64,000 nt of DNA from Haladaptatus sp. R4 (GTDB lineage Archaea > Halobacteriota > Halobacteria > Halobacteriales > Haladaptataceae). The DNA lies in assembly GCF_001625445.1 (NCBI RefSeq), contig NZ_LWHG01000021.1, positions 620,001-684,000 on the forward strand. The letters are read 5' to 3'. The translations under genes and the position numbers were made by a program. Position 1 is the first letter of the stretch. Each line of letters opens with the position of its first letter. Under the pieces are notes generated by a model, which was not told the DNA's origin, made no database searches, and saw only the letters and a list, made by a program, of their open reading frames with translations. Positions 1 through 64,000 of the stretch are shown here, one piece after another.

Positions 1-12
1 AATATGTTTGGG

Positions 13-2459
13 TTATCGCCGCTCGTTGCCGGATTCCCGGACGTTCGCCGCCTCGACGGCGCGAACGGCGGCGACGTTCTCCTCGACGTCGTGGACTCGA
101 ACGATGTCCGCGCCGCGTTCCGCGGCGATGGTCGTCCCGGCGACCGTCGCGGCGGTTCTATCCCCGTCGGTTACGGAATCGAACATGGATTTGTGCGAGT
201 GACCGATGAGGACGGGACAATCGAGCGCGTGCAGTTCGCCGGTCCGTCCGAGGAGTTCGAAGTTCTCCCCGGCGGTCTTCCCGAACCCGAGTCCGGGGTC
301 CACGATTATCTTGCTCCGGTCGAGACCCGCCTTCTGTGCGAGCAGGACGCGTTCTTCCAGTTCCGCGATGACGTCCTCGACGACGTCGTCGTACTCCACC
401 GTGTGCTCCGGAACGACGGGTGCGTCGAGGCTGTGCATGACGACCAGCGGTGCGTCGTATTCCGCGGCGACGAATCGCATCTCGGGGTCTTCGAGTCCCG
501 ACACGTCGTTCAGGATGTCCGCACCCGCCTCCAGCGCGGCGCGACCCACTGCGGCTTTTCGCGTATCGACGGATAGCATGACGTCGAGGTCACGAATTTC
601 CTCGATGACGGGAACGATGCGCTCGATTTCCGCCTCGTCCGGAACCTCGTCGGCACCGGGGCGGGTGCTCTCACCGCCGATATCGATGATGTCGACGCCC
701 GCGTCGACCATTCGCTTCGCTTGGTCGATGGCGTCCTCGTGTGCCTCGTACTGCCCGCCGTCGTGGAAACTGTCGGGCGTCACGTTGAGGATGCCCATCA
801 CCGCCGTTCGGCCCTCCCACGGGTAGCCGTGGCCGCCCTCCGTTTCCCGAATTCCGAGCGTGTCCCGGAGGTCGTCGGCGAAGGTGGACAAGCCGTACGG
901 TGAGTCGTCCAGTCGCCCCGCGAGTCGCCGGTACTGTGCGAGCGTTCCCATCAACAGCACATCGATGTTTTCGTCGTCCCGTTCGTGGAGGCCGGACTGT
1001 GCACACTCGCCGCCGAGCGAGAGCATCTCGGCTTTGATGTACTGGGCCTGTCGCGTCTGGACGCGGGTCTTCACGACTCGGTGAACCGCCTTGCCCCGCG
1101 CGAGATGGCGTTCAGGTCTGGTGGCGTGCGTGCTTTCGAGCGCTTCCTGTGCGTCCTCCAACGAGGCGATTCGTTTCGGAATCTCCGCGCGCGTCCAGCG
1201 CGTCCGTGCCTCCGCCACGGCGAACAGCGACCCCACGACGAGGACGAAATCGCCCCCCTCGGCCGCGTCGAGCGCCGTATCGAGCGCGCTTTCGACGGAA
1301 CTCATTCGCTCGACGCGCTCGACCCCGTGTTCCTCGAACACCCGTGCGACGACCTCTTCGTCCTCCGCCCGGCCGTTGTTCGCGCGGGTAGCGACGACGT
1401 GGTCCGGCGTCGGAAGCGCGTCGGCCATCCCCTGAATGTCCTTGTCGTGCATCGCGCCGAAGACGAGGTGAAGGTCGTCGTAGTCGAACTCCGCGATGGT
1501 GTTGGCGAGGGCCGCACACGCACCCGGGTTGTGCGCGCCGTCAAGCACGACGAGCGGTCCGTCCCCATCACTTCGAACCGGCCGGGCCAGAACCCCTTCC
1601 GCAGTCCCCGGGCGATCTCGTTTTCCGTCACGTCCGCGACTTGGCGGGCGAGCGCCGCGGCGATACCCGCGTTCTGCGCCTGATATTCCCCGAGCAGTGG
1701 AATCTCTGTCCCGACGCTCCAATCCGCTCCGGAGATGGAAACCGCGGCCTCGGTGTGGTTCGTCCGTCCATCGTAGGTCGCTCGCACGTCGCTGTCGTCG
1801 TCCTCCCCGTCGCCCACGACGATCACGTCGCCCGCCTGTTTTCGAACGGCATCGAGGGCGTCACCTCGCGTGCCGGTGACGAGCGGTGTGGTTTCCGGTG
1901 CCACGTGTGCCTTGTCGGTGGCGATTTCCTCGATGGTGTCGCCGAGGATGCCCGTGTGTTCGAGCGTGACGCTAGTGACGGCGGCGGCGACCGGGTCGAT
2001 CACGCTCGTCGCGTCGTAGCGCCCGCCGATACCGACTTCGAGGATGGCCACGTCCACGTCCTCCCGGGCGAAATACCACAACGCCATCGCGGTCATTCCC
2101 TCGAAGAAGGTCGGCGAGTCGCCACGAGTCGCCGTCTCCGTTACGTAGTCGTAGACGGACTCGACGTACTCGACGATGGCCGTCTCGGTGATCTTTCGTC
2201 CGTCGACCGTGACTCGTTCGCGAACGTCGTCGAAATGTGGGGAAGTGTAGAGACCGACCGACAGTCCCGCTTCGCGGAGGACCTGCTCGGTCATCCGGGC
2301 CGTACTGCCCTTTCCGTTCGACCCGGCGACCTGTACGAACCGTCCGCCGTCGTGTGGATTGCCGAGGTGGGAGAGGAGGTTTGCGGTGGAGTCCGTCCCC
2401 GGTTTCGGACGGAAGCGCCGCAGGTCGAAAAGAAAGTTCGCGGCCTCGTGGTAGTCCAT
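13..2459 (-). pseudogene. folCP: FolC-FolP fusion (dihydrofolate/folylpolyglutamate synthase + dihydropteroate synthase), frameshifted
   Basis: Bifunctional folate enzyme. The N-terminal Mur-ligase-type FolC half joins dihydropteroate or folate to glutamate, and the C-terminal TIM-barrel FolP half condenses pterin-PP with pABA. FolC shows the P-loop GSNGKGST at residues 46-53 and, later, DGAHNPGA. FolP shows NVTPDSFHDGG, DIGGESTRPGA, DPGLGFGKT and IGHSHKS. This FolC-FolP fusion is known in haloarchaea. The reading frame changes near 1563-1566: upstream of it FolC reads GRFEVMG, and the continuation GPLVVLDGAHNP lies in another frame. Adding one G to the GGGG run restores about 815 aa, the normal fusion length. 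The start is the ATG at 2459 (MDYHEAANFLF). I think the function is probably intact in the organism and the indel is an error, but the sequence as given is broken. Confidence 0.9.
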
Positions 2460-2589
2460 AGCTGTGTGGACAGAAGCCGAGCGCTTTAGATTGTCGGAGT
2501 TGAGATTCCCGGCAATTCGGAACCGGCTACGATTCCGCTCGGGAGGGGGTCTTTTCAGTTCCAAGGGTTCCCGGTCCGACGCTCGGAAG

Positions 2590-3132
2590 CTACCGTTCGA
2601 ACTCCCACTCGTACTCCCGTTCGAACTCCCGCTCGAACCACCGTCGCGTATCGCGGTGAGCACCGTCGTTCGTTCGTCCGTCGTCCAACAGCCGCATCAT
2701 CCGCCGTTCGAACTCGTACTCGTCGATTTCGTCCGCGACGTACTGTCGCTTCAGTTCCTCCATCCGGTCCTCCTTCGTCGGCGTGACGTGCTCCGAGAGG
2801 CCAACCTCGCGAGCGCGCGGCGAAACCGCTTCCGCGACGCGAGCCATTCGTCCGAGTCGGTCGCTCCGCGGGACCGATACCCCCTGCACGATGGCGACGA
2901 CCATCCAGACGAAGAAGACGCAGGCCACCACCGCGTCGAAGAAGAACGCGACGACGTACGGAAACGCGGCGCGGAAGAACGCGGGGATCAAGGGCGCGTT
3001 CGCGTACGCCGGACTGCCGAGCGCGGCGAGCGTGCCGAACACCCCGAACACCACGATTGCAAGGAGGGTGAGGAGGGACACCACGAACGCGGCGAATAGC
3101 CGCTTGACCTTGGTGCTGGCGAACGCGTTCAT
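2590..3132 (-). CDS. Membrane protein with C-terminal SHOCT domain
   Basis: 180 aa. Two hydrophobic segments lie at about residues 11-38 and 55-85. A charged linker follows, then a SHOCT-like motif near residues 118-150 (EELKRQYVADEIDEYEFERR), a short C-terminal oligomerisation motif common in haloarchaeal membrane proteins. The last 18 residues are an EFERE-type repeat encoded by near-tandem DNA (2590-2640). Function is unknown. It is transcribed in the same direction as folCP but separated by about 130 nt, so co-transcription is uncertain. The start is the ATG at 3132 (MNAFASTKVKR). Confidence 0.75.
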   Translation of the reverse strand: MNAFASTKVKRLFAAFVVSLLTLLAIVVFGVFGTLAALGSPAYANAPLIPAFFRAAFPYVVAFFFDAVVACVFFVWMVVAIVQGVSVPRSDRLGRMARVAEAVSPRAREVGLSEHVTPTKEDRMEELKRQYVADEIDEYEFERRMMRLLDDGRTNDGAHRDTRRWFEREFEREYEWEFER

Positions 3133-3243
3133 CGACTCAGTCTTTGATCGGAGTACACATTAAGCCATTCTTCGGGCGTTCGGCCGCCGAGGCTTCGCGT
3201 TCGATGAATCTCGATGAGAGCGGCTGTCGGAGACGATTTACCG

Positions 3244-3275
3244 ATAGTTGAATAATTGACCAATCGTTCAACTAT
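3244..3275. promoter_or_regulatory. Perfect 9-bp inverted repeat, candidate operator
   Basis: ATAGTTGAA (3244-3252) and TTCAACTAT (3267-3275) are perfect complements separated by 14 nt. The element sits between the divergent SHOCT-protein gene and the zinc-ribbon kinase gene, about 100 nt upstream of each start. A closely similar inverted repeat lies at 54914-54937. It is probably a binding site for a dimeric HTH regulator; the regulator is unknown. Confidence 0.45.
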
Positions 3276-3371
3276 TCGTGGCAGGAGGGAGTTCGCCACT
3301 GGACGTTCGCAGTGTGAGTTTATGTCACGGTCTCGCTACGCTTTTGTATCGGTTACTCATCTCCCGAATTG

Positions 3372-3974
3372 ATGCTACACTTCTGTCCCGGATGCCGGAA
3401 TTCCGACATCGAAAAACAGATTCTCGACTCCGAGGACGGACACGCGACCGCCGAATGTCCCGAGTGCAGTGAACGATTCGAGTTCCGCTATCTCCCCCTG
3501 TACTCGTTGGAGGGCGCACCGGGCGTCGGGAAATCCACGACCGCCGGGTTGTTGGAGGGTGAAATCTCCCCCACGGTTTACGAGGGGGACTTACACATCG
3601 ACCTGACGAACGAAAATCTCTCGTGGGGAACCATCTGCGACCTCGATTTCCGGGTCTGCATGACGCTTCACGCCGCCGGTCGGCAGGCCCTCTTCGTCGG
3701 CGGCGTCCATCCACACCAACTCGCCGACAGTCCCGAAACGCGCTACTTTTCGAGCATCGAACGCTGCACGCTCGTCTGTGACGATGCCGACCTCGAAGAA
3801 CGACTGCGCGAACGGTCGATGGCACAGGACGACATCGACTTCATGCTCGACGTCAACCGCTGGTATCGGGACGGGGGAACTGACCACGGAATCGAAGTCG
3901 TCAACACGAGCGACCTCGCCCCCGACGAGGTCGCTCGACAGGTTCGGGAGTGGCTGGAAAACAGTGAACAGTAG
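3372..3974 (+). CDS. P-loop nucleotide kinase-like protein with N-terminal zinc ribbon
   Basis: 200 aa. An N-terminal zinc ribbon (Cys5, Cys8, Cys29, Cys32) is followed by a Walker A loop GAPGVGKST at residues 48-56 and an alpha/beta P-loop kinase fold of the AAA_18/AAA_33 small-kinase type. The C-terminal helix is EVARQVREWLEN. The substrate is not evident; adenylate- or nucleoside-kinase-like chemistry is only an inference from the fold. The ATG at 3372 is preferred over an adjacent in-frame TTG at 3369. It is monocistronic and convergent with purNH, with a hairpin cluster in between. Confidence 0.72.
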   Translation: MLHFCPGCRNSDIEKQILDSEDGHATAECPECSERFEFRYLPLYSLEGAPGVGKSTTAGLLEGEISPTVYEGDLHIDLTNENLSWGTICDLDFRVCMTLHAAGRQALFVGGVHPHQLADSPETRYFSSIERCTLVCDDADLEERLRERSMAQDDIDFMLDVNRWYRDGGTDHGIEVVNTSDLAPDEVARQVREWLENSEQ

Positions 3975-4019
3975 GACGGTTCGCCATGAACGGACGGAGT
4001 GAGTGAATGCGAAAACCGC

Positions 4020-4159
4020 GCGAGACGGTCGTCCTTCGGACGCTGCGTCTCGCTGGTTTCAGACACTCAATCGCCTCGCTCAATCGTGTCTGAAGTACCG
4101 TCAGAGCAAGCTCTGATGTATTTCCGCCCCGATTTCACTTCGTTCAATCGTGGCGGAAA
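4020..4159. terminator. Cluster of four consecutive hairpins between convergent genes
   Basis: Four stem-loops lie in a row. 4020-4053: GCGAGACG pairs with CGTCTCGC, with an internal GTCC-TTC-GGAC. 4058-4094: TTCAGACAC pairs with GTGTCTGAA over a 19-nt loop. 4101-4116: TCAGAGC-AA-GCTCTGA. 4121-4159: TTTCCGCC plus CGATT pairs with AATCG plus GGCGGAAA. The last hairpin overlaps the 3' end of purNH. Position between the convergent kinase and purNH genes suggests bidirectional termination. The stems are unusually numerous and not followed by clean U-tracts, so a small palindromic repeat family is an alternative. Confidence 0.5.
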
Positions 4160-5759
4160 CACCGACTCCCGGTGAACACCATTGCCATGTCGTGTTCGTC
4201 CGCGGCCTCGATGACGTCGTCGTCGTTGACCGATCCGCCCGGTTGGATGACCGCTTCGATGCCCGCCTCGGCGGCCTCCTCGATGCCGTCCGGGAACGGG
4301 AAGAAAGCGTCGCTGGCCATAACCGCGCCGTCGGCGTCCTTGCCGTCAGCGTCGCGGTCGGCTTTCATTGTGGCGATTTCAACGGCGTCCACACGACTGA
4401 CCTGTCCCGCGCCGATACCGACGGTTTCGGTGCCTTTGGCGAACAGGATGGCGTTGGACTTGACGTGCTTGATGGTCTGCCACGCGAAGAGTAGGGAATC
4501 GAGTTGTTCGTCCGTGGGTTCGCGTTCGGTGACGATTTCGAGGTCGTCGGGCGTCGGCGCTTGGAGGTCGCGCTCCTGTACGAGTCGGCCGCCGACGAGG
4601 TCCTTTTCCTTGTGGCTCTCCGTGATCTCGCCGAGTTCGCCCACGTCGAGGACGCGCAGGTTCTTCTTCTCGCAAAGCGTTTCGAGCGCGTCGTCGGTGT
4701 AGCCCGGTGCGACGACGACTTCCTTGAACGAGTCCACGATTTGCGTCGCGGTCGCCTCGTCACACTCACGATTGAGGGCGACGATGCCGCCGAACGCGCT
4801 CTTCGCGTCGGTGGAGAGCGCGCGCTCGTAGGCTTCGGCGAGTTCTTCCGCGACGGCACAGCCTGCGGGGTTCGTGTGCTTGATGACCGCGGCGGCGGGT
4901 TCGTCGAACTCCTTGACGAGGTTCAACGCGCCGTTCGCGTCGTTGTAGTTGTTGTAGCCCATCCCCTTCGCGCCCTCGTTCAACTGGGGCGCGTGGACCA
5001 CGCTGGCCTCCTCACAGGTCGCGTCGGCGTACAGCGCGGCGTCCTGGTGCGGGTTCTCCCCGTAGCGGAGGTCCGCGGCGCGGTCCGCTGTTTCGACCTT
5101 CCGGACGGGCAGTTCCTCGGCCGTATCGTCGGCGACGTGCACCTCGTTCGCGTCGAAATCGACGTCGACGTCGCCCTCCGCGAACCAGCGGACTGCACGC
5201 GGGTACGCCTTGAACTCGCCCTGATAGAGGACGCGCTCCTTCAGCGTGTCCGTCGTATCGCCCTCGTAGACGAACCGGTTCCTGCGTGAGGATGGGGCCG
5301 GAATCGACCCTCGACTCCTCGACTTCGCCAGACTCGTCCGTCGCGTCGGTGACGACGTGGACGGTGCAACCGGTCATGCTCACGCCCGCGTCGAAGCGCG
5401 TCGCCCCACGCGTCCATGCCGGGGAACGACGGGAGCAAGGACGGGTGGACGTTCAGCGTCGTCGGCGCGTCGTCCAGGAACTCGTCCGTCAGAATTCGCA
5501 TGTAGCCGTCGAGGCAGACGAGGTCGAAGTCGTACGCCGAGAGCGCATCGAGGACGCGGCTCTCGTGTTCTTTCCGCGATTCGTTCTCGCCCAGTTCGAC
5601 GACTTCCGTCGGAATTCCGCGCTTTTCGGCCTCGTCCAACACCGGCGCGTCCGCGCTGTTCGTGAGGACGACCGCCAGTTCGGCCCCGCCCGGCGCGAGG
5701 TCCGCGATGTGCATGAGGTTTCGACCACGGTTTCCGGCCATACCCGCAATCCCTGTCAT
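4144..5759 (-). pseudogene. purNH: PurN-PurH fusion (GAR formyltransferase + AICAR formyltransferase/IMP cyclohydrolase-like), two frameshifts
   Basis: De novo purine enzyme. The N-terminal part is PurN-like, with MTGIAGMAGNRGRNLMHIAD, NVHPSLLPSFPG and GCTVHVVTDATDESG. The C-terminal part is the AICAR transformylase section of PurH, with RYGENPHQDAALYAD, KHTNPAGCAVAEEL, SAFGG and IQPGGSVNDDDVI. PurN-PurH fusions are known in haloarchaea. The frame changes twice: near 5393-5396 (DALRRG switches to GVSMTGCTVHV) and near 5271-5281 (GPILTQEP switches to FVYEGDTTDTLKERV). Removing one base at each site gives about 537 aa. The start is the ATG at 5759. The stop lies inside the last hairpin of the 4020-4159 cluster. 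purB is divergent upstream, which makes this a purine locus. Confidence 0.88.
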
Positions 5760-5926
5760 GGGGGAAAGACGGCGCGGCGAAGGCAAAGTAGTTGCGGTCC
5801 AGCGACGAATTCTGTACAACTTCGTGTATATATTTCACAGTGCATTCGTTATTTTTCCGTTTTGTATGCATACTTGTGCGTCACCGGACCGACACGCTTT
5901 TGCCGAACCGAACGGCAGGCACAGGT
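5760..5926. promoter_or_regulatory. Divergent purNH / purB promoter region
   Basis: This 167-nt AT-rich gap separates the divergent purNH and purB genes. It contains a TATA-like GTATATATTTC at 5826-5836, a TGTATGCATAC palindrome near 5863-5873, and CGCTTTT near 5894-5900, about 30 nt upstream of the purB ATG. The last would suit a leaderless purB transcript. The palindrome could be an operator for joint purine control, but that is inference. Confidence 0.45.
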
Positions 5927-7303
5927 ATGGATTCCCTTTATGCCGTCTCACCGATAGACGGGCGCTACGCGGGTCGAACCGCGCCGCTCCGCGAGTACGC
6001 GAGCGAGGCCGCGCTCATGCGTGCCCGCGTGCGAGTCGAAATCGAGTATCTCATCGCGCTGTCCGACCTCGACGTGACGCCGTTCGAAGTCGCGGCGGAC
6101 GACCGCGAGGAACTCCGCACCGTCTACGAGGAGTTCGACGAGGAGGACGCAAAAATCGTCAAAGCGCTCGAAACCGAGGGCTACGAGGACTACCCCGCGA
6201 CGAACCACGACGTGAAGGCGGTCGAGTACTTCGTTCGGCGCTCGCTCCCGGATGGATTGGACCTCGGGTCGTGGATCCACTTCGCGCTGACCAGCGAGGA
6301 CGTGAACAACCTCGCCCACCGACTGCTCGCCAAACCCGCCGTCGAGGAGGTTCTACTCCCCGAACTCGCCGCCGTCCGCGACGAACTGACCGACATGGCC
6401 CGCGAGTACCGCGACGTGCCCATGCTCGCGCGGACCCACGGCCAACCCGCGACGCCGACGACGTTCGGCAAGGAGATGGCCGTCTACGCCGCTCGACTCG
6501 GAAAAGCCGTCGGCGAAGTCGAGCGTGCGGCCGAATCGCTCTCCGGAAAGCTTGCGGGCGCGAGCGGCACCTACGCGGCCCACGTCGCGGCCTATCCCGA
6601 CGTTGACTGGCAAAACTTCTCCCGTACATTCGTGACGAACCTCGGACTCGACCACACCGCGCTCGCCACGCAGGTCAACCCGTGCGACGACCTCGCGGCG
6701 CTGTTCGACGCGCTCCGCCGGGCGAACACCATCCTCCTCGACATGGACCGCGACATCTGGCTCTACGTCAGCGACCGCTACCTCGGTCAACTGTCCACCG
6801 CGAGCGAAACCGGCAGTTCGACCATGCCGCACAAGGTCAACCCCATCGACTTCGAGAACTCGGAGGGCAACCTCTCGAAAGCCAACTCCGACCTGACGTT
6901 CCTCGGCGACTACATCACCACCTCCCGACTCCAGCGCGACCTCTCCGATTCGACCGTCAAGCGCAACATCGGGGCCGCGTTCGCCTACTGCCTGCTCGGC
7001 TACACCAAGGCACAGGACGGCCTCGGCAAGGTCGTCCCCAACGAGGAGGTCATGCGCGAGGAACTCGAAGCCACGCCAGAAATCATCGGCGAAGCCGTCC
7101 AGACCATCCTCCGCCGGGAGGGCCACGGCGACGCCTACGAGCGCGTCAAAGCCCTCACCCGCGGCAAGCGCGTCACCCTCGACGACTTCCGCGACCTCTT
7201 CGACGAGTTGGACGTGGACGAGGGCGTGCGCGAGGAACTGCACGCCCTGACGCCTGCAGGATACACCGGCATCGCCGACGACCTCGTCGCCGACATCGAC
7301 TGA
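5927..7303 (+). CDS. purB: Adenylosuccinate lyase
   Basis: 458 aa, the usual length. PurB cleaves SAICAR to AICAR and adenylosuccinate to AMP in purine synthesis, as a cytosolic homotetramer of the fumarase/aspartase superfamily. The superfamily signature SSTMPHKVNPIDFEN lies near residues 296-312, the early motif MDSLYAVSPIDGRY is at the N-terminus, and TRTHGQPATPTTFGKE is around residue 165. An open frame extends 45 codons further upstream, but the ATG at 5927 begins the conserved sequence and is preferred. It is divergent from purNH. Confidence 0.96.
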   Translation: MDSLYAVSPIDGRYAGRTAPLREYASEAALMRARVRVEIEYLIALSDLDVTPFEVAADDREELRTVYEEFDEEDAKIVKALETEGYEDYPATNHDVKAVEYFVRRSLPDGLDLGSWIHFALTSEDVNNLAHRLLAKPAVEEVLLPELAAVRDELTDMAREYRDVPMLARTHGQPATPTTFGKEMAVYAARLGKAVGEVERAAESLSGKLAGASGTYAAHVAAYPDVDWQNFSRTFVTNLGLDHTALATQVNPCDDLAALFDALRRANTILLDMDRDIWLYVSDRYLGQLSTASETGSSTMPHKVNPIDFENSEGNLSKANSDLTFLGDYITTSRLQRDLSDSTVKRNIGAAFAYCLLGYTKAQDGLGKVVPNEEVMREELEATPEIIGEAVQTILRREGHGDAYERVKALTRGKRVTLDDFRDLFDELDVDEGVREELHALTPAGYTGIADDLVADID

Positions 7304-7355
7304 ACGCGTCGAATCAGCCCGAACGGTTTCCTTTTCGTCCGTCGTTACCGGTTGC

Positions 7356-8027
7356 ATGCCCTCGAAGTACGAACGACGTTCCCTCGTCGCATCGTTCATC
7401 GCAATCTCGGCGCTTGCCTACTGGTTTTTCGTTCGACCGTGGCACCTTCGCTGGGGCACAACCGACGAGGAGGTCGATATGACCCTTCCCGGTGACGACA
7501 TCCTTCGAACACCCGAGTCGCAGGTCACCCACGCCATCACCATCGACGCTCCGGCCGAGGCCGTTTGGCCGTGGCTCGTCCAAATCGGGCAGGGCCGCGC
7601 CGGGTTCTACAGCTACGATTGGCTCGAAAACCTCGTCGGCGCGGACATTCACAACGCCGACCGGATTCTCCCCGAACGACAGGACCTCCACGTCGGCGAT
7701 ACCGTTCGACTCGCACCCGAGGAGTATCCGGTACAAACCCCCGAATCGGCTCCCGAAGTGGCGGTTCTAGACGCCGAGCGGGCACTGGTGCTCCGACCGC
7801 CGGGACCCGAACCGCGATGGACGTGGGCGTTCGTCCTCCGACCGATGAACGACGGAACGACGCGATTCATCGTTCGGATGCGCACGCAAGGAAAGGAAAC
7901 CGTTCGAGGCAAGTTCGCCGACTACCTGTTCTGGGAACCGGCACACTTCGTCATGGAGCGAAAGATGCTCTGCGGCGTGAAGGAGCGAGCGGAAGGAACG
8001 GGAGAGACGAAAGGGAGCGGGAACTGA
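7356..8027 (+). CDS. SRPBCC (START/polyketide-cyclase-like) protein with N-terminal membrane anchor
   Basis: 223 aa. One N-terminal hydrophobic segment (about residues 9-26) precedes a SRPBCC fold that starts with THAITIDAPAEAVWPWLVQI at about residue 58 and ends with a C-terminal amphipathic helix (FADYLFWEPAHFVMERKML). SRPBCC proteins bind hydrophobic ligands in a helix-grip cavity; the ligand is unknown here. It follows purB by 52 nt in the same direction but is probably independent. A Gly/Glu/Lys-rich tail ends the protein. Confidence 0.7.
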   Translation: MPSKYERRSLVASFIAISALAYWFFVRPWHLRWGTTDEEVDMTLPGDDILRTPESQVTHAITIDAPAEAVWPWLVQIGQGRAGFYSYDWLENLVGADIHNADRILPERQDLHVGDTVRLAPEEYPVQTPESAPEVAVLDAERALVLRPPGPEPRWTWAFVLRPMNDGTTRFIVRMRTQGKETVRGKFADYLFWEPAHFVMERKMLCGVKERAEGTGETKGSGN

Positions 8028-8043
8028 GGACGTTCCGTCTCGG

Positions 8044-8415
8044 TTACTTGTAATAATCGCGCTTGCTGTAGATGTACGCCAATAACAGGAGACCGACGAC
8101 GAGGCTGATGATGGCGCTAAAGTCACCCAAGAGCAACTGGATCAGGTCGCCCGCGATTCGGAGTCCGTACACGATGATCGTGAGCGTCCACGCCCACGAT
8201 TGGAGCGTCCATAGCCCCCACGCAACGACGATCTGACCGATGGCGAGGACGATGATGATGAGTCCGACGATGAATCCAAAGCCACCCGTCAGTAGCGTCC
8301 CGAGCCCGCCAATGAGACTCAGAACACCGACAATTACGCTCAGAAAACACAGAATCTTGATCCCGAGCGGGGCGGTGTTCGGTTTGTTTCCGTACGTGGA
8401 ATGGTTAGTACCCAT
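8044..8415 (-). CDS. Small four-helix membrane protein
   Basis: 123 aa with about four hydrophobic helices (ILCFLSVIVGVLSLIGGLG, FGFIVGLIIIVLAIGQIVV, WAWTLTIIVYGLRIAGDL, SAIISLVVGLLLLAYIY) and a basic C-terminal YSKRDYYK. This resembles the small haloarchaeal DUF2127/DUF7144-type membrane proteins, but I cannot assign a family firmly. The ATG at 8415 (MGTNHSTYGNKP) is preferred to the 17-codon longer frame because an AT-rich stretch (taataagttt, about 8440-8450) lies just upstream. It is convergent with the SRPBCC gene, 17 nt away. Confidence 0.65.
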   Translation of the reverse strand: MGTNHSTYGNKPNTAPLGIKILCFLSVIVGVLSLIGGLGTLLTGGFGFIVGLIIIVLAIGQIVVAWGLWTLQSWAWTLTIIVYGLRIAGDLIQLLLGDFSAIISLVVGLLLLAYIYSKRDYYK

Positions 8416-8502
8416 AGTAGTCGATGTGAATCGAGGAGTAATAAGTTTCAGTGACGTATCGACCACGAAGTATTTAGTGACTCGCTACACACTCCCCGCT
8501 GT

Positions 8503-8721
8503 ATGGACCCCGATACACACGGTACCTCCGGCTGCCCGAAGTGCGGTCACACCGAAGCCTCCACGGACTCCATCTCGACCACCGGCGGCGGGCTGAGCAA
8601 GATGTTCGACATCCAGACGAAGAAGTTCACCGTCGTCTCGTGTGACAACTGCGGCTACTCGGAACTGTACAAAGACGTCCGCAATCGCGGAAGCGACGTG
8701 GTGGACGTCTTCTTCGGTTGA
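8503..8721 (+). CDS. Small zinc-ribbon nucleic-acid-binding-like protein
   Basis: 72 aa with one zinc ribbon made from CPKC (Cys11, Cys14) and CDNC (Cys47, Cys50), separated by a Gly/Ser-rich loop. The sequence between the knuckles (FDIQTKKFTVVSCDNCGYSELY) matches the short Zn-ribbon family annotated as nucleic-acid-binding protein containing a Zn-ribbon (PF09855-like). The role is unknown. The ATG at 8503 follows a short AT-rich leader. Confidence 0.72.
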   Translation: MDPDTHGTSGCPKCGHTEASTDSISTTGGGLSKMFDIQTKKFTVVSCDNCGYSELYKDVRNRGSDVVDVFFG

Positions 8722-8762
8722 GAGTACACGCACCGTTTTTCACCGAAACAGATACTACACAC

Positions 8763-9125
8763 ATGTCCTCCAACAACACGTTCGTCAACTCGTTCATCGG
8801 TGCCGTCGTCACCATCGTCGTCTCGTTCGTCCCGTGCTCACCGATCATCGGCGGTGCCGTGGCGGCGTATCTCAGCGACGTGCCAACCGACGAGGGAATC
8901 CGAATCGGTGCCATCTCGGGTGCGATCGCCACGATTCCGATGGCGATCTTCGGATTCTTCGTCGTCAGTATCCTCGTCTTCGGATCCATGCCCGGTGGGT
9001 TCCTCGCGATCCTCGTGCTGTTCGGCGTGATTGCGCTACTGTACACCGTGGGACTGAGCGCACTGGGCGGCTACCTCGGTGCGTACCTTCGGGCCGAAAG
9101 GGAAACGGGGGAAGTGGACTGGTAA
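8763..9125 (+). CDS. DUF5518-type haloarchaeal membrane protein
   Basis: 120 aa with three to four hydrophobic segments: FIGAVVTIVVSFVPCSPIIG, the glycine-rich IGAISGAIATIPMAIFGFF and FLAILVLFGVIALLYTVGLS. It ends with a short charged tail (LRAERETGEVDW). The pattern PCSPIIGGAVAAYLS followed by DEGIRIGAISG is typical of the haloarchaea-restricted DUF5518 family. Function is unknown. The ATG at 8763 (MSSNNTF) is chosen over an upstream in-frame start at 8718 because it begins the conserved hydrophobic region. Confidence 0.68.
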   Translation: MSSNNTFVNSFIGAVVTIVVSFVPCSPIIGGAVAAYLSDVPTDEGIRIGAISGAIATIPMAIFGFFVVSILVFGSMPGGFLAILVLFGVIALLYTVGLSALGGYLGAYLRAERETGEVDW

Positions 9126-9428
9126 CGTCCGCGGATCGCCCGTAGGTTCAAATACGAACACGAAACCAACCACGGCGTGACGTCCGAACCCGTCGCGTCG
9201 ATACTCGTCCTCGTCGCGTTCATCTCGTCCATCGATTTCATCGACGAGCGACGCGACTCGCCGAGTCGAGCATCGACGACGTCACGGGAATCGGTCGTCA
9301 CACGGCGACCGGTGGTCTTCTTCGACCGACCGCCGCCCGAATCGAACCACTCGGAGCGACTGTTCGCAATCGATGGAACGAGAGTGCCAACGGTATTCCG
9401 ACCAACGTGCAAGTGGCCGAAACTAAAA
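9126..9428 (+). other. 303-nt gap with possible helix-hairpin-helix remnant
   Basis: There is no convincing gene here. One plus-strand frame reads LAESSIDDVTGIGRHTA at about 9257-9307, which looks like a helix-hairpin-helix DNA-binding turn. It has no plausible start and runs into the antisense of dapE. Another frame beginning at GTG 9177 gives a hydrophobic start (VASILVLVAFISSIDF) and then nonsense. It may be a decayed or frameshifted small HhH gene, or chance. Confidence 0.25.
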
Positions 9429-10541
9429 TTACTGGACGAGCGTCCGAAGCGTCCGGGTTACTGCGCTCGCGGCCGCGGTCACCTCGTCGACATCCACGTA
9501 CTCGCCCGGGGCGTGCGCTACCGCACCCTCGTCGTCGGACAACACGCCCGGCCCGAACACGACCGTCGGCGCGGCTTGCGCGAAATAGGACGCTTCCGTG
9601 GCCGCACCGAACGGCCGTACCTCGCCGCCGCTCGCCTCCCGAAGGGTCCGAACGAGCGTCGAATCGGCGGGGGTCTCGAAGGCTTCGAGAAACGGCGTTT
9701 CCCGTTCCGCCAGTGAAACGTCCACTGTGATGGATTCGGGTGCCGTCGTCCGAAGGTGGGCTTCGAGCGATTCCCGAAACTCGTCCGCGCCCTCCGGCGG
9801 GACGCTTCGTCGGTCGATGACGAACGAGCAATCGGCCGGGATCTGGTTCGTCGCCGCTCCGCCGGTGATCGTCGTCGGAGTGAGCGTCGGCGCACCGAGG
9901 TCGGGATGCACCTCGTCCGTGTCGAACGTGGAGAGCGCCGACAAGACCGGGGCCGCCCCGCGAATCGCATTGACACCCGCCTCGGGATGTGCGGCGTGGG
10001 CGTTCTCCCCGTACACGGAGACCGTCCCCTGAAACCGACCCCGTGCGGCGTTGCACACGTCGAGGCCGGTCGGTTCACCGACGATGATAGCGTCGGGGGG
10101 CGACGTCGGTTCGTCCGAGAGCAGTTCGAGTGCGGCCGCACCCGTCGAGTCGGTTTCCTCGTCCGGCGTCACGGCGAGCGTTAGCCGACCGCACTCCGGT
10201 TCGACGGTCAGAAACGCGTCGAGAAGCGCCGCGAGCGGCCCCTTCGCGTCACACGAACCCCGCCCGAAGATCCGGTCGCCATCACCGTTCTCGTCACCGC
10301 CGCGCGAGAACGGAACGTGCGGCGGGACGGTGTCGATGTGCGTGTTCAACACGACGTGTGGGCCGTCCTCCTCCCCGACACGCTCGGCGAGGACGTTTCC
10401 AGCGTCGTCGACGGAAACATCGATGCCCGCCGCTTCGAGGGTTTCGACGAGCAGCGTCCGCATCTCGTCGGGCGATTCGTGCGACGGCGTCCGTACAGCC
10501 GATTCGAGGAACGAAATCGGATCGAAGTCGTCCGCGCTCAT
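9429..10541 (-). CDS. dapE: Succinyl-diaminopimelate desuccinylase (M20 family)
   Basis: 370 aa. It removes succinate from N-succinyl-LL-DAP in lysine synthesis. M20 metallopeptidase motifs are visible: NTHIDTVPP near residue 66 (metal ligand His and Asp), GRGSCDAKG near residue 93, and PDEETDSTGA near residue 130 (catalytic and bridging Glu-Glu). The dimerisation domain lies in the middle (GENAHAAHPEAGVNAIRG). It is the last gene of the six-gene dap operon and starts 4 nt after dapF ends. Context excludes a generic M20 peptidase. Confidence 0.92.
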   Translation of the reverse strand: MSADDFDPISFLESAVRTPSHESPDEMRTLLVETLEAAGIDVSVDDAGNVLAERVGEEDGPHVVLNTHIDTVPPHVPFSRGGDENGDGDRIFGRGSCDAKGPLAALLDAFLTVEPECGRLTLAVTPDEETDSTGAAALELLSDEPTSPPDAIIVGEPTGLDVCNAARGRFQGTVSVYGENAHAAHPEAGVNAIRGAAPVLSALSTFDTDEVHPDLGAPTLTPTTITGGAATNQIPADCSFVIDRRSVPPEGADEFRESLEAHLRTTAPESITVDVSLAERETPFLEAFETPADSTLVRTLREASGGEVRPFGAATEASYFAQAAPTVVFGPGVLSDDEGAVAHAPGEYVDVDEVTAAASAVTRTLRTLVQ

Positions 10542-10545
10542 CGAA

Positions 10546-11382
10546 TCACGCCTCCAAATCGAGCCGTCCCGCGTTCGAGACGTGCATGTCGCCGCCGAAC
10601 TCGCGCTCGACCGGCCCGGTGAGCGTCGCGGTTCGGTCGCCGACCGTCACTTCGAGGTCGCCACCCGGCGGCGACACCGATACTCGTTCGCCGTCCACGA
10701 GTCCGAGACGGCGGGCAGCGGCCGCGATAGCGACCGCCCCGGTTCCACAGGATTGGGTTTCGCCTTCGACGCCGCGTTCGAACGTCCGCTGGTCGAATCC
10801 GCCCTCGAAACGTGACGCGAAGGTCACGTTCGCACCGCGTGGGAACACGTCCGCGTGCCGAATCGGCGGCGCATCCCGTTCGAGATTGACGTCGTTCACG
10901 TCGTCCACGAACGCGACGGCGTGCGGAACGCCGGTGTTCACCGTCGTTACGTCGTAGTCGCCGACGCGCGATTCGATGAGTGGTTCGTCCCCCGCGAGCG
11001 GAACGGCGTTCGGGTCGAATTTCGGCGCCCCCATCTCGATGGTCGCGCCACCGTCGTGGATGGTCGCGTGGCGCGTTCCGGCGAGCGTGTCGATCATCAC
11101 TTCGTCCGCGTTCGCCTGCTTGGCAGCCCAGACGGCGGCACAGCGAGCGCCGTTACCACACATCTCGGCCGTGCTTCCGTCGGGTTGGACGAGCGTCATG
11201 ATGACTCGCGGCGGACGGAAGTTCGGTTCGAGCGACAGAAAGAGGACGCCGTCCGCGCCGATTCCCTCCGCCCGGTCACAGACGCTACGGGCGAAGCGTG
11301 CTCGGTGAGGAACACACGCGTTCTCGTTCACGATGACGAAGTCGTTGCCGGTGCCGTGGTACTTCTCGAACGATAGGTTCAT
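10546..11382 (-). CDS. dapF: Diaminopimelate epimerase
   Basis: 278 aa. It interconverts LL- and meso-diaminopimelate by a two-cysteine mechanism. Both catalytic cysteines are present, in MCGNGARCAAVW (around residue 75) and SCGTGAVA (around residue 218). The N-terminal YHGTGNDFVIV is also diagnostic. The ATG at 11382 overlaps the lysA stop as ATGA, which is the choice for coupled translation. A GTG two codons upstream (11388) is an alternative. Confidence 0.95.
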   Translation of the reverse strand: MNLSFEKYHGTGNDFVIVNENACVPHRARFARSVCDRAEGIGADGVLFLSLEPNFRPPRVIMTLVQPDGSTAEMCGNGARCAAVWAAKQANADEVMIDTLAGTRHATIHDGGATIEMGAPKFDPNAVPLAGDEPLIESRVGDYDVTTVNTGVPHAVAFVDDVNDVNLERDAPPIRHADVFPRGANVTFASRFEGGFDQRTFERGVEGETQSCGTGAVAIAAAARRLGLVDGERVSVSPPGGDLEVTVGDRTATLTGPVEREFGGDMHVSNAGRLDLEA

Positions 11383-12626
11383 TCCCACGTCACCTCCGTT
11401 TCGGTCGCAGTAACGTCCGCGATGGTTTCGCGTCGATGGGCGACCGCCGTCCGGTCACCGTCCACGGCGACGACCGCCGGGCGTGGTCGGGAGTTGTACT
11501 GGCTCGCCATCTCGTAGCCGTACGCTCCGGCGTTACCGATCGCGAGCACGTCGCCGCGCGTCGGGTCCGCGAGCACGTGGGTTCCGAAGGTGTCCGAACT
11601 CTCACAGATCGGACCAGCGACGGTCGATTCGACGGGGGAACCATCCTTTCCAACGGTTCGGATGTGATGGTACGAATCGTACAGCGCGGGGCGGGCGAGC
11701 GTCGTCATCCCCGCGTCGATGCCGACGAGCGTGGTTTCCGGCGTGTCCTTGACGGTGTTCACTTCCGTCAGGAGAACGCCCGCGTCGGCGACGAGGTAGC
11801 GACCGGGTTCCACGACGAGCGTGGCGTCCACGTCACCGAGTGCGTCGCGCGTCGCCGCCGCCACGGAATCGAGGTCGAGCGGCGAGTCGTCGGGACGGTA
11901 CGGAACGCCGAATCCGCCGCCGACGTCCACGAATTCGAGCGGCAGGTCGATGGTTCGCGCCAGTTCGCCCATCCGCGAGACGAGTTCCCGGTGGTTGCCG
12001 AGGTCGTCACCCGAGATGCCGCTTCCGGCGTGAGCGTGGATGCCGACCACGTCGAAGTCGGCAGCAGCGGATTCAAGGAGTGGGGCGGCCCGGTCGTACG
12101 GGACGCCGAACTTCGCGTCCGCGCCGGTTCGCACCTTTTCGTGGTGGCCCGCACCGATGCCGGGGTTGACGCGGAGACAGAGTCGCCCGTCGTAGCCGCG
12201 TTCGGCAAGTCGGTCGATGGTGTCCTCGGCTCCGACCGTGATCGTCAGATCCGGCTGTTCGGCGGCCAATTCGACGACCCTGTCGAGGTCATCCCCGGGC
12301 GGATTGACGGCGGTGTAGTGGACACGCTCGCCGGAAAAACCGGCATCGAAGGCCCGGACGGTCTCGCCCGCTGACGCGCATTCGATGCTCGCGTCTTCGG
12401 CTTCGAGCGTTTTGAGCACCGCCTTCGAGGTGTTTGCCTTCGCGGCGAAGTGAACGTCCGCGTCCGGGAACGCGCGGGAGAGCCGTCGGTAGTTCTGGCG
12501 GACACGCAGACAATCGACGACGTACAGCGGCGTTCCGTGCTCGTCCGCGAGCGCTTCGAGTCGGGCGTCCGACCAGTCGGTGAGTCGCCGCACCGGCGGA
12601 TTGTGGCTCTCGACTGCGGGAGTCAT
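11379..12626 (-). CDS. lysA: Diaminopimelate decarboxylase
   Basis: 415 aa. This PLP enzyme makes L-lysine from meso-DAP, the last step of the pathway. It has an alanine-racemase-like barrel with the PLP lysine in FAAKANTSKAV near residue 63, then HAHAGSGIS, a phosphate-binding GGGFGVPY, and the C-terminal CESSDTF with the catalytic Cys region. The start overlaps dapD by 4 nt and the stop overlaps dapF by 4 nt, so it is translated within the dap operon. Confidence 0.95.
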   Translation of the reverse strand: MTPAVESHNPPVRRLTDWSDARLEALADEHGTPLYVVDCLRVRQNYRRLSRAFPDADVHFAAKANTSKAVLKTLEAEDASIECASAGETVRAFDAGFSGERVHYTAVNPPGDDLDRVVELAAEQPDLTITVGAEDTIDRLAERGYDGRLCLRVNPGIGAGHHEKVRTGADAKFGVPYDRAAPLLESAAADFDVVGIHAHAGSGISGDDLGNHRELVSRMGELARTIDLPLEFVDVGGGFGVPYRPDDSPLDLDSVAAATRDALGDVDATLVVEPGRYLVADAGVLLTEVNTVKDTPETTLVGIDAGMTTLARPALYDSYHHIRTVGKDGSPVESTVAGPICESSDTFGTHVLADPTRGDVLAIGNAGAYGYEMASQYNSRPRPAVVAVDGDRTAVAHRRETIADVTATETEVTWE

Positions 12627-13462
12627 CGGAGGGCCTCCTCACGCTCGACCTGTGCGAGCGTGTCGTCTTCCACGTCGAGGGCAACGACGGCGGGCTTGTA
12701 CGCCCCGCCGTCGAACAGGTCGTGGTCGCCAAGGCCGGATTCGACGAATCGGGTGAATGCGCGGCGATTCGGTGGAAGGTGGCCGTAGATGACCTCCTCG
12801 TCCACGAGGTCGTAGACGGGAATTCGCGGCGTGAGGAGCGTGTTTTCCGCGACGATACTCCCCTCACCGACGACGAACCCGGACGTGACGCGACAGCCAG
12901 CGCCGAGGGTTACGTCGTCCTCGACGATGACCGGCGTTCCCTCGACGGGTTCGAGGACGCCGCCGATGAGCGCGTTCGCGCCGAGCTTGACGTTCTCGCC
13001 GATTTGTGCACAGGAACCGACCGTATCACAGGAGTCCACGAGCGTCCCGTCGCCGATGGAGACGCCGATGTTGACGAAACTCGGGCTCATCAGGATACAG
13101 TTCGACCCGACGTGTGCGCCCCGTCGGAGGACGGTTCCGTCCGGCGTGTTTCGGGTTCCCGTATCGGGGAGGTCGTCCGTCTCGCGGAGCGGAAGCACGT
13201 CGTGGTACGTCACGTCGCCGTATTCTCGGCCTTCGATGTTTCGCAGGCCGAAGTTCAGTAAAATGCCGTGTTTGACCCACTCGTTCGCTTCCCACTCCCC
13301 GTCGCGCTTTTCGGCGGCGCGAACCTCGCCCGCTTCGAGCGTGTCGAGGAAGGTTTCGAGGACTTCCAGTTCGTTCGTTCCGACACCGTCCGCGTCGATA
13401 TCGCCGGAGTCGTATCGTTGCCACAGTTCCCGTACGTCGTGTTCTAAGTCGCTTCGACTCAT
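12623..13462 (-). CDS. dapD: Tetrahydrodipicolinate N-succinyltransferase
   Basis: 279 aa. It transfers succinyl from succinyl-CoA to tetrahydrodipicolinate, which commits this operon to the succinylase branch. An N-terminal helical part (WQRYDSGDIDADGVG) precedes a left-handed beta-helix with hexapeptide repeats (AHVGSNCILMSPSFVNIGVS, then GSCAQIGENVKLGANALIGG) and the C-terminal YDLVDEEVIYGHLPPNR. It overlaps dapB and lysA by 4 nt each. Confidence 0.94.
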   Translation of the reverse strand: MSRSDLEHDVRELWQRYDSGDIDADGVGTNELEVLETFLDTLEAGEVRAAEKRDGEWEANEWVKHGILLNFGLRNIEGREYGDVTYHDVLPLRETDDLPDTGTRNTPDGTVLRRGAHVGSNCILMSPSFVNIGVSIGDGTLVDSCDTVGSCAQIGENVKLGANALIGGVLEPVEGTPVIVEDDVTLGAGCRVTSGFVVGEGSIVAENTLLTPRIPVYDLVDEEVIYGHLPPNRRAFTRFVESGLGDHDLFDGGAYKPAVVALDVEDDTLAQVEREEALR

Positions 13463-14217
13463 GCCGTAATTACCTCGTCAAATCCGTACCAGCCCGGGGT
13501 TCGCCCGGCCAGCCATACCGCTGCATCGAGTGCGCCATCGGCGAATACGGCCCTGTCGGCCGCCCGATGGACGAGTCGCAGTTCCTCGTGGTCGTTCGCC
13601 AGCAGCACCTCGTGTTCGCCCGCGATTCCGCCCGCTCGTCGGGCGTGGACACCGATTTCGTTCTCCTGACGCGGGGCGTCTCCCTCGCGTCCGTGAACCC
13701 GCTCCTCGGGACCGCCAGCGGCGGTGATACGGTCGAGGACGGTCTTCGCCGTCCCGCTCGGCGCGTCCCGCTTGCCGTTGTGGTGGGTTTCGGTCAGTTC
13801 CACGTCGTAACCGGGCAAGTCGGTGACGGCCCCTTCGACGGCGCGGAGCAGTGCTTGCACGCCGCGCGAGAAGTTGCTCGCCACGAGGACGGGCGCGTGT
13901 TCGCTCGCTTCGCGGAGGGCGACTTCGTCGTCCTCCGTGAACCCGGTCGTGCCGACGACGCAGGGCACGCCCGCGTCGGCACATTCCTTCACGAACTCCA
14001 CGCTCGCGTCGGGGACCGAAAAGTCGATCAGTGCGTCGGGATCGTACTCCGAAAGCACGCTCCCGAGTTCGTCGGCCGGTTCCACCGGAACCCCGTCGAT
14101 TTCGCCCGGTTCACGGCCCACGCCCGCGACGACGTGCACGTCGTCGCGGGCGCTCGCTTCCGCGATGACGGAACGACCCATTCGTCCCGTCGCACCCGAG
14201 ACGAGCACCCGAGTCAT
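13459..14217 (-). CDS. dapB: 4-Hydroxy-tetrahydrodipicolinate reductase
   Basis: 252 aa. This NAD(P)H-dependent reductase follows DapA. The Rossmann motif VSGATGRMGRSVI lies at residues 6-18, VVGTTGFTEDD near residue 90, and the substrate-binding and catalytic ELTETHHNGKRDAPSGTA near residue 140. The C-terminal GLGARTPGWYG-type end is present (AGRTPGWYGFDEVI). It overlaps dapA upstream and dapD downstream by 4 nt. Confidence 0.95.
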   Translation of the reverse strand: MTRVLVSGATGRMGRSVIAEASARDDVHVVAGVGREPGEIDGVPVEPADELGSVLSEYDPDALIDFSVPDASVEFVKECADAGVPCVVGTTGFTEDDEVALREASEHAPVLVASNFSRGVQALLRAVEGAVTDLPGYDVELTETHHNGKRDAPSGTAKTVLDRITAAGGPEERVHGREGDAPRQENEIGVHARRAGGIAGEHEVLLANDHEELRLVHRAADRAVFADGALDAAVWLAGRTPGWYGFDEVITA

Positions 14218-15104
14218 GCGGTTTCCTCCAGTTCGTCGAGTATCGCCGCGAGTTCCGCACGGTTGTCGGGGGATATCTCGGACAGCGGGAGTCGCAGTTC
14301 GCCCGGGCCGTAGCCGCGGTGTTCCATCGCGGCCTTCACCGGAATCGGGTTCGTCTCGACGAACAGGGTGCGGAACAGCGGTCCGAGTTCGTACTGGAGT
14401 TCCTGTGCCCGACCGTAGTCGCCCGAAAGCGCCGATTCGACCAGTTCACAGGTCCGTTCGGGTTCGACGTTCGCCGCGACGCTGATGGTTCCCGCGCCGC
14501 CGATGGAAAGTACCGGGAGCGTCAGGGCGTCGTCGCCGGAGAGGACCGCGAACGCCTCGTCCTGAGTTCGTTCGATGATCTCCCCGATCTGGCCGAGGTC
14601 GCCGCTCGCGGCCTTGTACCCGACGATGTTCTCGTGTTCGGCCAGCGAAACGGTCGTCTCGATGGCGATGTTTTGTCCGGTTCGGGACGGGACGTTGTAG
14701 ACGATCTGGGGGAGGTCGACCTCGTCCGCGATCGTCCTGAAGTGGGCTTCCATCCCCGCCGGTTCGGGCTTGTTGTAGTACGGTGAGATGAGAAGGAGTC
14801 CGTCCGCCCCGGCGTCCGCGGAACGCCCCGCCAGTTCGAGGGCTTCGTGCGTCGCGTTGCTCCCCGCGCCAGCGATGACGGGGATGTCGACGGCGTCCAC
14901 GACGGTTTCCACGACTTCGACGTGTTCGTCGTGGCTCAGGGTCGCGCTCTCGCCGGTCGAACCGACCGGAACGAGGCCGTCAACCCCGGCACGTTCGAGG
15001 CGCTGGGCGTCGCTGTAAAGGAGTTCGTGATCTATGCGTTCGCCCGCGAAGGGCGTTGTCATCGCGGGATAGACCCCGCGAAACGGTGTGTCTGTGTCTG
15101 TCAT
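14214..15104 (-). CDS. dapA: 4-Hydroxy-tetrahydrodipicolinate synthase
   Basis: 296 aa. It condenses pyruvate with aspartate semialdehyde. The class I aldolase barrel shows VGSTGESATLS near residue 44, YNVPSRTGQNI with the catalytic Tyr near residue 138, and the Schiff-base lysine in VGYKAASGDLGQ near residue 165. First gene of the dap operon; the ATG at 15104 starts MTDTDTPFRGVYPAMTTPF. No clear attenuator or riboswitch is visible in the 290-nt region upstream. Confidence 0.95.
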   Translation of the reverse strand: MTDTDTPFRGVYPAMTTPFAGERIDHELLYSDAQRLERAGVDGLVPVGSTGESATLSHDEHVEVVETVVDAVDIPVIAGAGSNATHEALELAGRSADAGADGLLLISPYYNKPEPAGMEAHFRTIADEVDLPQIVYNVPSRTGQNIAIETTVSLAEHENIVGYKAASGDLGQIGEIIERTQDEAFAVLSGDDALTLPVLSIGGAGTISVAANVEPERTCELVESALSGDYGRAQELQYELGPLFRTLFVETNPIPVKAAMEHRGYGPGELRLPLSEISPDNRAELAAILDELEETA

Positions 15105-15231
15105 CGGTGTGTGTCGGAATATCGGTTAGCGCGCGGTGCAAAACGAGGATGGCTCGAAACGGGGGTGCCACGCCCGCCACGAACCTCATGCCGCGCGTTT
15201 TGTGCGTTTTCCGACGACGCCGGTGCTCTTC

Positions 15232-15247
15232 CGTTCGTAAACGAACG
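15232..15247. repeat. Small palindrome CGTTCG-TAAA-CGAACG
   Basis: A perfect 6-bp hairpin with a TAAA loop lies upstream of dapA, in the 288-nt gap before the next gene. It runs into the 13-mer cgaacgtagtgag (15242-15254), which recurs exactly at 26869-26881. It is probably part of a dispersed short haloarchaeal palindrome. The rest of the gap holds no supported gene. Confidence 0.4.
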
Positions 15248-15364
15248 TAGTGAGCGCACCAGCATGTGGCATATCCAATTGGGTGTGGCGTGAGAACTTA
15301 TGCCTTGCGCCGACGGCAGAGTCTGCGAACCAGAGCAGGATGAGAGTTCGCCGCGGGCGGATTA

Positions 15365-15373
15365 TTTTATATA
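15365..15373 (+). promoter_or_regulatory. TATA box for the membrane protein gene at 15393
   Basis: TTTTATATA lies 20-28 nt upstream of the ATG at 15393, the spacing expected for a leaderless haloarchaeal transcript. The region just 5' (ggattatt) could hold the BRE. Confidence 0.6.
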
Positions 15374-15392
15374 CTGACATCATTGGTCAGGT

Positions 15393-15725
15393 ATGAACTG
15401 GTCGCTCATGCGGCGGTGTGGCCTGCGCTACACGCTCGTCTATGCTGGACTGACGGTCGCAGTCGTGTTCGCCCTCACGCGGTCACCGGTCGTTCTCATC
15501 GGTCTGTTCGGACTCGGACTCGCCAGTTTGGTGTTCGCACTCGGTGGCTCCAAAAAGATCCGGATGGGAACGGCGGTGACGAACGCACAGTCGATAGGTC
15601 TTCGAAGTACCATCGCAGACCCTGCAGATGACCGACCGACGCCGTTGGCGAACGACATCAAACTCCTCTTCTACGGCGTCGGACTCGTCGTCTTTGCGAC
15701 CATCACGCTCGTCGTAACCGGGTGA
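15393..15725 (+). CDS. Small haloarchaeal membrane protein
   Basis: 110 aa. Two adjacent hydrophobic segments occupy residues 11-50 (YTLVYAGLTVAVVFALT, then VLIGLFGLGLASLVFALGG). A polar loop (MGTAVTNAQSIGLRSTIADP) and a third segment at the C-terminus (LLFYGVGLVVFATITLVVTG) follow. I recognise no functional domain. The ATG at 15393 is supported by the TATA box at 15365-15373. Confidence 0.7.
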   Translation: MNWSLMRRCGLRYTLVYAGLTVAVVFALTRSPVVLIGLFGLGLASLVFALGGSKKIRMGTAVTNAQSIGLRSTIADPADDRPTPLANDIKLLFYGVGLVVFATITLVVTG

Positions 15726-15793
15726 CACGAACCACGACGTCGTGAGAACACAATCCGTCGGTCTTATCACACCTCCGTACATATTTTTCGGAG

Positions 15794-16435
15794 ATGCTCG
15801 TCTTGGGAGACGCTCACGCCGACGAACACGCCCACCGTCGCGCGCTCTTTGCGGCCTACCGCGAGGCAGACCCAGACGTGACTCTGCAGTTAGGTGATCT
15901 GATGTTCTACGATCTGCCCGCACCGACGTGGTTCATCGGCGGCAACAACGAGGATTTCGACGTCATCGAAGCAATGCGTAACGGATTGGTCTCGAACTCA
16001 CAAGTGAGAAACGCACATCTCCTCGCCAGCACCGCCGTCGAACTCGATGGACTCCGAATCGCCGGACTGTCGGGGAACTTCGCGCCGACGCAGTACGACC
16101 GCCCGCGTGCGAACCTCGTCGGCGAACGCCGTCGGCACTTCACGTACGAGGACGTGGAACAAGCGATGGAACTCGGCTCCGTGGACGTACTGATGACCCA
16201 CGAGGCACCACACGGTCTGCCGGTCGCCGAGGATTACGACGTCGGGTGCTCTCACATCGACGACCTGCTGGAGGTGCTGTCGCCCGACCTCTGTCTCATC
16301 GGACACCACCACCAACACGCCGAGACGACGATCGGCGATACACGCGTGGTCAGCGTCGCGCCGACGTGGGAGCGGTATTACATGTTGGATCCGGATTCGA
16401 TGACGCTTACGTGGCACAAGACACCGACATCGTGA
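15794..16435 (+). CDS. Calcineurin-like metallophosphoesterase
   Basis: 213 aa. Metallophosphoesterase motifs appear in order: GDAHADEH (residues 5-12), QLGDLMF (about 36), GGNNEDF (about 49, a GNHE variant), THEAPHG (about 137) and GHHHQHA (about 176). The asparagine in place of His after GGN is a variation on the usual GNHD/E. The substrate is unknown; related archaeal proteins are phosphodiesterase-like. The NYN protein gene follows 49 nt downstream in the same direction. Confidence 0.85.
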   Translation: MLVLGDAHADEHAHRRALFAAYREADPDVTLQLGDLMFYDLPAPTWFIGGNNEDFDVIEAMRNGLVSNSQVRNAHLLASTAVELDGLRIAGLSGNFAPTQYDRPRANLVGERRRHFTYEDVEQAMELGSVDVLMTHEAPHGLPVAEDYDVGCSHIDDLLEVLSPDLCLIGHHHQHAETTIGDTRVVSVAPTWERYYMLDPDSMTLTWHKTPTS

Positions 16436-16484
16436 CAGTATCGGACAAGCAACTTCTTTATGCCAGTAGTTATCACACTAACGT

Positions 16485-16982
16485 ATGACGGAGATTCATC
16501 CCTCTCAGCGCGTCACGGTATTAGCTGACGCGCAAAACCTCTACCACACTGCTCAAAGCGTCTACAGCCGAAATATAGATTACTCCTCTCTCCTCTCGAA
16601 AGCGACACAGGAACGGGAGCTAACGCGCGCCATCGCCTACGTCATTCAGGCCGATAGCCCGGACGAGGATCGATTTTTCGACGCACTCACCGAGATCGGG
16701 TTCGAGGCGAAGATCAAGGCGATAAAGACGTTCGGCGACGGGTCGAAAAAGGCCGACTGGGACGTCGGGATCTGTCTCGATGCGATCACGCTCGCGCCAA
16801 AAGTGGATACCGTCGTCCTCTGTACCGGCGACGGCGACTTCGCACAGCTCGCCACACACCTCCGCCACGAGGGGGTGCGCGTGGAAGTAATGGGGTTCCA
16901 AGAATCGTCCGCAGAAGAACTCATCGAGGCGGCTGACAGCTTTATCGACTTGAGCGAACGAACCGAGACGTTCCTGCTCTAG
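16485..16982 (+). CDS. NYN domain (LabA/DUF88-like) protein, predicted nuclease
   Basis: 165 aa and a single NYN (PIN-like) domain. Conserved acidic positions are visible: LADAQNLYHTA near residue 14, KADWDVGICLDAI near residue 89, and CTGDGDFAQLATHLRHEG near residue 115. NYN proteins are predicted metal-dependent RNases. No RNA-binding domain is fused. The last 4 nt overlap the stop of the convergent small membrane protein gene. The pairing with a phosphoesterase upstream is suggestive of RNA or nucleotide processing, but this is inference. Confidence 0.85.
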   Translation: MTEIHPSQRVTVLADAQNLYHTAQSVYSRNIDYSSLLSKATQERELTRAIAYVIQADSPDEDRFFDALTEIGFEAKIKAIKTFGDGSKKADWDVGICLDAITLAPKVDTVVLCTGDGDFAQLATHLRHEGVRVEVMGFQESSAEELIEAADSFIDLSERTETFLL

Positions 16983-17155
16983 ACCGGGCGGCCTTCTTCG
17001 CCCGTCCCGTACAGCAGCGAACCGGCAGCGAGCGCGACCGTGGCAACCGCCGCGAGCGCGTTCCCGACGAAGGTGCCGATCATCGAGATGACGCCGAAGA
17101 TCACGACACACCCGATGAGGAAGAGTGCGATTCCCAGCATTTCTTTCGTGTTCAT
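16979..17155 (-). CDS. Very small two-helix membrane protein
   Basis: 58 aa with two hydrophobic helices (MLGIALFLIGCVVIFGVIS and NALAAVATVALAAGSLLYG) and a short charged end (GTGEEGRPV). The ATG is at 17155 and the TAG at 16979-16981, overlapping the NYN gene end by 4 nt. Upstream (17160-17200) lies an AT-rich cctaataaatc that may be a promoter in reverse. No family is recognised, but the clean hydrophobic pattern and codon use look real. Confidence 0.6.
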   Translation of the reverse strand: MNTKEMLGIALFLIGCVVIFGVISMIGTFVGNALAAVATVALAAGSLLYGTGEEGRPV

Positions 17156-17286
17156 ACTGCCGCTTTGGGACTGACTCCTAATAAATCGTCCTCAAACCGA
17201 TAGCCAGCGTGGCATTCGTCACCACATGACAAAGCCTGCGGCCGCGTGTCGAAGGGCTTTCACCCGCTCGCGCGAAATCCGGCGCA

Positions 17287-17751
17287 ATGACAGAGGATTT
17301 GCCCGCACTTCGCACGACGGCGGACTATCAGTTCGGCGCGGGTGCCGGTACCGCGTTGTTCCCACCGGAAGAGGACCTCGAAGTTCGCCACTCGTCGTCC
17401 GGGCGACCCCAACAGGTTCACGCCGACGGACGCCGACTCGTCACCTACGCCACCGACGGGCGTTTCACGCTGGGTCTCGCGGGGGGACATCGCATCGCCG
17501 ACGCGCTCGACACGCCCGCCGGTCGCGTCATCGTCGGAGACGAGAGCGAACCGTTCGTCCGCGACGGCAAGAACGTCTTCGCCAAGTTCGTCGCCGACGT
17601 CGATTCCGACGTTCGCTCCGGTGACGAAGTGCTCGTAACGCACGAAAACGGCGACCTGCTCGCCGTCGGCCGTGCGGAACTCGACGCCGACGCGATGTTC
17701 GATTTCGACAGCGGAATGGCCGTGAAGGTTCGGGACGGCGCGGGCGAGTAA
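17287..17751 (+). CDS. PUA domain protein
   Basis: 154 aa. The N-terminal half ([39 protein letters not shown]) resembles the pre-PUA part of archaeal TGT-like proteins. The C-terminal half, about residues 72-150, is a PUA RNA-binding domain ([24 protein letters not shown], then [20 protein letters not shown]). It is probably involved in RNA modification or translation. It precedes the NAC and TrmI genes, consistent with a translation/tRNA cluster. Confidence 0.82.
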
Positions 17752-17876
17752 TCGAAAAGCGACGACCGACGGCCACTCGCAAAGTAGATTTTCACGCATC
17801 GCTCGTTCCGGGAACGAAGACGAGCGAGCGGACCGTTTGCGTCACGTTTTTGCCTCTTCGTTCCGACGGTTCGAGT

Positions 17877-18275
17877 ATGTTTGGAGGAGGCGGCGGCGGC
17901 GGTGGGCTCGACCCACGCAAGATGCAACAGATGATGAAGCAGATGGGTATCGATGTGGACGACATCGATGCCGAAGAAGTGATCATCCGCACGGCGGACG
18001 GCGAAGAACTCGTCTTCGACGCGCCGGACGTCACGCGGATGGACGCTCGCGGACAGCACACGTACCAAATCGTCGGCGACGCCGAGACGCGCGAAGCGTC
18101 CGGTTCGTCCGAATCGGCCGGTGCGGTCGAATCCGGATCCGGCGGTGCCGATGAGATTCCGGACGCCGACGTGGAAATCGTCGTCCAGCAGTCGGGCGCG
18201 ACGGAAGACGAGGCCCGCGAGGCGCTGGAGGCGGAGAACGGCGACCTCGCGGCAGCGGTAAGCCGACTGAAGTGA
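17877..18275 (+). CDS. nac: Nascent polypeptide-associated complex protein (archaeal NAC)
   Basis: 132 aa. It binds ribosomes near the exit tunnel and shields nascent chains. A glycine-rich N-terminus ([20 protein letters not shown]) leads into the NAC domain ([20 protein letters not shown] to [11 protein letters not shown]). An acidic Ser/Gly linker and a C-terminal UBA domain ([20 protein letters not shown]) follow. The ATG at 17877 is preferred over a start 9 codons upstream. Its TGA overlaps the GTG of trmI (GTGA), so the two are coupled. Confidence 0.93.
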
Positions 18276-18994
18276 CGGTCTTACTCGTTCACGGCGACCG
18301 CGAGTATCTACGCGACCCCGGCGAGGAACTCCAGACCGACCTCGGCGTCCTCACCGTTCCCGAGGACGTCGAACCCGGAGACGTCCTCGCCACCCACTTG
18401 GACGAGGAGTTCACGGTGCGGCGGCTTCGCGGCCCGGACCTGTTCCACCACTTCGACCGAACCGGCGCGCCGATGCTCCCGCGAGATATCGGCCTCGTCG
18501 TCGGGGAGACGGGCGTCTCCGCGGGCGACCGAGTGCTCGATGCGGGGACCGGAACCGGCGTTCTCGCCGGTTACCTCGGCCGAATCGGCGCGGAGGTCGT
18601 CACCTTCGAGCGGAAGGCCGACTTCGCCGAAGTGGCCCGCGACAACATCGAGATGGCCGACGTGGCCGACTCGGTTGACGTTCGGACGGGCGACATCACC
18701 GAGAACCTCGACGACCTCGGCGAGTTCGACGTCCTCACCCTCGACACCCCGGACGCGGCGGCGGTCGTCGCACACGCGCCCGACCTGCTCGCGGACGGCG
18801 GTTCGCTCGGCGTTTACGCGCCGTTCGTGGAGAGCGCCCGGGAGACCGAACTGGCCGCACGCGAGGTAGGATTGGAGAACGTCCGAACGATGGAAACCAT
18901 CCAACGCGAGATGGACTTCGACGAGCGCGGCACGCGCCCGTCCACGAGTCCCGTCGGACACACCGGCTATCTCGTCTTCGCGCGGAAAGCGTAG
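18272..18994 (+). CDS. trmI: tRNA (adenine-N1)-methyltransferase
   Basis: 240 aa. This class I SAM methyltransferase makes m1A in tRNA (positions 57/58 in archaea). It has an N-terminal beta domain ([21 protein letters not shown]), then the SAM loop [14 protein letters not shown] near residue 89, [16 protein letters not shown], and the catalytic region [12 protein letters not shown] where the family has a D-x-P motif. It starts at GTG 18272, overlapping NAC. Confidence 0.9.
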
Positions 18995-19048
18995 ACTCCC
19001 GGCGACTGCCGGACGGTCATTTTACTTTCGAGGAATCGAATCGGACGC

Positions 19049-19645
19049 CTACCGACCGGTGTCGTACTTGTAGGTCGCTTCGTCGGGGTCGATGCCGAAC
19101 TCCTCGGCCATCTCGTCGGCATCCTCGTCCGATTCTCCCGCCACGTCGTGCGGACCAGCCTCTTTGAATCGTTCGCGCAGGTGCGGAGGCACCTCGAAGG
19201 ATCCGATGTCGAGCACCATCGGCATCGCGTCGGGTTCGATGGTTTCGCGTTTCGTGTCGAGGCGGTGGCGGAGGTCCGACGGTAGTTCGTCGGTATCGAT
19301 GTGCTCGAATCCGAACTGGGCGAGGTACTCGGGTACGCCGACGAGCGCGTACACCCGTTCGAAGCCGTCGTCGCTCGCCTTGTCGATGAGACGTTCGATG
19401 ACGTGTGCACCGACGCCCTGTCCCCGCCACGATTCGACCACACCGATGCTCGTCAACTCACAGATTTCGGGGGCGTCCTCGGGCTTGTGAATTCGAACCC
19501 GCCCGAACCCGGCTTTATCGCCCGACGTTTCGTCCACGACGACGACGTAATCCCGGGATCGGAAGGCGGTTCCGTCGAGTCCCATCGCCTCGATATTATC
19601 GAGCAACCAGACCTCCTCACGGTTTTTGGCATCCCGGACGTACAT
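19049..19645 (-). CDS. GNAT family N-acetyltransferase
   Basis: 198 aa. The acetyl-CoA-binding motif A is seen as LTSIGVVESWRGQGVGAHVIERLI (about residues 64-87), followed by YALVGVPEYLAQFGFEHI. The C-terminal 70 residues are acidic and specific (FEVPPHLRERFKEAGPHDVAG). The substrate is unknown. The ATG at 19645 is just downstream of an AT-rich stretch shared with the divergent gene at 19729. Confidence 0.8.
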   Translation of the reverse strand: MYVRDAKNREEVWLLDNIEAMGLDGTAFRSRDYVVVVDETSGDKAGFGRVRIHKPEDAPEICELTSIGVVESWRGQGVGAHVIERLIDKASDDGFERVYALVGVPEYLAQFGFEHIDTDELPSDLRHRLDTKRETIEPDAMPMVLDIGSFEVPPHLRERFKEAGPHDVAGESDEDADEMAEEFGIDPDEATYKYDTGR

Positions 19646-19728
19646 GCCGAGAGATACGTTCGGGAGTCACAAAAAGTCATCCGTGGTCGGGACGTTAAAG
19701 TGACCCGTCGAGAAACGGCAACCATTCA

Positions 19729-20097
19729 ATGGATTGGCCGAAGGGCGGAGAACGGTGGGAAATAACCCTCCTGATGGTGTTGCTCGTGGTGCAGTTAATT
19801 CTCGAAGGGTACGGAATGGTGACGAACAACGGAACGGCCGGGTTCATCGGCCACCTGGTGTTTTCCACCCTTTGGATCGTCTTCGGTTACGCGGCGTTTC
19901 GCCACTACGGGAGGACCCCGCGGTCGGTGCTTACGGTGACGCTACTGATCGGCGGTGGGTTGCTGAACGGGTACGTTCTCCTCGCCTCGCATCCGATGGT
20001 GGGAGAAGGGGTATCCGAAATTCTGGAGGGGTCAGGAGCCCTGCTGTACGCGTCTCGCCTGCGGGAAACGTCCTCAAAGCCCTTCCAGCGAACGTAG
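19729..20097 (+). CDS. Small membrane protein
   Basis: 122 aa with about four hydrophobic segments (ITLLMVLLVVQLILEGYGMV, FIGHLVFSTLWIVFGYAAF, SVLTVTLLIGGGLLNGYVLL and a weak fourth). It has a short polar tail. Family not recognised. It overlaps the convergent MGMT-like gene by 24 nt. Confidence 0.62.
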   Translation: MDWPKGGERWEITLLMVLLVVQLILEGYGMVTNNGTAGFIGHLVFSTLWIVFGYAAFRHYGRTPRSVLTVTLLIGGGLLNGYVLLASHPMVGEGVSEILEGSGALLYASRLRETSSKPFQRT

Positions 20098-20535
20098 TTT
20101 CTGTTCGACGTCCGGCGGTGCGGCGCTCGGACCGTCGCGGACGCGATGGTCGGGCACCAGAATCGGTGCGGGGTTCGCGTCGAGCGCGGTCCTGACGAGG
20201 TCTAAATCGGCTTCCTCCGTGTGATCGATACCGGAAGTCATCCGGGCGACTGTTTCGACGTTCACCTGGTCGCCGTAGGGGATGTTTCGCACGGCCTCCA
20301 ACACGCCGCGCTGGTCGGTCGGAACGGTCAGTGCGACCTGTACGTCCGAGAAGTCTTCCTCGACACCCTCCAGATACGCCATGATTCGGTCGAGTACGGC
20401 GTGGTCGGGAAGTGCGTCGTCCTCCGCCTCGTTCGGAAACGTCACGCGCAACACGCGCCCGCTGGCGACGCCGACCTGAACGAATCGCTCCAAGTACGGC
20501 GACTCCTGCGCGTAGATTCCGGCAGTCTCGTCCAT
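20074..20535 (-). CDS. MGMT/alkyltransferase-like protein lacking the acceptor cysteine
   Basis: 153 aa. The C-terminal half is the DNA-binding domain of O6-alkylguanine-DNA alkyltransferases: IPYGDQVNVETVARMT (HTH, residues 85-100) and, where active enzymes have PCHRV, PDHRV at residues 128-132. The alkyl-acceptor Cys is therefore Asp129. The normal Asn hinge and Arg finger regions are only partly conserved. It may sense alkylated bases like ATL proteins or have another role. An ORF extends upstream, but the ATG at 20535 is chosen. It is divergent from trpC, 85 nt away. Confidence 0.78.
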   Translation of the reverse strand: MDETAGIYAQESPYLERFVQVGVASGRVLRVTFPNEAEDDALPDHAVLDRIMAYLEGVEEDFSDVQVALTVPTDQRGVLEAVRNIPYGDQVNVETVARMTSGIDHTEEADLDLVRTALDANPAPILVPDHRVRDGPSAAPPDVEQKLRSLEGL

Positions 20536-20587
20536 ACGGACGCGAACGAACCTCACGACCTTCAAGATTCGTCCCCCGGACGCAAGT

Positions 20588-20595
20588 CTTATGTA
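20588..20595 (+). promoter_or_regulatory. TATA-like element of the trp operon
   Basis: CTTATGTA sits 26-33 nt upstream of the trpC ATG at 20621, fitting a leaderless transcript. GTAC occurs twice, at 20593-20596 and 20613-20616, bracketing a CTAG. A symmetric operator is possible but unproven. Confidence 0.45.
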
Positions 20596-20620
20596 CAAAC
20601 TAGTCCGTTGATGTACTACA

Positions 20621-21379
20621 ATGAACGTAGATGGTGCACTCGCACCCGCGGTCGAGTCCATCCTCCGGACCGCTCGGGAGCGGGTACCGGACGAGGAGAC
20701 CGAACGGGTGTCCGTGACTCCCCGTTCGTTTCCGGACGCACTCGCGGCGGCGGCGGACGACGAACGGGTGCCGCTGATCGCGGAGGTAAAGCCGACCAGT
20801 CCGACGACGGAGGGCGAACGAAGCGACGACCCCGTCGAACTGGCCGAAACGATGGTCGAAAACGGGGCCGCCGCCCTGTCGGTGTTGACCGAACCGGACC
20901 ACTTCGGCGGCGATCCGGAAAACCTCCGGCGAATCCGCGAGGCGGTCGACGTTCCCGTCCTCCGCAAGGACTTCATCGTTCGGGAGGAGCAACTGGACGT
21001 CGTGGAGGCCGACCTCGTCCTCCTCATCGTGCGATTCGTTGACGATTTGGCGGGTCTGCTTTCGGCCGCCGAAGAGCGCGGCTTTCAGGTGCTCGTCGAA
21101 GTTCACAGCGGGGAGGAGTTGGCGGAAGCGCTCGACGCCGGTGCGGACATCGTCGGCGTGAACAACCGTGACCTCGCACGACTGGAAGTCGATCTGGACA
21201 CCTTCGAGTCGGTATCGCCCGCGGTGCCGAACGACGTAACCCTCGTGGCCGAAAGCGGCATCACGACGACGGAGGACGCCCGTCGAATGCGGGACGCGGG
21301 CGCGGACGGTCTGCTTGTCGGAAGCGCGATCATGGACGGCGACGTGGCCGAGAACACGCGGAGGTTGGTCAACGCATGA
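20621..21379 (+). CDS. trpC: Indole-3-glycerol-phosphate synthase
   Basis: 252 aa. It forms indoleglycerol phosphate in tryptophan synthesis. TIM-barrel motifs are present: [13 protein letters not shown] near residue 48 (catalytic Lys), [13 protein letters not shown] near residue 87, PVLRKDFIV near residue 110, [14 protein letters not shown] near residue 182, and VAESGITT near residue 208. Its TGA overlaps the ATG of trpB (ATGA), so trpCBA is coupled. Confidence 0.95.
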
Positions 21380-22653
21380 GTGAGACGAACGAAACGAACG
21401 AGAGGAACGCGATGAACGAAGCGAACGAAACGAAATTCGGCGAATACGGCGGTCAGTACGTTCCGGAAGTGCTGATGCCCGCCATCGAAGAGTTGCAATC
21501 GGCCTACGAACGCTACGTCCTCAATAACGAGGACGGGTTCATAGACGAGTTCCGCCGCCACATGCGGGACTTCGGCGGACGACCGACGCCGCTCCAGCGT
21601 GCGGACGCGCTGAGCGAGCGCTACGGGAAGGAAATCTACCTCAAACGGGAGGACCTGGTCCACGGCGGCGCGCACAAACTGAACAACGCGCTCGGGCAGG
21701 TCCTGCTGGCGAAGTACATGGGCAAGGAGCGAATCGTCGCCGAAACCGGCGCGGGCCAGCACGGCACCGCGACCGCGATGGCCGCCGCCTACCTCGATAT
21801 CGACTGTGAGGTGTTCATGGGCAGAACCGACATCAACCGCCAGCGCCCGAACGTCTTCCGGATGCGAACCCACGACGCCGATGTCATCCCCGTCGATGTC
21901 GGGTCGGGGACGCTGAAGGAGGCCATCAACGAGACCATGCGCGACTGGGCGACCAACGTCGAGGACACCCACTACGTCATCGGGAGCGTCGTCGGCCCAC
22001 ACCCGTTCCCGAAGATGGTCCGTGACTTCCAGTCGGTCATCAGCGAGGAGTCCCGCGAACAGATTCGGGAACAGGCCGGACGACTGCCCGACAGCGTCGT
22101 CGCCTGCGCTGGCGGCGGATCGAACACGATGGGCGCGTTCCACAACTTCGTTCCCGATGAGGACGTTTCCCTGTTCGCCGTCGAAGCGGGCGGGTCGGGC
22201 CTGACTATCGACGAGGACGAGGGCGTCGCACCCCACTCGGCCTCGCTGGGGACCGGCGAGGACGGCGTCCTCCACGGGGCACGAACGAAACTGCTCCAGA
22301 GCGAGGACGGACAGATACTCGAATCCCACAGCGTGAGTGCAGGACTCGACTACTCCGGCGTCGGCCCGGAACTCGCTCACCTCGTCGAAACCGGCCGCGT
22401 GACGCCGGTCAACGTCGACGACGACGCGGCGCTCGAAGCGTTCCACCGACTCTCGAAGTTGGAGGGGATCATTCCCGCGCTGGAATCGAGTCACGCGGTT
22501 GCTTTCCTCGAAGAGGTAACGGACTTGGACGAGTTGGGCGACCTCGTGGTCGTCAACGTCTCCGGACGCGGCGACAAGGACCTCGACACGGTCATCGAGG
22601 AGAGCGAGAAACGTGGCATCGACGCGGCACCGAGCATGGAGGTATTCCGATGA
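21376..22653 (+). CDS. trpB: Tryptophan synthase beta chain
   Basis: 425 aa. This PLP enzyme condenses indole with serine. The body starts at [17 protein letters not shown] (residue 21). The PLP lysine is in [18 protein letters not shown] near residue 95, the glycine-rich phosphate loop is [12 protein letters not shown], and [12 protein letters not shown] is conserved. The first 20 residues are a Asn/Glu/Thr repeat encoded by near-tandem gaacgaaac units, absent from typical TrpB. ATGA overlaps join it to trpC and trpA. Confidence 0.96.
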
Positions 22654-23585
22654 ACGAACGTGAATCGGAGCACGGAACGTCCGAAGGATGTTCCGGAGTT
22701 CGAATGAGTAACTCGAAATCGGATCTCGAATCGGCCTTCGCGGACGAACCGGCCCTGATTCCGTACGTCGTCGCTGGCGACCCGGGTATCGAGGAGACGA
22801 AGGAGTACGTTCGAGCGCTCGTCCGCGGCGGCGCGGACGTCGTCGAACTCGGACTGCCGTTCTCGGAACCCATCGCGGACGGCCCGACGATTCAGAACGC
22901 CATCCGGCGCGCGCTGAACGGCGGGATGACCCCGCAAAAGTATCTCGACCTCGTTTCGGCGTTGGACGTGGACGTTCCCATCGTCTGCATGACCTACTAC
23001 AATCTCATCTACCAGTATGGGGGCCGCGAGGCGCAACGCGCCTCGGAACGGTCGAGCGGTGGCACACCGCGAGACGAGGAGGGCGTCGAGGCGTTCGTCT
23101 CCGCCGCCGCCGATGCCGGTATCGCGGGACTCATCGTTCCGGACCTCCCCGTGGAGGAGAGCGGTCCGCTCCGACTGGCGTGTGACGAATACGGACTCGA
23201 CCTCGTGTTCATCGTCGCGCCGACGACGACCGATAGGCGCAAGCGACGCATCTCCACGCAAGCGTCCGGGTTCGTCTACGTGCAGGCCCGGATGGGAACG
23301 ACGGGCGCACAGGCGGACGTGAGCGGCGATACGCACGAGAGCCTCCAACGACTGGCCGGAAGCGACTTACCGAAGGCGGTCGGGTTCGGCGTGAGCGAGG
23401 GCGAACACGCCCGAGAGATCATTTCGGCGGGCGCGGACGGCGTCGTCGTCGGGAGCGCGCTCGTCGACATCGTCGCCTCCGGCGAGAACGTCGCGGAACG
23501 CCTCGAAACCAAAGCCGCTGAACTCAAATCCGGGGCACGCGAAGGGAGACAGGATATACCGGAACCGGAACGAACTTCAAACTAG
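22650..23585 (+). CDS. trpA: Tryptophan synthase alpha chain with an internal insertion
   Basis: 311 aa, longer than the usual 265-280. It cleaves indoleglycerol phosphate to indole. Motifs: [19 protein letters not shown] (catalytic Glu region), [11 protein letters not shown], and [14 protein letters not shown]. After YQYG near residue 123, about 20 polar residues ([19 protein letters not shown]) are inserted before GVEAFV, where normal TrpA continues directly. The inserted DNA contains the perfect hairpin CGAGGCGC-AAC-GCGCCTCG at 23027-23045. The start at 22650 overlaps trpB. An internal ATG at 22704 is an alternative. Confidence 0.93.
23027..23045. repeat. Palindrome inside the trpA coding insertion
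   Basis: CGAGGCGC and GCGCCTCG are perfect complements around AAC. The palindrome lies within the extra segment of trpA relative to known TrpA proteins, and it keeps the frame. It looks like a short palindromic element inserted in a surface loop. Confidence 0.5.
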
Positions 23586-23606
23586 ATTGGGACTCTTTAA
23601 CATACT

Positions 23607-24401
23607 ATGGACACAGGAATCACAGCACGACTCGACCGAATCGGGTCCGACGGGCGCTACGTTATCGTCCCGATGGACCACGGCATCACACTGGGCGCGG
23701 TAAAGGGACTGAAAGACATCGAATCGACCATCGACGCGGTGACACGGGGCGGTGCCGACGCCGTCCTCACCCAGAAGGGAATCGCATCGCGCGTCCACGA
23801 CCACAAGAACGACGCGGGGTACATCGTCCATCTGAACGCTTCTACCGTTATCGGCCCGGACTCGAACGACAAACGAATGACCGGAACGGTACAGGAGGCC
23901 ATCGCGGCCGGGGCCGACGCCGTGTCCCTCCACCTCAACGTCGGCAGCAACTACGAACCCAAACAGATCACCGACCTCGCGGAGGTCTGCGATACGGCGA
24001 GCAAGTTCGGGATTCCCGTCCTCGCCATGTCCTACGCTCGCGGACCGGGAATCGACGAACACGACGCCGAAAGCCTCGGCCACGCGGTACGATTGGCGGA
24101 GGAACTCGGCGCTGACGTGGTGAAGACGGCCTACAGCGGCGACCCCGAAAGCTTCGAGCACGTCGTGGAATCGACGCGCCTCCCCGTCGTCATCGCCGGT
24201 GGTGCGCCCGAGGGCGACAAGGCGACCCTCGAAGCGGTTCGCGGCGCGATGGACGCGGGCGGCGCGGGCGTCTCCATCGGCCGGTCGGTCTTCCAGCACG
24301 ACGATCCGGAAGCCATCGCGCGGGCGGTCTCGGGCGTCGTCCACGATGACCTCTCCGCCGAGGACGCGCTGGACGAAGCGGGGCTGTCGGTCGAAGTCTG
24401 A
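23607..24401 (+). CDS. 2-Amino-3,7-dideoxy-D-threo-hept-6-ulosonate (ADTH) synthase
   Basis: 264 aa, DhnA/class I aldolase family. In archaea it starts the alternative shikimate route from 6-deoxy-5-ketofructose phosphate and aspartate semialdehyde. Motifs: VPMDHGITLGAVKGL near the N-terminus, DAVSLHLNVGSNYE, the Schiff-base lysine in ADVVKTAYSGDPESF near residue 172, and VIAGGAPEGDK. It follows trpA by 21 nt; with DHQ synthase II at 25195 it completes the archaeal pre-shikimate pair. Haloferax annotation often uses fba2 for this gene. Confidence 0.9.
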   Translation: MDTGITARLDRIGSDGRYVIVPMDHGITLGAVKGLKDIESTIDAVTRGGADAVLTQKGIASRVHDHKNDAGYIVHLNASTVIGPDSNDKRMTGTVQEAIAAGADAVSLHLNVGSNYEPKQITDLAEVCDTASKFGIPVLAMSYARGPGIDEHDAESLGHAVRLAEELGADVVKTAYSGDPESFEHVVESTRLPVVIAGGAPEGDKATLEAVRGAMDAGGAGVSIGRSVFQHDDPEAIARAVSGVVHDDLSAEDALDEAGLSVEV

Positions 24402-24404
24402 TTT

Positions 24405-25076
24405 CTACAGGATAGTCGGAAATTCCGCGAGCGACGGGAGCGTGTACGTCGGTTCGGGGGTTGGATTCGTGACCCGTTCTTCGTAGGGCACCCACACGGA
24501 GTCGATGCCGAAAGCGTTCGCTCCGGCCACGTCCGCGCGGAGCGAATCGCCGACGTGGATCGTGTTCTCCGCTTTCACGTCGAGTTCGCTCAGGGCGTGC
24601 TCGAACGGCGTTGGGTCCGGTTTCGGCGGAACCCCACCACGAGGGTCGACGAAGACGTGCGTGTCGAAGACATCGGTGATTCCGAGCGCCTCCAATTTGA
24701 CGGTCTGGGTCGCCTCGTCCCCGTTCGTCACGAGGCCGACGTTCGTCCCGCTGGCGGCTTCCAGCGCCGCTTTCGCGCCGGGACGGAACGAAACCGCGGA
24801 ATGGTCGAGACACGCCTCGTACGCGGTGGCGAGTTCCGAGGCGTGGGCGTCCTCGACACCCGCGTTCCGGGCGGTGGCGTCGAAACAGAATTCGTAGAAC
24901 TCGTGTGGCGTTTCGGCGGTCGGAATGCCGTCCACTGCGGCGGCGATGTCGTCGAGCGTACAGTACTGTTCGACGGAAACGCGGTCGAACGCCTCCGCGA
25001 CGAGTGCCTCCTCGTCCTGGTCCGAGACGCACAGCGTCGAATCGAGATCGAAGAGAATCGCGTCGAAATCGGTCAT
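24405..25076 (-). CDS. HAD superfamily hydrolase
   Basis: 223 aa. HAD motif I is ILFDLDSTLCVSD (catalytic Asp near residues 9-11), motif II is GLVTNGDEATQTVKLEA near residue 116, motif III is KPDPTPF, and motif IV is HVGDSLRADVAGANA near residue 170. A helical cap lies between motifs I and II. This HAD subfamily I phosphatase has no known substrate. It lies on the opposite strand between the two aromatic-pathway enzymes, 3 nt from the convergent ADTH synthase end. Confidence 0.85.
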   Translation of the reverse strand: MTDFDAILFDLDSTLCVSDQDEEALVAEAFDRVSVEQYCTLDDIAAAVDGIPTAETPHEFYEFCFDATARNAGVEDAHASELATAYEACLDHSAVSFRPGAKAALEAASGTNVGLVTNGDEATQTVKLEALGITDVFDTHVFVDPRGGVPPKPDPTPFEHALSELDVKAENTIHVGDSLRADVAGANAFGIDSVWVPYEERVTNPTPEPTYTLPSLAEFPTIL

Positions 25077-25194
25077 TTGGTAGTGATATTCGAGGCGGAA
25101 GAAAAACCTACTGAGTACGAACTTGCGACGACAGCGATGGCGAGAAGTTGCGGATTCCGCCACGTTCAAGCCATACGACTGCGAGCGATTCAGC

Positions 25195-26370
25195 ATGACA
25201 CGCTCCGTATGGTTGAAAGCCGACGACAGCGTCGGCGATTGGGAGACTCGACGCAAACGCATCACGGCCGGTTTGGAAGCCGGTGTGGACTGGATCTTGG
25301 TCGACGACGACGATGTCGAGCGCGTTCGAGAACTCGGCGACGTGAACGTGGCGGCGTTTCACAACGACGGGGACATCCACGTCTTCGACGCGGAAGAGGA
25401 CGGGGACGAACAGGAGCGCGCCGACGCTCGGATCGTCGGAAAGAACGCCGAAGGGGACGGGACGGTAGACCTCCCGTCGGATTTCTCCGGTTCCGCCGAC
25501 CTCTCGACGCTCAGGCGCGATGACGAGGCGGAGGGTGCCTACGTCCGAATTCTGGGGAAGGAGTACGAATCGTTCGCCCAAGCCGCGGCGGAGGAAGCCG
25601 ACTACACCATCATCGTCGGCGAGGACTGGACCATCATCCCGCTCGAAAACCTCATCGCACGCATCGGCGAGGAGACGGAACTCGTCGCGGGCGTCACGAA
25701 CGCCGAGGAGGCACGAACCGCCTTCGAGACGCTGGAACTCGGCGCTGACGCCGTGCTGTTGGACAGCGACAACCCGGACGAGATTCGCTCGACGGTGGAG
25801 GTGCGTGACGCCGCCGAACGCGAGACGCTGGAGTTGGAGTGGGGTGAAGTCCTCGCCATCGAACAGACCGGCAGCGCGGACCGCGTCTGCGTGGATACCG
25901 GATCGCTGATGGAACACGACGAAGGGATGCTCGTCGGGTCGATGTCCCGCGGCCTCTTCTTCGTCCACGCGGAAACGGCCGAATCGCCCTACGTCGCCTC
26001 GCGCCCCTTCCGGGTGAACGCGGGCGCGGTTCACGCCTACGTCCGCGTCCCCGACGGCGGGACGAAGTACCTCGCCGAACTCCAGAGCGGCGACGAGGTT
26101 CAGTTGGTGGACACCGACGGCAACACCCGCGAAGCGGTGGTCGGTCGGGTGAAAATCGAGAAGCGGCCCATGTTCCGAGTGCAGGTGGAAACGAAGGACG
26201 GCGACCGGGTTGAGACGCTACTGCAGAACGCGGAAACCATCAAAGTCGCCACGCCGGACGGGAGAAAGGCCGTGACGGACCTCGACGTCGGCGACGAGGT
26301 CAAACTTTTCTTGGAGGGCGGCGCGCGACACTTCGGCGAGAGCGTCGAAGAGAGTATTATCGAGCAGTAG
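25195..26370 (+). CDS. aroB: 3-Dehydroquinate synthase II
   Basis: 391 aa. The archaeal-type enzyme deaminates and cyclises ADTH to 3-dehydroquinate. Diagnostic segments are MTRSVWLKADDSVGDWETRR, YTIIVGEDWTIIPLENLIA, VCVDTGSLMEHDEGMLVGSM, SRPFRVNAGAVHAYV and the C-terminal VKLFLEGGARHFGE. An ORF runs 24 codons further up but the ATG at 25195 begins the conserved sequence. It overlaps the convergent membrane gene by 14 nt. Confidence 0.93.
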   Translation: MTRSVWLKADDSVGDWETRRKRITAGLEAGVDWILVDDDDVERVRELGDVNVAAFHNDGDIHVFDAEEDGDEQERADARIVGKNAEGDGTVDLPSDFSGSADLSTLRRDDEAEGAYVRILGKEYESFAQAAAEEADYTIIVGEDWTIIPLENLIARIGEETELVAGVTNAEEARTAFETLELGADAVLLDSDNPDEIRSTVEVRDAAERETLELEWGEVLAIEQTGSADRVCVDTGSLMEHDEGMLVGSMSRGLFFVHAETAESPYVASRPFRVNAGAVHAYVRVPDGGTKYLAELQSGDEVQLVDTDGNTREAVVGRVKIEKRPMFRVQVETKDGDRVETLLQNAETIKVATPDGRKAVTDLDVGDEVKLFLEGGARHFGESVEESIIEQ

Positions 26371-26785
26371 ATTCGGCGTCTATCGACGACGAACACCACT
26401 GACAGAAGTCGAACTCCGGATCCACTTTTCGGCCGCAGTTTGGACAGCGTACCGTCCCGTTCGCCGCCTCTTGGACGACGCGGTTGTTCCGAACTGCGGA
26501 CCAGTACGCGTCGACGATGTTGCAGACCGATACGAACAGGAGCGGGAGGGAGACATCGAGGCCAAGATTCTGGGTCGCCTGTGAGTAGGCGGCCATGTCG
26601 TTGTTCTGAATCGCGACGGATAGTTCGTTAGCCACCGCTGGAGGGATGAAGAAGTAGGCAGTGAGCAACATGAATCCGAACCAGAGGAACCCGCGAAGCC
26701 ACTGACGGAGGTAGAAATGCCCCAATCCCGGATAGACGAAGGAACCGAGGGCGGCGAGCCATGGGCGTTTTTTCTTCCGTGTCAC
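26357..26785 (-). CDS. Membrane protein with C-terminal zinc ribbon
   Basis: 142 aa. The N-terminal KKKRPWLAALGSFVYPGLGH and LRQWLRGFLWFGFMLLTAYF resemble TM2/DUF5683-type membrane hairpins. A further hydrophobic stretch (VSLPLLFVSVCNIVDAYWS) is followed by a zinc ribbon with CPNC (around residue 114) and CQWC (around residue 129). This architecture is common in haloarchaea; function is unknown. It overlaps the aroB end by 14 nt on the opposite strand. Confidence 0.72.
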   Translation of the reverse strand: MTRKKKRPWLAALGSFVYPGLGHFYLRQWLRGFLWFGFMLLTAYFFIPPAVANELSVAIQNNDMAAYSQATQNLGLDVSLPLLFVSVCNIVDAYWSAVRNNRVVQEAANGTVRCPNCGRKVDPEFDFCQWCSSSIDAESTAR

Positions 26786-26864
26786 TAGTCGTTGATAGCT
26801 GACGGAGTGTGTTAAACTCTTCCGATGTGGTGAGTTGCCCGGTTATTCCCTCGAAAAACGGAAG

Positions 26865-27275
26865 TCAGCGAACGTAGTGAGGGGTGGTCGGTTCAGTGAA
26901 AGTGCCGTCGGCGGCCTCGCCGAACTCGCGGAACGTCCTCCTGACGGCACTCAGGCCGAGGAGGTTCGCGAGTCCGAAGACCACGAAAAGGAGGCCACCG
27001 AACGCATAACTCGGGTCCGAAGGTTGGGCGAGGGTCGTCCAGAAGAGAACCATCACACCGGTCGCCGCGAAGGGGAGCGAAATCGCGCCACGATAGTGGG
27101 ACGTGTGGCTAACTTCGAGGAACGCGACGCCGATAGCTGCGAGGAGGGAGACGAGTCCGACGCTCGATGCGTGGAGTCCGGCGGCCGCACCGAGGAAAAC
27201 GCCGAACCCGCCGACGAGGGTGGCGACTCCGCTCAGGTGGGAGCGACGCCGTTCGATGGTATGAGTAGGGACCAT
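26865..27275 (-). CDS. Membrane protein of unknown function
   Basis: 136 aa with four hydrophobic segments (LSGVATLVGGFGVFLGAAAG, SVGLVSLLAAIGVAFLEV, AISLPFAATGVMVLFWTTLA, AFGGLLFVVFGLANLLGL). The C-terminal TPHYVR is encoded by the dispersed 13-mer shared with 15242-15254, which suggests the original stop was replaced by repeat DNA. No family is recognised. Confidence 0.62.
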   Translation of the reverse strand: MVPTHTIERRRSHLSGVATLVGGFGVFLGAAAGLHASSVGLVSLLAAIGVAFLEVSHTSHYRGAISLPFAATGVMVLFWTTLAQPSDPSYAFGGLLFVVFGLANLLGLSAVRRTFREFGEAADGTFTEPTTPHYVR

Positions 27276-27384
27276 GTGTTCGGGTACGGTTCATTACGTT
27301 ATCATTTTTTCCCTCGACGGCTGACCTGTGACAATCGAATCGTCGCGCCGACGGTCGTGGGATAGAGAGGAGGCGTCTCCCGAG

Positions 27385-28059
27385 CTATTTCCCTCCCAAC
27401 TCGTCCACGAGCCGCGACAGGGTGGCCAAATCGTACTGTCCCGGTGCGGTCGCGTCGGCCAGGTAGAGGGGTGCGTAGCCGATTTTCGACCCGTAGATGG
27501 GGACGACGGCCCGGGAGTGGCGGCCGACTTCGCCCATGGCGAGGGTGGCGACGGTTCGGCCGTGTTCAGTGAGGAGGTCCGTCACGCGGAGTACGTCGAG
27601 CACGTCCGAACGGGAGTGGGCGGTGACGGCGAGTTTTCCCACGTCGGCGTGGTCGGTGCAGTTTTCGAGCAGTTCGCGCATCCGTTTCTGCGAGGGCGTC
27701 GCCTCAAAATCGTGGACCGAAGCGACGACGAGCGCGTCGTTGTCGCGTGCGTGAGCGGCGGCCTCCTTACCCTGCTCCATGAGCAGGGTTTCGAGTTCGA
27801 CGTCCACCGCGACGACCGACGGATGCTCGACCGCTTCAGCCAGGTCGTCCAGTCGCTCGTCACCCGTTGCTTCGCCGCCCTCCCACGCGGCGCGGTTGGT
27901 GGCGATGAGGGGAAGGTCGCCGTCGTAGGCGGACAGCGACGGGAGCGGGTCGTCCGCGAGGTCCATTCGAAACTCCACGAGGTCGGCGTGGTCGCGGGCA
28001 GGAGGTTCGTCGCCGAGGTCGGCCGTGCTCACGGCGAGCGAGAAGGAATCGAAGTTCAT
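27385..28059 (-). CDS. aroD: 3-Dehydroquinate dehydratase, type I
   Basis: 224 aa. It dehydrates 3-dehydroquinate through a Schiff base. Catalytic features are visible: EFRMDLADD near residue 29 (substrate Arg), VVASVHDFEATPS near residue 111 (catalytic His), and VGKLAVTAHSRSDV near residue 140 (Schiff-base Lys). The C-terminal APGQYDL matches the family's P-G-Q loop. It extends the aromatic block together with aroB and the ADTH synthase, but on the other strand. Confidence 0.93.
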   Translation of the reverse strand: MNFDSFSLAVSTADLGDEPPARDHADLVEFRMDLADDPLPSLSAYDGDLPLIATNRAAWEGGEATGDERLDDLAEAVEHPSVVAVDVELETLLMEQGKEAAAHARDNDALVVASVHDFEATPSQKRMRELLENCTDHADVGKLAVTAHSRSDVLDVLRVTDLLTEHGRTVATLAMGEVGRHSRAVVPIYGSKIGYAPLYLADATAPGQYDLATLSRLVDELGGK

Positions 28060-28089
28060 GGCCTCGAATTCGCGTCGGTGAATAAAAGA

Positions 28090-29118
28090 CTACTCGGAGT
28101 ACGGTTCGTGTGTGGCGAAAAATCGCGTCCCGTCGCGTTCCACGTCGTTCACATCGTACAGCAAAATGTCCCGTTCCTGGGCGGTCTTGACGGGGAAGTC
28201 GTAGTTACGAGCGTCGTATTTGAGGGTTCCGTCGTGGTCGGAAACGAACTCGCGGTGGTCGTCGAGTCGTTCGCTGACGATCTCGCGTGAGAGGTCCTCT
28301 ACGGCGGCGACCCGCTCCGCGAACAGTTCCGTGAAGTCGGCTTCGAGTTCGTAACCGACGGAGTTGCGCCCGGCGACCATCGCGGCGAGTGAGGTGGTTC
28401 CGGTCCCCCAAAACGGGTCGAAAACCGTGTCGCCGTAGACGGAAAACATGGAGATAAGGCGGTACGGGAGTTCGAACGGGAACGCCGCCGAGCGCTCGCG
28501 GAGGTCGCCGTGGTCCAGCAACTGCTCCTCGCCGCGGACGTTGGTCCAGAGGTCGGAAAACCACTCGTTTCGCTCCTCCCAGAAGTACGCCGACTCGTAG
28601 CGGTGGTCGATACCGGGTTCGAATTCGCGGGTGTCGCCGTTACGAAAGACGAGGAGGTATTCGTGTTCGAGCGCGGTGTACGCGTTCGGCGGGAGCATCC
28701 CCGACCCCATGAACTTCGTCAGGCGGTTCGACGGCTTGCGCCAGAGGATGTCGGGGAGGGGTTTGAGTCCACGCTCGCGGAGGTGGCGGAGCACTCGGGC
28801 GTGATTGGGAAACGACTGGAAGGTTCCGTCCACCTTCCGCGTCGCATCGCCGACGTTTACCACCGCGATTCCGCCGGGCTTCAACACGCGGGTGACTTCG
28901 GCCCAGACGGCGTCGAGTTCGTCGTGCATCAACTCGAATGCGGTATCGCCGTCGCCTCGCTCCAGCGCGGTTTCGATGGCGGAGTTCACCTCGCCGAACA
29001 GGTCGTCCCACATCTCGATCATCGGATAAGGGGGCGACGTGACGACGAGATCCATCGAATCGTCGGGAAGCGAGTTGTCGCGTGCATCACCGACGTGAAT
29101 CTCGTGCTCGGTTTCCAT
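28090..29118 (-). CDS. zim: Site-specific DNA methyltransferase, CTAG-type (Zim-like)
   Basis: 342 aa. Amino-methyltransferase motifs: TSPPYPMIEMWDDLF near residue 28 (catalytic motif IV) and the SAM-binding DPFWGTGTTSLAAMVAGR near residue 231. SPPY is typical of N4-cytosine enzymes. Haloarchaeal orthologues next to the aro/agl genes are the orphan CTAG methylase often called Zim. No restriction endonuclease is nearby. CTAG is strikingly rare in this window, about eleven copies by eye. The specificity assignment is from neighbourhood memory, not proven here. Confidence 0.82.
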   Translation of the reverse strand: METEHEIHVGDARDNSLPDDSMDLVVTSPPYPMIEMWDDLFGEVNSAIETALERGDGDTAFELMHDELDAVWAEVTRVLKPGGIAVVNVGDATRKVDGTFQSFPNHARVLRHLRERGLKPLPDILWRKPSNRLTKFMGSGMLPPNAYTALEHEYLLVFRNGDTREFEPGIDHRYESAYFWEERNEWFSDLWTNVRGEEQLLDHGDLRERSAAFPFELPYRLISMFSVYGDTVFDPFWGTGTTSLAAMVAGRNSVGYELEADFTELFAERVAAVEDLSREIVSERLDDHREFVSDHDGTLKYDARNYDFPVKTAQERDILLYDVNDVERDGTRFFATHEPYSE

Positions 29119-29173
29119 TGCAGTAGCTTCCTGAATGTATCGGCGGGGCGTAAAAACCTCTTTTCAAACTCGT

Positions 29174-30135
29174 CTACAGCGCGACGGTTCCTTCTTCGGC
29201 TTCGAGCAATTCGTGATAGCGGTTTCGGATGGTGACTTCGCTGATGTCGGCCACGTCGCTGACCTCGGCCTGCGTGGTCTTCTCGTTGGTCAACAGCGCG
29301 GCGGCGTAGACGGCGGCCGCGGCGAGTCCGACGGGCGATTTCCCGCTGTGAACGCCCTGTTCCTTCGCGTTGCGGAGGAGTTCGCGGGCGCGGTGTTCCG
29401 CCTCGTCGGAGAGTTCGAGTCCGGACGCGAATCGTGGGACGTAGCTCTCGGGGTCTGCGGGTTTGACTTCGAGGCTGAGTTCGCGCACGACGTAGCGGTA
29501 GGTTCGTGCGACTTCGCTCTTCTCGACTCGGCTGACCTCGGAAATCTCGTCCAAACTGCGCGGCACACCGGCCTGTCGGGCGGCGGCGTACACACACGAG
29601 GTCGAAACGCCCTCAATGGAACGGCCCGGCAGGAGGTCCTCGTTCAGCGCGCGGCGGTAGATGACGCTGGCCATCTCGCGGACGTTGTCCGGGAGGCCGA
29701 GCGCGCTCGCCATGCGGTCGATTTCGCCGAGCGCCTGTTTCAGGTTGCGCTCCTTGCTGTCGCGGGTGCGGAAGCGCTCGTTCCACTTGCGGAGTCGCTG
29801 CATCTTCTCGCGCTGGCGGGAACCGAGCGAGTTACCGTAGGCGTCCTTGTTTCGCCAGTCGATGTTGGTCGAGAGCCCCTTGTCGTGCATCGTGTTCGTC
29901 GTCGCGCGTCGACGCGGGACTTCTCGTTTTTCTCCTTGGCGTCGAATGCGCGCCACTCCGGGCCGCGGTCGACGTTGTCCACTTCGACGACCAGACCACA
30001 GTCCTGACAGATGGTTTCGCCGTGGCCGGAGTCCGCGATGAGCTTTCCGCTACATTCGGGGCAGGTTTGGCCTTTCTGCCCGCTTTTCTCTACTTCGGAT
30101 TCGTTGCTTCTCGTTCGAATACTCGTGTTTTGCAT
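29174..30135 (-). pseudogene. tfb: Transcription initiation factor TFB, frameshifted
   Basis: TFB, the archaeal TFIIB, recruits RNA polymerase to TBP-bound promoters. The N-terminal zinc ribbon (Cys25, Cys28, Cys43, Cys46) is followed by the B-finger, then two cyclin folds (MASALGLPDNVREMASVIYR and GRSIEGVSTSCVYAAARQAG, second repeat YVPRFASGLELSDEAEHRAR). The frame breaks near 29904: EKNEKSRV should continue APTTNTMHDKGLSTNIDWRN, which is one frame away. Adding one C gives 320 aa, the normal length. The start is the ATG at 30135. Haloarchaea have several TFBs, so loss would be tolerable, but an error is likelier. Confidence 0.9.
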
Positions 30136-30383
30136 GTGCAGTACCTCCTCAGAGGGAGCGTCGGCTACCGGGCAGGTTAATCCCGAAAAACCCGGATACC
30201 GCAGTCTTAACTCGTGGTTATGACGAAAGGTACTTAAAGAATTCGTTTTTGACGCCCCGTGAGTTCGTGAAACAGTCACACGGGGCGTGAAGTCGCCGTT
30301 TGGCGTCAACCGAGCGAAATGTTTAAGAAGGGATTACCGGCCGGTAACGAACTGTTTACTCACACCGGAACGAATCGAGTCCC

Positions 30384-31153
30384 ATGGAGTCAAACCGCGT
30401 CGTGTCGCTCGCACCGAGTGTCACCGAAATCGTACGGGAACTCGACGCGACGGACCTGCTCGTCGGCGTCACGCACCACTGCCGAGTCGATTCGGACGAC
30501 GTTCCCGCGGTCGGCGGGTGGCTGAACCCGAATTACGAGGCGATCCGAGCGTGTGACCCTGACCTCGTCGTGACGACGGACTCGTTACAAGCGGACGTGC
30601 GCGACGAACTCCGCGACCGTGACTACCGCGTCGTCCACGTCGACCCGCGAACGCTCGCGACGCTCGTCGAACTCGTTCGCGACGGTCGGCCGGGCACTCG
30701 GGAAACCGCAAGCGGGAAACGACCTCGCGTGGCGTGCCCGGAGTCGTATCGAACGCGTTCGCCGACTGGTACGCGGGCGGCCGAGACCGACCGTCTACTG
30801 CGAGGAGTGGTCAGAGCCACCGACCGCCGCCGGAAACTGGGTTCCAGACGCGGTGCGGGCCGCTGGAGGGGAGTATCCGTTTCTGTCAGCGGGGGAGCGC
30901 TCCCGCGAAGTGGATTCGGCGGATGTCGAGGCGGCGAACCCGGAACACGTGTTCCTCCACGTTTGCGGCCGAGGGGAGCGAGAGCGACCCCGAGGCCGTC
31001 CTCGACCGAGAGTGGGGAATTCCGGCGGTCGAGAACAATACCGTCCACGTCCTCGATGACTCGCTGTTGAATCAGCCGAGTCCGCGACTGCTCGACGGCA
31101 TCGAGACGATGACCCGGATACTGCACCCGGACGCCGTCGAGTCAAACGACTGA
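30384..31153 (+). pseudogene. btuF: BtuF-like cobalamin-binding protein, two frameshifts
   Basis: This is a periplasmic-binding-protein fold (helical backbone metal receptor) protein of the BtuF type, without a signal peptide, about 255 aa if repaired. Fragments in order: VVSLAPSVTEIVRELDATDL and ACDPDLVVTTDSLQADV in frame 1; VGRALGKPQAGNDLAWRARS, YCEEWSEPPTAAGNWVPDAV and HVFLHVCG in frame 2; DPEAVLDREWGIPAVEN and QPSPRLLDGIETMTRI in frame 3. The shifts are near 30681-30686 (one G too many) and 30967-30970 (one C too many). Lack of a leader suggests the cytoplasmic variant found in haloarchaea, perhaps for corrinoid salvage; I infer this. Confidence 0.82.
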
Positions 31154-31191
31154 GTAGCAATCACCAAGTCGGCGGACGAGAGACGACGACC

Positions 31192-31707
31192 ATGCGAATC
31201 GGAGTCGGCAGTGGAAACCCAGTGAAAGTGGCTGCAGTGGAAGCCGCCCTCGGCGGGCGATTCGACGCGAGCGTCGAATCCGTCCCCGTCGAGTCGGGGG
31301 TCGCGGAACAACCGTTCGGAGAAGGAGAGACCGTCGAGGGAGCGGAGAATCGCGCCCGGCGAGTCGTCCGTTCCGGCGAGTACGACCTCGGCGTCGGTTT
31401 GGAAGGCGGCGTCGCCGAAGTTTCGGGAACGGACGGATTGTATCTCATCATGTGGGCCGCCGTGACGAACGGAGAGACGATAGGACACGGTGCCGGACCG
31501 CGACTACAGCTTCCGGAATCGGTCGCCGAACGGATACGGGACGGCGAGGAACTCGGACCGGTGATGGACGACACCCTCGGCGAGGACGACGTGGCGAAAA
31601 AGCAGGGTGCGGCGGGGGCGCTCACGGACGGAATCATCGACCGACAAGAAGCGTTGGAACACGCGGTGGCGGGGGCGCTCGCCCCGTTCGTCACCGAATT
31701 CTATTAA
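31192..31707 (+). CDS. yjjX: Inosine/xanthosine triphosphatase (DUF84, YjjX-like)
   Basis: 171 aa. It hydrolyses damaged purine NTPs (ITP, XTP) to cleanse the pool. Motifs: VGSGNPVKVAAVEAALGG at the N-terminus, the catalytic FGEGETVEGAENRARR around residue 42, GVGLEGGVAEV near residue 67, and the C-terminal QGAAGALTDGIIDRQEALEH. The length is typical. It overlaps the convergent aglD end by 4 nt. Confidence 0.88.
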   Translation: MRIGVGSGNPVKVAAVEAALGGRFDASVESVPVESGVAEQPFGEGETVEGAENRARRVVRSGEYDLGVGLEGGVAEVSGTDGLYLIMWAAVTNGETIGHGAGPRLQLPESVAERIRDGEELGPVMDDTLGEDDVAKKQGAAGALTDGIIDRQEALEHAVAGALAPFVTEFY

Positions 31708-33524
31708 TCGTCGAGCGAGGCCGGTTCCTCGACCGACACGTCGCGACCCTCTTCGACCGCTTGGGTCAGCGAGACGTTGAGCGAGAACATCGACCCGACG
31801 CCGCCGACGAGCGTGACGACGTTCTTCACCGCGTGGTCGACGATAGCCGCGCCGAGTGCGACCTCCCACGGGATCGGAGTCAGACCCGCGACGAAGACCG
31901 TGAACGCGGCCTCGTACAGGCCGACGCCGCCGGGTGACAGCGGAAGGACCTTGGCGAGGTTGCCGACGCTGACCGCGAAGAAACCGACGGCGACAAGCGT
32001 GACGAGGGTCAGCGACACGTCGCGGAACGCGGTCAGCACGAGGATGGCCGTCAGCACGTCGAGCGACCAGATCGCGAGACTGCTCAGACCGACGCTCGCG
32101 AAGGCTTCCCGGTCGTTTGCGACCATCTGCACGTCACCGGTGAAGCGCTCCACGATGCCCGCGATGTGGTTCGCGTACGAGTCGGAACTAACCCGCGTGA
32201 CGAACGAACGGACGAGGTTGCTGTCCGAGCGCGCGCTGGCGATGATGACGGCGACTGCCGCGATTGCGAGGACGCCGACACCGGCGGCGACGTACACCGC
32301 CGTTCGCGCTGCCTCCGCGTGCTTCGCACCGGTGACGGCCTGTACGATGGTGGCCGCCTGTCCCGTTACGGTCAGTCCGATGAGGACGACACCGGCGAGG
32401 ACGGTTATCGTCAGCAGGTCGAACACCCGTTCGACCGCGAGCGACGCAAAGCCGGACGGGTACGGGATGTTGCGCCGGGCCTTCATCACGTAGGCACGGA
32501 CACCGTCACCGAGTCGGGCGGGGAACACGAGGTTCCCGGTCTGGCTGATGAATATCGCGCCGGTGAGGAAACCGGTGCTTTCGGTGTAACCGAGTTTTTC
32601 GAGGATGTTCTTGTATCGAACGCCGCGGAGCGGCCACGAGAACACGTACACCACGGCCGCGAGAGCGACCAGTGCGAGGTTCGCGTGCTCCATCTGGTCG
32701 AGCACCTTCCCGAGCGGGAGATACCGACCCATCAGCGCGACGGCGATGATGGTCAACAGGATCCCGACGGCGATGGAGACGCCGCGGGTGATTCGCGGCG
32801 CGACGGTGAACTCCCACCAACAGCGACCGATCTGACTCCCCATGCCGAACACGTCGCGGACGAGGTCCACTTTCGTGTCGCCCTTCGGCGTCCAGTCCAC
32901 GGAGAACTCCTTGATTTTGTAGCCCTTGCGCTGTGCCCGAACGAGGACTTCCGTGTCCCAGAACCAGTGGTTGTCCCCGACGTCCGCGAGTACGTCGAAC
33001 AGGGCGGTCCGGTCGAACGCCTTGAACCCACACTGGTGGTCACGAAGGTCCGAACGGAGGAACAGACGCGTCAGCCCGTTGAAACCACGGCTCGCAACGT
33101 CACGTTTCGCCGGGCGGTCGGCGACGTTTTCGGGCATCCACCGCGACCCCGTCGCGAAGTCGTATTCGCCGGAACGGACGCTCTCGACCAACTCTTCGAG
33201 ATGTCGCATGTCCGTCGCGAGGTCAGTGTCGAAGTAGACGAGTGTCTCTCCGTTTGACTCTTCGAATGCGTGATTCAATGCTCCCCCGCGTCCCAACCGT
33301 TCGTCACTGTGGAAGTGGCGAACCCGTTCGTCCTGGGCCGCCATTCGGTCTGCGATTTCCGGCGTTCGGTCGTCACAGCCATCTTCGGCAACGATCACTT
33401 CGAAACTATCTGGAGGGAGAAACGATTCCAATGTGTCGAGGGTTGTCTCGACGGTGTTCTCTATGGTCGTCTCCTCGTTGTACGACGGGAGGACGACGCT
33501 CACCTCTACAGAACCACCGCTCAT
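31704..33524 (-). CDS. aglD: AglD-like glycosyltransferase: GT2 domain plus flippase-like membrane domain
   Basis: 606 aa. The N-terminal GT-2 domain (about 1-240) has VVLPSYNEETTIENTVETT, VAEDGCDDRTPEIADRM, FDTDLATDM (DXD) and KGYKIKEFSVDWTPKGDTKV. From about 250 there are seven to eight hydrophobic helices of the lysylphosphatidylglycerol-synthase/UPF0104 type, with PARLGDGVRAYVMKARR and LPLSPGGVGLYEAAFTVF. Haloferax AglD has this architecture and charges dolichol phosphate with the final hexose of the N-glycan. Donor and acceptor are inferred from that homology. The promoter likely lies in the repeat region 33605-33710. Confidence 0.88.
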   Translation of the reverse strand: MSGGSVEVSVVLPSYNEETTIENTVETTLDTLESFLPPDSFEVIVAEDGCDDRTPEIADRMAAQDERVRHFHSDERLGRGGALNHAFEESNGETLVYFDTDLATDMRHLEELVESVRSGEYDFATGSRWMPENVADRPAKRDVASRGFNGLTRLFLRSDLRDHQCGFKAFDRTALFDVLADVGDNHWFWDTEVLVRAQRKGYKIKEFSVDWTPKGDTKVDLVRDVFGMGSQIGRCWWEFTVAPRITRGVSIAVGILLTIIAVALMGRYLPLGKVLDQMEHANLALVALAAVVYVFSWPLRGVRYKNILEKLGYTESTGFLTGAIFISQTGNLVFPARLGDGVRAYVMKARRNIPYPSGFASLAVERVFDLLTITVLAGVVLIGLTVTGQAATIVQAVTGAKHAEAARTAVYVAAGVGVLAIAAVAVIIASARSDSNLVRSFVTRVSSDSYANHIAGIVERFTGDVQMVANDREAFASVGLSSLAIWSLDVLTAILVLTAFRDVSLTLVTLVAVGFFAVSVGNLAKVLPLSPGGVGLYEAAFTVFVAGLTPIPWEVALGAAIVDHAVKNVVTLVGGVGSMFSLNVSLTQAVEEGRDVSVEEPASLDD

Positions 33525-33604
33525 TATGGAACTGTCTCACCCTCGCACCGTAAGTAGCTTCTGGGCCACGATTGTCATGAGTCAGAGCGACACACGCCTC
33601 GAAA

Positions 33605-33710
33605 CGTGGCGTTAACCAACCGTACCAACCACCCCCGTGGGAGGAATTATATTCACATATATTTTCATAGAAATCACAAGAGGGCGTGGCGTTAACCGCT
33701 CGTACCAAAC
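33605..33710. repeat. Direct repeat pair flanking an AT-rich divergent promoter
   Basis: Copy 1 (33605-33630) and copy 2 (33685-33710) share 13 identical bases, cgtggcgttaacc, then 3 variable bases, then cgtaccaa. The 54-nt spacer contains the AT-rich attatattcacatatatttt, which can serve as TATA for both aglD (minus) and the gene at 33743 (plus). Each copy falls about where transcription would start or just beyond. Confidence 0.55.
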
Positions 33711-33742
33711 CCACTAAGGTCGTATCCATGTTCTACAGTAGT

Positions 33743-33982
33743 ATGAGCACCACGACTGCTGGTACGACGACGCTTACTGACAAACAACAGCGAATTCTCC
33801 GGTACCTTCGTGAAAACGGCACGACAAAAACCTACTTCAAGTCCCGACTCATCGGCGACGAACTCGGACTGACCGCGAAGGAAGTCGGCACGAACATGAC
33901 CGCCATCGCGGACGGAAACTTCGACGTGGAAGTCGAGAAGTGGGGCTACTCCTCCTCCACGACGTGGAAAGTCAGCGCATAA
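33743..33982 (+). CDS. Small wHTH-like haloarchaeal protein (DUF7123-type)
   Basis: 79 aa. The sequence LTDKQQRILRYLRENGTTKT, YFKSRLIGDELGLTAKEVG, TNMTAIADGNFDVEVEKWGY, SSSTTWKVSA reads as a compact winged helix and matches the haloarchaea-restricted DUF7123 family. It is a probable small DNA-binding protein. The ATG at 33743 is favoured by the family's usual MSTTT start; an in-frame ATG at 33728 would add five residues. Confidence 0.72.
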   Translation: MSTTTAGTTTLTDKQQRILRYLRENGTTKTYFKSRLIGDELGLTAKEVGTNMTAIADGNFDVEVEKWGYSSSTTWKVSA

Positions 33983-34111
33983 TCGCGACGCGTCGTCCCA
34001 GTCGGTTTTCCGCCCGGCACTGGCCGGGCCCATCATCCACTCGTCTTCCCGAAAGCCGTTACTACCGAACGGAACGGAAACGACGGTAAGAGATCGAGAA
34101 ACGGCCGATTT

Positions 34112-34726
34112 TCAGGGATCGAACGAAATCAGATTCGATGCTTCACCGGCGAACTGCTCCGCGTTCGCATCGAACGAATCAGCGTAGCGGACCAGCAGCG
34201 TGATGAGCGTCTCCGGGTGTCGAACGGCGTAGCCGTTCTCACGCGAGAGCAGGCCTTTTTCGTCCAAATCGGCGGCGTATTTGCTCACCGTCGGTCGGGA
34301 AACGTCGAGCGCGGCCGCGAGGTCACTGCCGGTCGCGTCGGGGTTGCGGAGCAGTTCGATCATCATCCCGCGCGGCGTGTCCCGTCGGAGATAACCCAAC
34401 GCGACCTGTTCGAACGCGGAGAACTGCTCGGCCGGGAAGAAACGCCGGTAATCGCCGTCCCGGTGACTTTCGACCACGCCGAGTTCCACCAGTTGCCGGA
34501 GGTGGTGTTGTGTCTCGCCGGTGCCGAGTTGCAGGTCGTCGCGTACCTTCGAGAAATGTGCGCCCGGTGTCGTCGTGACGTAGCCCGCAATCGCGTCGCG
34601 GGCTTCGCTCTGCCCGCCGGAATGGTTCCCCTCGGCGAGCTTTGCGAGCGGCGCGGCAGCCCCCAAAACCGCAAAGCGGCGGAGGGTGGCGCGCTTATTT
34701 TCATCGACGTTCCCGTGCTTAACCAT
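34112..34726 (-). CDS. Winged-helix transcriptional regulator with hydrophobic twin-arginine-like N-terminus
   Basis: 204 aa. Two wHTH units are visible: GYVTTTPGAHFSKVRDDLQL followed by TQHHLRQLVELGVVESHRDG (residues 48-95), and PDATGSDLAAALDVSRPTVS followed by LDEKGLLSRENGYAVRH. The start ATLRRFAVLGAAAPLAKLA (residues 13-31) resembles a Tat signal but is followed by DNA-binding domains. The regulator is probably cytosolic or membrane-associated. An AT-rich region lies upstream. Confidence 0.75.
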   Translation of the reverse strand: MVKHGNVDENKRATLRRFAVLGAAAPLAKLAEGNHSGGQSEARDAIAGYVTTTPGAHFSKVRDDLQLGTGETQHHLRQLVELGVVESHRDGDYRRFFPAEQFSAFEQVALGYLRRDTPRGMMIELLRNPDATGSDLAAALDVSRPTVSKYAADLDEKGLLSRENGYAVRHPETLITLLVRYADSFDANAEQFAGEASNLISFDP

Positions 34727-34964
34727 CTATACATCGGTACAACCGGGGAACGTAAAACAGCTTCGTTTGGGAGACAATTACAATCGAGTGGTTCCGAGCG
34801 GGGTGAGAAGTACGATAGGTATCAAAACATCAGTAATCAAAATCGCGACACGATTGCATTATCCGGACTGCGGTCGTCGTTCACTCGGCCGTCACGGCGT
34901 GAGCCGTATCGGCGTGTGAAAACGGCGTCGCAGTCGACACGCGGAAAAACGGAGGGAGGGCAGG

Positions 34965-36158
34965 TTACTCGACTTCGGTTTCGAGTTCGGTCTCTTCTTT
35001 CGACTCGGAATCCTCGCCTTGGTCGGATTCCATCTCGCCGCCCATCTCGGCGTCCATCTCCTCGATGACTTCGTCGGCGCTCTTGATTTGGGCCTTGTCC
35101 TCGCCTTCCTTGATGGCCTGTGCCTGTTTCTCCATCTCCTCGACGTCCATCTCGGCTTCCTCGTCGATCTGTCCGAGGATTTCGTCGATGTCGTCGAGAC
35201 CGAGCAGTTCACGGGTCTCGCCGTCGAAGTCGAGGCTGTCCAACTGCGACTCTCCTTCTTTCACGTCGCTGCCGGTCAGGTGCTTGCCGTAGCGGCCGAC
35301 CAGCGAGGAGAGTTCCTGCGGGAGGACGAACGTCGTGGACTCGCCCTCGCCGATGGCCTGGAGCGTCTCCATTCCCTTCTCGATGACGGCGCGTTCACCC
35401 ATCGACTCGGCGGACTTCGCGCGAAGCACGGTCGAAACCGCATCACCCTGTGCTTCGAGGATCTGACTCTGCTTTTCACCTTGCGCGCGGATGATGTTGG
35501 ACTGCTTGTCACCCTCCGCCGTCTCGATGGCGCTGCGGCGTTCACCTTGCGCTTCGAGAATCATGGCACGACGTTTCCGTTCGGCGCTGGTCTGTTGCTC
35601 CATCGCCTGCTGGACGTCCTTGGACGGGTTGACCTCACGGACCTCGACGCTCTCGACGCGAATCCCCCACTCGTCCGTGGGTTCGTCGAGTTCGCGGCGG
35701 ATCTTCGCGTTGATCTCCTGTCGCTTGTTGAGCGTGTCGTCGAGTTCCATGTCACCGAGGACGGCGCGGAGCGTCGTCTGGGCGAGGTTCGAGACGGCGC
35801 GTTTGTAGTCCTCGACCTCGAGGAACGCCTTCTTCGCGTCCATCACCTTGATGTAGACGACGGCGTCGGCGGTCACGGGCGAGTTGTCGCGCGTGATGGC
35901 CTCCTGTCGCGGCACGTCGAGCGTCTGTGTCCGCATATCGAAGCGGTAGGTCTTGCTGACGAACGGCGGCACGAAGTTGATACCCGGTTCGAGGAGTTTT
36001 CGGTACTCCCCGAAGACGGTTAGCGCGCGCTTCTCGGTCGCCTGCACGATTTCGACGGCCTGCCAGACCGTAACGATAACGAGCAGTAACAACAACAGTG
36101 CGACGATCATTAGCCCCCCGGTCAATGGGGCGCTCTGCAGGGGTATTGTGGGCAGCAT
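34965..36158 (-). CDS. SPFH/Band 7 (stomatin-like) membrane protein
   Basis: 397 aa. One N-terminal membrane helix (about 17-36) is followed by an SPFH domain (PGINFVPPFVSKTYRFDMRT, QEAITRDNSPVTADAVVYI, WGIRVESVEVREVNPSKDVQ), a repetitive coiled coil of EAQG/RAQG units (about 200-260) and an acidic, disordered tail of about 90 residues. Stomatin-like proteins form membrane microdomains and often pair with NfeD. The gene for NfeD is upstream at 36240 in the same direction. Confidence 0.9.
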   Translation of the reverse strand: MLPTIPLQSAPLTGGLMIVALLLLLLVIVTVWQAVEIVQATEKRALTVFGEYRKLLEPGINFVPPFVSKTYRFDMRTQTLDVPRQEAITRDNSPVTADAVVYIKVMDAKKAFLEVEDYKRAVSNLAQTTLRAVLGDMELDDTLNKRQEINAKIRRELDEPTDEWGIRVESVEVREVNPSKDVQQAMEQQTSAERKRRAMILEAQGERRSAIETAEGDKQSNIIRAQGEKQSQILEAQGDAVSTVLRAKSAESMGERAVIEKGMETLQAIGEGESTTFVLPQELSSLVGRYGKHLTGSDVKEGESQLDSLDFDGETRELLGLDDIDEILGQIDEEAEMDVEEMEKQAQAIKEGEDKAQIKSADEVIEEMDAEMGGEMESDQGEDSESKEETELETEVE

Positions 36159-36239
36159 TACGTTCGGATGTTGGGATACATACTTGTTAAGTATTCTGCT
36201 ACTTTATCCTATATGATCCGACAATAAAAGGGGGGAGAA

Positions 36240-36797
36240 TTACAGCTCCTCGGTTTCCCGCTCCGCACGGTCCGTCTCCGCTCGGTTCGCGTCGGTCCGC
36301 CCGCGTGCGAGTTCACGGTCGATAGGGTCCTCGATGAAATCGAGGGGTTCGACCGTGACGACGTTCCCGCCGCCGGGGTCCATGACCATCACTTCCGTTC
36401 CTTCCGGAATCTCGCCGTCCATGGTTCGGGCGGCGTAGTAGGGGTTGAAACCGCCGCTGTCCAGTTTCACCTGTCCTTCCGAACGCGTCACGCGCTCGGT
36501 CACGTGGCCGGTGGTCCCTTTCAACGAGTCCGAGTCCTTCGTCCTCCCGGACCCCTTGCCGCCGTAGAGGTCGAGGTGACGATAGCCGTAGAACGATATC
36601 GCGCCGAACGCGAGGACGAGGAACGAGAGCACGAACGGTTGGGCGAGCGGCGGAAAGAGGAACGCGACCAATCCGGCGAGCAGGAGCGCGATGCCGACGA
36701 CGATGAAGTGTGCGCCGGGAATGAGCGCTTCCGCCAACGTGAGCCCCGCGCCCGCGATGACGAGCAAGAGCGCGAGCGAATCGAAGGGCGATGCCAT
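36240..36797 (-). CDS. NfeD family membrane protein
   Basis: 185 aa. Three to four membrane helices occupy residues 8-75 (LALLLVIAGAGLTLAEALIP, GIALLLAGLVAFLFPPLAQP, FLVLAFGAISFYGYRHLD). A C-terminal OB fold of the NfeD type follows (LKGTTGHVTERVTRSEGQVK, MDGEIPEGTEVMVMDPGGGN). NfeD proteins act with SPFH partners such as the adjacent stomatin gene. The C-terminal 30 residues are an acidic Arg/Glu-rich tail. Confidence 0.87.
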   Translation of the reverse strand: MASPFDSLALLLVIAGAGLTLAEALIPGAHFIVVGIALLLAGLVAFLFPPLAQPFVLSFLVLAFGAISFYGYRHLDLYGGKGSGRTKDSDSLKGTTGHVTERVTRSEGQVKLDSGGFNPYYAARTMDGEIPEGTEVMVMDPGGGNVVTVEPLDFIEDPIDRELARGRTDANRAETDRAERETEEL

Positions 36798-36835
36798 GAT
36801 TGGGGATTGGTGTCGAACGATTAAGGGTTTGTGGG

Positions 36836-37018
36836 TTACGCGACCCCGATGGCGTGGAGAAAGACGAACAGAACGGTAAGAGCACCGAGGAGAACGAACA
36901 GCACGTTCTCGGCCGATGGGGACCCCGGTTCGAGGGGTTCCTCCTCGGCGAACATGTCGGATGGCGTGTCGTCGGCATCTTCACCGACGTCCTCCACGTC
37001 GTACTTCCAGTCGGACAT
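36836..37018 (-). CDS. Small single-helix protein (DUF7312-type)
   Basis: 60 aa: an acidic N-terminus (SDWKYDVEDVGEDADD) and a C-terminal membrane helix (VLFVLLGALTVLFVFLHAIGV). The linker PLEPGSPSAEN is typical of a haloarchaeal family annotated as DUF7312. It may act with the NfeD gene, which is 38 nt downstream in the same direction. Function is unknown. Confidence 0.7.
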   Translation of the reverse strand: MSDWKYDVEDVGEDADDTPSDMFAEEEPLEPGSPSAENVLFVLLGALTVLFVFLHAIGVA

Positions 37019-37084
37019 ACGTCAAGATACGCGACGGGCAACCAAAAGGTTGGCTACGAAAAGACGGACGACGAAAAAACCGAA

Positions 37085-38833
37085 TTACGACCGGTCGGAG
37101 GAGCGGACGTCGCCCTCGTACACGACGCCACGTTCGGCGTCGAGGGTGACCTCGTCGCCGTCATCGACGGTCGGGCCGAGCGGTGCGCCGCTTATCATCG
37201 GGATGTCGAGTTCGCGCGCGACCAGTGCCGGGTAGCCGGTCATCCCCGGGCGAGAGTCCACGATACCAGCGATACGTCCGGTATTGCCGGTGAACTCGCC
37301 GTCGAAGTCCGGTTCGAGGACGAGAATCCCGCCGTCGGTAATCTCCGAGGAGGTCGCCGTCGAGGAGCGAGCGACCGGACCGGCCGCCTGCCCGCGAACG
37401 ACGCTACGTCCGGTGGCGATGGTTTCGGCGGCGACGTGGACCTTCAGCATGTTCGCCGTATCCGAGCCGTCGAGTTCGCTCATCATTCCCGTGAGGACGA
37501 CGACGGTATCGCCGCTTTCGGCGACCCCGGCATCGAGCGCGGCTTGGACGCCGTCTTCGACGATGTTCTCCACACTGTGACCGAGGTCGGTGTACTGGGC
37601 GTTGACGCCCCACGACAGGGCGAGCGTGCGTCGAACGCGGTCGTTCGGCGTCGTCGCCACGATGGGCACGCCGGGGCGGAACTTCGCCACCTTCAGCGCG
37701 GTGTACCCGGATTCGCTGGCGGCGACCACAGCACTCGCGCCGATGTCGCGGGCGAGATAGCGGGCGGAACGAGCGATGGCGTCGGTTCGCGTCTCGTCAC
37801 CGGCGGGGACGCGCTGTTCGAGCGTCTCCGCGTACTCGTCGCTCCCTTCGGCTTCGCGGACGATCCTGTCCATCGTCTCCACGACGCGGACGGGGTGCTC
37901 GCCGATGGCCGTCTCGCCCGAGAGCATCACGGCGTCGGTGCCGTCGAGGACGGCGTTGGCCACGTCGGAGGCCTCCGCGCGCGTTGGACGACGGGAGTGA
38001 ACCATCGAATCCAGCATCTCGGTCGCGGTGATAACGGGGACGCCCGCCTGCTGACACGTCCGGATGATGCGCTTTTGGATCATCGGCACGTCCTCCATCG
38101 GGCACTCGACGCCGAGGTCGCCGCGCGCGACCATCACGCCGTAGGCCGCATCGACGATTTCCTCCAGATTGTCGACCGCGCCGCTCCGCTCGATTTTGGC
38201 GATGATGGGGATATCGGCACCGAACTCCTCCAGCACCTTGCTGATCTCGTAGACGTCGTCCGCGTCACGGACGAAACTCGCGGCGACGAAGTCCACGCCC
38301 TTCTCGGCCGCGAGTTGCAGGTCGTTTCTGTCCTTCTCGGTGACGACGCTCAGCCCCAGTTCGACACCGGGGACGTTGACGCCCTTTCGGCTGCTGAGGT
38401 CGCCGCCGCTCACGACGTGTGCGACGACGGCGTCCCCGTCGATCTCCTCGACTTCCGTCTCGATCCGGCCGTCGTCCAGCAGGACGGTGTCCCCCGGTTC
38501 GGCGTTCGTGATGGAAACCGAGAGGCCGACTTCCTCCGGCGTCGCGTCCTCACCCTCCACGAACCGAACCGTCGAGCCGGTTTCGAGCGTGATGGGTTCG
38601 TCCACTTCCGCCGTTCGAATCTCCGGACCTTGCGTGTCGAGCATGGCCGAAAGAGGATTCTCGGTTGCTTCGTCGACCTTCCGAATCGTGTCGATGATCT
38701 CGGCGCGGTCCTCGCGCGAGCCGTGGCTCGCGTTCACCCGCGCGACGGTCATTCCCGCGTTCGAGAGTTCCCGAACCATGCTCCGAGAATCGGAAGCGGG
38801 CCCGAGGGTACAGACGATTTTCGCATTTCTCAT
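37085..38833 (-). CDS. pykA: Pyruvate kinase with extra C-terminal PEP-utiliser-like domain
   Basis: 582 aa, about 110 longer than the basic enzyme. It converts PEP and ADP to pyruvate and ATP. Motifs: RNAKIVCTLGPASDS, VNASHGSRED, AMLDTQGPEIRTAEV, IAKIERSGAVDNLEEIVDAA, and MVARGDLGVECPMEDVPMIQ. After the regulatory domain there is a PEP-utiliser-like domain (about 480-575; GMTGYPALVARELDIPMISG) in which the phospho-His position of GGMTSHA is not His. Similar domains exist in some bacterial pyruvate kinases. The ATG at 38833 is preferred over a TTG at 38842. Confidence 0.95.
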   Translation of the reverse strand: MRNAKIVCTLGPASDSRSMVRELSNAGMTVARVNASHGSREDRAEIIDTIRKVDEATENPLSAMLDTQGPEIRTAEVDEPITLETGSTVRFVEGEDATPEEVGLSVSITNAEPGDTVLLDDGRIETEVEEIDGDAVVAHVVSGGDLSSRKGVNVPGVELGLSVVTEKDRNDLQLAAEKGVDFVAASFVRDADDVYEISKVLEEFGADIPIIAKIERSGAVDNLEEIVDAAYGVMVARGDLGVECPMEDVPMIQKRIIRTCQQAGVPVITATEMLDSMVHSRRPTRAEASDVANAVLDGTDAVMLSGETAIGEHPVRVVETMDRIVREAEGSDEYAETLEQRVPAGDETRTDAIARSARYLARDIGASAVVAASESGYTALKVAKFRPGVPIVATTPNDRVRRTLALSWGVNAQYTDLGHSVENIVEDGVQAALDAGVAESGDTVVVLTGMMSELDGSDTANMLKVHVAAETIATGRSVVRGQAAGPVARSSTATSSEITDGGILVLEPDFDGEFTGNTGRIAGIVDSRPGMTGYPALVARELDIPMISGAPLGPTVDDGDEVTLDAERGVVYEGDVRSSDRS

Positions 38834-38948
38834 GAACGGCAATTGGTGTGGACACTCAAAAAAACCCCACAGTTAACTCGCAGACGAGTTTATTCCGTAG
38901 CGACCCCGGCCACAATCGATATTTGTGTCGCCTGCAAAAGGAGAAAAT

Positions 38949-39233
38949 ATGTCGAAGTACGCGTCGCTCGTTACTGTCGAGCAGAACTATCAGAACGTTC
39001 AAGAGCTGGCGTCGATCTGGGGAGACATCCGAAACGAACTGGAGTCGCACGAGACGACCCTCGAATCGACCTACGCGATCCTCGGGGAGTACGACTTCCT
39101 GCTCATCATCGACGCCGAGGACCGCGATGCGGCGTATCGAGCATCGCTGTGCATCGAGCGCTACGGACTCGACATGCAGACGATGGAAATCCTCCCGATG
39201 GAAGATTTCGCGGGCTTGGTCGAAGACCTCTGA
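38949..39233 (+). CDS. GYD domain protein
   Basis: 94 aa and a single GYD domain (ferredoxin-like fold): MSKYASLVTVEQNYQNVQEL, YAILGEYDFLLIIDAEDRDA, AYRASLCIERYGLDMQTMEI. The motif GEYD replaces GRYD. Function of the family is poorly known. An unusual feature for a haloarchaeal gene is a clear Shine-Dalgarno-like aaaggag ending 5 nt before the ATG at 38949. It ends 6 nt from the convergent metG. Confidence 0.8.
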   Translation: MSKYASLVTVEQNYQNVQELASIWGDIRNELESHETTLESTYAILGEYDFLLIIDAEDRDAAYRASLCIERYGLDMQTMEILPMEDFAGLVEDL

Positions 39234-39239
39234 GTTCGG

Positions 39240-41306
39240 TTACTTGATCTTCGTGCCCGGTTCGGCGTCGGCGTGCGTCGTCAACAGGTCGGCGTCCTCG
39301 CCCGCCGCGAGAACCATTCCGTTGCTCTCGACGCCGAACAGTTCGGCCTTTTCGAGGTTGGCGACGACGACGATCTTCGTTCCCGGCAACTCGTCCACGT
39401 CGTGGAGTTGTTTGAGACCGGCGACGATCTGTCGCGTCTCGCTGCCGATATCGACTTCGAGTCGCAGGAGTGCGTCGGCACCCTCGATCTCCTCGGCCGA
39501 CTCGATGCGGCCGACGCGGAGGTCGAGATCCTGGAATTCGTCGAAGCTGATCCTGTCGTCCGAGATGGGTTCTTCGTCGCTCACGGTTTCATCTTCGTCT
39601 TCCTCGTCGTCGGTTGTAGCCGCTTCGATACGCGCATCGAGCGTCTCGTTCAGTTCCTCGACGCGCTCGTCCTCGATCTTGGCGAACAGTTCTGTCGGCT
39701 TGTCGAAGTCGCCGCGCGGCGCTTCGAGCGCGTCCGCGACCTCGGTTCCGTGAACAGACCCGTCCTCGCCGAGTTGCGTCCAGAGCGCTTCGGCCTTGCC
39801 GGGCAGAATCGGCTCGAACAGCACGGCGAGCGCCTTGGACACCTGTACGCAGTCGTAGATGACCTGTTCGGCCCGCTCGGGGTCCTCGTCGGTCAGTTTC
39901 CACGGTTCGTTGCGCTGGATGTACTCGTTACCGAACCCGGCCAGTGCGGTCGCGGCGTCGCCGAGGTCCTTGAGCGAGTAGTCGTTGACGGCCGCGGTGA
40001 ACGCCTCCACGGCTTCCTCGATTCGCTCCGTCACCTCGTCGCTCGCCTCGGCGTCCGGCGCGCCGTCGTAGTTCCGCGACGCGAACAGCAGACTTCGGTA
40101 GACGAAGTTGCCGACGGTACCGACAAGTTCGCCGTTGACGCGCTCCTGGAACCGGTCCCACGAGAAGTCCACGTCCTGCTGGAACCCGCCGTTGGTGGCG
40201 AGGTAGTAGCGCAGCAGGTCCGGGTCGAAGCCCTCGTCGAGGTAGTCGTCGGCCCAGACGGCGCGGTTGCGACTGGTCGAGAAGCCCTTGCCGTTCAGGT
40301 TGACGAAACCGCTCGCCATGACGGCGCGGGGTTCGTTGTACTCCGCGACGTGGAGCATCGCGGGCCAGAAGACGGTGTGGTGCTGGATGATGTCGCGTCC
40401 GATGATGTGGACGATTTCCCCTGCGTCCTTCCACGTCTCCTCCCAGTCGTAGGTGTCGGGACCGACGCGCTCGGTGTACTGCTTCGTGCTGGCGATGTAC
40501 TCGATGGGGGCGTCCACCCAGACGTAGAGCACGAGGTCTTCGGACACCTCGTCTCCCTCGTCACCAGGGTAATCGATTCCCCAGTCCATATCGCGGGAGA
40601 TACACCAGTCCTGGAGTTCGCCCTCGATCCACTCTCGGGGCTGGTTCTTCGCGTTGCTCGTCCCTTCGAGTCGGTCGATGAACCCCTGCAGGTACTCCTG
40701 CAGGTCCGAGACGCGGAAGAACTTGTGCGTCCGCTCGCGGTACTCCGCCGGGTTCCCGGTACGGATGCTCGTCGGGTCCTCGATTTCGCCGGGTTCGAGG
40801 TGCCGTCCGCAGCCCTCGTCACACTCGTCCCCGCGCGCGTGGGCACCACAATACGGGCAGGTCCCCTCGACGTAGCGGTCGGGGAGCGGGTCGTCCTCGA
40901 TGGGGTCCCACGCGACCTTGATCTCTTTCTCGTAGATGTACCCTTCCTCGTCCAGTTTGCGGACGATTTCCTGGGTGAGTTCCGTGTTCGTCTCGTCGTC
41001 CGTGTGGCCGTAGTTGTCGAACTCGATGTTGAACTTCGGGAACGTCGCTTCGTACTTCTCGTGGTGGCGAAGCGCGAATTCCCGCGGCGAAACGCCCTCC
41101 TTCTCGGCGTTCACGGCGACGGGCGTACCGTGCATGTCGGACCCCGAAACGAAGGCCGTCCGCTGGCCGAGCGTGTCGAGGGCGCGCGAGTAGACGTCAC
41201 CGCCGACGTAGGTTCGGAGGTGTCCGATGTGGAGTTCCCCGTTCGCGTAGGGAAGTCCACACGTCACCACCGCCGGTTCCTCGGTGGGAAAACTGTCGTG
41301 GCTCAT
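39240..41306 (-). CDS. metG: Methionyl-tRNA synthetase
   Basis: 688 aa. It charges tRNA-Met. The class I HIGH motif is in PYANGELHIGHLRTYVGGD near residue 19. The zinc knuckle CPYCGAHARGDECDEGC lies near residue 151, and the KMSKS equivalent is GKGFSTSRNRAVW near residue 340. A C-terminal EMAP-like tRNA-binding OB domain spans about 585-688 (FDEFQDLDLRVGRIESAEEI, KIVVVANLEKAELFG). An acidic linker precedes it. The start is the ATG at 41306. Confidence 0.96.
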   Translation of the reverse strand: MSHDSFPTEEPAVVTCGLPYANGELHIGHLRTYVGGDVYSRALDTLGQRTAFVSGSDMHGTPVAVNAEKEGVSPREFALRHHEKYEATFPKFNIEFDNYGHTDDETNTELTQEIVRKLDEEGYIYEKEIKVAWDPIEDDPLPDRYVEGTCPYCGAHARGDECDEGCGRHLEPGEIEDPTSIRTGNPAEYRERTHKFFRVSDLQEYLQGFIDRLEGTSNAKNQPREWIEGELQDWCISRDMDWGIDYPGDEGDEVSEDLVLYVWVDAPIEYIASTKQYTERVGPDTYDWEETWKDAGEIVHIIGRDIIQHHTVFWPAMLHVAEYNEPRAVMASGFVNLNGKGFSTSRNRAVWADDYLDEGFDPDLLRYYLATNGGFQQDVDFSWDRFQERVNGELVGTVGNFVYRSLLFASRNYDGAPDAEASDEVTERIEEAVEAFTAAVNDYSLKDLGDAATALAGFGNEYIQRNEPWKLTDEDPERAEQVIYDCVQVSKALAVLFEPILPGKAEALWTQLGEDGSVHGTEVADALEAPRGDFDKPTELFAKIEDERVEELNETLDARIEAATTDDEEDEDETVSDEEPISDDRISFDEFQDLDLRVGRIESAEEIEGADALLRLEVDIGSETRQIVAGLKQLHDVDELPGTKIVVVANLEKAELFGVESNGMVLAAGEDADLLTTHADAEPGTKIK

Positions 41307-41700
41307 ACTATCGTCTCCTTCCTTGCGGGTGTAAAACCCGCCGATTTCGTGTGTTCGTGTTCGTGTTCGTCATCGATGATGTGGTCGCTGCTGCGTTATA
41401 TTCGTGTAGCGGTCGCTCTCGAAAATCGAAATCGACGGGTTTCACCCCCGAAAACCGACCGCGACCGGCCCAGAAGGATTCACCCGACGCTATCGGCGCA
41501 TGCGCATAGCGAATCGGGTGAGGTGGGCCGTCGAACGCATACCACGCAGTAGGTTCGTTATCGTATATAAACGCTTGGCCGGGAGAGGATGCTGATTTTC
41601 CGCCATGACGGAAAAATCGTCTTCAGCCCCGAATTTACTCCCGAGCGACCCATTCACGACCGCAAAACGCCACCCGATTCGCAACACCCGTTCTCGTCGT
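41307..41700. other. 394-nt gap upstream of metG with a nested hairpin
   Basis: No supported protein gene. It contains a gtgttc tandem repeat (about 41349-41369) and a nested hairpin: outer stem CGGCCCA/TGGGCCG (41466-41472/41524-41530), middle stem CACCCGA/TCGGGTG (41481-41487/41514-41520), inner stem CGCTAT/ATAGCG (41488-41493/41506-41511). A TATA-like gtatataaacg lies near 41562-41572. A structured non-coding RNA or the metG leader is possible. It does not fold as a tRNA. Confidence 0.4.
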
Positions 41701-42267
41701 TCAGACCGACAGAATGCCTTTGGTGATGAGCAACACCAACACGAGCCGTCCGACGCTGCCCGCAAAGGACGCCAAGGCGAACTTCACGTAATCCGTCTCC
41801 AGGATCGAGAAGGCGTAGATGGAGATGGTATCGGGGAATCCGGGGACGCACAGCGCGCCCGCCAGGCCGAAGTAACCCCAGCGTTGGGCGAGTCCGACGG
41901 TCTTCCGCTCGGACCATTCCACGATGTCGATCCGCGAACGGCGGAGTGCGCGGATGACCGGGCCGGACTCCTTGGCCTCCTGACCGATGTGGAACGCGAA
42001 CACGCTTCCGGCGGCCTTGCCGAACCCGCTGACGAGGATGATGAGCGAGTACCGTCCGATTTTCCCGATGCCGAGGTCGAGGGGTGCAAGGAGGACGATT
42101 TCGCTGGGGAGGGGCAGAAGGAACGAGATGAGGAAGGAGTAGACGGCGATGAAGACGACACCGACCCACCCGGTAGCGGTTTTCACGGCGGCTTCCAACC
42201 CGCCGAACGACCCGAGCACGACGCCGTCGGTGAGGCTGGGGGAGAGCGGAATGAGGGTATCGAGCAC
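41701..42267 (-). CDS. VTT/SNARE-associated (DedA/YqaA-like) membrane protein
   Basis: 188 aa with five to six hydrophobic stretches. The central FLISFLLPLPSEIVLLAPLD and a reentrant-type SGFGKAAGSVFAFHIGQEAK fit the VTT family of membrane transport proteins. GALCVPGFPDTISIYAFSIL and the C-terminal VGRLVLVLLITKG complete it. The start is probably the GTG at 42267 (VLDTLIPLSPSL), about 25-30 nt downstream of a TATA-like aagctttac; the longer frame upstream is not conserved. Function: perhaps lipid or ion transport. Confidence 0.7.
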   Translation of the reverse strand: MLDTLIPLSPSLTDGVVLGSFGGLEAAVKTATGWVGVVFIAVYSFLISFLLPLPSEIVLLAPLDLGIGKIGRYSLIILVSGFGKAAGSVFAFHIGQEAKESGPVIRALRRSRIDIVEWSERKTVGLAQRWGYFGLAGALCVPGFPDTISIYAFSILETDYVKFALASFAGSVGRLVLVLLITKGILSV

Positions 42268-42354
42268 AGCAGTAGGTCGGCAACCGACCGACGTAAAGCT
42301 TGAGCTTGAAACTCGGATGGCGACGGACCGACCGCCGTCGTGGCAAACAGACTC

Positions 42355-42972
42355 ATGGCGGACGAAGACGAACCGAAACGCATGAACTCGGACAGAGAAT
42401 ATCGCGTCACGGTTCATCCGTCGCTACAAGCGCGGGTAGCGTACACGGACGACCGCTCGGCGGTGACGGTGGCGGTCGAGTACCGACGCAACGGGAAGTG
42501 GGAGGAATCGGCGGGAGACATCGAACTGCGTGGGCGGCAGATCGCCATCACCCGCGACGGCGAGTCATTGCTGGAAAAGCAGTTCGACGCCGAACTCATC
42601 GAGGAGTACGGTTCGTCGGTCGTCGGATTGGCCCGGCGACTTACGAACCGGGGCAAACGGACAGTAGAGTCGGAGAGAAAACGAGGTGGAGGCGAGAAAA
42701 GTCCCGAACCGGACTCGTGGCCCGTCGCGGTCACACAGGACGACGGGAGCGTCGTGGAAGCGCTGCGCCCGCCGGCGCAGGCGACGTTTCAGGTGTACGA
42801 GGATCACGCGGGGGAGTGGCGCTGGCGGCTCGTCCACCGAAACGGCAACATCATCGCCGACGGCGGCGAGGGCTATTCGTCGAAACGCGCCGCGAAAAAC
42901 GGAATCAAGAGCGTCAAGCGGAACGCCATCGGCGCACCGATGGAGGAGACGGAAGAACCGGCCGAATCATAG
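42355..42972 (+). CDS. HVO_2922-type protein with C-terminal DUF1508 (YegP-like) domain
   Basis: 205 aa. The N-terminal part ([20 protein letters not shown]) is beta-rich and haloarchaea-specific. The C-terminal [20 protein letters not shown] plus [19 protein letters not shown] is the DUF1508/YegP fold. The acidic start [17 protein letters not shown] and an acidic tail flank it. Function unknown. The ATG at 42355 is preferred; alternatives are a GTG at 42340 and an ATG at 42382. It overlaps mfnA by 6 nt (convergent). Confidence 0.75.
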
Positions 42973-44025
42973 GTTCAGCGAATCCAAGTCGGCGACGAAC
43001 TCCTCCAGCATGGAACGGGTGACGTGGGGCATGCAGACGATTCGGAGTTCGCCCGACCCGGTCGGGGAGACGCGCCAGCCACGCCCTTGGAGTGCCTCGA
43101 CCGTGTTGCGGGGCACATCGATGGCGACCAGCGGGAGCACTGGGTCGACCACGTCGTAGCCCCGCGACTCGAAGGCGTCGGCAACCCACTCGGCGTTGGC
43201 TTGAGAGCGTTCGTACTGCTTTCGGTAGCCGTCGGACCACAGTTCGTCCATCGCGGCCCACGCGCTGGCAACCCCTGCACCGCTCCGCGTTCCGGTCAGC
43301 GTGGCTTGCGAAGTCGATTCGAGGTACGGCGTTTCGACGGCCAACGCATCGAGGACGCGGGATTCGCGGGCCAGGAACCCGCCCGCCGGAACCGCCGCCT
43401 GTCCCATCTTGTGCGGGTCGATACCCAGCGTATCGACTTCGGCGTGTTCGAAGTTCCACTCGTGGTCCGTGAACGGGAGGACGAACCCGCCCCACGCGGC
43501 ATCGACGTGGAGCAACGCTCCGGCGTCGTGTGCGATTTCGGACAGCGCCGGAATCGGATCGACGCGCCCGTATTCGGTCGTCCCGGCGATACCGACGACG
43601 AGAACGGTATCGTCGTCCACCAGTTCCGCCATCGTATCGGGGTCGGCGCACCGGTCCTCGTCCACCGAACCGAGTCTGAGTTCGACGCCCAGTACGTCCG
43701 CGGCCTTCTGAAAGCTGAAATGTGCGCTCTCGGGTGCGACGACGTTCGGGTCGTCGGTTTCGGCGAGGTTCCGCGCGGCGCGGACGGCTTGGATGTTGGC
43801 TTCGGTTCCGCCGCTCGCGACGTAGCCGTGCGGGTTCGACAGCCCGGTTATTTCGCCGAGCAGCGAGACGGCTTCGTCTTCGAGCGCGGCAACGGTCGGG
43901 TACGTCGTCGGGTCGCCCGGGTTCGACGCCAGAAATCGTTCGGCGGCGTCACGCGCCGCCGGATGGGGTTCGGTGCACATCGACGAAAGGACCCGGCGGA
44001 ACGACTGACTCGCGGCCACCTGCAT
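42967..44025 (-). CDS. mfnA: MfnA-like L-tyrosine/L-aspartate decarboxylase
   Basis: 352 aa PLP enzyme of group II decarboxylases. Motifs: [36 protein letters not shown] (residues 68-85), [12 protein letters not shown] and the PLP lysine in [20 protein letters not shown] near residue 231. In archaea without methanofuran the enzyme is thought to make beta-alanine from aspartate for CoA; this is the likely role here. The solute-binding protein gene lies 39 nt upstream but is not obviously related. Confidence 0.88.
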
Positions 44026-44064
44026 ATCAAAAAATTCGACGGGACGGGTTTATCGGTTCCGTTA

Positions 44065-45543
44065 TCAGTTCCGCTCTGCACCGCCCACGCGGTTGTACCC
44101 CTCGATCTCCTCGATCTGCGACTGGAGTTCTCCCATCGCCGCCTCGGGCATCATTCCGCCCGAATACGCCTCGTGGACGAGTTCCGCTATCTTCGTCGAT
44201 TCCTGTGTCCACGCGACCGTCACCGGCCGCGGAATCGCGTTGGCTCCGGCGATTCTGAGCGTGTCGACGTGATCGCCGACGATGGGAACCTGCCGGGCCG
44301 CCTTCGACTCAAGCACGCTGACCTCCGGCGGGAGGAGTCCGATGTTCTCGAACAGCATCAACTGAATCCGCTTGTCGGTCATCGCCTCCAGAATCCGGAG
44401 CACCGCATCCAATTTCTCCGTGTTCGGGTTGACCGCCATGTGCCACCCCCCGAGGGCCGACGTCGAACCGCCGATACCGGGGTATTCGGACTCCTTCTCG
44501 CTCACCGCGTACGGTATCGGCATCACGCCGAGTCGGTCGCCGAGCACCCCCTCGGCCCCCGCGCTGGCGATGGCGTACGGCCAGTTGCGGTGCATCACGG
44601 CGTCGCCCGCCGTAAACGGACCGAGCGAGGAATCCTCGATCCACTGAAGGACGCCGGTCGGCGAGATTTTCCCGGCGTAGCCGTCGAGCGCGGCGGGGTC
44701 GCCCTGCCCCCAGATGAACGTTCGAATCATCCGAATCGAGTTCATCACGCCGGGGTCGTCGATGGTCACCGGGCGCTCGCCGATGGGACCGAAGAGGTCC
44801 TTTCGCCCGCCGAAGTACGCGCCGCCCCACGAGGTCATGAACTCGTTGAAATCACAGCACGACAACCCCTCGTAGAGGTCGGCTTGGAACGTGTAGCCGT
44901 ACGGCACTCCCGATTTGTCCATCGCGTCCTTCGTCGCGTGCGAGAACTTCCGCCACGAGATGGGGTTTTCCGCCCAGTTCTCCGCCTCCGGTTCGTACCC
45001 CGCCTTCTCGACCAAGTCCTTCCGATACAGCATCACCCCGAAATCCGGATACAGCGGAATCGCGTACAGGTCGCCGTTCGGTCCCGTCGCGGTCGAAACG
45101 CTCGCCTCGAAGTAGCCGTTTTTCACCCGGTTCACCAGCGACTTCGGCAGGTGCTGATCGAGGTTCAGCAGTTGGTCGCGGACGACGAAGTTCAGCGTCC
45201 ACCCGCTGTCGGTGAGCAGCATATCCGGATTGGCGAGATTCCCCGACAGCCATCGCGTGTACTGCTCCTCGCGGATGTCCGTCTCCTCGGTACCGGCGAT
45301 GACGTCGATGTTGATGTTTCTCGGGAGGCCGACCTCCCACAACAGTTCCTGAAGCGGTCCGGCGACCGACGCCAGATCCGAGTCCGCCCCCCACTGGACC
45401 GAAATCGGCGCACGCTGTGCGCTCGCTGTTCCACCAGTAATCGCGGCGGTTGCGCCGCCCGCACCGACCGCTTTCAGCACGTCGCGGCGCGAGACGATCC
45501 GTTCTTCGTGTCCCCTATGTTCCCCCCTCATCGTGTTCCCCAA
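44065..45543 (-). CDS. Tat-exported extracellular solute-binding protein (orphan)
   Basis: 492 aa. The Tat signal VSRRDVLKAVGAGGATAAIT ends in TASAQ, with no lipobox cysteine. The mature protein is an ABC-type sugar-binding fold (LLTDSGWTLNFVVRDQLLNL, YAIPLYPDFGVMLYRKDLVE, GDAVMHRNWPYAIASAGAEG, STSALGGWHMAVNPNT). It resembles trehalose/maltose-type binding proteins. No permease or ATPase genes are adjacent, which is unusual. It may feed a transporter elsewhere or act as a secreted sensor. Confidence 0.85.
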   Translation of the reverse strand: MGNTMRGEHRGHEERIVSRRDVLKAVGAGGATAAITGGTASAQRAPISVQWGADSDLASVAGPLQELLWEVGLPRNINIDVIAGTEETDIREEQYTRWLSGNLANPDMLLTDSGWTLNFVVRDQLLNLDQHLPKSLVNRVKNGYFEASVSTATGPNGDLYAIPLYPDFGVMLYRKDLVEKAGYEPEAENWAENPISWRKFSHATKDAMDKSGVPYGYTFQADLYEGLSCCDFNEFMTSWGGAYFGGRKDLFGPIGERPVTIDDPGVMNSIRMIRTFIWGQGDPAALDGYAGKISPTGVLQWIEDSSLGPFTAGDAVMHRNWPYAIASAGAEGVLGDRLGVMPIPYAVSEKESEYPGIGGSTSALGGWHMAVNPNTEKLDAVLRILEAMTDKRIQLMLFENIGLLPPEVSVLESKAARQVPIVGDHVDTLRIAGANAIPRPVTVAWTQESTKIAELVHEAYSGGMMPEAAMGELQSQIEEIEGYNRVGGAERN

Positions 45544-45676
45544 TGAAATACGCCGTCAGTGCTTCTTAGCGTTGCGGCGGGAGGGCGGGTCATCTCCTCG
45601 CTACGTAGCCGTCAGAACGCGAGAAAGAATCCCGGCGGTCCTCTTCGTCCCTCCTAGAAACGAATCGGATCGTCAA

Positions 45677-45895
45677 TCACGTCCGCGCGTACCATTCGGA
45701 CTGGAGCCAGTGGATACCGCGCCAGAGGAACAGTAGCAAACCGAGAACGACGAAAATTCCGGTGACGGCCATCAGCGCATGTTCGAGTAGCGGAGATTCG
45801 ACGAGGTGAAGTCGGTATACTACCGATGCCGTCCCCCAGAGGATCATGAATCCAAGATAGACGATAGAGAGGAATAGCAATGATCGTCGTCGCAT
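45677..45895 (-). CDS. Small two-helix membrane protein
   Basis: 72 aa with two hydrophobic segments (LLFLSIVYLGFMILWGTASV and ALMAVTGIFVVLGLLLFLWR) and a short basic N-terminus MRRRS. The C-terminus is WLQSEWYART. No family is recognised, but the clean pattern makes it a likely gene. Confidence 0.6.
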   Translation of the reverse strand: MRRRSLLFLSIVYLGFMILWGTASVVYRLHLVESPLLEHALMAVTGIFVVLGLLLFLWRGIHWLQSEWYART

Positions 45896-46009
45896 GAGTT
45901 AGTGTTCCGTCATTATCCCACCGAATACAATAATCGTTTCGCTCCACACCGTTCAAATACAGCTATGGAGACTGAAAACAGCTGAAGACGACCGAAAAAC
46001 GAATTTTCC

Positions 46010-48309
46010 TTATCGAACCGAGTCCAACATCAGTTTCTGCTCGACGCGTTTGACCTCGTGTTGCACGTCGCGGACGGCGTCGATGTTCGCCGAGATGGAC
46101 GAGACGCCGCGGTTGACGAGGAATCGAACCATCTCCGGTTTCGATCCGGCCTGTCCGCAGATGCTCGTGTTGATGTCGTGTTCACGACAGCAATCGATGG
46201 TCTGGCCGATGAGTTGGAGGACGGCGGGGTGGAGTTCGTCGAACCGATTGGCGACGTTCTCGTTGTTCCGGTCCACCGCGAGGGTGTACTGCGTGAGGTC
46301 GTTCGTGCCGAAACTGGCGAACTTGATGCCCGCGTTCGCCATCTCCTCGATTTGGAGCGCGCTAGCTGGCGTCTCTATCATCACGCCCCACGCGCGCTTG
46401 TCGGGGTCGATGCCCGTGTCTGCCATCAACCTGCGGGCGCGGTACACGTCCTCCGCGTCGTTGACGAGCGGGAACATGATCTGGACGTTGTCGTAGCCCA
46501 TCTGATACAGTTCGTGGAAGGCGTCGAGTTCGTGCTGGAAGACGCCGGGCTTGTCGAGGCTTCGGCGGATGCCGCGCCAGCCGAGCATCGGGTTGTGCTC
46601 GTTGGGTTCGCTCTCGCCGCCCTGGAGCTGTTTGAATTCGTCGGTCGGCGCATCGAGCGTGCGAACGCGGACGGGCCGGGGGTAGAACTCCTCGGCGACG
46701 CCGCGGATTCCCTCCACGATTTCGTCCACGTAGCGTCGACGCCGTGGTCCTCGATGTAGCGCTCGGGCGTCTTGTTGGTCGAGAGGATCATGTGCTCCAT
46801 TCGGAGCAGGCCGACGCCGTCCGCACCCGTCGCGGCGGCGCGTTCGGCGGCCTCCGGAATCGAGACGTTCACCTTGACTTCCGTCGCCGTCATCGGTTTG
46901 ACGGGCGTCTTCGGTCGGGCGTCCTCGATGGGTTCGCGTTGTGCTTCCCGCTCGCGTTGTCGCTCCGGTTCGCCCTCCCGGACGGTCCCCTTGTCGCCGT
47001 CCAGCGTGACCATCTGGCCGTCTTCGAGGGAGTCGGTCGCGTTCGAACAGCCGACGACCGCCGGGACGCCGAGTTCACGCGAGACGATGGCGGCGTGGCT
47101 GGTCATCCCGCCTTCGTCCGTGATGATGCCCGCGGCGCGCTTCATCGCGGGCACCATGTCGGGCGTCGTCATCTCCGTGACGATGATGTCGCCGTCGCCG
47201 ACCTTGTCGAGTTGGTCGAGTTTCGAGACGATTCGCACCGCGCCGCTGGCGATACCGGGACTGGCACCGAGACCGTCCACGAGGATTTCGTGGCTTTCGG
47301 TCGCTTGGGCGGCCCCGCTGCCGTCGGCGACGCCTTCGGACCCTTCGGTCTCGATGGAACCGCCTTCGTTGATGGTCGTTATCGGCCGCGACTGGAGCAT
47401 GAAGACCTCGCCATCGACGATGGCCCACTCCACGTCCTGCGGGGTGCCGTAGTGGTCCTCGACTTCCTCGCCGAGTTCGATGAGGCGGTCGATGTCGGCC
47501 TCCGTGAGGACGCGGGCGTTCCGTTTGTCGTCGGGAACGCTTCGCTCGACGGTCTCGCCGGTGTCCGCGTCCTTCGTGTGCATCACCTTCTTGTCGGCGA
47601 TGGTGATGTCCTCGGCCGCGCCTGTCTCACGGTCGATGACGTAGTTGTCCGGGGAGACAGACCCCGAGACGACCGCTTCGCCGAGACCCCACGCGGCCTC
47701 GATGATGATCTTCGCGTCGCCGGTCGATGGGTGGCTGGTGAACATGACGCCGCTCTTTTGGGCGTCCACCATGCGCTGGACGACGACGGCGATGTCCACT
47801 TTGCGGTGGTCGAAGTCCTTCTCCTGTCGGTAGTAGATGGCGCGCTGGGTGAACAGCGACGCCCAGCATTCTTTCACCCGTTCGACCAAGTCGTCGCGGG
47901 TGATGTTGAGAAACGTCTCCTGTTGGCCCGCGAACGATGCGTCCGGGAGGTCCTCGGCCGTCGCGGAGGAGCGAACGGCGACGAACGCCTTTCCGTCGTC
48001 CAGTCCGTCGTAGGCGGCGAGAATTCCTTCGCGCATATCGTCGGGAATCTCGGTACCGAGAATGAGTTCCTCCGCCCGCGATTCGGCAGCCGCCAGTGCA
48101 GAAGAATCCTCGGTATCGACGTCGACGGCCTCGAACAACTCCTCGTCGATTCCGGTTTCCTCGATGAACCGACGGTAGGTCTTGGCGGTCACGACGAATC
48201 CCGGGGGAACGGGGAGGTCCGCGCCCGTGAGTTCACCGAGCGAGGCACCCTTGCCACCGACCAGTTCGAGGTCGTTTGCACTGATTTCATCCAGCCAGAG
48301 TACAACCAT
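46010..48309 (-). pseudogene. ppsA: Phosphoenolpyruvate synthase, frameshifted
   Basis: PpsA makes PEP from pyruvate, ATP and water for gluconeogenesis. The N-terminal ATP-grasp domain starts VVLWLDEISANDLELVGGKG and includes FVAVRSSATAEDLPDASFAG and DVEWAIVDGEVFMLQSRPIT. The phospho-His domain is TDEGGMTSHAAIVSRELGVP. The C-terminal PEP-binding barrel has TDDLTQYTLAVDR-like FGTNDLTQYTLAVDRNNENV and SICGQA. The frame breaks near 46733: YIEDHGVDA should continue YVDEIVEGIRGVAEEF. One added base gives 766 aa, a normal length. The start is the ATG at 48309. Confidence 0.93.
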
Positions 48310-48429
48310 TGCGTATGGGGGGGAACAAGCAGATAGATAAAGAATGTTCCGACCGAGGCGCTGAAGGAAAGTAACTCACAATCGAATATGGATTTCGAAA
48401 GCCAGGCAAAACAGCGTCAGGATCACCCA

Positions 48430-48777
48430 TTATTTCAGAATTAGCTCGCATAATTTACCGACATCCTCAGGACGACTGACGACGCTGCGCGTCCTGTCGT
48501 AGTCGATAAGCCCGACATCCGCCAGTTTCGGCAGGTGGTGATGATACAGCGAGGATTCGACGGCCCTCTCGTCGAGTTCTCCGAGTCGTTCCGAGACGAA
48601 CTCGACGAGTTCGTCCACGTCGGCGGCCCCGTTCCTGTCGACGTTCGGTGTTCCAAAGTACTGTAGGACGGCCCTCCGCTCCGGACGACGCAGGGCGTCG
48701 AAGGCGTTCGAAAGGTCGGTAGGACTCGATACTGGCGTGACATCCTCGTCTACGGTTGGCATTTCCTTCTGGGTCAT
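48430..48777 (-). CDS. DUF7344-type winged-helix regulator
   Basis: 115 aa. A single wHTH: LSNAFDALRRPERRAVLQYF, VDELVEFVSERLGELDERAV, ESSLYHHHLPKLADVGLIDY, followed by YDRTRSVVSRPEDVGKL. The pattern is that of the DUF7344/ArsR-like haloarchaeal regulators, often linked to other proteins of unknown role. The start could be 48777. The 217-nt upstream region (48778-48994) is AT-rich and contains the likely promoter and nothing else I can identify. Confidence 0.78.
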   Translation of the reverse strand: MTQKEMPTVDEDVTPVSSPTDLSNAFDALRRPERRAVLQYFGTPNVDRNGAADVDELVEFVSERLGELDERAVESSLYHHHLPKLADVGLIDYDRTRSVVSRPEDVGKLCELILK

Positions 48778-48994
48778 GTTTTCTCCAAACCACTCGGATA
48801 GCCCACGGACAAGAACAATAGATGAGAGACTATCCAGAGAGGCGTAGTATAATGAATAATTGCAATATACAAATAGTTTTCTCTGCTAATACATAACTTA
48901 TAGCTGTGTTATCAGCCGTCATGCGGCGAGGCAACAGTACCGAAACACCCGTATCGAAAGAAGTCCGACGGAGCCACGTTCTCGGAGTGTGTCG
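48778..48994. promoter_or_regulatory. AT-rich intergenic region, likely promoter of the DUF7344 gene
   Basis: This 217-nt gap lies between the regulator gene and the end of phzF, both on the minus strand. It contains clearly AT-rich stretches at about 48848-48905 (tataatgaataattgcaatatacaa and similar). Any strong promoter for the regulator would lie here. No ORF or hairpin stands out. Confidence 0.4.
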
Positions 48995-49972
48995 TTACGC
49001 TTCGATGATATCGTCGTCCCCGGCGTCCGGAACGACCAAATCGCCGTCCAGTGCCGTCGTCGCCCGCCCGCCAACCCGCACCGCTTCGTCGTCAACCCGC
49101 ACGCGCACGTAGCCCGGCCGGTCCACGAAGTGACCCTGTTCCAATCGCAGTTCGTCGGGGAATCCGTCGGATTCCCCGCTCCCGTTCCCGTTCTCCTTCC
49201 CGTCCCCGCTTTCGTTCTCGTTGTCGTCTTCGTCCTCGTCCTCGAACGCACCGAACGCCCGCAGATACGCGCCGACCGACCCGCTCGCCGTTCCGGTGAC
49301 GGGGTCCTCCGGGATCCCGACGGCGGGGGCGAACATCCGTCCGTGGAGCGTCGATTCCGCCTCGACGGCGTCGAAGGTGAAGACGTAGATTCCCATGGCC
49401 CCGACTTCCTCGCCGAGTTCCACGAGGGCGTCCATGTCGGGGTCCGCACTACCGACGTGCGAGAGGAAGTTGACCGGGACGATGAGAATCGGAAGACCGG
49501 TCGAAGAGACCGCCAGCGGGAGGTCCTCGCCAACGTCGCGGAGCGCCGCCGGGTCGATACCCAGCGCGTCACCCAGTCGGTCGTACTCCAGGTCGACGCT
49601 CTCGACTTCGGGGTCGTCTTGGGTCATCCAGACCGTGCCATCGTCCGTTACGTCGATGTCCAGCACGCCGACGTTCGTCTCCAGCGTGTGCGTCCCCGGT
49701 TCGATATCCCCCGCTTCGAACAGGTGGACGTGCGACGCGATGGTCGCGTGTCCACAGAGGTCGACTTCCGTCGTCGGCGTGAAGTACCGGACGTGGCGGT
49801 CCGCCTCCTCACTTTCGACGAAAAACGCCGTCTCACTGACGGACAGTTCTCGGGCGATGGCTTGCATTTGGTCGGCCGACAAGTCGTCCGCCGCCGGAAC
49901 CACCCCGGCCGCGTTTCCGGACAGCGGTTCGTCCGTAAACGCATCCACCAGCAGGGTTCGACAGGTGTGCAT
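48995..49972 (-). CDS. PhzF family protein with acidic insert
   Basis: 325 aa. The PhzF isomerase fold: [30 protein letters not shown] (active-site Glu in SETAF), [13 protein letters not shown], and [19 protein letters not shown]. Between the last beta strand and [20 protein letters not shown] there are about 30 residues rich in Asp, Glu, Asn and Gly (residues 240-270), not typical of the family and probably a solvent-exposed loop. The substrate is unknown. Confidence 0.85.
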
Positions 49973-50110
49973 GTTCTGTCAGTGGGGACGGGGTGCTGTT
50001 TAAGCCTCGGGTCGCCGTCCTCTCGATGCTCGATTACGGTCGAAGGTAGCTTGTCGGACACGAAATGTCGTTCCGAAGCTGTTTTAGCCGGGAGTTCTGA
50101 AAGGAATCCT

Positions 50111-50833
50111 ATGACTGCGCCTTGGGATGACTGGAACCATATAACCAAGCTCGACCCCGACAAGAGCCTCGTGGATGGCGATACGTTCGCCGACGTGTGC
50201 GCGACCGGCACCGACGCGCTCGAAATCGGAGGAACGCTCGACATCACGACGGAGAAGATGCAACGGGTCATCGACGCCTGTTCCGAGTACGACGTGCCGC
50301 TCTATCAGGAACCGAGCAACCCCGCCGTCGTCGTGGACAGCGACGCGCTGGACGGCTACCTCGTTCCGACCGTGCTGAACACGCGGGACGTCGCGTGGAT
50401 CGCCGGACTGCACAAGGAGTGGGTTCGGATGTCGGAGATCGATTGGGCCGAAACCCACACCGAGGGATACATCATTCTGAACCCGGACGCGAGCGTTGCC
50501 CAGTACACCGATGCGAACTGCGACCAAACGCCAGAAGACGTGGCGGCCTACGCCGAACTCGCCGAACAAATGCTCGGCCAGGAGATAATCTACATCGAGT
50601 GTTCCGGTATGTTCGGCGACCCGGAGACCGTGAGGATGGCACAGGAAGCGTTGGACGAGGCGACGCTGTTCTACGGCGGCGGCATTCACGACTACGAATC
50701 GGCGAACACGATGGCCCAATACGCCGACACGGTCGTCGTCGGCGACCTCGTTCACGACAAGGGTGCGGACGCGGTCCGCGAGACGGTCGAGGGCGCACGG
50801 GACGCCAAAAAGGCGCGCGCGGAATCGGCGTAA
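50111..50833 (+). CDS. Geranylgeranylglyceryl phosphate synthase
   Basis: 240 aa. GGGP synthase makes the first ether bond of archaeal lipids from sn-glycerol-1-phosphate and GGPP. The PcrB-like TIM barrel shows [49 protein letters not shown] and the phosphate loop [20 protein letters not shown] with [14 protein letters not shown]. The ATG at 50111 begins the typical [16 protein letters not shown]. Confidence 0.94.
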
Positions 50834-50940
50834 ACCGGAATCTATCGGCAGCAGTTTTCCTCCAACCGGTTCGAATCACTCGTGAGCTATTGGCTCGCTT
50901 AGTTGCCGTTTTTCGTTCCGAGAGCAACTGAGACAGCAAA

Positions 50941-51005
50941 ATCCTTCGTTCAAAAATATACGAAGCAAATATTCATATATTCATATCCCCAATATGCACG
51001 GGACT
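50941..51005 (+). promoter_or_regulatory. AT-rich promoter of the ABC exporter operon
   Basis: The region is strongly AT-rich (aaaaatatacg at 50952-50962 and attcatatattcatatcc at 50971-50988). Two TATA-like elements would set the start near 50985 or 51003. The latter matches a leaderless start at the ATG 51006. Confidence 0.45.
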
Positions 51006-51965
51006 ATGACCGCACTCGAAACGACCGGGTTGACGAAGTACTACGGTGAGACGCGGGGAATCGAAGACCTCTCGCTCGCCGTGACCGAGGGCGAAGTGTT
51101 CGGCTACCTCGGTCCGAACGGGGCCGGGAAGACGACGACGATTCGAACGCTCCTCGGGTTCATCGCCCCGACCGGTGGGGACGCGACCGTACTGGGATAC
51201 GACGTTCGGGACGAGCGCGCGCTCATCGAGGCGAAGCGGCACCTCGGCTACCTTCCGAGCGACCCGGGATTCGACGAGGACGCGACCGGAACCGAATTCC
51301 TCGACTATCAGGCGTCGCTGAAGGGCGACGACCGACGGGAGGAGTTACTCGAACTGTTCGACGCGCCGGTCGAGCGGAAGATCGAGGAGTTCTCGCGAGG
51401 GAACAAACAGAAACTCGCCATCGTCTCGGCGTTCATGCACGACCCCGACCTGGTCATCATGGACGAACCGACCTCGGGTCTCGACCCGCTGATGCAGGAA
51501 CGGTTTTACGACTTCCTCGACGACGAACAGGAACGAGGTGTAACGATCTTCTTCTCCAGTCACGTTCTGAGCGAGGTTCGAAAAGTGTGTGACCGCGTCG
51601 GCATCATCCGCGACGGGAAACTCGTGACGACCGAGGACGTGGAGACGCTGCTCGACAGGAGCGGGAAACGCGTGCGGATGCGAACGTCGGACCCGATCGA
51701 CCGCGAGGATTTCGACATCGACGGCGTTCACGACCTCACCCTCGACGGTGCGGTGCAGTTCACCTTCACCGGCGAGTACGACACCCTGCTCGACCACCTT
51801 TCGCGGTACCACATCGTGGACGTCGATATCGAGGAAGCGCCGCTCGACGAGGTGTTCATGCGGTTCTACGGCGACGAGATCGCTGGAAGCGAGCGCGAAG
51901 ATGGGGAAACCACCGACGTGGCGGACGACGTTCCCGTCAGCGACGGAGGTGAGAGCCATGTTTGA
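51006..51965 (+). CDS. ABC transporter ATP-binding protein
   Basis: 319 aa. Walker A is YLGPNGAGKTTTIRTLLGF near residue 38, the ABC signature is the variant FSRGNKQKLAIVSAF near residue 131, and Walker B is LVIMDEPTSGLDPLMQ. DrrA/CcmA-type exporter ATPase with a C-terminal extension. An in-frame ATG at 50994 is possible but the promoter favours 51006. It overlaps the permease by 8 nt. Confidence 0.9.
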   Translation: MTALETTGLTKYYGETRGIEDLSLAVTEGEVFGYLGPNGAGKTTTIRTLLGFIAPTGGDATVLGYDVRDERALIEAKRHLGYLPSDPGFDEDATGTEFLDYQASLKGDDRREELLELFDAPVERKIEEFSRGNKQKLAIVSAFMHDPDLVIMDEPTSGLDPLMQERFYDFLDDEQERGVTIFFSSHVLSEVRKVCDRVGIIRDGKLVTTEDVETLLDRSGKRVRMRTSDPIDREDFDIDGVHDLTLDGAVQFTFTGEYDTLLDHLSRYHIVDVDIEEAPLDEVFMRFYGDEIAGSEREDGETTDVADDVPVSDGGESHV

Positions 51966-52761
51966 AATCACGCGCTACGAGTCCTCGCGGCGAGTCAAGG
52001 GAACGGTCGCGCTGGCGGTCCTGATGAGCCTGATGGCGGTGCTGTACGCCGCCCTCTTCCCGTCCATCAAATCCTCCGGCGCGAGCATCGATACCTACTG
52101 GAACAACCTTCCACCGGCGATGAAAGCGGCGTTCGGTGCGAGCGGCGGCGGGTTCTCGTTGACGACGATGTCGGGATTCCTCGCCATCGAGATGTACCAG
52201 TTCTTCTGGCTGCTCCTGCTCGGCATCTACGTCGCGTACATCGCCGGGAACCTCATCGCCGGCGACGTGGAACGCGACCGAATGGACATCCTGCTCGCCA
52301 CACCGATTTCGCGCTCGAAGGTGCTGGTCGAGAAGTTCCTCTCCATCGTGCCGGTCATCGTCGTCCTCAACGTCGTCGTCGGCGTGGTCGTGTACGCGAG
52401 CGTCGTCGCCATCGGCGAGTCGGTGTCGGTCACCGATTTGGCCGTGGTTCACCTGCTCTCGATCCCGTACCTGCTCGCGTGCGGCGCAATCGGACTGCTC
52501 CTCTCCGTGCTGTTCGACCGGGCGGACATCGCACAACGAGGCGGACTCGGTGCCGTGTTCGTCCTGTTCCTGCTCAATTCGGTGGGCGAGTCGGCGGACA
52601 TGGGATGGCTCGGTGCCCTCAGCCCGATGCACTACTACGACCCGACGGCGATTCTGGTCTCCGGGAACTACGACTGGGCGGGCGCTGGAATCCTGCTCGT
52701 CGGCACCGCCGCACTGGTGCTCGTCAGCCGCGCGGTCTTCCAGCGGAGGGACATCGCGTGA
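51958..52761 (+). CDS. ABC-2 type permease
   Basis: 267 aa with about six membrane helices: ALAVLMSLMAVLYAALF, FFWLLLLGIYVAYIAGNLIA, IVPVIVVLNVVVGVVVYASV, LLSIPYLLACGAIGLLLSVL, GGLGAVFVLFLLNSVG, and GILLVGTAALVLVSRAVF. The conserved GDVERDRMDILLATPISRSK lies on a cytosolic loop typical of ABC-2 permeases. It overlaps the ATPase by 8 nt and the TetR gene by 4 nt, indicating one operon. Substrate unknown, perhaps a drug or lipid. Confidence 0.9.
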   Translation: MFEITRYESSRRVKGTVALAVLMSLMAVLYAALFPSIKSSGASIDTYWNNLPPAMKAAFGASGGGFSLTTMSGFLAIEMYQFFWLLLLGIYVAYIAGNLIAGDVERDRMDILLATPISRSKVLVEKFLSIVPVIVVLNVVVGVVVYASVVAIGESVSVTDLAVVHLLSIPYLLACGAIGLLLSVLFDRADIAQRGGLGAVFVLFLLNSVGESADMGWLGALSPMHYYDPTAILVSGNYDWAGAGILLVGTAALVLVSRAVFQRRDIA

Positions 52762-53369
52762 AAGGGTTCAGCGACGCCGAGCGCGACCGAATCCGCGAGG
52801 AGTTGCTGGAGACGGGAGCCGAACTGTTCGCACGGTACGGCCTGCAGAAGACAACCATCGCGGACCTCACCGGCCCGGTCGGCATCGCCAACGGCACGTT
52901 CTACCAGTTCTTCGACTCCAAGGAGCGACTGTATCTCGATGTGGCCGAGCGGGAGGGTCACGCCGTGGCCGACGAAATCGTCGCCAACTCGTTCGCGGTG
53001 GAGGACGACCCCGAACTGGCGATTCAACGGTTTATGGCCCTGCTCGCCGAGGAGATGGAGGAAAACCCGCTGTTCATGCAACTCGTCGCGGGCGAGGAGT
53101 TGGAGAAAGTGATGCGGGCGGTGGGCGATATTACGGAAGAGGAGATGGAATCCCTGCAAGCGGCGTCGTTAGCGCATATGCTTCCGTACATCGAAACGTG
53201 GCAGGCGGAGGGGCGTGTCCGCGAGGGTGACCCGTTGGCCATCGGTGGCATGATGGGGATGGTCAAGTACCTGACCGTCTACCGCGAGCAGGTCGGACAG
53301 TACTACCCCGCCATGCGCGACATGCTCATCGAGACGATCGCCGCCGGGTTGACGTGCACGACGGACTGA
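52758..53369 (+). CDS. TetR family transcriptional regulator
   Basis: 203 aa starting at GTG 52758, which overlaps the permease stop (GTGA). N-terminal TetR HTH: RIREELLETGAELFARYGLQ, KTTIADLTGPVGIANGTFYQ, FFDSKERLYLDVAEREG. The C-terminal ligand domain is helical. In the operon with an ABC exporter it probably represses its own transporter in response to the exported compound. Signal unknown. Confidence 0.9.
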   Translation: MKGFSDAERDRIREELLETGAELFARYGLQKTTIADLTGPVGIANGTFYQFFDSKERLYLDVAEREGHAVADEIVANSFAVEDDPELAIQRFMALLAEEMEENPLFMQLVAGEELEKVMRAVGDITEEEMESLQAASLAHMLPYIETWQAEGRVREGDPLAIGGMMGMVKYLTVYREQVGQYYPAMRDMLIETIAAGLTCTTD

Positions 53370-53474
53370 CGTACCCGCCGGGTCGCCGCGCACGACGGAC
53401 AAACACGTCCGAATCGGATGTTTCGGTGAACGGAAACGAACGCGTTTAAGCCCGTCCCGGGCGAATTGCGGCGT

Positions 53475-54773
53475 ATGCAGGACCGAACCTACACCGCGGA
53501 TGCCGAACCCGGCGACACCGTCACGGTGGCTGGCTGGGTTCACGAAATCCGCGACCTCGGTGGAATCGCGTTCCTCATCGTCCGCGACACGACGGGGAAG
53601 ATCCAAGTCAAGTTCGAGAAAGAGGACATGGACGAGGACCTCGTCGAGACCGGTCTCGACGTCAACCGCGAGAGCGTCGTCGAGATCACGGGAGAGGTAA
53701 AGGAGGAACCCCGCGCGCCGACGGACGTCGAAATCGTCCCGACGGACGTGGCAGTCATCGCGGAAGCGGAACCCGAACTCCCGCTCGACCCCAGCGGCAA
53801 GGTCGACGCCGACCTCTCGACTCGCCTCGACAACCGGACGCTCGATGCACGCAAGCCCGAGGTCGAAGCCGTCTTCAAGATCCGCGGCGAGGTGCTCCGT
53901 GCCGTGCGCGAGAAGTTCCGCGAACTCGGTTGTAGCGAAATCAACACGCCGAAAATAGTGGCGACGGGGACGGAAGGCGGGACGGAGCTGTTCCCTATCA
54001 CCTACTTCGGCGAGGAGGCGTTCATGAACCAGTCGCCCCAGCTTTTCAAACAGCTCATGGTCGGTTCCGGACTGGAGCGCGTGTTCGAAATCGGTCCCAT
54101 CTTCCGCGCCGAGGAACACAACACGCCCCGACACCTGAACGAGGCGACCAGCATCGACTTCGAGAGCGCCTTCTACGACCACCACGAGGCGATGGACGCC
54201 TGTGAAGCGGTCGTCAAGGCCGCCTACGAGGGCGTCGCCGAGAACTGCGGGGACGAACTCGACGCGCTCGACATCGAGTTCGAAGTCCCCGAAGGCGAGT
54301 TCCCGCGACTCACCTACGAGGAGGCCATCGAACGAATCAACGCCACGGGCGCGCTAGACGAGATGCTCGTCTGGGGCGACGACCTTCCGACCGAGGGCGA
54401 GAAGGCGCTCGGCGAGGACGTCGGCAGCCACTACTTCATCACCGACTGGCCCAGCGAGATCAAGCCGTTCTACATCATGGACCAGGACGAGGACGACGAG
54501 CTTTCGACCGGTTTCGACATGATGCACCCGCGCATGGAACTGGTTTCGGGCGGGCAGCGTGAACACCGCTACGATCGCCTCGTCGAAGGGTTCGAACAGC
54601 AGGGCCTCGACCCCGAAGCGTTCGACTACTACACGAAGATGTTCAAATACGGCATGCCCCCGCACGCCGGGTGGGGCCTCGGCGGCGAGCGCCTCGTCAT
54701 GACCATGCTCGATCTGGACAACATTCGTGAGGCCGTTCTCTTCCCGCGAGACCGCCAACGTCTGAGCCCATAG
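53475..54773 (+). CDS. aspS: Aspartyl-tRNA synthetase (archaeal type)
   Basis: 432 aa. OB-fold anticodon-binding domain at the N-terminus ([20 protein letters not shown]), then class II motifs: [20 protein letters not shown], motif 2 [20 protein letters not shown] and motif 3 [20 protein letters not shown]. The short archaeal/eukaryal form without a GAD insert. Many archaea use a non-discriminating AspRS. The ATG at 53475 is preferred to a TTG at 53466. Confidence 0.95.
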
Positions 54774-54913
54774 GCGAGAAGACGGTGCGGGATCGGGCGG
54801 ATTTTCTTCGTTTTCATCGCGAGAATAGAGCGACCGTCGTCGTTTGCCGGGGGACGAATTTGGTGTTGTGATTCCAGTCGGTACGAAGAAGGCCCGACCG
54901 CGTTGTTAATTGA

Positions 54914-54937
54914 ATAGATGAACAACTGTTCAACTAT
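54914..54937. promoter_or_regulatory. Inverted repeat matching the one at 3244
   Basis: ATAGATGAAC (54914-54923) and GTTCAACTAT (54928-54937) form a 10-bp inverted repeat with one mismatch and a 4-nt spacer. The half-site equals that of 3244-3275. It lies between aspS and mtnP, about 100 nt upstream of the latter. Probable binding site of the same regulator. Confidence 0.45.
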
Positions 54938-55034
54938 CTGTCGCTCGAATCGAGTCCACGAAACCAAAAACCAGCCAGCCGTGACGTAACTCGAACCCGT
55001 GTCGTTTAGGTGCGTACCACGACGAGTACCGGTC

Positions 55035-55886
55035 ATGATCGGCTTCATCGGCGGAAGCGGCATCTACGATGCACTGCCCCTGGAAAACACGCGGGAAGAG
55101 GAAGTGACGACCCCCTTCGGCGAACCGAGCGCACCGGTCACCATCGGCAAAATCGCCGGGAAGGAAGTCGCGTTCCTGCCGCGACACGGACCGAAACACC
55201 AGAAAACCCCGACGGAAGCGCCGTACCGGGCGAACATCTACGCGCTGAAGGAGTTGGGCGTGGAGCGTATCCTGGCGAGCAACGCCGTCGGGAGCCTCCG
55301 TGAGGAACTACCGCCCCAGACGCTCGTGATTCCCGATCAGATCTTCGACCGCACGAAACACCGAACGCCGACGTTCTTCGGCGACGGCATGGTCGTCCAC
55401 ATGCCATTCGCCGACCCGTACTGCCCGCACATGGTCTCGCACCTTTCGGACGCGAGCGCCGAGGCGACGGACGCGGATCACCACTCCGGCGGCACGTACG
55501 TCTGCATCGAAGGCCCGCAGTACTCGACGCGCGCCGAGAGCGAGTTCTACCGCGCACAGGGCTTCGAGATCATCGGCATGACGGCGATTCCGGAGGCGAA
55601 ACTCGCCCGCGAGGCCGAGATGTGCTACGCGACGGTGGCGGGCGTCACGGACTACGACGTGTGGAAGGAGGACAGCGAAGTCACGCTGGAGGAAGTGCTC
55701 GACAACGCCGCGAAGAACGAGGACGCCATCAAGGAGGTCGTCGAACACGCGATTCGGTCGATGCCGGACGAGCGCGAGTGTGACTGTGCCCACGCGCTCG
55801 AAGGCACAGTCAACACCCCGACGGAAGCGATTCCGGAAGAAACGCGGGAAGAAGTCGATCTGCTCGCGGGACAGTATCTCGACTGA
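55035..55886 (+). CDS. mtnP: S-methyl-5'-thioadenosine phosphorylase
   Basis: 283 aa. It cleaves MTA to adenine and methylthioribose-1-phosphate in methionine salvage. PNP/MTAP family II: FIGGSGIYDALPLENTREEE, FLPRHGPKHQKTPTEAPYRA, TYVCIEGPQYSTRAESEFYR, MTAIPEAKLAREAEMCYATV, AGVTDYDVW. The MTAIPE and TDYD motifs favour MTA over purine nucleosides. The ATG at 55035 begins MIGFIGGSGIYD. Confidence 0.92.
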   Translation: MIGFIGGSGIYDALPLENTREEEVTTPFGEPSAPVTIGKIAGKEVAFLPRHGPKHQKTPTEAPYRANIYALKELGVERILASNAVGSLREELPPQTLVIPDQIFDRTKHRTPTFFGDGMVVHMPFADPYCPHMVSHLSDASAEATDADHHSGGTYVCIEGPQYSTRAESEFYRAQGFEIIGMTAIPEAKLAREAEMCYATVAGVTDYDVWKEDSEVTLEEVLDNAAKNEDAIKEVVEHAIRSMPDERECDCAHALEGTVNTPTEAIPEETREEVDLLAGQYLD

Positions 55887-55887
55887 G

Positions 55888-55978
55888 TCGGTCGGGTCGG
55901 TTCCAGTTCAGTCAGTTCCGTTCAGTTCAATCAGCTTAGTCAGTTTAGTCAGTTTAGTTCAGTTCGGTTCGGGTTCCC
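55888..55978. repeat. Low-complexity cagtttagt/cagttcagt repeats
   Basis: Degenerate units of about 9-10 nt (cagttcagt, cagtttagt, cagttcggt) are repeated through 55905-55975 between the convergent mtnP and membrane-protein genes. They overlap the end of the latter. Confidence 0.6.
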
Positions 55979-56405
55979 GTTCCTCGTTTCGTTCCGGTTC
56001 GTGAGTCCGGTCACCGTCGGAATCGTGGACCTCGCCGTCGATGCAGGACGAACAGTAGTCGTTTTCTCCCCCGTCGATCGTCCAGAGCGGAACGCCGAAC
56101 AGCACCGCCTGTTTCGTGTACGTCCGCCGCTGTCCGGTCTCGATAGTCGAGTCACAGACGCTACAGTCGGTCCCTCCGTCCACCGGTTCCGTGTCCACTC
56201 GGCGTTCGATGCCGACCGTAGAGCGCGGATACTGGACGAGATTCGAATCGAGCACGAAAAATACGAGGGTGAAATAAAGTCCCATCAGCGCCAGGTCCGG
56301 GACCGGCCAATCCATCCCGAAAAAGAGGTATGCCAGCAGTATGGGGACGCCGATTTTGGTCACGGCCCGGCGGATACGGGCGGCCAGCGTCGAAGGGCGA
56401 GACAT
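55959..56405 (-). CDS. Membrane protein with zinc-binding cysteine pairs
   Basis: 148 aa. A hydrophobic hairpin (GVPILLAYLFFGMDWPVPDL, LMGLYFTLVFFVLDSNLV) is followed by a soluble segment with CSVC (around residue 81) and CSSC (around residue 119), suggesting one Zn site. The tail is an acidic EREPEPN. Unknown function; haloarchaea-specific. The 3' end is inside the low-complexity repeat. Confidence 0.65.
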   Translation of the reverse strand: MSRPSTLAARIRRAVTKIGVPILLAYLFFGMDWPVPDLALMGLYFTLVFFVLDSNLVQYPRSTVGIERRVDTEPVDGGTDCSVCDSTIETGQRRTYTKQAVLFGVPLWTIDGGENDYCSSCIDGEVHDSDGDRTHEPERNEEREPEPN

Positions 56406-56475
56406 CCCGTGAAAATGAGTTGTTCTGACAGTTAATCGTTCGCATGATTCGACACGAGTTCGGAGCCGATGAGCC

Positions 56476-57909
56476 TCAATCGGCGTTCTCGGCCGTTTCC
56501 CCGCTCGCGTCGGCGTACTTCCCGCTCGTGCCGCCGCGCAGGTCGGCTTCGATCTCTTCGAGAGAACGGCCCTTCGTCTCCGGAACCTTCCAGTAGACGA
56601 ACAGCAGGGAGAACAGGCTCAAGACGGCGTACAGCCCGAACGTCCCCGTCTGTCCGATGCCGCCGAACTCGACCCCGGAGAACGTCCCGCCGTTGATGAG
56701 CGTGAGGAACGTCAGCGAGACGAGGAGGTTCGCGGCCCAGTTGGCGACGGTGACGACGCCCATGGCCGACCCACGGACTTGAAGTGGGTAGATTTCGGAG
56801 ATGAGCAACCAGAACACCGGTCCCATTCCGATGGCGAAAAAGCCGACGTAGAACATCAGACTGCCCACGGCGGCCCACCCGACGACACCCGACAGGCCGG
56901 GGAGGAAGAACACAGCGCTCAACCCGCCGAGCGCGAGCACCATACCGGTCAGTCCCACGAGCAGGAGCGGACGACGGCCGACGCGGTCGACGAGGAGCAC
57001 CGCACAGATCGTCGCGCCGACGTTGACCAGTCCGACGCCGACGGTGGCGAGCAGGGATGCGGACGCCCCGAACCCGGTCGATTTGAAGATGGTCGGTGCG
57101 TAGTAGATGACGGTGTTGATACCGGTCACTTGCTGGAGGACGGCGAGACCGACGCCGACGATGAGCGCGGGACGAATCCACGATTCGAGTAGGGTCGAGG
57201 CGTCGTTCTCCTCGACTTTCGCCGTCTCCTCTATGTTCTGAATTTCCTCCTCGATACGGTCCTCCGAACGGGTTCGTGAGAGGACCGACCGGGCTTCGTC
57301 CAGGCGTCCGTTCTCGACCAACCAGCGCGGACTTTCCGGCATGAAGAGCATCCCGAGCGCGAGCGCCGCGGCCGGAACGACGCCGGACCCGAGCATCCAG
57401 CGCCAACCGCCCGGTCCCTTGAAAACGTAGTTGACGAGGTACGCGAGCAGGATACCGGACGTCACCGCGAGTTGGTTGAGCGAGACCAGCGACCCACGAA
57501 TCTTCGGCGGCGCGATTTCGGAGTTGTAGAGCGGTCCGACCATCGATGCGACGCCGATGGCGAACCCGACCACGAGACGCCCGACGACGAGCGCCGGGAC
57601 GTTCGGCGCGAACGCCATCACGACCGATCCGACGAAGAACACGCACGCCCCGGCGACCATGAGCCGACGTCGTCCCAATCGGTCCGCCAACCGCCCACCG
57701 GCGGCCGCTCCGACTATCGCGCCGACGAGCGTGGCGCTGACGATGATCTCCTGCATGAGATGGGTGAGACCGAAACTGTTGTCGATGTACAACAGCGCAC
57801 CCGAGATGACGCCCGTATCGAAGCCGAACAACAACCCGTTCAGCGCCGCAATCGCGGCGGTTATGTAGATAAATCGATTCGTTCCGGTATCTCTCGTAGC
57901 GTTTTCCAA
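56476..57909 (-). CDS. MFS sugar transporter (SP family)
   Basis: 477 aa with 12 membrane helices. Sugar-porter signatures: GLLFGFDTGVISGALLYI near residue 24, ADRLGRRRLMVAGAC, RGSLVSLNQLAVTSGILLAY, PESPRWLVENGRLDEA, VLQQVTGINTVIYYAPTIF, DRVGRRPLLLVGL, and PETKGRSLEEIE at the C-terminus. It is a typical proton-linked hexose or pentose importer; the sugar is not predictable. The promoter is likely in the AT-rich 57910-58100. Confidence 0.94.
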   Translation of the reverse strand: MENATRDTGTNRFIYITAAIAALNGLLFGFDTGVISGALLYIDNSFGLTHLMQEIIVSATLVGAIVGAAAGGRLADRLGRRRLMVAGACVFFVGSVVMAFAPNVPALVVGRLVVGFAIGVASMVGPLYNSEIAPPKIRGSLVSLNQLAVTSGILLAYLVNYVFKGPGGWRWMLGSGVVPAAALALGMLFMPESPRWLVENGRLDEARSVLSRTRSEDRIEEEIQNIEETAKVEENDASTLLESWIRPALIVGVGLAVLQQVTGINTVIYYAPTIFKSTGFGASASLLATVGVGLVNVGATICAVLLVDRVGRRPLLLVGLTGMVLALGGLSAVFFLPGLSGVVGWAAVGSLMFYVGFFAIGMGPVFWLLISEIYPLQVRGSAMGVVTVANWAANLLVSLTFLTLINGGTFSGVEFGGIGQTGTFGLYAVLSLFSLLFVYWKVPETKGRSLEEIEADLRGGTSGKYADASGETAENAD

Positions 57910-58100
57910 GACGAGTGCCTCCTGTCTGGATATCCCTGACGAATAACTACATTCTTTTTGCTTACGAGTGAAAAGTTGGATAATAATTATAAATATCGTT
58001 AATTCTGTTCGTGGTATGATTATTGTCGCACGTTTTTATAACCGGACGCGGGTCCGTGAAACGGGAACGGTTTATCCGACCGCGAACGCAGAGGAACCAT

Positions 58101-59170
58101 ATGGACGAGAACACGCTCACGATGACGCCGGGTCCGACCGCCGTCCCCGAGGACGTTCGGGAAGCGATGGCGAAACCGGCGATGAACCCCGACGTAAACC
58201 CCGAGTTCGCGTCGTACTACGAAACCCTCCTCGACAAACTGGCCCGCGTGTACGGCACGGACGACGACGTGGTCGTCCTCGGCGGCGAGGGAATCCTCGG
58301 TCTGGAAACCGCCGTCGAGTCACTGGTCTCGCCGGGCGAGGACGTCCTCTGCCTCGCCAACGGCCTGTACGGCGACGGCTTCGCCGATTTCGTCGAGATG
58401 GCCGGTGCAACCCGGTCGTCCACGATATCGACTACACCGAGGCGTTCGATCCCGAGCAAGTCGCCGAACTCGTCGAATCCGGCGAGTTCGCCGCCGCGAC
58501 GATGGTACACTGCGAGACGCCGACCGGCCTGCTGAACGATTTCGACGAGATTCTGGGAACGCTCCAAGACGCGGGCGTCCTCACCATCGTGGATGCCGTC
58601 TCGTCGCTCGGCGGGACGGCGGTCCCGGTCGAGAACATCGACGTCTGTCTCGGCGCGTCCCAGAAGTGTTTCAGTTCACCGCCCGGCCTGACCACCATGT
58701 CGGTCAGCGACGCTGCGTGGGAGAAAGTCGAGGCGACCGAACAGGACGGCTTCTACACCAGTCTGGAACCGTGGCAGGACGCGGATTTCTCGTTCCTTCC
58801 ATACACTCACCTCGTCTCGAACCTCTACGCGTTGGAGGCGTCGCTCGACCGAATTCTGGACGAAGGCAGGGAGAACGTCTTCGCGCGGCACGAATCCGCG
58901 GCCGACCGGTGCCGGAAACGGGGCGAGGAACTCGGACTCTCCCCCTTCCCCGGTTCCGAGTCCCTGTGCTCGCCCACCGTCACGGCCTTCGAAATAGAGG
59001 GACGGGCGACGGACGTACAGCGACAGTTGTACGACGACCACGACGTCCTCGTGACTACCGGACTGGGAGACCTGGAAAACGACATCCTCCGCGTCGGGCA
59101 CATGGGCTACAACGCGACGGAGACGAACGTCGAAACGACGATGGACGCGCTCGAATCCGTGCTCGATTGA
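58101..59170 (+). pseudogene. Class V aminotransferase (alanine/serine-glyoxylate type), frameshifted
   Basis: About 356 aa when repaired. Fold-type I PLP enzyme: MTPGPTAVPEDVREAMAKPA and VLGGEGILGLETAVESLVSP at the N-terminus; HCETPTGLLNDFDEILGTLQ, VDAVSSLGGTAVPVENIDVC and the PLP lysine in LGASQKCFSSPPGL near residue 190. The frame breaks near 58408: EMAGA should continue NPVVHDIDYTEAFDPEQVAE. Adding one G restores it. Relatives are serine-glyoxylate or alanine-glyoxylate aminotransferases and phosphoserine transaminases, so the substrate is open. Confidence 0.85.
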
Positions 59171-59181
59171 GCCAGCACCGA

Positions 59182-60252
59182 TCAATCAGCTAGCAGTTCC
59201 GGCGGTTCTTCATCCTCGGCATCGCGGGCGTCCTGCACCCAGAGGTCGCCGAACAGGTCGTCCTGGTCGAGCATGAGGGTGCCGCGGTGGGCCAGAAACA
59301 GCAGGGCGAGGTACGTCATCACGCGCGTCGAACCGACCATCTCGATTTCCGCATAGAGCACTTCCGTCCGTCCCGCTTCGTACTGGTCGAACAGCGCCTC
59401 CCGCACGTCCTCGATGACCGTCTCGATGTGCTCGTCGTGGGTCGTCCCCGTCACCTCCGACTCCGTCGGTTCGTCGTCGAACCGCATGTCGTCGCCCGAG
59501 TGGTAATCGAGGGTTTGGGTTCCCCGCCGGAAGCCCTGCGGCGAATCGCTGGTGTCGTACGTCCGTGATTCCTTCCACCACGACCCGCGTTCGTGCTCGC
59601 GCAGGTCGCGCACGAGTTCGTCCAGCGTCTCCGGCGTTCCGCGGGCGCTCTTCCGGTCGAGACGGCGCTCCATCTCGTCTTCGAGCGACGCGATGGGATC
59701 GAAGCCGTCCGACTCGTCCATCGCCATGGGCGCTTCCCACGGTTCCAGTTCCTCCTCCTCGAGTTCGTCGTCCGTGAGGAGCGCGTCGCTCTTCATCCGC
59801 AGGAGCACACTGGCGTAAAACAGCGCCCGGCCGGACGTCCGGAGGTCAGTCCCGTCCAACCGCGCGAGGAACTTGTCCGTCACGTCCACGATGTCGATGT
59901 CCCACGGCTCTATCTCGCCCTCCTCCGCCAACTGAACGAGGAGTTCGACCGGTTCGACTTCGTCGTCGTCGAAGTCGCTGGGGTCGTCGGGTTTCAGGTC
60001 CGAGAGCATCCCCGACTCGCCCCGCTCCCGGTCCTCGTGACCGGCGATGTTCAGCGGGATGTCGTCGTTTTCGTTTCGATTCTCCTTTGGAGAATCGTCG
60101 CTCACGGCGTTGCCGTTCGCGTCTGGAGATTCCTCTGGAATCTCGTTGCTCGCGGCTTCGTCGTCGTCTCGCGGCTCCGCCGCTCGACTGTCCGCGGAAC
60201 TCCGTTCCGCGCTATTCGCATCTCGATGCTCCTTCGGAACATCGCTAGTCAT
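59182..60252 (-). CDS. scpA: Segregation and condensation protein ScpA
   Basis: 356 aa. Kleisin partner of Smc. About 90 acidic, low-complexity residues come first (Asp/Glu/Asn-rich; several DSPKEN-like units), then the ScpA core VEPVELLVQLAEEGEIEPWD, IDIVDVTDKFLARLDGTDLR and SGRALFYASVLLRMKSDALL. The C-terminal winged helix is TRVMTYLALLFLAHRGTLML. The ATG at 60252 overlaps the end of smc by 8 nt, so the two are translated together. Confidence 0.9.
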   Translation of the reverse strand: MTSDVPKEHRDANSAERSSADSRAAEPRDDDEAASNEIPEESPDANGNAVSDDSPKENRNENDDIPLNIAGHEDRERGESGMLSDLKPDDPSDFDDDEVEPVELLVQLAEEGEIEPWDIDIVDVTDKFLARLDGTDLRTSGRALFYASVLLRMKSDALLTDDELEEEELEPWEAPMAMDESDGFDPIASLEDEMERRLDRKSARGTPETLDELVRDLREHERGSWWKESRTYDTSDSPQGFRRGTQTLDYHSGDDMRFDDEPTESEVTGTTHDEHIETVIEDVREALFDQYEAGRTEVLYAEIEMVGSTRVMTYLALLFLAHRGTLMLDQDDLFGDLWVQDARDAEDEEPPELLAD

Positions 60253-63200
60253 CCGCAGGCACCTCCTGCTCCCCGTCCAACCGAATACCCGTCACGCTGC
60301 TCACGTTGTCGCCCTGCATCGTCACCCCGATTGCGCGCTCCGAACGGTCGAGCATCGCGGAGCGATGCGAGACCACGACGAACTGGGCGTCGCCCGCGAG
60401 TTCGTCCACCATCTCGCCCACGCGTTCGGCGTTCACGGCGTCGAGGAAGGCGTCCACCTCGTCCAGCGCGTAGAACGGCGCGGGGTTGTAGCGCTGGATG
60501 GCGAAGATGAACGCCAGCGCGGTCAACGACTTCTCCCCGCCGCTCATCGCATCGAGACGTTGGACGGGTTTGTCTGCCGGTTGCGCCTTCATCGTCAGAC
60601 CGCCGTCGAACGGGTCGTCCTCGTCTTCGAGGAACAGTTCGCCCGACCCGGCCGACAGGCGCGTGAAGATGTCTTGGAAATGGTCGTCGATGGCGTCGAA
60701 CGCCTCCATGAACGTCTCCTTCTTCTGGGCTTCGTAGGAGTCGATGCGCTCCCGGATGCCGTCCCGTTCCTCCACCAGCGTCGCCTTGCGCTCCTTGAGG
60801 TCGTCCAACTCGTCGTCGACTTCGTCGTACTCGTCGATGGCGAGCATGTTGACGGGTTCGAGCGCCTCCATCGACCGCGTGAGTCGGTCGATGTTCTCCT
60901 GCACCTCGTCGTGATTCGGCACGTCCTCGGGGTCGTACTCGCCGACCTCCTCGCGGAGTTCGGCGACCTCCTCTTCGAGCCGATTTGCGCTTCGTTGGAG
61001 GCTTTCGAGGCGGTTCTCGACGGCTTCGACCTTCGACTGCTGTGAGTCGCGCTCGGACTTCGCCTCCTGCAGTTCCTCCTTCTGCTCGGCGCGCTCCTCC
61101 TTGAGTTCGGAGAGTTCCTCTTCGAGTTCGGAGACCGCTTCGCGCTTCGCTTCGAGGGTTCCTTCTTTCTCCTCGATGTCCGCTTCGAATTCCGCGATGC
61201 GCTCTTCCTGCTCTGCCTTGCGATTCTGCGCGGATTCCACGTCGTCGTGGAGGTCGTCGATGGCGTCCTCGGCGTACTGCTTTTCGAGTTGCAGTTCGTT
61301 GAGTTTGCCGTCGAGTTCATCCATCCGGTCGGAAAGCGAATCGATTTCGGCCTGTACCTCGTCGGCCCGGCTCGTCAACTCCGGAATCTGTGAATCCGCG
61401 AGTTCGCTCTCCAACTCCGAGATGTCGTCCTCGATGTCCGCGATGGTCTCGTCGTGATCGGACACCTCAGCGTCGAGTTCCTCCATTCGCTCGGTTACGT
61501 CCTCGCGCTCCTCCTGTAGTTCATCGATTTCCGACTGGAGCGAACCGATGCGCTCCTCGATGGATTCGAGTTCGGATTCCTTCTGCTCGATGTCGTTCTC
61601 GATGGTTCGGACCTGGTCGGTCGCGTCCGTCTGCCGGTCGCGGGCGTCGTCCAACCGCTCCTCGACGTCGTTGATCGAACTCCGGATGGACTGACGTTCG
61701 TCCTCCAACTCGTTGATTTTCCGCGCCACGCGCTCGATTTTCCCCTTTCCGGAGGCCGAAAAGGAGTACCGCGACCCGCTGGTCGAACCGCCGGTCATCG
61801 CCCCGCTCTTCTCCACGAGTTCGCCCGAGAGCGTGACGAGGCGGAAGTCGCCCATCAGGTCGCGGGCGGTTTCCATGTCCTCCACGACGAGCGTGTCGCC
61901 GACGACGTAGGAGAACACCGACGCGTACTGCGAATCGAAGTCGATGAGGTTGTACGCGAAATCGACCACCCCTGGCGTGTTCGGCACGGATGGAAGACGG
62001 CGCTTGTTCATCTTCGAAATCGGCAGGAACGTCGCCCGTCCGGCGTTTCGCTGTTTCAGGTACTCGATACAGCGCTGCCCGACGCTGTCGTCGTCGACGA
62101 CGACCTGCGCCAGTCGACCACCGGCGGCCGTCTCACACGCCGTCGCGTACTGCTGGTCCACGCTGCCGAGTTGGGCGACCGCCCCGTGAACGCCGTCCTG
62201 CCCGCTGTTCAGAATCGTGGAGACGGCGCGGCCGAACGAGGAATCACCGCTCTCGTTCGCCCGTGCGTCGAGTTTCGCGTACTCCTGCTGTTTCGACTGA
62301 ATTTTCCCCTCGACCGAATCCAAATCCGACTGGAGTTCGGACTTTTCGTCCTTGAGGTCCGACACCACGTCCTCTATCTGCCCGGCGTTCCGTTCGGCCT
62401 TCGTCAGTTCGTCGGCCAAATCGCCGAGTTCGGTTTCGAGTTGGGGGATTCGGTCGCGCGCTTCGGCGAGTTCGTTCTGTTTCTCGTTGACCGCGTCGGA
62501 ACGTCGTCGCGCCTCGTCCAGCAGTCGGTCCTTCTCGCGCTGACGCTCGTTCTTCTCTCCCTTCTCGGCTTCGAGCGCGTCCTTCTTCTCGGCGAGGTTG
62601 GCTTTCACCTCGTCGTACTCGGTGTCGACGTTCTCGATCTCCTCCTCGATCTCGGCGAGTTTCGACTCCTTCGTGCCGATCTCACCCTTGACCGAGGCCT
62701 TCTCGATTTTGATGTCGCGGATGTCGCCGTTCAGTTCGTCGACCGTCTCCTGCTTGCGGTCGATCTCCACGAACGCCTGTCGTCTTCGGCTTTCCGCATC
62801 CGAAATCTTCTCCTCGGCCGTCTCGGTTTTGTCTTCGAGACGGGAGATATCGCCTTTGACCTCCTCGATCTCGCTCTTGATGGCGAGTTGTTCGTCCTCG
62901 CCCTTGCGCTCGATCTCGGCGTTGAGTTCCTCCAACTTGTCTTCCAGTCGGACGACTTTGCCCTGCTTTTCGTCCAAATCGCGCTGGAGGGTAACGAGTT
63001 CCTCCTTTCGGGAGTCGATGTCCGCGCGGGTGGCGTCCAAATCGGAGCGCTTCTCCTCCAACTCGGCGGCCTTCAGATAGCCCTCGTACTCCTCTTTTTC
63101 CTCCCGAAGCCCCTGATATTCGAGCGCCGTCTCGCGCTCGTCGCGCAGTTGGTCGAGGCGGTCCTCCTTCTCCTCGATCCGGAGTTCGGCCTCCTCGACG

Positions 63201-63823
63201 CGGTCCTTGACCACTTCGAGTTCCTCCAAGGCGGCGTCCCGTTTCGCGTCGAACTCCGCCACTCCGGCGATTTCGTCGATGATTTCGCGCCGCTCGAACG
63301 GCGTCATGTTGATGATGCCGGTCACGTCGCCTTGCATGACGACGTTGTACCCCTCCGGCGTCACGCCCGCTTGCGCGAGCAAATCCTGAATGTCCGAGAG
63401 GTTGACCGAGCGACCGTTCAGATAGTAGTACGAATAGTAGTTGTCCTCGGTCTGCTTGACCCGCCGTTTGATGGTGATTTCGTCCACGTCACCGACGTTG
63501 TCGGTTCCGGCGGCGTTGACGACCTGTGCCCGGTCGAGGGTTCCGTCGGAGTTGTCGAGAATCACTTCGACCGAGGCTTCGAGCGGTCCGTTGCTCGTCC
63601 CCTCGTCTCCATCGTGGCCGGGATTGTAGATGAGGTCGGTCAGTTTCTCGGCGCGGATACCCCGCGTTCGGGCCAACCCGAGCGCGAAGAGCACGCTGTC
63701 GATGATGTTACTCTTGCCGGAGCCGTTCGGGCCGGTAACCACGGTGAAATCCTCGTAAAACGGGATTTCGGTCTTCCGGCCGAAGCTCTTGAACTTGTCG
63801 AGGACGAGCGTCTTGATGTGCAT
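60245..63823 (-). CDS. smc: Chromosome segregation ATPase Smc
   Basis: 1192 aa, full length. Walker A is VVTGPNGSGKSNIIDSVLFA near residue 31. Long coiled coils span about 170-510 and 680-1010. The hinge lies near 515-670 (GVHGAVAQLGSVDQQYATAC, FRLVTLSGELVEKSGAMTGG), the signature is RLDAMSGGEKSLTALAFIFA, and Walker B is PAPFYALDEVDAFLDAVNAE. Smc with ScpA compacts and separates chromosomes. The ATG at 63823 begins MHIKTLVLDKFKSFGRKTEI. Confidence 0.97.
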   Translation of the reverse strand: MHIKTLVLDKFKSFGRKTEIPFYEDFTVVTGPNGSGKSNIIDSVLFALGLARTRGIRAEKLTDLIYNPGHDGDEGTSNGPLEASVEVILDNSDGTLDRAQVVNAAGTDNVGDVDEITIKRRVKQTEDNYYSYYYLNGRSVNLSDIQDLLAQAGVTPEGYNVVMQGDVTGIINMTPFERREIIDEIAGVAEFDAKRDAALEELEVVKDRVEEAELRIEEKEDRLDQLRDERETALEYQGLREEKEEYEGYLKAAELEEKRSDLDATRADIDSRKEELVTLQRDLDEKQGKVVRLEDKLEELNAEIERKGEDEQLAIKSEIEEVKGDISRLEDKTETAEEKISDAESRRRQAFVEIDRKQETVDELNGDIRDIKIEKASVKGEIGTKESKLAEIEEEIENVDTEYDEVKANLAEKKDALEAEKGEKNERQREKDRLLDEARRRSDAVNEKQNELAEARDRIPQLETELGDLADELTKAERNAGQIEDVVSDLKDEKSELQSDLDSVEGKIQSKQQEYAKLDARANESGDSSFGRAVSTILNSGQDGVHGAVAQLGSVDQQYATACETAAGGRLAQVVVDDDSVGQRCIEYLKQRNAGRATFLPISKMNKRRLPSVPNTPGVVDFAYNLIDFDSQYASVFSYVVGDTLVVEDMETARDLMGDFRLVTLSGELVEKSGAMTGGSTSGSRYSFSASGKGKIERVARKINELEDERQSIRSSINDVEERLDDARDRQTDATDQVRTIENDIEQKESELESIEERIGSLQSEIDELQEEREDVTERMEELDAEVSDHDETIADIEDDISELESELADSQIPELTSRADEVQAEIDSLSDRMDELDGKLNELQLEKQYAEDAIDDLHDDVESAQNRKAEQEERIAEFEADIEEKEGTLEAKREAVSELEEELSELKEERAEQKEELQEAKSERDSQQSKVEAVENRLESLQRSANRLEEEVAELREEVGEYDPEDVPNHDEVQENIDRLTRSMEALEPVNMLAIDEYDEVDDELDDLKERKATLVEERDGIRERIDSYEAQKKETFMEAFDAIDDHFQDIFTRLSAGSGELFLEDEDDPFDGGLTMKAQPADKPVQRLDAMSGGEKSLTALAFIFAIQRYNPAPFYALDEVDAFLDAVNAERVGEMVDELAGDAQFVVVSHRSAMLDRSERAIGVTMQGDNVSSVTGIRLDGEQEVPADD

Positions 63824-63844
63824 GGATTGCTCGTGGGGGAGCCC

Positions 63845-64000
63845 CTACGCGACGATGATATCGTCGCCGGATCCGGATCCGGATTCGGAGGACTCCTCGT
63901 TGTCTGTTTCGTCCTTAGACTCGTCTGATTTAGCCTCTTCGGCCTGCGACGATTCCTCCTCCTCCTCCGCTTCCCGTGCCTGCTCCAGTTCGCGGATACG
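63845..64000 (-). CDS. C-terminal end of an acidic coiled-coil protein (DUF7518-type)
   Basis: Only the last 51 codons are in the window: a short helix (RIRELEQAREAEEEEE) and a Ser/Glu/Asp/Gly-rich tail ending SGSGSGDDIIVA. The gene runs off the edge and ends 21 nt upstream of smc. Haloarchaeal smc is usually preceded by a small coiled-coil protein of the DUF7518 family; this is a likely match, but most of it is not visible. Confidence 0.6.
   Translation of the reverse strand, partial: RIRELEQAREAEEEEESSQAEEAKSDESKDETDNEESSESGSGSGDDIIVA

Follow-up and report, generated by a model that had tools for sequence, protein, structure and literature searches.

Haladaptatus sp. R4 encodes a homologue of the O6-alkylguanine-DNA alkyltransferases (AGTs) in which Asp occupies the place of the acceptor Cys, and which is probably a repurposed pseudo-AGT, inherited vertically from an archaeal Cys-AGT, that neither repairs nor flags O6-alkylguanine. 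The gene is a minus-strand open reading frame of the window, the 64,000-nucleotide stretch of contig NZ_LWHG01000021.1 (positions 620,001 to 684,000) that was analyzed, and its product, hereafter the Asp protein, has PDHRV where AGTs have PCHRV. The features of the gene, numbered from the first letter of the window, are as follows:

20074-20535, minus strand: coding sequence, stop codon included, for the 153-aa Asp-type homologue of AGTs
20332-20535, minus strand: N-terminal AGT domain, about residues 1-68; the structural model aligns to 4zyd_A from residue 5
20140-20154, minus strand: PDHRV motif, residues 128-132, read from the translation
20149-20151, minus strand: codon of Asp129, at the acceptor Cys position (Asp 206, Ser 4, Cys 2, Thr 1 among 213 proteins)

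Pfam PF01035 matched residues 75-132 of the window protein at 29.5 bits (cut-off, 27), so that the AGT domain is recognized, and NCBIfam TIGR00589 (ogt) scored 21.7 bits, under its curated cut-off of 46.4. An AlphaFold model built from a 42-row alignment had a mean pLDDT of 96.7 and a pTM of 0.89; its best Foldseek match was 8aes_A (E 4.9e-8), and VIA-align superposed it on 4zyd_A over 139 residues at 1.9 A (Z 17.6), indicating the two-domain AGT fold. The translation, the PF01035 match, and the fold match to full-length AGTs together confirmed what the initial annotation had proposed, an AGT homologue with Asp for the acceptor Cys. Its corollary, that Cys-based suicidal alkyl transfer is impossible, was borne out as well, and the loss of the Cys function is secure. 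The closest named relatives of the window protein are from Haladaptatus (82-88% identity). Across 21 pairs among seven sequences of the Haladaptatus group, dN/dS of the Asp gene was 0.035-0.147 (NG86), with dS of 0.28-1.24 and several pairs near saturation. The Asp gene is thus under purifying selection.

Distribution of the Asp protein was analyzed across the class Halobacteria. With the protein as query (1e-8), one homologue was found in each of the 292 genomes, so that all 77 genera were represented; no plasmid copies of the Asp gene were found among 72,556 PLSDB records. The acceptor residue was read in 213 of the 292 genomes (80 plus 133 more, a choice that leaned to genomes with listed coordinates), and it was Asp in 206, Ser in four (L062, L067, L068, and L076), Cys in two (L074 and L075), and Thr in one (L043). 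Thr was also found in three Halovenus proteins (L160-L162) among 27 named loci, which partly repeat genomes counted in the 213. The expectation that Asp would be conserved in other haloarchaea therefore held. A local mutation, which Cys-bearing close relatives would have implied, was not found: the close relatives carry Asp, and Cys occurs only in two deep-branching genomes of the 213. That the substitution is a local mutation, a pseudogene, or a sequencing artifact of one Haladaptatus genome is accordingly refuted by the class-wide conservation and the purifying selection, and its probability is negligible. Two sequence variants were noted along the way. Halarchaeum rubridurum (L158) has PDHCV, with Cys at the motif Arg, and L239 has this motif too and is probably from the same genome; L284 is without the active-site Glu.

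Descent was examined with a tree of 89 rows (67 from the class, 20 outgroup AGTs, and the two paralogues of the window genome), a count reached after the named rows and 13 near-duplicates from the class had been set aside. The class proteins formed a clade with support of 100/99. Its deepest branch comprised L074-L076 (Cys, Cys, and Ser; 98/85), and the remaining proteins formed a crown clade (100/97) with 60 Asp, three Ser, and one Thr. At least five acceptor-state changes were required on this tree. Gene order supplied a second line of evidence. The AGT gene of L074-L076 lies directly behind a TBP gene (PF00352), and the order TBP-AGT-LonB was found at three of the 20 outgroup loci (L119, L123, and L127) and at one of the three deep class loci (L075), with L120 and L132 having TBP only. 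A LonB or CPBP/Rce1-like protease gene lies 3' of the gene at 113 of the 211 class loci with room for it (assigned by Pfam on examples, mostly with ~1.5 kb scanned). Since this gene order is common to the Asp gene and to Cys-AGTs, it indicates vertical descent, with the Asp gene as the positional descendant of a Cys-AGT.

Residues with known roles in AGTs were tallied in the 206 Asp proteins and in two control groups, 25 L004-type Cys-AGTs from the same class and 20 outgroup AGTs. The human residue numbers used here (Y114, G131, and E172) were assigned by alignment to family motifs, and they agree with the HMMER alignments. The corresponding positions in the window are as follows:

20257-20259, minus strand: codon of Val93, aligned with the base-flipping Tyr (human Y114); none of the 206 Asp proteins has Tyr here
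20191-20193, minus strand: codon of Arg115, aligned with the recognition-helix Gly (human G131); 183 of the 206 Asp proteins have Arg here
20173-20274, minus strand: helix-turn-helix region, residues 88-121, acidic in Asp proteins by mean net charge
20086-20139, minus strand: active-site loop, shortened, and last helix; motif Arg and Glu are separated by 19 residues instead of 23, with Gly-Gly-Tyr/Phe deleted
20083-20085, minus strand: codon of Glu151, aligned with the Glu of the catalytic network (human E172), which 212 of 213 proteins carry

Most of the features with which AGTs hold and read the damaged base are missing from the Asp proteins. The column of the base-flipping Tyr holds Val in 180, Leu in 15, and other residues in the rest, as against Tyr in all 25 class and all 20 outgroup controls, and the recognition-helix column that is mostly Arg in the Asp proteins is Gly in every member of both control groups. 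Both loop columns (Gly and Tyr) are gapped in 206 of 206, and motif Arg and Glu lie 19 residues apart in 200 Asp proteins and 18 apart in six, compared with 23 in the three deep members. The Lys column of the last helix is occupied by Glu (143), Ala (32), Arg (17), or other residues. The mean net charge of the helix-turn-helix region is -6.1 in the 206 Asp proteins, versus -1.5 in the 25 class Cys-AGTs and +3.4 in the 20 outgroup AGTs; at molar salt, DNA binding is poorly predicted by net charge. What is kept is the Asn hinge (206 of 206), His (206 of 206), Arg (205 of 206), and Glu (205 of 206), and across all 213 class proteins Asn is found in 213, His in 213, and Glu in 212.

The class Cys-AGTs (n = 25) retain Tyr in 25, the helix Ala in 24, Gly in 25, Cys in 25, the loop Gly in 24, the loop Tyr/Phe in 25, Lys in 25, and Glu in 25, and the outgroup AGTs (n = 20) retain all these features, including the Arg finger. 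The losses are not explained by adaptation to salt, since Tyr, the loop, and the helix Gly are all present in Cys-AGTs from the same class. The deep members L074-L076 keep Tyr, the loop Tyr/Phe, and Lys, and they already have Arg in the helix Gly column and an acidic helix-turn-helix region (-6.3). The Gly-to-Arg change and the acidic helix therefore preceded the loss of Cys, and they are no proof of lost function. The order of changes can be read from the tree, on which the helix changes come first and the losses of Cys, Tyr, and loop follow.

The Arg finger was considered separately. Its column is not conserved in the 206 Asp proteins (Ile 57, Glu 29, and Arg 29 among others) and is Asp in the window protein. 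In haloarchaeal Cys-AGTs (L002/L004, L005, L181-L183, and L314-L333; n = 25), this column holds Val in 18, Ile in five, Arg in one, and Gln in one, with the other lesion-reading residues kept. Loss of the Arg finger was rejected as evidence against AGT or ATL function, as 23 of 25 class Cys-AGTs carry Val or Ile there.

Against this background the Asp protein can be compared with the known members of the family. With AGT/MGMT/Ogt proteins (PF01035), including the archaeal structures 4zyd of S. solfataricus and 1wrj of S. tokodaii, it has in common the two-domain fold, Asn hinge, His, Arg, and Glu; unlike them, it is without the acceptor Cys, flipping Tyr, Gly-Gly-Tyr loop, and helix Gly, and it scores below the TIGR00589 cut-off. 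The two Cys-AGTs of the window genome, L004 and L005, belong to the same family and are present in the same cell, but they keep Cys, Tyr, loop, Gly, and Lys and do not group in the tree with the class clade to which the Asp protein belongs. Alkyltransferase-like proteins (ATLs) are one-domain proteins with mostly Trp at the acceptor position, which keep the flipping Tyr and the Arg finger and from which the N-terminal domain and the Asn hinge are missing (PMC10779285, section 3.5). The Asp protein resembles ATLs (S. pombe Atl1, E. coli ATL, and V. parahaemolyticus 2kif) in the missing acceptor Cys and the P-x-H-R-V context, and it differs from them in having two domains, Asp instead of Trp, no Tyr, an unconserved Arg-finger column, and an Asn hinge. 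Of the ATL hallmarks, the Asp proteins thus show the replaced Cys, and depart from the pattern in the Tyr, the Arg finger, the retained N-terminal domain, and the retained Asn.

The initial annotation had suggested a distinct Asp class of ATLs, which would bind O6-alkylguanine without repairing it and pass the lesion to UvrABC. The loss of Cys in the crown clade with retention of the PF01035 domain is consistent with this, as is the scarcity of other AGTs in the class, which would make another way of handling O6-alkylguanine useful. The window genome has two further PF01035 proteins above cut-off, L004 and L005, both with Cys. The L004-type Cys-AGT is patchy, however, being found in 102 of 292 genomes and absent from 190 (L004 query, 1e-8; the raw count of 106 of 292 included G021, G183, G218, and G286, removed as the Asp-gene locus itself). 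Among 97 class genomes, PF01035 matched at least two proteins in 33, one in 63, and none in G052, although more divergent AGTs may escape these thresholds. The G052 copy was found with the window protein as query despite having no PF01035 match, and in G021 the sole PF01035 match is to one of the Cys-bearing copies. Against the suggestion stand the absence of Tyr from all 206 Asp proteins, the deletion of the loop in every one of them, the N-terminal domain, and the universal Asn hinge; the unconserved Arg-finger column differs from ATLs as well but is not diagnostic. The best ATL structure, 3gva_A of S. pombe, aligned over only 74 residues, covering model residues 70-153 (Z 8.6), compared with 139 for the AGT. 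A distinct ATL class is therefore not supported. The Asp protein is likely not an ATL in the accepted sense, an ATL-like function is made less likely by the residue pattern, and we regard the damage-flagging role as doubtful.

The near-invariant His and Glu would also be compatible with a working active site. Asp129 could act as a nucleophile that takes the alkyl group as an ester, to be hydrolyzed by His130 and Glu151, a scheme comparable to ester hydrolysis in haloalkane dehalogenases. The four residues found at position 129 (Asp, Ser, Thr, and Cys) are all potential nucleophiles, and the His (213 of 213) and Glu (212 of 213) needed for hydrolysis are conserved. However, the base-holding loop and Tyr are gone, and residue 129 starts a short helix in the AlphaFold model, where Asp, Ser, and Thr are ordinary helix-capping residues. 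About five acceptor changes on the tree also make the residue pattern weak evidence. We consider such a turnover enzyme very improbable, and equally so a multiple-turnover haloarchaeal enzyme that would form and hydrolyze the ester with a new substrate, possibly a small molecule.

The explanation that we favor, a repurposed pseudo-AGT, starts from an archaeal Cys-AGT whose acceptor Cys changed to Asp and later, in a few lines, to Ser or Thr. The machinery for holding and reading an alkylated base, namely the flipping Tyr, the Gly-Gly-Tyr loop, and the small recognition-helix residues, was mostly lost as well, with the two-domain fold and a polar core (Asn121, a polar residue at 129, His130, Arg131, and Glu151) being kept. 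The distribution, the residue changes, the descent, and the purifying selection are shown by the analysis, and the new role is what we infer. The reshaped pocket may bind another ligand or a protein partner, and Asp129 would then serve as a polar or helix-capping residue and not as an alkyl acceptor.

The gene neighborhood pointed to a further possibility. The Asp gene is divergently arranged with trpC:

20536-20620, no strand assigned: divergent intergenic region between the Asp gene and trpC
20621-21379, plus strand: trpC (indole-3-glycerol phosphate synthase; PF00218, 242.6 bits), the head-to-head neighbor

This head-to-head arrangement was found in 154 of 212 scored genomes, the window included (L238 had no room), and trpC itself is present in 292 of 292 class genomes. 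In the window, two TGTACA boxes with a spacing of about 20 bp (20589-20616) lie over the TATA and start region of the trpC promoter; we take TGTACA to be the TrpY box. Such a pair of TGTACA-like boxes is widespread among crown haloarchaea. Of 65 intergenic stretches, 57 contained TGTACA in their last 120 bp. By eye, an exact TGTACA was also present upstream of trpC in 10 of 12 crown genomes in which the two genes are apart (all except L170 and L173), and it was absent upstream of trpC in the three deep-branching genomes G021, G218, and G286. The perfect box pair occurs once in the window's own genome, which has five one-mismatch sites versus two matches for a reversed control pattern. In H. 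salinarum, trpCBA is induced without aromatic amino acids (PMC4162585).

These observations could suggest that the Asp protein acts on the divergent trpCBA operon as its regulator or as a sensor: head-to-head linkage is frequent, and the boxes are kept in most genomes with the genes apart, missing from the three deep genomes, and paired perfectly only once in the genome. However, the 3' side of the gene is conserved too (LonB or CPBP protease genes), which lowers this reading, as block synteny may explain the linkage. The protein is kept in 58 of 212 genomes in which it is unlinked from trpC, 52 of them with Asp, and by eye no box pair was found at the promoters of unlinked copies of the gene (there is one box in L068). 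An acidic helix-turn-helix region also speaks against this role, and likelier readers of the boxes exist, as Methanothermobacter TrpY binds TRP boxes and TrpY homologues are present in haloarchaea (PMC6737238). A haloarchaeal TrpY is possibly the reader of the TGTACA pair. A trpCBA regulator is hence an improbable role for the Asp protein, and the trp link is a lead rather than its function. Two further comparisons were set aside. Conservation on the 5' and 3' sides (561 of 595 versus 204 of 595 pairs) was left unused, since the 35 representatives had been picked as linked and the 5' count is biased. Coupling between Asp and trp linkage was not convincing: the two genes are apart in six of the seven genomes without Asp, yet they are also apart in 52 genomes with Asp, and the rows share ancestry.

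In the open-access literature, we found no paper containing PDHRV or HVO_0786 and recognized no study of the Asp protein by titles or abstracts; HVO_0786, OE1467R, OE1468R, and VNG0304 are locus tags that we assumed. The portions consulted of PMC2816208, PMC10470531, PMC10117719, and PMC7690668 make no mention of it.

General family models file the Asp protein under DNA alkylation repair, and in haloarchaea it is almost certainly not a Cys alkyltransferase. The 63 of 97 genomes with a single PF01035 match raise the question of how O6-alkylguanine is handled there. As the descendant of a suicide protein, universally retained in the class without its chemistry and its lesion-reading parts, the Asp protein would represent a clean case of repurposing.
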